A stretch of DNA of 25,816 bases from a virus: positions 1 through 25,816 of the IMG/VR virus record IMGVR_UViG_3300010883_000393; one strand, given 5' to 3'. Of this stretch, positions 1 through 25,816 are shown one piece after another. The translations under genes and the position numbers were made by a program. The notes under the pieces are model-generated. The model was given only the letters and a program-made list of their open reading frames with translations, did not search any database and was not told where the DNA came from. The stretch's first letter is position 1; every line of letters starts with the position of its first letter.

Positions 1-395
1 AGAAACCAAACTTTGCGGCCATTTTGAATCGAGCCCGCTGTCTCGACTTTGACGATATCGCCCTGCTCTGCGAGCGAATAAGCGAAGTCGGCCAACTCAG
101 AGTTTTGGAATGGAACGTAACCAGTGCCGACGATCCCGAGTTGAGTCTTCGTATCGCTGCGAACGTTTAGAACGTGAGAGTCGATCGCCAATTCAGACAT
201 CGACGAGATGCCGGTCGACTCGCCGATCGTTTCGAGTTTCGCTGCGAGTGGCAACTGATCGACAGTCCAATCGAGCCCGCCGAGTCTCAGTGCTTCGTGG
301 GGCGTCGGAGCGTCTTGGACGACAGTGCCCAAACCATGCCATGCACCGCGTTTGGCGAGAACGACGTTATCATGTTCGTTAATTTCGTGGGCCAT
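1..395 (-). CDS. DUF932 (phage/plasmid-like, TIGR03299-type) protein, N-terminal part
   Basis: Leftward gene whose 3' part runs off the window; about 131 residues are visible. It starts MAHEINEHDN and continues with KRGAWHGLGTVV, a tryptophan/glycine start typical of the DUF932 family found in many phages and plasmids. A further family-like stretch, GIVGTGYVPFQNSEL, lies about 100 residues in, followed by the beginning of a beta-rich segment (GSIQNGRKVWF). The molecular role of DUF932 proteins is unknown. The ATG at 395 is chosen because ACGAAAG lies 8 nt upstream, the same element that precedes the other leftward genes. It is the last visible gene of that block, separated from the next one by a perfect hairpin. 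Family assignment is from remembered sequence pattern and was not searched. Confidence 0.8.
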   Translation of the reverse strand, partial: MAHEINEHDNVVLAKRGAWHGLGTVVQDAPTPHEALRLGGLDWTVDQLPLAAKLETIGESTGISSMSELAIDSHVLNVRSDTKTQLGIVGTGYVPFQNSELADFAYSLAEQGDIVKVETAGSIQNGRKVWF

Positions 396-403
396 CTTTA
401 GAA

Positions 404-410
404 CTTTCGT
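404..410 (-). promoter_or_regulatory. (A)ACGAAAG leader element of the DUF932 gene
   Basis: Read leftward this is ACGAAAG, ending 8 nt before the ATG at 395. GAAAG can pair with the extreme 3' end of 16S rRNA (CUUUC), so it probably acts as a weak ribosome binding site. The same word precedes all five leftward genes at nearly the same spacing. Confidence 0.5.
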
Positions 411-424
411 AAGGGGTGGAGAAA

Positions 425-448
425 GCGACGCTCGACATCGAGCGTCGC
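425..448 (-). terminator. Perfect 10-bp hairpin, possible leftward terminator
   Basis: Arms GCGACGCTCG and CGAGCGTCGC pair perfectly around a 4-nt loop (435-438). It lies between the stop of the coiled-coil gene (465) and the start of the DUF932 gene (395). Read leftward it is followed by TTTCTCC, a poor U-tract, so it may be an attenuator or mRNA-stabilising hairpin rather than a full terminator. Confidence 0.45.
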
Positions 449-464
449 AGAGAGTCGTGATTCG

Positions 465-1226
465 TTATCGGTTGTCGGTGATCGCTTCGAGATGCAGATG
501 CAGCGACTCGCAGAGATCGCACTCGTTCGACGTTAGTTCGCTATGTTCTTCGGCGTCGCAAAAGACGATCTCAAGTTCGTCGAGAAAGACTGTCGGCAAG
601 ATCTTCGAGAGTGTTCGAGCGACTGAGATGAGAGTCTGCTGCTTCGATGAGAATCTCGCTGCTTCGATGCTGCCCTGATCGCCGACGATCTGCGGGCGAA
701 CGTCTTCGACTGCTCTCGCGATTCTGAGTTGTGTCTGCTCTTCGATCTCTTCGACCATCGCGACGAGTTGCTTCTCGACAGCGTCTCGCTCGACGTTTAA
801 CGACGCTTCGACTGCTCGATCGATTCGATCTTCAAGAGTCGGGGAGTCGTCGACTCGCTGCTCTTCGATCTCTGCGACTCGCTGCTCGTCTGCTGCGATC
901 TCTACTGCGATCGCTTCTCGCTCTGCTGCGATCTCTGCTCGCTCTGCTGCGATCTCTGCTCGCTCGTCGTGATACGTCGAAGAGTCGATCGGCTCGTCTG
1001 CTTCGAGAGTCTCGAACTCTAAGTCGTTCTTCTTCGCGAGAGATCGAGCGACCATCTCGATCGCAGTCGCTTTCGCGTCTTCAAGATCGTCTGTGAAGTA
1101 GTCGGCAGACTTGATCGCTTTCCCGTCGCAGTTGAAACCGCGAACGCGAAACTCGTCGAGATCGCCGTTGTATCTGAGAGTCGTTCGGACGATCGTCTTC
1201 TTCGCTGTCTTCGTTGTCTTCTTCAT
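465..1226 (-). CDS. Hypothetical protein with coiled coil
   Basis: 253 aa, function not recognised. The N terminus is basic (MKKTTKTAKKTIV) followed by a short mixed domain to about residue 75. Residues about 88-125 are a charged Ala/Glu-rich helix built of 7-residue repeats (ERAEIAA), so a coiled coil is very likely; more charged helix follows to about 170. The C-terminal part (about 195-250) contains two cysteines in NECDLCESLHLH, a possible half zinc site. The ATG at 1226 is preceded by AACGAAAG at 8 nt. Co-oriented with the four other leftward genes; the context suggests an accessory or early function, but nothing in the sequence defines it. Confidence 0.75.
   Translation of the reverse strand: MKKTTKTAKKTIVRTTLRYNGDLDEFRVRGFNCDGKAIKSADYFTDDLEDAKATAIEMVARSLAKKNDLEFETLEADEPIDSSTYHDERAEIAAERAEIAAEREAIAVEIAADEQRVAEIEEQRVDDSPTLEDRIDRAVEASLNVERDAVEKQLVAMVEEIEEQTQLRIARAVEDVRPQIVGDQGSIEAARFSSKQQTLISVARTLSKILPTVFLDELEIVFCDAEEHSELTSNECDLCESLHLHLEAITDNR
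919..960 (-). repeat. Two-copy 21-bp tandem repeat encoding ERAEIAA heptads
   Basis: Two 21-bp copies, 919-939 and 940-960, appear identical by eye, inside the coiled-coil gene; a diverged third copy adjoins (residues EREAIAV). The 21-bp period keeps frame and equals one heptad, so copy change would lengthen the coil without breaking the gene. Confidence 0.7.
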
Positions 1227-1234
1227 CGTTTCGG

Positions 1235-1242
1235 CTTTCGTT
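1235..1242 (-). promoter_or_regulatory. AACGAAAG leader element of the coiled-coil gene
   Basis: Leftward AACGAAAG lies 8 nt before the ATG at 1226, in the longer shared leader AACGAAAGCCGAAACG, which is identical to that of the gene starting at 2612. Probable ribosome binding or translational control site. Confidence 0.5.
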
Positions 1243-1266
1243 GGGGGTTGGTGTTAATTGTCAAAG

Positions 1267-1650
1267 TTACTCGACGTGGCAGCAGCCATCGCTCTCGCAC
1301 TTCTCGTCGAGTTGTTCGTTCGTCAAATTGCGGCCACACTTTCGACAGTGCTTCTCTTCGTTCGAGTCGAAGTCGTGAACTCTTCTGAGTTGAAGCGTCT
1401 CGCGAATGAGAAAGTCGCACTGCTGCCCGACTGAGAATCTGATCTCGATTCTCTTGCCGTCGTCTCGAACTTGAGTCTCGACGCCGACACTGAATTGGAG
1501 AGCAGCGTCTTCGACTTCTGTCGAGATCTCTTTCATTCGTTCGAGAGCGTCTTCGAGAAGCATCTCAGAATCGTCGGCGTCGCCGATCCATTTAACGTTG
1601 CCGACGTGATCGCCATTCTCTCGTCGCGAGTGTCTGATCAGATAGAACAT
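1267..1650 (-). CDS. Small hypothetical protein with C-terminal Cys cluster
   Basis: 127 aa, not recognised as a named family. Residues 1-80 look like a small alpha/beta domain (MFYLIRHSRR start, then an acidic helix around 30-45). The C terminus carries C102-x2-C105, C118 and C123/C124-H125, a plausible zinc-ribbon or zinc-finger site. It ends 41 nt before the coiled-coil gene in the same direction. The ATG at 1650 has AACGAAAG 7 nt upstream. It could be a nucleic-acid- or protein-binding regulator, but that is inferred only from the Cys pattern. Confidence 0.7.
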   Translation of the reverse strand: MFYLIRHSRRENGDHVGNVKWIGDADDSEMLLEDALERMKEISTEVEDAALQFSVGVETQVRDDGKRIEIRFSVGQQCDFLIRETLQLRRVHDFDSNEEKHCRKCGRNLTNEQLDEKCESDGCCHVE

Positions 1651-1657
1651 GGTTTGG

Positions 1658-1665
1658 CTTTCGTT
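1658..1665 (-). promoter_or_regulatory. AACGAAAG leader element of the 127-aa gene
   Basis: Leftward AACGAAAG ending 7 nt before the ATG at 1650, then CCAAACC; same element as before the other leftward genes. Confidence 0.5.
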
Positions 1666-1679
1666 AGTTGTGAAGAAGA

Positions 1680-1702
1680 GCAGCGTCGACGATCGACGCT
1701 GC
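1680..1702 (-). terminator. Perfect 10-bp hairpin between leftward genes
   Basis: Arms GCAGCGTCGA (1680-1689) and TCGACGCTGC (1693-1702) are exact reverse complements with a 3-nt loop (or a 9-bp stem with a 5-nt loop). It lies between the stop at 1719 and the start at 1650. Read leftward it is followed by the pyrimidine-rich TCTTCTTC, so partial termination or attenuation is possible. Confidence 0.45.
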
Positions 1703-1718
1703 GAGTGCAGCGTCGTCT

Positions 1719-2612
1719 CTAGTCGCGATCGCCGAATCGTTCGAGTCGCTCTTGCATCGACATCGGCTTCGACGACATCGAGTTCGAGCAGACGACGCGA
1801 GTATCGATCGACGCGATTCGCTTATAGAGTTTCGGGAACCTGCTCGAAGCGATGAGCCCGCCCCCGGTGAATCTGATCGTTCCGAATCTCTCGTCGACGT
1901 TCTCGACGATAACGACGAAGCCAAGATCTGTAATGTATCGAGCCCCGACGACTGCTTCTGGGCAAGGGTACGGCTTCTCGACTTTCGCGAGATCTTCACC
2001 GGAGACGATGAAGAGAGCAGAGTTCTCGAAGTTCTCTTCGAAGAGAAGTCGCTCTTCATACGTGCCAAAGAAGTCGACTGTCGTCTCGTTGCTGAGAGTG
2101 TAGCGGAACGACTTCTTCTTCGCGTTCTCGTCGACTGCATCGACAGCGAACTTCTCGCAGCAGTTCTCGCAGATCGCTTCGTCTGCTTGAGTCTTCCCGG
2201 TTGCGTCGTTGTCGCAGAACTCGCAAGTCGTCTTCTTCGCTTCGAGTCGTCGCTCGAAGACTGCGACTGCGTCGTCGAGAGAATAACCGGCGAGTTCGAT
2301 ATCGAGCGTTCTGATCTTGCCATCTGTCCCGACATCGTTCGTCGTCCAATGCGACTCGCCAACGAGAACGAGAGAGTCGAACTCGCTCGTTCTGATCAAC
2401 TCTGCTTCGATCAGTTTGCCACTCATCGTTACGACTTGAACGCTGTCGTTCTTCTTCGCTTCGTTCGCTGCATCTTTCAGAGTCTCAGTCGCTTCGTTGA
2501 ACTCGCTCCACTTGCCAGATTGGTTTGTGATCGTCTGCGAGTCGAACAGGTTGTCGACTGCTGCGATAAGTTCGTCGAGTTTCTGCTGCGTCGTCTTCGT
2601 TTCGTTTCTCAT
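1719..2612 (-). CDS. Hypothetical protein with internal zinc ribbon
   Basis: 297 aa, function unknown. Residues 1-55 form a charged helical region. A CxxC pair at C130/C133 is followed 14 residues later by C148/C151 (plus C152), a classic four-Cys zinc-ribbon arrangement. The following 145 residues (FRYTLSNETTVDFFGTYEERL onward) look alternating beta/alpha. Antisense reading also gives long open frames, but this frame is supported by the upstream AACGAAAG leader and by the regular gene spacing. It sits in the leftward block with other unknowns, so an accessory, early or host-takeover role is possible. There is no visible catalytic motif. Confidence 0.72.
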   Translation of the reverse strand: MRNETKTTQQKLDELIAAVDNLFDSQTITNQSGKWSEFNEATETLKDAANEAKKNDSVQVVTMSGKLIEAELIRTSEFDSLVLVGESHWTTNDVGTDGKIRTLDIELAGYSLDDAVAVFERRLEAKKTTCEFCDNDATGKTQADEAICENCCEKFAVDAVDENAKKKSFRYTLSNETTVDFFGTYEERLLFEENFENSALFIVSGEDLAKVEKPYPCPEAVVGARYITDLGFVVIVENVDERFGTIRFTGGGLIASSRFPKLYKRIASIDTRVVCSNSMSSKPMSMQERLERFGDRD

Positions 2613-2620
2613 CGTTTCGG

Positions 2621-2628
2621 CTTTCGTT
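2621..2628 (-). promoter_or_regulatory. AACGAAAG leader element of the zinc-ribbon gene
   Basis: Leftward AACGAAAG 8 nt before the ATG at 2612, within AACGAAAGCCGAAACG, the same 16 nt as before 1226. Further upstream (2641-2662) lies a run of ACGAA/ACGAAAC words that resembles the one at 23428-23454. Confidence 0.5.
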
Positions 2629-2664
2629 GAAGTTGTTTAGTTTCGTTGTTTCGTTCGTTCGTCT

Positions 2665-2841
2665 TTACCAACCAAATACGCTCGACGCTTCTGCGACTGC
2701 TTCGCTCGCAGACATCGCTCGCCACTCTGCGAGAATTCGCTTGATATCTCGAACGTCGTCTTCGTCGTCTGTGTCGGTGCTTTGAAAGAACTCGACGAGT
2801 CTCGCGATAACTTCTTTCTTCGTGATCTGCTTCGTTCTCAT
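2665..2841 (-). CDS. Small hypothetical protein, 58 aa
   Basis: Starts MRTKQITKKEVIARLVEFF and ends SSVFGW; 58 residues, basic at the N terminus, acidic in the middle (DTDDEDDVRD), predicted mostly helical. The open frame extends upstream to 3111, but that longer form would overlap the start of the rightward gene at 3062 and lacks a leader element. The ATG at 2841 has AACGAAAG 7 nt upstream like its leftward neighbours, which decides the start. It is the first gene of the leftward block, 52 nt before the zinc-ribbon gene. Function unknown; size and charge would suit a small regulator. Confidence 0.6.
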   Translation of the reverse strand: MRTKQITKKEVIARLVEFFQSTDTDDEDDVRDIKRILAEWRAMSASEAVAEASSVFGW

Positions 2842-2848
2842 GGCTTCG

Positions 2849-2856
2849 CTTTCGTT
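2849..2856 (-). promoter_or_regulatory. AACGAAAG leader element of the 58-aa gene
   Basis: Leftward AACGAAAG lies 7 nt before the ATG at 2841, followed by CGAAGCC. It supports the short start over the longer open frame. Confidence 0.5.
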
Positions 2857-3061
2857 TGAGTTTCGTTGTCGTTTCTTCGCGTCGTTTTTAAGTCCTAGTG
2901 TCGCATAAACGGGACACAACCGGAAGGCAATTAAGTCTCGACAACGGGGCGAAACACTCGAAGAACCGAGCCATTTTGAATAATCGCAGAAAATAAAATC
3001 CCGCCCGACCCGGAGTTCTTCGACTTGCAGGCGTCGAAGCGTCGCCCCTAGAATCTCGCTC
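2857..3061. promoter_or_regulatory. Divergent intergenic region, probable promoter region
   Basis: The only place in the window where genes diverge, so promoters for both the leftward block and the head operon are expected here. It contains a small inverted repeat GTGTC...GACAC (2898-2917, 10-nt spacer) that could be an operator, and an A/T-rich patch around 2972-2999. No convincing -35/-10 pair was found by eye in either direction, and the rightward gene at 3062 has a poor Shine-Dalgarno. Confidence 0.4.
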
Positions 3062-3367
3062 ATGGCCACATTAAACACGTTTGCACAAGTCGACGCCGAA
3101 CTCGCTGCCACCGCTGATTACGATATCGAAAACGATATCTCCAAAGCGAAGCGACGAGTCGCAGCACTCAGAAGAAAGTTGGACTTCGTCTCGTCGTCGA
3201 CTCGCGACTCGCAGACGATGCAGTTCCAACAATCGGAGATTCGTCGCCAGTTACAATCTGCGATCGACTTCGTTCGCGGGAACCAAGCGACGACTGAGTC
3301 GCAGCGTCTCGCGAATCCAAACGTCGTTCACGCGGACTTCTCACAGTTTCGGAGTAACGGCGGATGA
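3062..3367 (+). CDS. gpW-like head-tail joining protein (by position)
   Basis: 101 aa, mostly helical: MATLNTFAQVDAEL, then a Lys/Arg-rich helix (ISKAKRRVAALRRKLDFV) and a second helix (SEIRRQLQSAIDFV). Small helical proteins of this kind sit directly before the lambda-type portal (lambda gpW is 68 aa) and plug the head-tail joint. The stop overlaps the portal start as ATGA (3364-3367), giving translational coupling. Identity rests on position, size and helix pattern; no diagnostic residue is recognised. It could instead be a remnant small-terminase-like or other joining protein. No terminase gene precedes it here. Confidence 0.6.
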   Translation: MATLNTFAQVDAELAATADYDIENDISKAKRRVAALRRKLDFVSSSTRDSQTMQFQQSEIRRQLQSAIDFVRGNQATTESQRLANPNVVHADFSQFRSNGG

Positions 3368-5109
3368 TCCAAAACGCAGAAGCAGCGAAGACACTTCTCG
3401 GCAGACTCGAAGCGATCGACTCGAACATCGCAGAGAGAAAGCAATACGTTTCGGAGAAAGATTATCACGACGCCAAGTCGAGTTATTCTGCGGGCGAGTC
3501 TGGCAGAATGAATCCGATTCCATCGGGCGTCGATCCGCTCGGCACTGATGCCGACTATCACTATCAAACCGAACGCAACTATTTTCTGATGGTCGAGCGT
3601 GGACGAGCAGCAGTCCGAAACCACCCGCTCGTGGAGTCTGGAATCAATAGACTGATCGCGAACGTTCGACTCGGCGACTTTCGTCTCGACGTTAGTTCGA
3701 CCGACGAAGGGCTTGAGACTGCACTCCAAGACAAATGGCTCGACTGGTCCGACGACAAGTCGCAATGTGATTTCGAACAGGTGCGAACGTTCGGCGAGAT
3801 CTCTCGACAATCGTTCTTCTCGCAAGTTGTCGACGGCGATATCTTGCATCTGCCGCTCTTCGATGGCTCGCTTCAAACCTGGGAAGGTCACCACTTGCGA
3901 TCGCCGTTCGGACATCGCAACCGATCATACGGATCAGATCAGAACGGCATCATTCACGGCGTCGAGATCAAAGGCGGGCGAACAGTCGCCTACCACCTAA
4001 CGCCGTTTAACTTAGCATTCACGCAGACGCTCTCGTCGATGCGGCAGTCGCAGCGATACGAAGCATTCGACGCGATGGGCAACCAACGAGTTTTTTGGAA
4101 AGGCTTTACGCATCGCTTCGGACAACGACGCGGCGTCTCGAAGTTATCGCCGCCCCGCGATGCGATGAACGGCTTCGATGATCTCAACTATGCCGGAATT
4201 AAATCGGCACTTCGTCGGGCTCTCATCTCTTACATTATGGAATCAAACGGCCCAGCGTCGCCCGACGTTCCCGTCGCCGGCGGTGGTGCGATCCCGAAGT
4301 CTGGCGATCGTTATGCAGAGACTCGCGGGCTCGGGCTTGAGTCTGTGACGATCGAACAACTTGGCGAAGCCGCTCAAGTTTTTAAGTCGCCCGAAGGCTA
4401 TACGATGAAGGGCTGGAATGCCAATATGCCGGGCTCTGGCTTCTTCGAGCAAGGTGCCCTCTTGCTTACGATGCTGGCGACCAATCTCGATATCCCGCTG
4501 AGTTTTTTGCTGCTGGACGGATCGCTTGTGAACTTTCACGGCGGGCGAATGACGTTCGACCAAGTCAAAATGAGAATGCAGCAACTCCAGACAGATCAGA
4601 TCTCTGGACTTCATTCTCCGACGTTCAAGTGGAAACTGAGACAGTGGACGACTCCGGGCTCGTTGCAGTTCGATCCAGCGATCGCAAGAGCAGCGAAAGC
4701 GGCCCCGCCTACGTTCAAGTTTCGACCGCGTGGTTGGCCTTATACGAAGCCGCTCGAAGACTGGGGGGCCAGCGATCTTGCTGAGAAACGAAACCTAAAG
4801 TCGGCTCGGGCGATACTCGCAGACATCGGCGTCGACGAAGACGAACACCAGAAAGAAATCGTCAAAGGGCGGGCGAACTTTCATCGAGTCGCGATCCGCG
4901 AAGCACTCGAAGTCCAGCAAGAGTTTCCGGAGATCGAGTTCGACGTGCCGTCGTTCTATCGCGAGTTGATGTATGGAAACGAGTCGTCGAGTGTCGAATC
5001 GTGGGCCACTCAAGCAGTAACTCCAGAAGTTAAACCGACCGAAGACGACGAGATCGTCGACGATAAGAAACCACCCGCGAAGAAAGAAGACGAAGCCGAT
5101 GCCGAATAA
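3364..5109 (+). CDS. Lambda-type phage portal protein
   Basis: 581 aa, the usual length range for the lambda portal family (Phage_portal_2, PF05136), which forms the dodecameric DNA entry ring at one capsid vertex and docks terminase and tail. Recognisable stretches are the N-terminal RNYFLMVERGRAAVRNHPLV followed by GINRLIANV (residues about 75-100), a wing/clip region around WLDWSDDKSQCDF and DGDILHLPLFDG, and the later region with LATNLDIPLSFLLLDGS (about 375-390), where lambda-like portals carry a conserved LG-x-P-like turn. The C-terminal 50 residues are acidic and Lys-rich, ending DDKKPPAKKEDEADAE. The gene overlaps its left neighbour by ATGA and the protease gene by 11 nt. High confidence in the family. 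Confidence 0.92.
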   Translation: MIQNAEAAKTLLGRLEAIDSNIAERKQYVSEKDYHDAKSSYSAGESGRMNPIPSGVDPLGTDADYHYQTERNYFLMVERGRAAVRNHPLVESGINRLIANVRLGDFRLDVSSTDEGLETALQDKWLDWSDDKSQCDFEQVRTFGEISRQSFFSQVVDGDILHLPLFDGSLQTWEGHHLRSPFGHRNRSYGSDQNGIIHGVEIKGGRTVAYHLTPFNLAFTQTLSSMRQSQRYEAFDAMGNQRVFWKGFTHRFGQRRGVSKLSPPRDAMNGFDDLNYAGIKSALRRALISYIMESNGPASPDVPVAGGGAIPKSGDRYAETRGLGLESVTIEQLGEAAQVFKSPEGYTMKGWNANMPGSGFFEQGALLLTMLATNLDIPLSFLLLDGSLVNFHGGRMTFDQVKMRMQQLQTDQISGLHSPTFKWKLRQWTTPGSLQFDPAIARAAKAAPPTFKFRPRGWPYTKPLEDWGASDLAEKRNLKSARAILADIGVDEDEHQKEIVKGRANFHRVAIREALEVQQEFPEIEFDVPSFYRELMYGNESSSVESWATQAVTPEVKPTEDDEIVDDKKPPAKKEDEADAE

Positions 5110-6502
5110 AAACGAAGACTATGTCGTTCCGTTTTCAATGGCCTGCTCCGACGTGCCGAGGCTCGATGATTACTTCGGCATCTGGTCGATCTTCGATGCT
5201 CCGTTTCGATCGCTCGTCGATAACGCTAATGGTATGAATCTCGAAGTCCATGCAGCAGCAACGAGAGAACGAGCGAAGAAGCGAACAGAGAGCCCGTCGT
5301 CGTTTGAAATGACGGCAGAAGGCGTCGCGTTCTTTTGGATTCAAGGTGCGATGATGAAGTCGGCATCTTCGATGGGCGAAGGCACGTCGACAGTTAATCT
5401 CCGACAGCAGATTCGAGCAGCGAAACGAGATCCGAAAGTTCGCGGAGCGATGATGATCATCGACTCGCCCGGAGGCACTGTGAAAGGGAACCGAGATCTG
5501 GCAGACGACGTGGCGGCATTCGCAGCAGCCAAGCCGATCTATGCTTTCACAGAGGACCTGACGGCGTCTGCTGCCGTCTCGATCGCAAGCCAAGCGACGA
5601 AGCGATTCGCGAACAACGACTCGGCACTTTATGGGGCAATGGGCACCTACTCGGTTCTCATCGACTCATCTGGACAAGCAGAGAAAGTCGGCGTCGAAGT
5701 CCACGTCGTTCGGGCTGGCGAGTTCAAAGGCGTCGGAGAGCCCGGCACTGAGATCACAGAAAAACAACTCGGCGAAGTCCAACGAATTGTCGACTCGCTG
5801 AATGATGGATATATCGGACTGATCGCTCGTGGGCTCGGAGTCGACGAGTCGAAGATTCGCTCGATCGCAGATGGCAGAATCCATACTGCGAAAGACGCTC
5901 TCGCGTTTAGTCTGATCGATGGAGTGCAGTCGTTCGAGACAACCTATGCGGCTCTCGTTTCACAAATAGAAGACGCGGCGTCGTTGTCTTCAACCTCTGG
6001 AGGAATAACTATGTCCGATAAGAACACCCCAGCGACTCTCGCTGAGTTAAAATCAAAGTTTCCAAAGTCGAACGCAGACTGGCGAGAGAAGCAGATCGAA
6101 GCAGAAGCGACGATCGAAGATGCTGCGATCGCTTATGCCGCCCACGTCGAAGCGGAAGCGAAAGATCGAGAAGATAAGTTGCAGAAAGAACTCGACGAAG
6201 CGAAAGCGAAGAGCGGCGAGTCGCTCGGGAATAGCGCTCTCGAAGAGAACAGCAGCGGCGGCGACTTCCAATCTCAGAGCGGCGATCCGGTTGCAGACTT
6301 TAACTCCGAAGTGGCTCGCATCTGCGGCACCAACGCAACGTTCGACAGTCGCCAGAGTGCGATCAGACAAGTCGCCAACAAGAATACGGATCTTTATGAA
6401 GCATACTTGATCGCGACGAATAAGTCGTCGCGAAAAGTTACCCGACAGATCAGCGACAAGATGGAAGAGTTCCGAGAACTCGCGAAGACTTACGACAACT
6501 AA
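5099..6502 (+). CDS. S49 (SppA/lambda gpC-like) capsid assembly protease with C-terminal scaffold
   Basis: 467 aa. Residues about 75-290 are a peptidase S49 domain: FFWIQGAMM, the DSPGG turn (122-126), the nucleophile Ser157 in TASAAVSIAS and the probable catalytic Lys210 in RAGEFKGVGEPG. In lambda-like phages this protease matures the prohead. From residue 305 a second part begins (MSDKNTPATLAEL), with charged coiled-coil helices and a helical C terminus, the expected architecture of a fused scaffold like lambda C-Nu3. A strong internal Shine-Dalgarno (GGAGG, 7-8 nt before the in-frame ATG at 6011) suggests the scaffold is also made alone. It overlaps the portal by 11 nt, and capsid genes follow. 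Confidence 0.9.
   Translation: MPNKNEDYVVPFSMACSDVPRLDDYFGIWSIFDAPFRSLVDNANGMNLEVHAAATRERAKKRTESPSSFEMTAEGVAFFWIQGAMMKSASSMGEGTSTVNLRQQIRAAKRDPKVRGAMMIIDSPGGTVKGNRDLADDVAAFAAAKPIYAFTEDLTASAAVSIASQATKRFANNDSALYGAMGTYSVLIDSSGQAEKVGVEVHVVRAGEFKGVGEPGTEITEKQLGEVQRIVDSLNDGYIGLIARGLGVDESKIRSIADGRIHTAKDALAFSLIDGVQSFETTYAALVSQIEDAASLSSTSGGITMSDKNTPATLAELKSKFPKSNADWREKQIEAEATIEDAAIAYAAHVEAEAKDREDKLQKELDEAKAKSGESLGNSALEENSSGGDFQSQSGDPVADFNSEVARICGTNATFDSRQSAIRQVANKNTDLYEAYLIATNKSSRKVTRQISDKMEEFRELAKTYDN
6011..6502 (+). CDS. Nested scaffold protein from internal start (Nu3-like)
   Basis: In-frame internal ATG (residue 305 of the protease gene) preceded by CTCTGGAGGAATAACT, one of the best Shine-Dalgarno sequences in the window. 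The product would be 163 aa: a charged helical N-terminal half (KQIEAEATIEDAAIAYAAHV, then DREDKLQKELDEAKAK), a Gly/Ser-rich hinge (about residues 68-90) and a compact helical C-terminal domain. Lambda makes scaffold Nu3 from an internal start in gene C in just this way. Seen: the start and its ribosome site. Inferred: separate expression and scaffold role. Confidence 0.6.
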   Translation: MSDKNTPATLAELKSKFPKSNADWREKQIEAEATIEDAAIAYAAHVEAEAKDREDKLQKELDEAKAKSGESLGNSALEENSSGGDFQSQSGDPVADFNSEVARICGTNATFDSRQSAIRQVANKNTDLYEAYLIATNKSSRKVTRQISDKMEEFRELAKTYDN

Positions 6503-6563
6503 ACGAAGCGGCGATCGCTCGTTCTTAACACCACCAAAACTCATTCTCTTGCGGAGATTTAAA

Positions 6564-7364
6564 ATGACAACCGTTGCAGTCCAAACCGTTCGGACGTTCC
6601 CAGCGAACGCCGCAGTCGCCAAGAATCTGCGAGTCGCACTGTCGGCTGGCAATATCGCAGCGGCTGGGATCACAGACACCGAGATCGGCATTCTCGAAGA
6701 GGCCATTCTCGCGAACGAAACGAAGGGAGCAGTTCGACTCTCTGCCACGAACGAGAGCGTCCGAGTAACTGCTGCTGGTGCCGTTACGCAATACGCCGAA
6801 GTATATGCCGCAGCGGGCGGCAAGATCTCAGCGACGCCGAGCGGCACTCGTTGGGGCATCGCACTCGAAGCAGCGAGCGGAGACGGCTCAGTCGTCGAAG
6901 TTCTTCGCCTGCCAGGAAGTGGAGAAGAGAACGCGATCGTCGCCGAAGAGATCACGTTCACCGAAGACGGCGACACCACCTACACTGGCGACGTTAACGT
7001 CCCTGCTGGTGCTGTCGTGATCGACGTGATCATTCACGCCGTCGCACTCTGGGACGATGGAACGTCGGCTTCGTTGAACGTCGGAGATGTCGCAGATCCA
7101 AACGGCATTTACGCCGGAGTTAATCTCAAAGCGACTGATCTTGCCGCTGGCGAGTCGATCTCGTTCGGACTGACAGGCGGCAAAGAAGGAGCAGATCTCG
7201 ACGGTGGTGAAACTGCTGGCGACCATGCTCGTCGTCGATACTTGGCAACGGCTCGGGTGATCAGCGGCGTCGTTGTCACCGGCGGCCAGAACGGAACTGC
7301 GGGACGAACTCGAATGATCGTTCTTTATACAGTGCCCAACTCGGTTGCTGCCACCGGCGTTTAA
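6564..7364 (+). CDS. Capsid decoration protein (DUF2190-like) with extra C-terminal beta domain
   Basis: 266 aa. The N-terminal ~110 residues resemble DUF2190/cement proteins: TVRTFPANAAVAKNL, then GAVRLSATNESVRVTAAG, and the closing stretch SGTRWGIALEAASGDGSVVEVLRLP. In phages of this layout such a protein occupies the lambda gpD slot between protease/scaffold and major capsid and stabilises the expanded shell. Residues ~115-266 form a second, Gly/Val/Thr-rich beta-type domain (DVNVPAGAVVIDVIIHAV, GVNLKATDLAAGESISFG, GRTRMIVLYTVPN) that could project from the capsid surface. The ATG at 6564 has GGAG 9 nt upstream and is preferred over an upstream TTG at 6549. Decoration role: fairly sure; role of domain 2: unknown. 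Confidence 0.75.
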   Translation: MTTVAVQTVRTFPANAAVAKNLRVALSAGNIAAAGITDTEIGILEEAILANETKGAVRLSATNESVRVTAAGAVTQYAEVYAAAGGKISATPSGTRWGIALEAASGDGSVVEVLRLPGSGEENAIVAEEITFTEDGDTTYTGDVNVPAGAVVIDVIIHAVALWDDGTSASLNVGDVADPNGIYAGVNLKATDLAAGESISFGLTGGKEGADLDGGETAGDHARRRYLATARVISGVVVTGGQNGTAGRTRMIVLYTVPNSVAATGV

Positions 7365-7422
7365 CTAAACTATTCAGAGAGATCGAGTCTCTCGTTCAAC
7401 AATTCAATCTCGGAGTTTAATC

Positions 7423-8466
7423 ATGGCAAGTCCATCCACCGCAATTACCCGACTCGATCTCTCGATGAGTTATGGAGAGTTCTCGCTTCTCGCGAACCAG
7501 CAGAAGTATATCGGGCTCCAAGTTCTTCCGCCGCTCGGAGTCTCGCAAGAGTCTTCGGAGTTCGCGAAGATCTCGATCGAGAGTCTTCTCACGAAGACAG
7601 AAGACACCGAGCGTCGCCCGAAGTCTGGCTACGCCCGCGACGACTGGACGTGGACCACAGACAACTATGCAGTGAAAGAACACGGCGTCGAAGAAGTCGT
7701 CGACGACGCAACTGTCGAACGTTACGGAGATGTGGTTCGAGCAGAACAGATCTCGCGGAATCGAGCAGTGAACCGAGTTCTCCAACGTCTGGAATACGAT
7801 ATCGCCGCTGCCGTTTTCAATACGACAACGTGGACTGGTTCTGCTCTCACGACAGCGATCGGCACTGCTTGGACGACTTCTTCGACGGCTGATCCGATCG
7901 CAGATATCGACGCAGCCCATGACAAGGTGAACACTGGTTGCGGTGAAGATGCGAATACTCTGATCGTCACGAAGAAAGGCTTTCGCTCGTTGATCAGAAC
8001 GGCCCGCGTCGAGGCTCTCTTGCAATACGATGCAAGCGAGTTACTGATCGCACTATCGAACGGCCAAAACCAATCGATGGTTTCCGAGATCACGTCTGGC
8101 CTCAAAGATCTCTTGCAAGTCGAGAAGATCTTAGTCGCTCGCGGTTTTGAGAACACGGCAGATCGCGGCCAAACTGCATCGATGTCTCGAATCTGGGACG
8201 ATACGATGGCGATGCTCGCAGTCGTCCACGATGATGGCATGGCTGGAGATCTCGAAGATCCCGCACCGCAGATCGGTCGAACTATCTTCTCGACGAAGAA
8301 CGGCGAGTCGTTGCCCGGATCATCCGACTCAGGCCACGGCTCGTTGATAATCGACGAGTATCGCGACGAGCCAGTTCGCGGTTCTGTCGTTCGTCCTCGC
8401 AATAAGCGACAAGTTAAAATCCTACACGCAGCAGCGGGCCACCTGTTGACTAACGCAACTGCATAA
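7423..8466 (+). CDS. Major capsid protein (HK97-fold, phage coat)
   Basis: 347 aa, the normal length for a coat protein without a long delta domain. It begins MASPSTAITRLDLSMSYGEF and contains IGLQVLPPLGV, then an E-loop-like charged region (ESLLTKTEDTERRPKSGYAR), an Asp/Glu-rich spine-helix region (VEEVVDDATVERYGDVVRAE, then ISRNRAVNRVLQRLEYDIAAAVF) and an A-domain section with NTLIVTKKGFRSLIRT. The end, GSVVRPRNKRQVKILHAAAGHLL, is typical of the last P-domain strand. Downstream of protease and decoration genes this is the expected slot. Two hairpins follow, fitting high expression and separation from the connector genes. Confidence 0.88.
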   Translation: MASPSTAITRLDLSMSYGEFSLLANQQKYIGLQVLPPLGVSQESSEFAKISIESLLTKTEDTERRPKSGYARDDWTWTTDNYAVKEHGVEEVVDDATVERYGDVVRAEQISRNRAVNRVLQRLEYDIAAAVFNTTTWTGSALTTAIGTAWTTSSTADPIADIDAAHDKVNTGCGEDANTLIVTKKGFRSLIRTARVEALLQYDASELLIALSNGQNQSMVSEITSGLKDLLQVEKILVARGFENTADRGQTASMSRIWDDTMAMLAVVHDDGMAGDLEDPAPQIGRTIFSTKNGESLPGSSDSGHGSLIIDEYRDEPVRGSVVRPRNKRQVKILHAAAGHLLTNATA

Positions 8467-8490
8467 CGTCTAGGCTTTCGTTTCGTGGGT

Positions 8491-8518
8491 GCGGCTCCGT
8501 CAGAAATGGCGGGGCCGT
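8491..8518 (+). terminator. GC-rich hairpin after major capsid gene
   Basis: GCGGCTCCG (8491-8499) pairs with CGGGGCCGT (8510-8518) over 9 bp including two G-U pairs, with a 10-nt loop. It lies 24 nt after the capsid stop. Only CCTTCG follows, so any termination is probably partial, which would set capsid mRNA above tail mRNA. Confidence 0.45.
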
Positions 8519-8548
8519 CCTTCGATTCGCGACTCATTTATTCGTAAG

Positions 8549-8569
8549 GATATCGTTAACTACGATATC
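8549..8569. promoter_or_regulatory. Inverted repeat GATATCG-N7-CGATATC
   Basis: Perfect 7-bp arms around TTAACTA, followed by CAATTTT, in the 135-nt gap between major capsid and connector genes. It is A/T-rich, unlike the surrounding coding sequence. It could be a protein operator, part of a promoter or a weak second terminator. Confidence 0.35.
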
Positions 8570-8601
8570 GCAATTTTCGGAACGTCTTCGTAGGAGTTGA
8601 G

Positions 8602-8973
8602 ATGGCCGAGTTCGACTCCATGTTCGAGTTATCCGCTGCTGGCGGGCACGCAGATCTCTTCGGAGAATCTGCGACGCTCATCCGCAACGGTGCCGAGACG
8701 ACAGGCGTCGTCGCCAGTTGGGAGGATCGCGAGTTCGACATTGTCGACGACGAAGGCGGCTCGCACTGGGTCGGGCTCCGAACGTGGACGATCGCTCTCG
8801 GTTCTTACTTGATCGACGGCGTCGCTGCGACTCCCAGAGAAGGCGATCTCGTTCAAGTAACCGAGAATGGCGTCGTTATAACTTTTGAAATAATGCCAGA
8901 AGGTGACGAGCCCGCGGTGCGAAAGCACTCGGGCGGTTATCGTTGGCGACTAACCTCGAAGAAAGTCTCTTGA
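8602..8973 (+). CDS. Head-tail joining protein (gpFII/Phage_attach-like)
   Basis: 123 aa. The start MAEFDSMFEL followed by an acidic/hydrophobic helix and HADLFGESATLIRNGAET is typical of small head-closure proteins related to lambda gpFII: a helix, then a beta-barrel with DG-type turns. Later beta strands include EGDLVQVTENGVVITFEI and YRWRLTSKK. In the virion it would seal the connector and accept the tail. The start has TAGGAG about 7 nt upstream. It follows the major capsid gene and precedes the other connector genes, as expected. Family recognised by pattern and place. Confidence 0.7.
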   Translation: MAEFDSMFELSAAGGHADLFGESATLIRNGAETTGVVASWEDREFDIVDDEGGSHWVGLRTWTIALGSYLIDGVAATPREGDLVQVTENGVVITFEIMPEGDEPAVRKHSGGYRWRLTSKKVS

Positions 8974-8977
8974 TCTA

Positions 8978-9460
8978 ATGGCCGTGCCTCTCGGAGTTCA
9001 TGCCCGTACAGCCCATGAGATCGCGAAAGCGATCAACGGTGCCGAGTTCTCGATCGGTGGTTTCACCGCTGTCCGATCGTATGCCGAATGGGATGAGAGC
9101 CTTGAAGACTTGAACGTCCTCCATCTCGATGTCGTGCCGTCTTCGCTCGAACACGATATCGAAACGAGAGGCGATATAAAATGGATTGTCGGCGTCGATG
9201 TCGGAGTTCGACAACGTTTCGGCCAAGACTCGCAAAATACGTCGACTGGGCGGATCGCGATCGAAGAACTCGACGCGATCGCTTATCTCTTCCAAGAGAT
9301 CTGCGAGTTCTTCACAACCGACAGGCTCGTCGACTTCGACTCTTGCGTCTGGTCGTCGACGACAGTCCGAACCGCTTTCGCTCGCATGGTTCTAAAAGAG
9401 AATCGGCAGTTTCAAGCGATCGTCCGAATTATCCACGAAGTGGAGGTCGTGATCCCATGA
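8978..9460 (+). CDS. Putative tail terminator / tail completion protein
   Basis: 160 aa, alpha/beta. No motif is diagnostic, but size and position between head-closure and gp10-like genes fit the lambda gpU-type tail terminator or a neck protein. The sequence has an early helix (RTAHEIAKAINGAEF), a beta strand with a central acid-rich section (HLDVVPSSLEHDIETRG, WIVGVDVGVRQRF), then a helix IEELDAIAYLFQEICEFF and strands ending RQFQAIVRIIHEVEVVIP. That succession resembles the tail-terminator fold with a terminal beta strand. It starts 4 nt after the previous stop and overlaps the next gene as ATGA, so it is translationally coupled. Confidence 0.6.
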   Translation: MAVPLGVHARTAHEIAKAINGAEFSIGGFTAVRSYAEWDESLEDLNVLHLDVVPSSLEHDIETRGDIKWIVGVDVGVRQRFGQDSQNTSTGRIAIEELDAIAYLFQEICEFFTTDRLVDFDSCVWSSTTVRTAFARMVLKENRQFQAIVRIIHEVEVVIP

Positions 9461-9894
9461 TTAGTGCAAGCGTCCAGACGAAGATGAACTCGAAGCCGTT
9501 AAAGAACGCTGTCGAAAAAGCAGCGTTTAAGAACTTCGGCCACGCAGCGTTTCGAATTCGGATCGATGCCCAAGCGATGATCAAGCGAGGGCCGACGATC
9601 AAGAAGAAGCGGGGCGGCAAAAAGAGAAAGCGACGAGAACACCAAGCGAGCCCAGCCGGTTCGCCGATCGCGACGAGTCGAGGACAAGCGAAGAGAGCGA
9701 TCGTTTATTCTGCGACGAAGGAGTCTGCGATCATCGGCCCACGCCACTCGTTTGTCGGGCTCTCGTTCCGGGCCCACGAACTCGGCGAAACGTTTCACGG
9801 AATCGACTATCCAGAACGGCCCACGATGGGCCCAGCACTTGAACAGAACTTGAACCGATTCGCGTCCGACTGGGCGGGAAGCATAGGAGAATGA
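9457..9894 (+). CDS. HK97 gp10-like / minor tail (virion morphogenesis) protein
   Basis: 145 aa, very basic in the middle (KKKRGGKKRKRREH, about residues 49-62). It has the features of the HK97 gp10-like neck/tail-completion family: an N-terminal helix (LKNAVEKAAFKNFGHAAFRI), a central segment with repeated strands (AIVYSATKESAIIGPRHSF) and the C-terminal signature of a Pro-rich turn followed by a helix (PERPTMGPALEQNLNRF). The ATG at 9457 is chosen because it overlaps the preceding stop (ATGA) and has GGAGG upstream; the same frame is open further upstream but would overlap that gene deeply. Role: joining of head and tail, by analogy. Confidence 0.62.
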   Translation: MISASVQTKMNSKPLKNAVEKAAFKNFGHAAFRIRIDAQAMIKRGPTIKKKRGGKKRKRREHQASPAGSPIATSRGQAKRAIVYSATKESAIIGPRHSFVGLSFRAHELGETFHGIDYPERPTMGPALEQNLNRFASDWAGSIGE

Positions 9895-9898
9895 TGTC

Positions 9899-10309
9899 AT
9901 GGCCAAACGCATGGGTTTCGAAGGTGTATTAAAATGGGGAGTTGCCGGAAGCACTGCTTCGACGAGTCTTCTGATCGCTCGCGACTTCTCTTATAAGTTC
10001 GAGAACACGGAAGCAGATGTCTCGGATCGCTCGTCGATCATCGCACTGATGGACGTAGGCCAAGTTAAGTTCTCGATCGAGTTCGAGGTGAACAACGACA
10101 ACTCGAACGCATTCATCTCGGCCCTTCGAATAGCAGCGGCGACGGGAGCAGCGATGGCTCTGGCCACAGAAGACTTCGCAACTGGGTGGGGAGTCGATGG
10201 CGACTTCATCGTCTCAGACGACGAAGGCATTCCGCTCGCGGATGCCCAGCGACTCAAGATAACAGCGTCGCCGACAGATAAGAACACCCGAGTTCCTGTC
10301 TGGGCTTGA
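9899..10309 (+). CDS. Major tail tube protein candidate
   Basis: 136 aa, beta-rich. Elements: MGFEGVLKWGVAGSTAS, a common opening of short siphovirus tail tube proteins, then LLIARDFSYKFENTEADVSDRSS and QVKFSIEFEVNNDNSNAF, the charged strand pair of the tube barrel, and an end with QRLKITASPTDKNTRVPVWA. Its length is short but within range for tube subunits. It lies between the gp10-like gene and the tail chaperone genes, the standard slot for the tail tube. AGGAG is found upstream of the ATG. Confidence moderate, since the next gene could also be a tube protein. Confidence 0.62.
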   Translation: MAKRMGFEGVLKWGVAGSTASTSLLIARDFSYKFENTEADVSDRSSIIALMDVGQVKFSIEFEVNNDNSNAFISALRIAAATGAAMALATEDFATGWGVDGDFIVSDDEGIPLADAQRLKITASPTDKNTRVPVWA

Positions 10310-10342
10310 TAACTTCGACCATCGCAGAAGATGTAAACAATT

Positions 10343-10972
10343 ATGGCATCAGGAATCTATTCGCGAAGTTTTTCAGTCGGCAGCAAGTCGATCGGAAGAT
10401 CGATTAGTCGAACTGGAGACAACTCCAAAGCGTGGGAGATCTCACTGGCAGCAGCCCAGGCGGGATCTCTCACGACGCGAAGCACCGACACCAGCGGCAC
10501 TATAACCATGACGAGTGGATCGCATACGATAACGACTGCGATGGTCGTCGATGTTTACTGGGCAGGCGGCGTCCAATACGGATGCACTGTCGGCACCGTC
10601 GTCGGATCTGATGTGCCGATCTCGGGCGGGTCCGGAGATGTTCTTCCGATCGCGACGACTGCTCTCACAGTCTGCGAACAAGTAACCGCGAAGATGGCGA
10701 TCGATGGAGACAATATCCAGATGATTGGCGTCGAGTCGTTCGACTCTGATGCGAGTTCGATCACTGATGCCGCCCACATTCAATTTCGCGACTCTGCTTC
10801 TGCTGAGATCGCCGAGATCGATCTCGTCGCGAACGCTATGCAGATCTGGGATATCGCAGGCGGCGACTCAAATATCTTTACTGGCAACGATATCGCGACC
10901 GCGAAACTCAGCAACGGCGGCACGACAGCGAAGACGATCAAAGTTCTCTCTCTTGAGGATTCGACCGCTTAG
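10343..10972 (+). CDS. Virion structural protein, tail (beta-rich)
   Basis: 209 aa, Ser/Thr/Gly-rich and almost entirely beta-like. It starts MASGIYSRSFSVGSKSIGRS, then has SGTITMTSGSHTITTAM, a central VYWAGGVQYGCTVGTVVGSD and a GGSGDVLP turn that I associate with repeated beta domains in phage virion proteins. The end (ATAKLSNGGTTAKTIKVLSLEDS) is again beta. It sits between the tube candidate and the tail chaperone, so a tube-decorating or second tube protein is the best guess. The Shine-Dalgarno is weak (AGAAG). No family is named with certainty. Confidence 0.5.
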   Translation: MASGIYSRSFSVGSKSIGRSISRTGDNSKAWEISLAAAQAGSLTTRSTDTSGTITMTSGSHTITTAMVVDVYWAGGVQYGCTVGTVVGSDVPISGGSGDVLPIATTALTVCEQVTAKMAIDGDNIQMIGVESFDSDASSITDAAHIQFRDSASAEIAEIDLVANAMQIWDIAGGDSNIFTGNDIATAKLSNGGTTAKTIKVLSLEDSTA

Positions 10973-11026
10973 GGGTATCGTTGTCTCCACACGAAACGTT
11001 TTAACCTTTCAAAATGGAGAAACGAA

Positions 11027-11539
11027 ATGGCGACCTTTGAAGACGAAAAGCAGCGATCTTGGGAAGTGCGAATCGATGCCCCGACGATCGAAGAGATTCG
11101 GCAGACGTTGAACATCGATATTATATCTCTCGACCCGAAAGATCGAATCTGGGAACGCCTGCACGACGATCTCGTTCTCGCAGTTCAAGTCCTAACGATC
11201 ATCGTCGCCCCTCAGTTGAAAGATGCGAACGTCACGCCGCGAGACTTCGGTGCGTCGTTAGTCGGCGACGCTCTCGACAACGGCCAGAAGGCTCTCGAAG
11301 ACGCCATCGCTTTTTTTTTCCCACCAGAGCGGAGAGACTTGCTTCGCAACCTAAACGAAACAAACCGAAAGACAGTCGCGAAGGGAATGATGATGGCAGT
11401 CGAGTCGCTGGACAACCTGACACCGGAAGTCGAGGCAGCGATGAAGAAGCGGATCGATGGCGAGATGAAGAAGGCATTGATCCGGTTGGAGACTGTTACA
11501 GATACGCCGGAGTGGTCGGAGTCTCGCCTCACGGATTGA
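11027..11539 (+). CDS. Tail assembly chaperone (gpG-like)
   Basis: 170 aa, acidic helical protein. Start MATFEDEKQRSWEVRIDAPTIEEIRQTLNID, then DLVLAVQVLTIIVAPQLKDANVTPRDFG and a helix up to KKALIRLETVTDTPEW. This fits gpG-type chaperones that coat the tape measure during tail assembly: same place, size and acidic/helical content. A run of nine T (11311-11319) encodes FFF and gives two canonical -1 slippage heptamers. An adjacent open frame (-1) continues to 11763 and looks like the gpT part. The Shine-Dalgarno is ATGGAG about 7 nt before ATG. Function by analogy; fairly confident. Confidence 0.75.
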   Translation: MATFEDEKQRSWEVRIDAPTIEEIRQTLNIDIISLDPKDRIWERLHDDLVLAVQVLTIIVAPQLKDANVTPRDFGASLVGDALDNGQKALEDAIAFFFPPERRDLLRNLNETNRKTVAKGMMMAVESLDNLTPEVEAAMKKRIDGEMKKALIRLETVTDTPEWSESRLTD

Positions 11540-11763
11540 CACTTCGACAACTTCGCAAGATGGCAGTCGGCAAGCAGAGAGCAGCGAGATCGATCGTCGT
11601 CTCTCAAGCGATATTGATATTCAGTCCGCTCGACGAAGACGGCGTCGCAGAGTTCATCCGCTGCGGCCAGTTGAACACTGCAAGCGAAAGAACGGATCGA
11701 GATGTCGAAGAGATAGAATACTCGCCAGAGTGGATTAAACGAACGTTGAAGCTAGGAGACTGA
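11512..11763 (+). CDS. Tail assembly chaperone extension (gpT-like), -1 frame
   Basis: This frame is -1 relative to the gpG-like gene and reads on to 11763. The C-terminal part VGVSPHGLTLRQLRKMAVGKQRAARS matches the usual start of second-frame tail chaperone domains (TLRELxxMAxGRR-like), followed by LIFSPLDEDGVAEFIRCGQL and the end SPEWIKRTLKLGD. It would normally be made as a gpG-T fusion by frameshift. The listed start (GTG 11512) is only the first plausible independent start; TTG 11536 and ATG 11560 are alternatives, none with a good Shine-Dalgarno. The frame is open upstream to 11059. It ends 3 nt before the tape measure. Confidence 0.55.
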   Translation: MVGVSPHGLTLRQLRKMAVGKQRAARSIVVSQAILIFSPLDEDGVAEFIRCGQLNTASERTDRDVEEIEYSPEWIKRTLKLGD

Positions 11764-11765
11764 TC

Positions 11766-13958
11766 GTGGCCCGTAAAGATATCGAAGCTGGCAAGTCGTT
11801 CGTTGAGTTATATCTCAAGCAGTCGAAACTCGTCAAAGGTTTGCAAGCAGCCAAGCAGCGAATGCAGTCGTTCGGCAAGAACGTCTCGATGGTCGGTGGT
11901 GCGATGGCTGGGGCAGGAACTGCAATCATAACGCCGCTTATCGCTGCTGCTGCGAAGTTCGCAGAAGTCGGAAGCGAGTTGTCGAAGATCAGCGTCCAGA
12001 CCGGAGCGAGCGTTACGGAGCTTGGGCGGTTGAAGTATGCGGCCGAACAACTCAAAGTCGATCCAGACGATCTCACAGGTGCGATCGAAGAGATGAACAT
12101 TCGATTGGGCGAGACTGTGAAAGACGGCGTCGGGCCGATGGCAGAGGCCCTAGATCATCTCGGGATCGATCCCGATCAGTTGAACGCTCAAAGCGTCGAG
12201 CAGCGACTCGGGACGATCGGCGACGCTCTCAAGGGAGTCGAAGACGATTCGCAACGAGCGTTCTTGGCCGACGAACTTCTCGGTGGCGACGCTTTCAAAA
12301 TGCTGCCGATGCTGATGGCCGGAGCGAAGGGAATGAAAGCACTCGGCGACGAAGCAGAAGGCATGGGGCTCGTCATGGACGAAGCGTCTGCATCGTCCGC
12401 AGTTACGCTCTCTGCTGCTTGGAGCAAAATGCAGAAGGTGTTTGGCGGGATCGTTACAACCATCGGCAGTGCAGTCGCTCCAGTGCTTGTCGAAGCGACT
12501 GCATTCATTACCCAGATCGCTCTCGCAGTGCGAAAGTGGGTCTCGGAGAATAAAGAACTTTTTGCCATGCTCTTGAAAGTCGGCGGGGCTCTGGTGATCG
12601 CGGGCTCAGTGATCGCAGCAGTCGGCGTCGGCATCGCTGCACTCGGCACCGCACTCGGCGGAATCGCAACGTTCATCGGTATAGTCGGGGCGGCTGTTAC
12701 GTTCTTACTTTCTCCATTCGGCTTGATCGCGACTGCTCTCGTCGTCGGTGCAGTGCTATGGGTGAAGTACACAGACAGCGGCCAACGAGCGTTCTCGTTC
12801 TTTCTCGATTCGTTTAAAGAGATGCTCTCGATCGCGAAGCAGACGTTCGGCGGGATATTCGACGCGATCGTCGGCGGCGATCTCGCACTCGCTGGCCAGA
12901 TCGCGATAACAGGTCTGAGAGTGATGGTCCTCACAGGGCTCGTCGCACTGTCCGAGATGATTGGCGGCGTCTGGGGCGGAGCAGTCGCCGGCATCGGCGG
13001 ATCGCTTATGCGGGGCGATGTCTCTGGAGCGTGGAAGAAAGGCATCGCCATGATGTCTGCTGCTTGGAAGTCGTTCGTCTCATGGGTGATCGGGGCGACT
13101 GCTGCGATGGGGCGTGGGATCACGAAGACGTGGGCTGGAGCAGTGAAAGGCACTGCGAATTGGATGCTCCAAACATCTGCCAAAGGCGGGGCGATGGGTA
13201 AAGCGATGAGTGCTATTCTCGGCGTCGATATGCAGGAGCAGCAGAAGCGATCCGACTCTCTTCACTCAGACAAAAATAAACAAGCCTACGTTCGCAACTT
13301 GGAGTCGATGATCCCAGAACTCGAAGCCAGACTCGTCAAAGCCCAAGCTGGCGGCGATACGAAAATGGTTTCTCGGCTGCTCGCTTCGATCGCTCGAACT
13401 CGCGGAGAGATCGAGAGTGCGGGTGGTAGCTTTCTTGGCGGCGACGAGTCTCAAGATGTCGTAAAAGGTGCGATGGATCTCGTCGCTGGAGACATCGATC
13501 AGAAGGCCGACTCTGCGATCGCAGCGATCGACGCTTGGCAAGAGAAAGTCGGCGGGGCCGCAGATGCAGCGAGAGACGAAGCACTCGGCGAACTCGCTGC
13601 GAACACGTCTGGCGATCTCGGTGGAGTGAAAGACGAACTTGGCAAGGCTCAGGCTGCTCTCGACAAGTTGACGGCAGACGCAGCGAAGAAAGCGAAGAAG
13701 AAGAGAGACGAGATCAAGCACGCACTGGGCGGCGACGGTGGCGATCCGATCGGCGGTGGCGGCCCAGCAGCGAAAGACGGTGGCGTCGCAGTCTCGTTCT
13801 CTGCTGCTGCTCTCGTTGCAATGGCTGGTGGCGGCGAGACACCTGCAGAGAAACTCCGCAAGGAAGTCGTCGCCCATCGCAAGTTGCAAAAGGACGCGAA
13901 CGATATGCAACTTCTCGCACTCAATAAATTAGATAATCTTGGATTCAAGTTCGCATAA
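11766..13958 (+). CDS. Tape measure protein
   Basis: 730 aa, the longest head-tail gene, directly behind the chaperones. Typical features: helical N terminus (AGKSFVELYLKQSKLVKGLQAAK), Ala/Gly-rich helices, a section with SKISVQTGASVTELGRLKYAAEQ that recurs in tape measures, and a long hydrophobic region (residues about 269-333) with several membrane-like segments, as needed for DNA passage through the inner membrane. A charged helical C-terminal third (ELEARLVKAQAGGDTKMVS onward) contains a Gly-rich patch (GGDGGDPIGGGGPAAKD). At about 1.5 angstrom per residue it implies a tail near 110 nm. Start is GTG 11766 with AGGAG 7 nt upstream; the gpT-like frame ends 3 nt earlier. Confidence 0.88.
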   Translation: MARKDIEAGKSFVELYLKQSKLVKGLQAAKQRMQSFGKNVSMVGGAMAGAGTAIITPLIAAAAKFAEVGSELSKISVQTGASVTELGRLKYAAEQLKVDPDDLTGAIEEMNIRLGETVKDGVGPMAEALDHLGIDPDQLNAQSVEQRLGTIGDALKGVEDDSQRAFLADELLGGDAFKMLPMLMAGAKGMKALGDEAEGMGLVMDEASASSAVTLSAAWSKMQKVFGGIVTTIGSAVAPVLVEATAFITQIALAVRKWVSENKELFAMLLKVGGALVIAGSVIAAVGVGIAALGTALGGIATFIGIVGAAVTFLLSPFGLIATALVVGAVLWVKYTDSGQRAFSFFLDSFKEMLSIAKQTFGGIFDAIVGGDLALAGQIAITGLRVMVLTGLVALSEMIGGVWGGAVAGIGGSLMRGDVSGAWKKGIAMMSAAWKSFVSWVIGATAAMGRGITKTWAGAVKGTANWMLQTSAKGGAMGKAMSAILGVDMQEQQKRSDSLHSDKNKQAYVRNLESMIPELEARLVKAQAGGDTKMVSRLLASIARTRGEIESAGGSFLGGDESQDVVKGAMDLVAGDIDQKADSAIAAIDAWQEKVGGAADAARDEALGELAANTSGDLGGVKDELGKAQAALDKLTADAAKKAKKKRDEIKHALGGDGGDPIGGGGPAAKDGGVAVSFSAAALVAMAGGGETPAEKLRKEVVAHRKLQKDANDMQLLALNKLDNLGFKFA

Positions 13959-13968
13959 AGGATAGGCC

Positions 13969-14769
13969 ATGTTTCGATTCAAAGAGCGGCCCGGCAGCGG
14001 TGCGGCACAGGGCGAGAAGCCGACTGTAACTCTTCTCTATACTGCGGCTGGTTCGACAGATCGTCTCTTCGTTCATGGCTACGCGATCAATGCGACGCCA
14101 GCAGTCGTATCGAGTCCGTTCGGCACTCTTCATCGCCAAGATGTGAAGATCGCCCCGACTGGCTACGATACTTGGAGCGTCGACGTTCCATTCGCGAAGA
14201 AGAAGAACGAGACTGGCGAGTATACGCTCTCTTTCGATACGACTGGCGGCACCGTTCATCTCACGACATCGAAAGAAACCATCGGGCAATATCCGATCGG
14301 GGCGGCTCCAGATTTCAAGCAGTCGATTGGAGTGAAGAAAGACGCTGTCGACGGGGCCGACATAATCATTCCATCTCTCAAGTTGACCGTGAGTTTCAAG
14401 CATAAGTTTGGAGTGATCACTCTTCCGCAGATCAAGCAGATCTCGGCGATCACGGGCACTGTGAACTCGACGACGTTTCTCACGTTCGCCCCCGGCGAGG
14501 TTCTCTTCACAGGTGCGACAGGCAGCGAAGGAACCGACTCAGACACCACTGTCCAATATAGTTACGTTATGTCCGAGAACGCTGTCGGCTTGGCGTTCGG
14601 TGATGTCGCTGGAGTCGCGAAGAAAGGCCACGAACTCGCGTGGATAAAATTCACAGACGCAGTCGACGCGGGCCCGCCCAAGCGACCGATTAAGAAGCCA
14701 CAGTTCGTTTATGTCGAGCGAGTCTACGAATCGACAGACTTCGCGACGATCTTCGGGTTCGGGGAATAA
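13969..14769 (+). CDS. Putative distal tail / tail-tip protein
   Basis: 266 aa, beta-rich, no confident family. It begins MFRFKERPGSGAAQGEKPTVTLLY and has several Thr/Val strands (TGGTVHLTTSKETIGQYPIG), a central GVITLPQIKQISAITGTVNSTTF and a charged end with KRPIKKPQFVYVERVYESTDFAT. Position right after the tape measure is where siphoviruses place the distal tail (Dit) or tail-tip hub protein. It starts 10 nt after the tape measure stop, with AAAGGATAGG upstream, and ends just before the Cys/Thr-rich protein. Virion structural role likely; exact identity open. Confidence 0.55.
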   Translation: MFRFKERPGSGAAQGEKPTVTLLYTAAGSTDRLFVHGYAINATPAVVSSPFGTLHRQDVKIAPTGYDTWSVDVPFAKKKNETGEYTLSFDTTGGTVHLTTSKETIGQYPIGAAPDFKQSIGVKKDAVDGADIIIPSLKLTVSFKHKFGVITLPQIKQISAITGTVNSTTFLTFAPGEVLFTGATGSEGTDSDTTVQYSYVMSENAVGLAFGDVAGVAKKGHELAWIKFTDAVDAGPPKRPIKKPQFVYVERVYESTDFATIFGFGE

Positions 14770-14770
14770 A

Positions 14771-16849
14771 ATGGCAGACAAGAAACAAGCAGGCGACGGC
14801 TCGTTCTCAGCGAACGACTTCAACGAGTTCGCCGACGCTGCTGCATGGTATCGCGGGAAGAAAGAACAAGGCGACACAAGTCGTCGACCGTTTGAAGATA
14901 TCCCGACCGACGTGATCAAAGCGAAGAACTCGACTTGCAAAGATCGCGAACTCGGCACCGTCGCCGATGTCTGCGATCTGATCATCGACCAAGTCGAGCC
15001 CGAAAGTCTCTGGGTGGATGCTTACGTTCCGAGCGAGACGAAGTGCTTTGGCGTTTGGCGATACGACGTGCCGAAAGATGAGATACAACAACTCCAAGTT
15101 TCGGGCGTCTGCAAGGCACTCGTTCGGATTCAAGACTTCAACCACGATCGATGCGATATCGTTCGGGGCTCGGTCTATCTTCACTCAGACGAAGACGGGC
15201 CAGTTCGGATTCTCTGGCGTCCGCAGTCGTATGGAATCCAAGAATGTATCGTTCTGATCGAAGATCCCTGTCCACAGGTTCCGGTGACAACGACGACGCC
15301 CCAGCCCGCTTACGGTTGCGTTGGCAATTGCATCTATACGTGGAACGACTCATCGCAGCATTGGAAACTTGATACTGATGGCTGCTCGACTTCGACAACG
15401 ACGACGCGAGATCCTCAGATCTTCGTTGATGAGAACGGGCCATGCATGTGTCCGGGCGTCGTCGTAACGATCGACACTGCTCCGACTCCAGCCCCATTCG
15501 ACTGCGAGTGCTTGTATCCGATATTTTGCGGAGACATCGACGGCGAGAGTGCTTCGACTAATTGCAGCAAGTGGACGAACGAGCAGCCGAGTTGCAATCC
15601 GACACCGTCGCCGACAACGACAACGACTGCGAGCCCAACGACAACTCCGGGCCCGACGACGACGACGACGCTCCACCCGGACGATCCAAGATCTTGCGAC
15701 TGCGATACAACGACAACGGCGAACTGCTCTGGCGGTTGCGACTGGGCGTATCTCCCGCATTGGGGCGGCGTTCTCGGCTGGGCCCTCCAGTCGAACGACT
15801 GCCACCCACGCTGTCCGTGTTCGCCCCCGTCGACTGCTCCTGCTCCGTGTTCAGAAGAGTCGACGCCATGTCGACCACTGCCGCCGCCGCTTCCGGGTCC
15901 GGCTCCGTACTGCTCTGGGAAATGTACCTACTGGTGGGTAACTGTCGGGATCTCTTCATATTGGATTCCGACGAATCGAGACTGCGGCGGAAACGTGCCA
16001 TGCCACTGCACTGCTCCGACAGAAGACGGCGACAATTGCGGGCCGATGGACACTCCGTGCGTATCGCCAGAGACGACGACGACTCTCGATCCATGTGCAG
16101 ACTGTTATCCAGAAACGACGACAGCGGGCCCGACGACTATCTGCCCGACTTCGTCGTTCTATCCGACGACGCAACCGCCCCAAGACGATGCTGGCTGTGA
16201 AGACTGCAAATGGCGATGGAGCGTTCTATTGTCCGAGTGGGTGAACGTCGAAGACAACTGCTCGCCATGCTTCTGCGGATACCCAGCGAAAGCCGGGACG
16301 ATTCAAGGCCAACTAGAATATGCGTCCTGTGCAGAAGTGCCGACGACTGCTGCTCCGACGACGACGACATCGAGCCCAACGACAACTCCGGGCCCGACGA
16401 CAACGACAGTTTGTCCGACGACGACGACTTGCGATCCGACAGGCCGAACAGTCTCGTGGACTTGCACTGCTCAAGGCGAGTGCCCGAGCCCGATAGCTAC
16501 GTTCTGGACGCGAGATATCTCTGGCTGCTGCCAAGATCCGAATCTCTTCTATATGCCCCAGCAGCCTTGCGACTGCGATCATATCGGCGACACTGTCTCT
16601 TGTAATTGTACGGCCGCCTGTCCAACGACGACGACGACTGCGAGCCCTACAACGACGACAACGACGACAACGACGACGAGCCCAACGACAACGACGACGA
16701 CGAGCCCAACGACAACGACGACAACGACGACGAGCCCAACGACAACGACGACAACGACGACAACGACGACGACGACAACGACGACAACGACTGCGAGCCC
16801 AACGACGACGACAACGACAACGACGACGACAACGACTGCTGGCCCGTAA
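14771..16849 (+). CDS. Cys-rich, Thr-rich mucin-like virion protein (putative tail fibre/adhesin)
   Basis: 692 aa. The ATG at 14771 has GGGGAAT 5-9 nt upstream and is preferred over an upstream frame extension to 14711. Residues 1-160 form a domain with WYRGKKEQGDTSRRPFEDIP and SLWVDAYVPSETKCFGVWRYD. The rest has about fifty cysteines in modules of the type C-x2/3-C-x-W/Y-x(n)-W-x(5-6)-C-x(2-5)-C-x-C (for example the units starting CVGNC, CSGGC, CSGKC, CEDC), joined by Thr/Pro linkers (SPTTTTT, PGPTTTT). The last ~77 residues are nearly all Thr with Ser/Pro/Ala breaks. This resembles disulfide-rich modules on mucin-like stalks. Last gene of the tail block, directly before sugar and sulfate transferase genes. 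Function inferred: receptor-binding or surface-exposed fibre. Confidence 0.7.
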   Translation: MADKKQAGDGSFSANDFNEFADAAAWYRGKKEQGDTSRRPFEDIPTDVIKAKNSTCKDRELGTVADVCDLIIDQVEPESLWVDAYVPSETKCFGVWRYDVPKDEIQQLQVSGVCKALVRIQDFNHDRCDIVRGSVYLHSDEDGPVRILWRPQSYGIQECIVLIEDPCPQVPVTTTTPQPAYGCVGNCIYTWNDSSQHWKLDTDGCSTSTTTTRDPQIFVDENGPCMCPGVVVTIDTAPTPAPFDCECLYPIFCGDIDGESASTNCSKWTNEQPSCNPTPSPTTTTTASPTTTPGPTTTTTLHPDDPRSCDCDTTTTANCSGGCDWAYLPHWGGVLGWALQSNDCHPRCPCSPPSTAPAPCSEESTPCRPLPPPLPGPAPYCSGKCTYWWVTVGISSYWIPTNRDCGGNVPCHCTAPTEDGDNCGPMDTPCVSPETTTTLDPCADCYPETTTAGPTTICPTSSFYPTTQPPQDDAGCEDCKWRWSVLLSEWVNVEDNCSPCFCGYPAKAGTIQGQLEYASCAEVPTTAAPTTTTSSPTTTPGPTTTTVCPTTTTCDPTGRTVSWTCTAQGECPSPIATFWTRDISGCCQDPNLFYMPQQPCDCDHIGDTVSCNCTAACPTTTTTASPTTTTTTTTTTSPTTTTTTSPTTTTTTTTSPTTTTTTTTTTTTTTTTTTASPTTTTTTTTTTTTAGP
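16620..16849 (+). repeat. Degenerate (ACG/ACA)n poly-Thr tract
   Basis: Almost pure ACG and ACA codons with scattered AGCCC(A/T)AC blocks coding for SPT. It encodes the C-terminal Thr runs, the longest of 18 Thr. The mixed ACG/ACA order means it is not a simple perfect microsatellite, yet the 3-bp step keeps frame, so length change would be tolerated. Smaller versions lie at 15605-15670 and 16365-16435 within the same gene. Confidence 0.8.
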
Positions 16850-16901
16850 CTTGCACTTTCGGCTGGTGGCGAGTATTCTCTCAGCAGTTTACTTCTCACG
16901 A

Positions 16902-16909
16902 AACGAAAG
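16902..16909 (+). promoter_or_regulatory. AACGAAAG element before the glycosyltransferase gene
   Basis: AACGAAAG followed by 7 nt (GGACGAG) and ATG 16917. It is the same word and spacing as in the leftward genes, here fused to AAAGGGA, a better Shine-Dalgarno. It decides the start at 16917 against the upstream frame extension to 16851. Confidence 0.5.
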
Positions 16910-16916
16910 GGACGAG

Positions 16917-18854
16917 ATGCCAAAACTCACAATCGGAATGGCGACCTTCGACGACTTCGATGGAGTCTATTTTACGATTCAGGCTCTTCGGCTATACCAT
17001 CGCGAGATGATGAAAGATGTCGAGATCGTCGTCGTCGATAACGCTCCAGAGTCGCAGTCGGGACACTCGCAACGAGTTCGCGACATTATTCAAAACTGGG
17101 TAGGGGCAGGCCAGGCCGGGGCAAAATATGTTGGCTTCAACGATCGAGTCGGAACATCTGCTTCGCGAGATCAGATCTTCAAAGTCGCAACTGGCGACGC
17201 TGTCCTCGTCGTCGACTGCCACATTCTCGTCGAGCCCGACGCGATCCGAAGACTGATCGAGTTCTATGATGCGAACCCGACGACTGATGATCTTTACACT
17301 GGGCCGCTCCGCTTCGATGATCTCGACAATATAACGACGCACTTCGACGATACTTGGCGAGCAGAGATGTGGGGCATCTGGGCGAAGGCTTGGCGATGCA
17401 AGTGCGGAGAAGATGGAGTTAAGTTCTCGACTTATCACGTCGGGGCCGATGGCGACATTGTGAACGAGCCCGGAAAGACTCCCGGCCATGTTGCGTATCG
17501 TCTTCTCTCGGCTGGGATGATCCCGCTCTCGTCCTGCTTCAACTGCGGCGACGAGTTGCCGTCGATGGATTATCCGGGCCATCAGCAGGCTCTCATCGCT
17601 GCTGGGTATTATCCGCTGGGAGTCGACAACGACGACGAGCCATTCGAGATCCCCGGCAACGGGCTCGGCTTGTTCTCTTGTCGTCGCGAGTCGTGGCTCG
17701 GCTTCAACGAAGACGCTCGCGGGTTCGGCGGCGAGGAGATGTATATCCACGAGAAGTTTCGACAAGCAGGCCAGACGACTTACTCGCTGCCGTTCTTAAA
17801 ATGGGTCCATCGATTCGGGCGAGTTAATCGACCACCTTACCCGCTTACTCGATGGAATAAGGTTCGCAACTATGTCTTGGAGCATAACGAGTTGGATCTG
17901 CCGCTCGATCGAGTGCGAGAACACTTCGTCGACTCTGGGCTCTTCAAACTCACAGAGTGGAACGACATCATCGACGACGCGAAGAACGTCGAAGAGCCCG
18001 ACTGTAATACGTGTGGGGACCGCGGCAAGCCGAAAGAAGATCTCGTCTCGAAGGCGACATCGATCGACGGCGTATATCAAGCAGTTAAACTCGACGGCTC
18101 TCGCGACTTGAACCAGCATGTGGAACGACTGCGATCGCTCGCAGAGTTGAAAGGCGTCGACCATATCACAGAGTTCTCGAAGCGACGCGAGTCGACAGTC
18201 GCTTTCCTGCGAGCAGAGCCCACTCGACTCGTTTCGCATAACGTCGATCCGAACGACGGCGGACTTCTCGCTCGACTGCCTTCGATGAAGGCCGCGACTG
18301 AGTTGCAGATCGACAAGCGATTCTCGAACGAAGACGCTCTCGACATCGAAGAGACAGATCTTCTCTTCATAAAGACGCACCACGCAGCGAGACGACTCGA
18401 ACAAGAACTTCGGCAGTATGCTCCGCGAGTTCGACGTTTCATCGTTCTTCACGGAACGCAGACGTTTGGAATCAAAGGAGAAGACGGCGGGCCCGGACTG
18501 CTCGACGCTCTTCGTCCGTTTATGATCGCCAACCCCGAGTGGTCTGTGATCGAACACGAAGAGAGGCAGCATGGCCTAACGATCTTGAGTCGACTCGATG
18601 AAGACAAGCCGCCGCTACCGGCGACGATAACGATGGCTGGCAACTTCGTCTCTCACATGGCGTCCTATGTCGTCGACGGCTTGAAGGGCTCGACAGCAGA
18701 AGAACTCGAAGAGCGTCTCGCGATCTGCTCGATCTGTCCATCTCGTCGGAACGATCGCTGCTCGGTCTGTGGCTGTCCGATTATGAAGAAGGCGACGAAG
18801 AAAGCCATGCACTGTGATCTCGGCAAGTGGCCGAAACTAGAGGTGATCGAATGA
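16917..18854 (+). CDS. GT2 glycosyltransferase fused to CmcI-like domain and Cys-rich tail
   Basis: 645 aa, three parts. (1) GT2/GT-A domain, residues 1-330: PKLTIGMATFDDFDGVYFTI, IVVVDNAP, DxD-like VVDCH (100-102), a GFGGEEMYIHEKFRQAG acceptor-side motif (269-285) and LKWVHRFGRVNRPPY. (2) Residues ~380-560: a Rossmann-like domain resembling CmcI/class I methyltransferase-type domains (DLLFIKTHHAARRLEQEL, FIVLHGTQTFG, GLTILSR); as I recall the family, the usual Asp in FID and HDT is Lys486 and Gly513 here, so it may be non-catalytic. (3) Residues ~590-645: Cys-rich tail (C604, C607, C615, C618, C620, C633), likely zinc-binding. The stop overlaps the sulfotransferase start (ATGA). Role: sugar transfer, target unknown. 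Confidence 0.82.
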   Translation: MPKLTIGMATFDDFDGVYFTIQALRLYHREMMKDVEIVVVDNAPESQSGHSQRVRDIIQNWVGAGQAGAKYVGFNDRVGTSASRDQIFKVATGDAVLVVDCHILVEPDAIRRLIEFYDANPTTDDLYTGPLRFDDLDNITTHFDDTWRAEMWGIWAKAWRCKCGEDGVKFSTYHVGADGDIVNEPGKTPGHVAYRLLSAGMIPLSSCFNCGDELPSMDYPGHQQALIAAGYYPLGVDNDDEPFEIPGNGLGLFSCRRESWLGFNEDARGFGGEEMYIHEKFRQAGQTTYSLPFLKWVHRFGRVNRPPYPLTRWNKVRNYVLEHNELDLPLDRVREHFVDSGLFKLTEWNDIIDDAKNVEEPDCNTCGDRGKPKEDLVSKATSIDGVYQAVKLDGSRDLNQHVERLRSLAELKGVDHITEFSKRRESTVAFLRAEPTRLVSHNVDPNDGGLLARLPSMKAATELQIDKRFSNEDALDIEETDLLFIKTHHAARRLEQELRQYAPRVRRFIVLHGTQTFGIKGEDGGPGLLDALRPFMIANPEWSVIEHEERQHGLTILSRLDEDKPPLPATITMAGNFVSHMASYVVDGLKGSTAEELEERLAICSICPSRRNDRCSVCGCPIMKKATKKAMHCDLGKWPKLEVIE

Positions 18855-19435
18855 GTCGTCGTGGCTTCGTATCACTCAAGGCTGGCGTCGAATATCTTGA
18901 GATACCGAAGGTGGCCTGCACTTCGATCAAGTTCGCACTCTTGAGAACAGATGGGCTCGAAGCGATCGACGGGAACCACGCCCACTCGCATCGACATTGG
19001 GAGTCGATACCCGATGAGTTCAAGCCGACGCTCGTCTTCTCGTTCGTTCGGCATCCGTTCGATCGACTGATCTCTTCATACGTCGAGAAGTTGAAGACAG
19101 GCAGTGCGAAGCAGTTGTGTGGATGCCCGCTGCCGTTCGACGCTTCATTCGAAGAGTGGGTTCGGTGGGTGGTATCGAACAGACCCGATCGACACTGGGC
19201 TCCGCAGTCTTCGATAATGGATCGCAGACGAGCCAAGCCCGACGTTGTATATCGATTCGAGAAACTCGCCCCGACCTGGGAGATCTTGCAGTCGCACTTT
19301 GGGCTTGCTGATCTGCCCCACGAAAACAAGTCGCGAGAGCCCGACGACGATACCCACTTCTGGCACGACGCCGAGACAGTGCGACTCGCCAGAGAGTTCT
19401 ATCGCGAAGACTTTGAAAGGTTCGGCTACGAATGA
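18851..19435 (+). CDS. PAPS-dependent sulfotransferase
   Basis: 194 aa. The N terminus contains IPKVACTSIKFAL (residues 18-30), the 5'-phosphosulfate loop (Lys20, Thr/Ser24-25), and FSFVRHPFDRLISSY (63-77), the 3'-phosphate site with Arg67 and Ser75, the two signatures of the Sulfotransfer_2 (carbohydrate sulfotransferase) family. Conserved AHSHRHW and the later WAPQSSIMD fit as well. It would move sulfate from PAPS to a sugar hydroxyl. It is short but complete, ending in RFGYE. It overlaps both neighbours by ATGA, so it is made together with the glycosyltransferase and methyltransferase; its substrate is probably the glycan they build. No membrane segment, so cytoplasmic. Confidence 0.85.
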   Translation: MSRRGFVSLKAGVEYLEIPKVACTSIKFALLRTDGLEAIDGNHAHSHRHWESIPDEFKPTLVFSFVRHPFDRLISSYVEKLKTGSAKQLCGCPLPFDASFEEWVRWVVSNRPDRHWAPQSSIMDRRRAKPDVVYRFEKLAPTWEILQSHFGLADLPHENKSREPDDDTHFWHDAETVRLAREFYREDFERFGYE

Positions 19436-20001
19436 ACGACGACGACATCGCCAAACTGCCGATGGGACATCTCTTCTCGGCAGAAGTTCGAGAACTCGCT
19501 CGCATCTCTCGGGCTCGTCGCTGCCTCGAAGTTGGCTGCTTTCGCGGTCGATCTGCTGCGACGATGCTGCCGAACGCTGCGACCGTGACATCTGTCGACA
19601 ACTTCGTCGGTGATACGTTTATCGGCGATACAAGCGGCTGGCAAGCGAGGGCCGAGAATGTAAAGCGAGTTCTCAGGAACTTAGAAAAGCGTGGATTCTC
19701 TTTCGATCGGCATTCTCTATTTGTTGCAGACTCGACGATCGTTCTTGATCAACTCGACCCGAGTGCTTTCGACTTTTACTTCTACGACGGCGATCACTCA
19801 GGCGAAGCGACTGCCAACGGGCTTGAGTTCGCGAAGCGGATGCCAGTCGACTCGATTATCGCAGTCCACGACTACAAACCAGCCAACCCAAAATATATCG
19901 GAGCGATCGCAGCGATCGACGACTTCGCATCTTGCATCGGAGTCGAGCCCACGATCGTTGGATCGCTCGCAGTCTTTCGAGGACATCTCGCCCATGAGTG
20001 A
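19432..20001 (+). CDS. Class I SAM-dependent methyltransferase (Methyltransf_24-like)
   Basis: 189 aa. Motif I is LEVGCFRGRSA (residues 32-42), the Gly-rich SAM loop; a second acidic strand is TSVDNF (53-58), and FYFYDGDHSGEATANGL is the DGDH stretch typical of the Methyltransf_24/CmcI-like group, followed by IIAVHDY, the metal/substrate-side HD pair. Length is normal for a single-domain enzyme. It overlaps the sulfotransferase stop (ATGA) and the following GT2 start (8 nt). In this setting it likely O-methylates a sugar, but amino-acid or other small-molecule substrates are not excluded. Confidence 0.82.
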   Translation: MNDDDIAKLPMGHLFSAEVRELARISRARRCLEVGCFRGRSAATMLPNAATVTSVDNFVGDTFIGDTSGWQARAENVKRVLRNLEKRGFSFDRHSLFVADSTIVLDQLDPSAFDFYFYDGDHSGEATANGLEFAKRMPVDSIIAVHDYKPANPKYIGAIAAIDDFASCIGVEPTIVGSLAVFRGHLAHE

Positions 20002-20734
20002 TCTCATCTCCTGCCTATGCCCTACGTTCAACCGCCCACCGCACTCGACTCGACTTCTCGAAGAGTCGATCGCTTCGTTCATCTCCCAAGATGATCCGAA
20101 CAAGGAGTTGATCATCGGGAACGACTGTCCAGAGCAGCGACTCATCTGCGACGCTCCGAACGTTCGAGTGGTGAACTTCGACAAGCGATTCGAGACGCTG
20201 TCCGATAAACTGATCGCCATGATCGAGATCGCGGATGGCGACTTGATATGTCGCTGGGACGACGACGACATCTGTCTTCCGCATCGACTGTCGTATTCGC
20301 GAAAGAAACTCGGCGACGATCTTGAGTGGCGGCCAGGAAACTATATCTGGTGGCTCGAAGGCAAGCGAGAACTCCATCGAATCGAGCATCCGGGCAACAC
20401 CCATTGCATGGCTCTCTGGCGTCGATCAGTTCTCGAACTCATCGACGGTTATCCAGCGAAGCGAAGCGGCGACGAAGATCAGCAGTTCAACCAGAAGCTG
20501 GAGCGAGCGGGCATCTCTTCGCATCTCGGCGAGATCATTCCGAACGATGCTGTCTTCTATGTCTATCGGTGGGGCGTCTCGTCGACTCATCTGTCCGGGC
20601 GTCGCGAACTCCAAGAGCATTGGGACGCTATCGGCGATCGCTCGATCGAGTCTGGCTCGTTCGATATCACCCCGAAGCGATGGCCCATACTCGACCGCTT
20701 GAACGAGTTGATCGGCGAGACAGTTACCATCTAA
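19994..20734 (+). CDS. GT2 family glycosyltransferase
   Basis: 246 aa. Starts MSDLISCLCPTFNRPPHSTRLLEESI, the first beta strand and helix of a GT-A fold (CxPTFNR is a strong GT2 marker). The metal-binding acid cluster is WDDDDICLPHRL (residues 88-99), and an acceptor-side region reads SGDEDQQFNQKLERAG. No membrane segment. The ATG at 19994 is inside the methyltransferase gene end (8-nt overlap); the longer open frame upstream to 19691 is rejected because it would run antiparallel in content with that gene. Last gene of the cassette; a terminator follows at 20784-20813. It would add a sugar from a nucleotide-sugar donor. Confidence 0.85.
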   Translation: MSDLISCLCPTFNRPPHSTRLLEESIASFISQDDPNKELIIGNDCPEQRLICDAPNVRVVNFDKRFETLSDKLIAMIEIADGDLICRWDDDDICLPHRLSYSRKKLGDDLEWRPGNYIWWLEGKRELHRIEHPGNTHCMALWRRSVLELIDGYPAKRSGDEDQQFNQKLERAGISSHLGEIIPNDAVFYVYRWGVSSTHLSGRRELQEHWDAIGDRSIESGSFDITPKRWPILDRLNELIGETVTI

Positions 20735-20783
20735 AAGCCGAGACTTTCGTCGTCGCGAGTGTTGGCCTCTATTCTCCAACGAT

Positions 20784-20813
20784 CGATCGCCCCGCTCGCG
20801 GCGTCGTTTTTTT
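20784..20813 (+). terminator. Rho-independent terminator after the glycosyltransferase cassette
   Basis: CGA(T)CGCC pairs with GGCGTCG (7 bp, one bulged T) around an 8-nt loop and is followed directly by seven T (20807-20813). It lies 50 nt after the GT2 stop and closes the late rightward genes. Confidence 0.65.
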
Positions 20814-20861
20814 CGATCGCTCTCGACAGCTTGTTCGTCGTTTGGTAGTCTTCGCACTCAA

Positions 20862-20885
20862 GTCGAGCGAGTGGAGACGCTCGAC
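20862..20885 (+). promoter_or_regulatory. csrA leader hairpin with GGA in the loop
   Basis: Arms GTCGAGCG and CGCTCGAC form a perfect 8-bp stem around AGTGGAGA, so GGA is in the loop, the hallmark of a high-affinity CsrA site. It lies about 35 nt upstream of the csrA ATG, whose Shine-Dalgarno GGAGGA (20909-20914) holds two more GGA triplets. Together these form a plausible autorepression leader. Confidence 0.6.
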
Positions 20886-20920
20886 ACTCAGCGACGCTAA
20901 ATATCACCGGAGGATTATTA

Positions 20921-21106
20921 ATGGCGAGATTAGTCTTATCACGAAGAGATGGCGAGTCGATCACGTTCCCAGAACTCGGCATCGTCATAAAAACGGAGCA
21001 TAAAAACGGCTCTGGAGTTCGACTCGTTGTCGAAGCAGACAAGTCGATCAGAGTCGTTCGAACCGAACTGCTCGAACGCGATCGCGAAGTCGAACAACTC
21101 AACTAG
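20921..21106 (+). CDS. csrA: CsrA/RsmA-like RNA-binding translational regulator
   Basis: 61 aa, the usual CsrA length. MARLVLSRRDGESITF matches the first strand and loop (L-x-L-x-R-R-x-G-E-S/T). VRLVVEADKSIRVVRTELLERD matches the fourth/fifth strands, with Arg47 aligned to the RNA-contacting Arg44 of E. coli CsrA and Arg8 to Arg6. CsrA dimers bind GGA motifs in mRNA leaders and block or promote translation. The gene has a strong Shine-Dalgarno (GGAGGA) and a hairpin with GGA in its loop in the leader. It stands alone between two terminators, so it is a single-gene transcript. Phage-borne CsrA could redirect host metabolism or time phage gene expression. A weak point is the divergent middle (FPELGIVIKTEHKNGS), longer than usual. 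Confidence 0.82.
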   Translation: MARLVLSRRDGESITFPELGIVIKTEHKNGSGVRLVVEADKSIRVVRTELLERDREVEQLN

Positions 21107-21153
21107 ACAGAAGGACGCTATCGGATGGCGGGCGAGAATCTTTTTTTATGCAG

Positions 21154-21192
21154 CGACTCGATCACCCGAACTGGGCGGATCGAGTCGTTTTT
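21154..21192 (+). terminator. Strong rho-independent terminator after csrA
   Basis: CGACTCGATC (21154-21163) and GATCGAGTCG (21178-21187) are perfect 10-bp arms; CCC/GGG inside can add pairs. Five T follow (21188-21192). It ends the csrA transcript but lies only 29 nt before the next start, so the recombination operon needs a promoter inside this gap or antitermination. Confidence 0.75.
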
Positions 21193-21221
21193 CATTACCC
21201 TAACGACGAAGGAGAAACATT

Positions 21222-21503
21222 GTGGCGAAGCAGAAACAATTCGACGGCGACGGCTTTCCAGAGCGTCTGCCGAAAGCAGTCGAAGAGGCTCGCGATCAGT
21301 TCATTGGAGCGAAGCGACGAGCAGCGAATGCAGCAGGCAAGCGATCAGAGTGCGAGATCCTTCTGATCGAATCGATGGAGTCGGCGGGCGTCGATCGCGT
21401 TAAACTCGATGGAGAGAATAAGTTCATCGAGATCGAGCGAAAGCCGCATGCGTCGATCAAAACTATTCCGAAAGACCAGCAAGAGAAAGCAGATAAACGA
21501 TGA
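21222..21503 (+). CDS. Small hypothetical protein before the exonuclease
   Basis: 93 aa, starting GTG at 21222 with GAAGGAG 7-8 nt upstream. It is helical and charged: LPKAVEEARDQFIGAKRRAANAAGKRSECEILLIESMES, then a short beta part KLDGENKFIEIERKPHASIKTI and a Lys/Gln-rich end. The pattern of a helix followed by a short strand pair occurs in small proteins encoded before phage nucleases, but I recognise no family. It overlaps the YqaJ gene start as ATGA (21500-21503), so the two are co-translated. Possible accessory factor to the nuclease; unproven. Confidence 0.65.
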   Translation: MAKQKQFDGDGFPERLPKAVEEARDQFIGAKRRAANAAGKRSECEILLIESMESAGVDRVKLDGENKFIEIERKPHASIKTIPKDQQEKADKR

Positions 21504-22414
21504 ACCTAGAACGATTCGACTCGCGAGACGATTGGCTCGAAGCCAGACGACGCGGGGTTGGGGCGAGTGAAGCGGCAGTCGTGTTGGGGATATCTCCCTT
21601 CGCGACTCCGCTCAAATTGTATCTAAGAAAAATTGGCGTGGACGACTTCGAGTCTTCTCCGTTGATGCAGTGGGGAACGTATCTCCAACCGGCGATCGCC
21701 CAAGCGTATAAAGATCGCACCGAGAAAGAACTCATCGACTTCGAAGACACGATTATCTGGTCTGAGAAGTATCCTTGGCTCTTCGCGTCTCTCGATTATG
21801 GTCGAGCGATCGATCTCTCTTCGTCGAACGACTTCGATCGAGTCGTCGAAGTGAAGCGAGTTCTCTATTGGGCGAAAGATAACTGGGGCGACGACGGCAC
21901 TGATGAGATCCCGACCTACTATTATTCTCAAGTCCAGCAGCAACTCGAATGTTCGGGAAAGCAGATCGCAGATGTCGCAGCACTGATCGGCGACTGCGAC
22001 TTTCGAATCTTCACTATCGAACGAGACGACGACTATATCGAAGAACTCGCAGAAGCCGCGAGACTCTTCATGGAGCAGGTGGCGAACGAAGATCCACCGA
22101 TGCCCGACTTCGATCACCCGACGACTCTCGATCTGCTGAATGGGCAGATCGAACCGAACGAAGCGTCGGCGATCTTTCTCGACGACGACGCTCTCGAACT
22201 CGCTGTCGAGTATTCCAAACTCTCGAAGTTGAAGTCGACGACTGAGTCGAGACTGCGAGCGATCAAGTCGAGACTGATCTTCGCTCTTGGCGACGCTTCG
22301 TTCGCATCGCTGCCGAGAGACTCTGGTTCGATCAAGCGAACGATCGTCGAGAAGCGGGGGTTCTATGTCGAGCCCTCTTCGTATCCCAAACTCACAATAA
22401 AGGTTGAAGACTGA
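21500..22414 (+). CDS. YqaJ-family (lambda exonuclease-like) viral recombinase nuclease
   Basis: 304 aa. The lambda-exo/YqaJ fold is clear: RRGVGASEAAVVLGISPFATPLKLY (residues 18-41), a family start with the Arg and Ser-Glu; LFASLDYGRA with Asp99; catalytic VVEVKRVL (Glu117, Lys119); and YYYSQVQQQLECSG (140-153), the Gln-rich helix. It would digest one DNA strand 5' to 3' at double-strand ends to make 3' single strands for RecT. A helical extension of about 100 residues follows the nuclease core. It overlaps its upstream neighbour (ATGA) and the RecT start by 1 nt, as in exo/beta-type recombination pairs. Confidence 0.9.
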   Translation: MNLERFDSRDDWLEARRRGVGASEAAVVLGISPFATPLKLYLRKIGVDDFESSPLMQWGTYLQPAIAQAYKDRTEKELIDFEDTIIWSEKYPWLFASLDYGRAIDLSSSNDFDRVVEVKRVLYWAKDNWGDDGTDEIPTYYYSQVQQQLECSGKQIADVAALIGDCDFRIFTIERDDDYIEELAEAARLFMEQVANEDPPMPDFDHPTTLDLLNGQIEPNEASAIFLDDDALELAVEYSKLSKLKSTTESRLRAIKSRLIFALGDASFASLPRDSGSIKRTIVEKRGFYVEPSSYPKLTIKVED

Positions 22415-23427
22415 TGGCCAAGAAAGCAACGAACACGAACGCGATATCTCTATCGAAGCCAGACCCGCGAGCGATGCAGATGAAGGGCCTGCTCGATAAC
22501 GCATCGTTCCAACGATCGCTGTCCGAAGCATTGCCAGAGTCGATGTCGCCCAAGCGAATGGTGCGAGTCGTTCTCTCGTCGTTTCAAGTCAATCCAAAAC
22601 TTTACGACTGCTCGCCCGAGAGTGTTCTCGTCTCGATGATGAGAGCAGCAGCGATGGGCTTGGAGCCAGATGGAATGCTTGGACAGGGGTATCTCGTTCC
22701 GTATTGGAACGGGAAACTCAAGCGACTAGACTGCCAATTTATTCCCGGCTATCGGGGGTTGGTGAAACTCGCCCGCAACTCTGGAGAAGTCGCAGACGTT
22801 TGGGCTCGCGTCGTCTTCGAGAAAGACTTCTTCGAGTACGAATTGGGGCTCGACGAAACTCTCAAGCATAAGCCGAACGATAACGTGGCCGATCCGGGCG
22901 AGATGCTCTATGCCTATGCCGTCGCTCGCTTCAAAGATGGCGAGCGAAAGTTCGAAGTAATGAATCGCCGCGAGATCTTGAAGATCAGAGACGCCAACCC
23001 AAACACGACGACGAAAGAGGGCGTCCTATATGGTCCCTGGAAAGATCACCCCGGCGAGATGTGGAAGAAGACAGCAGTCCGAAGACTCGCGAAACTGCTG
23101 CCACTATCTGTCGAAGCGTCTGAGCGAGTTGAAGCAGAGTTTCGACCAGAGTCGACGTTCTCAGCAGTCGTCGACACTGCCGAACCGAGACGACTCGAAG
23201 AGAACAACGAAGAGATGGTCGATCGAGTTCGCGGGGATCGCGAAGAGACTGTCGATGTCGACTTCATTCGCCGCGAGTTCGCGAAAGCGAAGACGATGCT
23301 CCAAGTCGACGCAATTCGAAAGCGTCTGCTCGAAGCAGCAGAAGAACTCGAACACGACGACACTCGCGAAGACTTTAAGATCGAAGTAAATGAGTCTGCG
23401 AAAGTCGCTGGCGAGAATATCAAGTAG
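22414..23427 (+). CDS. recT: RecT-family single-strand annealing protein
   Basis: 337 aa. Typical RecT core: SPKRMVRVVLSSFQVNPKL, then CSPESVLVSMMRAAAMGLEPD, followed by GQGYLVPYWNGKLKRLDCQFIPGYRGLVKLARNSG, the diagnostic RecT stretch, and later MLYAYAVARFKDGERKFEVM and WKKTAVRRLAKLLPLS. These proteins anneal complementary single strands and, with an exonuclease, drive phage recombination. The last ~90 residues are charged and helical, perhaps binding the partner nuclease. The start overlaps the nuclease stop by 1 nt (TGATG). A stretch rich in ACGAAAC repeats (23428-23454) follows the stop. Confidence 0.92.
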   Translation: MAKKATNTNAISLSKPDPRAMQMKGLLDNASFQRSLSEALPESMSPKRMVRVVLSSFQVNPKLYDCSPESVLVSMMRAAAMGLEPDGMLGQGYLVPYWNGKLKRLDCQFIPGYRGLVKLARNSGEVADVWARVVFEKDFFEYELGLDETLKHKPNDNVADPGEMLYAYAVARFKDGERKFEVMNRREILKIRDANPNTTTKEGVLYGPWKDHPGEMWKKTAVRRLAKLLPLSVEASERVEAEFRPESTFSAVVDTAEPRRLEENNEEMVDRVRGDREETVDVDFIRREFAKAKTMLQVDAIRKRLLEAAEELEHDDTREDFKIEVNESAKVAGENIK

Positions 23428-23454
23428 AACGAAACGAAACGAACGAAACGAAAC
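23428..23454 (+). repeat. Short ACGAAAC/ACGAAC tandem words between recT and the ATPase gene
   Basis: Five overlapping copies of ACGAA(A)C within 27 nt, followed by AAAAAGAGAG and the ATG of the next gene. Similar words stand in the leftward leader at 2641-2662. It is unstructured and purine-rich, and could act as a translational enhancer, standby site or protein-binding leader. Confidence 0.55.
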
Positions 23455-23468
23455 CACAAAAAGAGAGA

Positions 23469-25031
23469 ATGAAGATGTCGAAACTTAAACAAGTAGAACT
23501 AACGAACGTTGGCCCCATCGAGCGACTCGCGATCGAGATACCCGAATCGGGCGTCGTTGTTCTTCGCGGTCGAAATGGGTGTGGCAAGTCGAAAGCACTC
23601 GAAGCAGTCGAAGCAGCAGCAGGCGGGGCGACGAAGGGCCTCACTGTGAAAGATGGAGAAGTCTCGGGGAAGGTCGAAGCCTTTGGCGTAACTGTGAAGT
23701 TGGGCAGATCGAATCGTCGAACTGGCGAACTCGAAGTCGAGTCTCTCACTGGCCGCTTGAACATCGCAGATCTCGTCGATCCGAAAGTTAAAGACGAAGG
23801 AGCAGCAGACGGGCGACGAATTAAAGCACTCGTCCAACTCACTGGCGTCGAGGCGTCGCCTGAGTTGTTTGTGCAGTGCTTGGGGAGTCGCGAGAAGTTC
23901 GACGCGATCGTCACCGCTGAGACGCAGCAGACGCCAGATCTCGTCCAACTCGCAGAAGCGACGAAGCGAGACATCGAGCGAGTGGCGAGAGCAGAAGAAG
24001 ACAAGCGAGACAAGGCCGCGACGAAAGCGTCGACGATGCTCGAACTCACAGAGGGCATCGACATCTCGGGAGAGTGCGACGCTGCGATCTTGCGATCGAA
24101 CTTCGAGAAAGCACTCGAAGAGAAGGCTCGACTCTTTCAAGCAGACGCAGACGCCGAGAAAGCGATCGAGCGAGATCGCAAGTCGAGAAAGACGATCGAC
24201 GATCTCGTCGCTGCTCGAACTGGGCCCACGATCGAAGAGTTGGAGAAGCGACTCGCGATCGAAGAGAAAGCGACGAAGACGTTGGAAGACAGCGTCGAGC
24301 GTCGCGAAGAAGAACTTCGCGATCAGCGACTCGCAGTCGAAGAGACTCGAAGACGATACGACTCGACTGTCGAGATGCTCGAACGAACTCGCGAGAGCGT
24401 CGCAGCGAGTCGACAGATCGAGCAGCAACTCGACAGCATTCGCGAGACGATCTCCGACGACTTGCCGACACGTATATCGAACGAGTCGATCGAAGCAGCA
24501 GAGGCGATCGCTGAGAAGGCCCACGCTGCGATCTCAACTGGAGAAGAGATCTCGACAGCGATTGGACGCAAACTCGAAGCAGAGTTGATCCTCGGGCTCG
24601 CTGGCGAGCATCGAGCGAATGCGACGAGTCTTCGAGAGTCTGCGAAGTTGACCGACGAAGTGCTGTCCGATGTCGTCGGGCGACTCTCAGAGTTGAAAGT
24701 CGAAGCGGGGCGACTGATCGCCGAGACAAGTCGCGGGAAGACTTATTTCTCAGAACTCTCTCACGGCGAGCGTTGGCGACTCGCACTCGACATCGCGATC
24801 GTTGCGATCGGCGAAGGTGGGCTCCTGACGATCCCCCAAGACGCTTGGGAGTCGCTCGATCCTGAGAATCGACAACTCATCGCAGACCACGTCCGCGAGA
24901 AGAACGTCGTCGTTCTCACAGCAGAAGCAGCCTCGAACGAAGACATCGAAGTCGAAGTTCTCGAAGCAGACGAGAACGTCGATGGTGGGGCATTATACGA
25001 CGGTGACCGCAGGCGTATCGTCTCGCGATAG
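23469..25031 (+). CDS. SMC/RecF/SbcC-like ATPase of the recombination module
   Basis: 520 aa. Walker A GRNGCGKS (residues 34-41) lies near the N terminus after a beta start (LKQVELTNVGPIERLAIEIP), a coiled coil covers about 165-400 (long Glu/Lys/Arg helices), and the ABC signature ELSHGERWRLALDIA (429-443) sits at the C terminus. The Walker B region reads GGLLTIPQDAWESLD; where LDEP is usual it has PQDA, so the Asp-Glu pair is altered to Gln457-Asp458. ATG 23469 and 23475 are both possible starts (GAGAG upstream). Follows RecT; a hairpin follows the stop. Likely acts with exonuclease and RecT on DNA ends, though no SbcD-like nuclease is visible. Confidence 0.82.
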   Translation: MKMSKLKQVELTNVGPIERLAIEIPESGVVVLRGRNGCGKSKALEAVEAAAGGATKGLTVKDGEVSGKVEAFGVTVKLGRSNRRTGELEVESLTGRLNIADLVDPKVKDEGAADGRRIKALVQLTGVEASPELFVQCLGSREKFDAIVTAETQQTPDLVQLAEATKRDIERVARAEEDKRDKAATKASTMLELTEGIDISGECDAAILRSNFEKALEEKARLFQADADAEKAIERDRKSRKTIDDLVAARTGPTIEELEKRLAIEEKATKTLEDSVERREEELRDQRLAVEETRRRYDSTVEMLERTRESVAASRQIEQQLDSIRETISDDLPTRISNESIEAAEAIAEKAHAAISTGEEISTAIGRKLEAELILGLAGEHRANATSLRESAKLTDEVLSDVVGRLSELKVEAGRLIAETSRGKTYFSELSHGERWRLALDIAIVAIGEGGLLTIPQDAWESLDPENRQLIADHVREKNVVVLTAEAASNEDIEVEVLEADENVDGGALYDGDRRRIVSR

Positions 25032-25046
25032 TTTAACCAAGCACTC

Positions 25047-25073
25047 GGGCCGTCGATCATCGATCGGCGGCCC
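25047..25073 (+). terminator. 11-bp GC-rich hairpin after the ATPase gene
   Basis: GGGCCGTCGAT (25047-25057) pairs with ATCGGCGGCCC (25063-25073), including one G-U, around a 5-nt loop. It sits 15 nt after the stop and before the replication gene. ACTTTGA follows rather than a T-run, so termination may be partial. Confidence 0.55.
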
Positions 25074-25090
25074 ACTTTGAAAGCGGCAAG

Positions 25091-25816
25091 ATGCCACGAA
25101 TAAGAACGATAAAACCAGAATTTTGGACGAGCGAACAGATCGTCGAATGCTCGACGAATGCTCGCCTGCTCTTCATTGGCTTGTGGACGTTCGCAGACGA
25201 CTCGGGTATCCACCCCGCATCGACGAAGCGACTAAAGATGGAGATCTTCCCCGGCGACCCGTTCACAGACGAAGAAGTCGACGCTCTCGTTGGCGAGTTG
25301 ATCTCGAACGATCTCGTTCGACGTTATTCCGTTGATGGTAAAGACTTCTGGATCGTCACCGGCTGGGCAGATCATCAGCGAATCGATCGACCGAACCCAA
25401 AATATCCACGACCACTCGACGATCATTCGACGAACGTTCGACGAGCAGTCGTCGAGCGATCACCCCCGGAAAGGAAACGGAAGGGAAAGGAAACGGAAGG
25501 GAAACGGAAGGGAAAGGAAGAGAAAGGGGATTCTGGCGACGAAGTCGAAGAGATCTCGATGCCAGCGAACTTGAACTGCGAGAAGTTCGTCGTCGCTTGG
25601 GGCGAGTGGATCGCGTATCGATCAGAGCGAAAGTTGACGAAGACGAGTCGCACTCTCAAGCAGCAGTTGGCAAAACTATCGACAGTCGGGCCAGAGCGAG
25701 CGATCGAGTGTTTGGAGCAGTCGATCGAGTGCGGTTGGGCTGGCATCTTCCCAGACAAGAAAGGCGAGAAAAATGGACAGCGAACAACGAGCCCAGGCCA
25801 AAGATTTGCAGAGTAG
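25091..25816 (+). CDS. Phage replication initiator / helicase-loader-like protein
   Basis: 241 aa. The first ~115 residues are a winged-helix-type domain with the recurrent phage start MPRIRTIKPEFWTSEQ and ARLLFIGLWTFADDSG, then GDPFTDEEVDALVGELISN and ITGWADHQRID-like segment VTGWADHQRIDRPNPKYP. A highly charged Lys/Arg/Glu/Gly linker (about residues 126-147) is encoded by 16-bp non-triplet repeats. The C-terminal domain (NCEKFVVAWGEWIAYRSERKLTKTSRTLKQQL, then IECLEQSIECGWAGIF) resembles the short DnaB-loader-type helicase-interaction domain. Such two-domain proteins (lambda O- or DnaD-like) bind the origin and load helicase. It ends with TAG on the last base of the window. ATG 25091 is preceded by AAAGCGGCAAG. 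Confidence 0.8.
   Translation: MPRIRTIKPEFWTSEQIVECSTNARLLFIGLWTFADDSGIHPASTKRLKMEIFPGDPFTDEEVDALVGELISNDLVRRYSVDGKDFWIVTGWADHQRIDRPNPKYPRPLDDHSTNVRRAVVERSPPERKRKGKETEGKRKGKEEKGDSGDEVEEISMPANLNCEKFVVAWGEWIAYRSERKLTKTSRTLKQQLAKLSTVGPERAIECLEQSIECGWAGIFPDKKGEKNGQRTTSPGQRFAE
25473..25515 (+). repeat. Tandem 16-bp purine-rich repeats inside the replication gene
   Basis: GGAAACGGAAGGGAAA occurs twice in tandem (25473-25488, 25489-25504), followed by the 11-bp end of a third copy (25505-25515) and similar purine sequence to 25530. The step is 16 bp, not a multiple of three, so each copy is read in a different frame, yet all frames give Lys/Arg/Glu/Gly. Candidate origin iterons, as lambda has its origin inside gene O. 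Confidence 0.65.

Follow-up and report, generated by a model that had tools for sequence, protein, structure and literature searches.

The late tail region and its enzyme genes

The window analysed here is a 25.8-kb tailed-phage contig from IMG/VR, taken at its whole length, with genes for a portal protein, an S49 protease, a major head protein, a tape-measure protein, CsrA, YqaJ and RecT; all features described below lie on the + strand. The tail tape-measure gene (11766..13958; PHROGs tape-measure families, best E 4.8e-36) shows that the block considered here belongs to the late tail region. Next is an unnamed gene (13969..14769), assigned to the tail region by position, whose product has no match in Pfam or PHROGs and whose equivalent slot in three relatives (L002, L003 and L004) holds genes of ~300–320 aa. 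Directly downstream is the gene for a 692-residue protein rich in Thr and Cys (14771..16849; the Thr/Cys protein), separated by a gap of 67 nt (16849 to 16917) from four enzyme genes.

The enzyme genes encode, in order, a 645-residue fusion of a DxH glycosyltransferase, a Methyltransf_24-like domain and a Cys module (16917..18854; Pfam, PHROGs and AF2/Foldseek), a carbohydrate-type sulfotransferase (18851..19435; Pfam Sulfotransfer_2, 3.2e-24; phrog_3347 galactose-3-O-sulfotransferase, 1e-15), a SAM methyltransferase (19432..20001; Pfam Methyltransf_24, 1.2e-10) and a second GT2 glycosyltransferase of the DxD type (WDDDD; 19994..20734; Pfam GT2, 2.9e-11). They overlap by ATGA at 18851, by ATGA at 19432 and by 8 nt at 19994–20001, and the block ends at 20734. 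The first-pass annotation had described a Cys-rich poly-Thr protein followed by four overlapping enzyme genes, and the reading frames, starts, stops, overlaps and 67-nt gap were all verified. Its enzyme families are confirmed by Pfam above cut-off for all four products (GT2, Sulfotransfer_2, Methyltransf_24 and GT2), but the first is a three-part fusion and not the plain GT2 proposed. The terminator said to close the block is present as a long-looped hairpin followed by seven T (~20750..20812), but it is weak (folding z = -1.8), and a consensus scan 3' of 20734 found no terminator. The label 'tail fibre' given to the Thr/Cys protein was drawn from its position after the tape-measure gene, and gene position likewise suggests to us that the protein resides in the tail region of the virion.

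The Thr/Cys protein contains 144 Thr (21%) and 53 Cys (8%), and its longest Thr run is 18 residues, against a maximum of 9 in 2000 shuffles of the same composition. Segmentation delimits Cys-rich modules with Thr linkers between them (15311..16618; consensus ~CxGxCxYxW...W...C...CxC..P...C), and an alignment of six relatives has 16 invariant Cys columns. Composition analysis places a C-terminal poly-Thr stalk at 16625..16837, with runs of 5, 10, 6, 8, 18 and 12 Thr separated by short breaks (SP, ASP); 61 of the last 100 residues of the protein are Thr. The protein is organised like a mucin and is more than Thr-rich, its Thr runs standing between several Cys-rich modules: Thr/Ser/Pro tracts alternate with Cys-rich domains, the arrangement expected of a mucin-like protein. 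Its relatives range from 196 to nearly 2000 aa and have similar modules, often a FCG..GECTYT block and a CDC-TTTT block; no match to Thr/Cys proteins, tail-fused versions included, was found in Pfam or PHROGs.

The fused glycosyltransferase

The first enzyme is composed of a glycosyltransferase domain (residues ~1–345), a Methyltransf_24-like domain (376–568) and a DUF6171-like Cys module (597–638), with matches to Pfam GT2 (4.3e-11), DUF6171 (0.004) and phrog_13558 (2.8e-10); tblastn against GenBank phages returned no relative of the fused enzyme. Three motifs recur across 17 glycosyltransferase domains. These are the DxH motif, Asp100-Cys-His102 (17214..17222), whose invariant Asp and His are predicted metal ligands; an invariant GGEE at residues 271–274 (17727..17738); and an invariant W296-x-H298 (17802..17810), in which H298 is a candidate third metal ligand ('C-His') that, judging from the alignment, sits after GGEE in the same order as in GT27. 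In the middle domain (18042..18620) comparison with relatives in a motif table shows the glycines of SAM motif I to be replaced (EFSKRREST). One relative, L010, retains EFGVRYGVST and matches Methyltransf_24 at 5.5e-7, a difference suggesting that the window domain may have lost SAM binding. The C-terminus varies between relatives: the Cys module there is DUF6171-like in some but of another kind in others.

GT27 and GT60 enzymes both transfer HexNAc to polypeptides, and in these two families DxH is found where other enzymes have DxD. The replacement is documented in PMC7185993, and likeness to GT27 was predicted before the fold search. For the AF2 model (mean pLDDT 78), Foldseek ranks 1–42 against the PDB are all polypeptide GalNAc-transferases (best E 3e-10), a ranking that covers this DxH model alone, and the TM-score is 0.59 to the catalytic-domain-sized chain 4d11_F and ~0.33–0.42 on longer targets. 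For the whole fusion, profile searches against the PDB return only general GT2 enzymes, and for the glycosyltransferase domain alone GalNAc-T7 reaches only E = 0.56, with bacterial GT2s scoring better. Sequence alone does not place the enzyme in GT27, since there is no significant similarity and Pfam assigns the domain to general GT2; the claim made here is that the enzyme works like a GT27 transferase, not that it is one.

The phage enzyme shares with the GT27 enzymes the predicted GT-A fold, the DxH motif and, in its proposed substrate, a Thr-rich acceptor with Cys-rich domains, and its conserved C-terminal His may correspond to theirs. It differs in having GGEE in place of GGEN, in the absence of a C-terminal ricin-type lectin domain and of a Golgi, and in its fusion to a methyltransferase-like domain and a Cys module. 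DxH enzymes that act on Thr-rich repeats have been described (PMC11074326), and one of them, TgGalNAc-T3, is among the fold matches of the phage enzyme; unlike it, they are eukaryotic Golgi enzymes bearing a lectin domain.

Co-inheritance with Thr-rich genes

Relatives of the fused enzyme occur in viral contigs and in one Pirellulales MAG. Counting viral loci once per contig, with an enzyme of fused size (540 aa or longer) and no less than 2.5 kb of sequence upstream (n = 19), a Thr/Cys gene defined by 13% Thr and 3% Cys within 2.5 kb is found in 14. The five apparent exceptions (L008, L009, L010, L057 and L058) were dismissed on reading the sequences, in which the gene lies nearby, just below threshold or masked by the choice of ORF; a Thr/Cys gene thus lies near the fused enzyme in all 19 contigs, 14 by threshold and 5 by inspection. 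The pair persists in relatives whose enzymes are 35–50% identical, and in many of them the order is tape-measure, tail protein, Thr/Cys, enzyme. Other genes intervene between the two in the L043 group, L058 and L160, and in L160 the fused enzyme comes after a sulfotransferase. Starting instead from the Thr/Cys core by itself, a search yielded five new contigs, and in all four that extend beyond this gene the fused enzyme is close downstream. Co-inheritance, put forward by the first-pass annotation as a check on its reading, is therefore seen in both directions, and, as far as the fused enzyme of viral contigs is concerned, the cassette is not equally common without a Thr-rich protein.

Over all viral relatives of the glycosyltransferase, fused and plain, the link to Thr is looser than for the fused enzymes: a run of at least 4 Thr is encoded just upstream in 27 of 70 loci, the figure for other genes being 34 of 557, and in many phages that are nearly identical to one another the plain enzyme stands beside no Thr-rich gene. 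Unrelated Thr proteins also pair with DxH-type enzymes (L029, L043, L213 and L216). In the class containing the Pirellulales MAG, 24 of 398 genomes carry a relative of the enzyme; among 18 regions from those genomes, a Thr/Cys gene lies close to the enzyme in at least 8 and is missing from the neighbourhood in at least 6, the Planctomycetia loci lacking a Thr-rich neighbour including L313, L314, L320, L326, L327 and L328. Across this region the viral contig L009 and genome G023 look alike. The host is probably planctomycete-like; the portal protein is a weak test of this, with matches in just 5 of 398 genomes at 28–32% identity.

The remaining cassette genes are retained to different extents. 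A second GT2 is kept downstream in most relatives with enough sequence, and methyltransferases are present in L013, L014, L020, L160, L162, L164 and others. The sulfotransferase is seen only in the window, L002, L160 and L166, which suggests that sulfation is an optional finishing step. This enzyme resembles the carbohydrate sulfotransferases of PF03567 in a full-domain match (E 3.2e-24; 86.9 bits against a cut-off of 22) but is short. In L166 a sulfotransferase and a Methyltransf_24 domain form one protein, a naturally fused counterpart of the overlapping sulfotransferase and methyltransferase genes of the window.

A blind scan of viral contigs with a DNA-level pattern of 12 Thr codons found at least 120 loci, 99 of these 120 with an ORF in the Thr frame. 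Among the same-strand neighbours lying downstream, 13 of 54 are glycosyltransferases; on the upstream side the count is 0 of 68, and for the remaining genes it is 4 of 559. The Fisher p values for the downstream excess (1e-5 and 8e-12) are optimistic, because the counts include related phages. Three of the 13 downstream enzymes are GT2s of the window type, and ten belong to an unnamed family (QPAxxYYxWQxEV) with a predicted GT-A fold (pLDDT 82) and best fold matches to UGGT, alpha-1,3-galactosyltransferase and a PBCV-1 capsid glycosyltransferase (E from 5e-7). Pfam adds two more glycosyltransferase-like downstream neighbours, a GT4-like protein in L210 (below cut-off) and a GT2 in L247. That two unrelated glycosyltransferase families stand beside the same kind of gene points to function. 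Poly-Thr alone was rejected as a marker, because no glycosyltransferase lies next to most of the poly-Thr phage genes that the scan picked up. A limited search of the open-access literature turned up no description of a poly-Thr phage protein with a glycosyltransferase partner.

A proposed glycosylation pathway and its alternatives

We consider it likely that the block is a self-glycosylation cassette, in which a mucin-like protein of the tail region is O-glycosylated by the adjacent enzymes. The Thr/Cys gene product would consist of folded Cys-rich modules, poly-Thr linkers and a terminal poly-Thr stalk. Working in the host cytoplasm much as a polypeptide HexNAc-transferase does, the fused enzyme would attach the initial sugar to Thr residues of this protein. 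The second GT2 could then lengthen the glycan, with capping by the methyltransferase and sulfotransferase to follow before tail assembly, so that the tail of the virion would display a methylated, sulfated sugar coat. The coat may help in adsorption, or it may shield the particle from proteases or polymers at the host surface. The earlier proposal of a Thr-rich protein glycosylated by the phage's own enzymes is partly supported, by co-inheritance, the ppGalNAc-transferase-like fold and the DxH motif; sulfation of the tail protein, also proposed there, is plausible as a late step but appears optional given its narrow distribution.

The enzymes could instead alter surface glycans of the host, in serotype conversion or the exclusion of other phages, with the Thr/Cys protein a mere neighbour in the late operon. 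Surface polysaccharide synthesis commonly involves enzymes of the GT2, sulfotransferase and methyltransferase families, the glycosyltransferases of the cassette weakly match capsule-type models, and some DxH-type enzymes have no Thr-rich neighbour. Nonetheless we judge host-surface modification unlikely, because enzymes and Thr/Cys gene are found together whichever of the two a search starts from, unrelated glycosyltransferase families follow unrelated poly-Thr genes, and the modelled fold together with DxH would indicate a peptide acceptor. The four cassette enzymes also differ from a phage serotype-conversion (Gtr) cassette, since neither the GtrA flippase nor the GtrB bactoprenol transferase family was matched among them and no model of a GtrA-type flippase or lipid-carrier enzyme scored above cut-off. 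Very unlikely, in our estimate, is simple linkage, by which the tail module is inherited en bloc with no enzyme–substrate relation and the poly-Thr arises from repeat slippage. The gene order common to many relatives would fit this, as would the Thr codons of the window gene, for the most part ACG and ACA arranged as ACN repeats; but in the AT-rich L002 the Thr runs persist using other codons (ACT/ACA-rich tracts), which argues against slippage alone, unrelated Thr proteins are paired with DxH-type enzymes and with the second glycosyltransferase family, and upstream neighbours have no glycosyltransferase enrichment.

A further alternative is suggested by the mycobacteriophages (Freeman et al. 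2023, as cited in PMC12619734 and PMC10955285), in which virion proteins are glycosylated and phage-encoded glycosyltransferases have been proposed. PMC12619734 places those glycans on the C-terminal ends of capsid and tail-tube subunits, and the cassette enzymes might similarly act on the capsid or tail tube, leaving the Thr/Cys protein as a separate adhesin. Position and co-inheritance favour the Thr/Cys protein as acceptor, and long Thr runs are found in it alone, with 5.3% Thr across 12 other window genes; modification of another virion protein is accordingly highly improbable. Self-glycosylation as proposed here differs from the mycobacteriophage case, as far as those sources describe it, in its dedicated mucin-like acceptor and in the sulfotransferase and methyltransferase genes of the phage cassette. 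It is probable that phages with this gene pair put a sugar coat on the particles that they form.

Knowledge of virion glycosylation in phages comes from a few cultured examples. A broader proposition, on which we are evenly divided, is that mucin-type O-glycosylation evolved in tailed phages, through a DxH GalNAc-transferase-like enzyme acting in the cytoplasm on a dedicated poly-Thr, Cys-modular tail protein, and arose independently with a second GT-A family, and hence that it is widespread in environmental phages. If true, a poly-Thr gene followed by a glycosyltransferase gene would be a sequence signature predicting sugar-coated virions in many uncultured phages, and the pair would provide a system, from a bacterial virus, in which mucin-type glycosylation takes place in the cytoplasm.

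A second glycosyltransferase family

Immediately downstream of poly-Thr phage genes, and adjoining them, are members of an unnamed GT-A family (L204:1108-2028, L245:7182-8087 and L187:3898-4815, among other viral loci), marked by the sequence QPAxxYYxWQxEVxINNF, an invariant DxD, and SGGAQ or IGAQ; no tested member matched Pfam above the cut-off. In locus L167, the protein of this family continues into a methyltransferase-like part.

Fusions and neighbours of the cassette enzymes

At the C terminus of the fused enzyme, a glycosyltransferase joined to a methyltransferase-like domain, is a DUF6171-like Cys module (window 18705-18830), which can be replaced by another Cys module among relatives of this enzyme, and in locus L172 the DUF6171-like module is a separate gene (L172:1614-1886) directly 3' of the poly-Thr gene. 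A sulfotransferase and Methyltransf_24 form a single phage protein at L166:13016-14158. The first gene 3' of the window cassette encodes CsrA (20921-21106; Pfam, 2.7e-10).

Cellular DxH glycosyltransferases, from Rhizobiales and others, carry a fused N-terminal part (L086:8996-10828 and L103:8894-10846), that of L103 weakly matching the HPr-kinase C-terminal domain.

Thr/Cys modules in the tail region

Two long tail-region proteins, L017:4497-8711 (downstream of a tape-measure-like gene) and L008:3959-9916, matched nothing in a family search. Fused to their C termini are Thr/Cys modules, which would therefore sit on the tail in these two loci.
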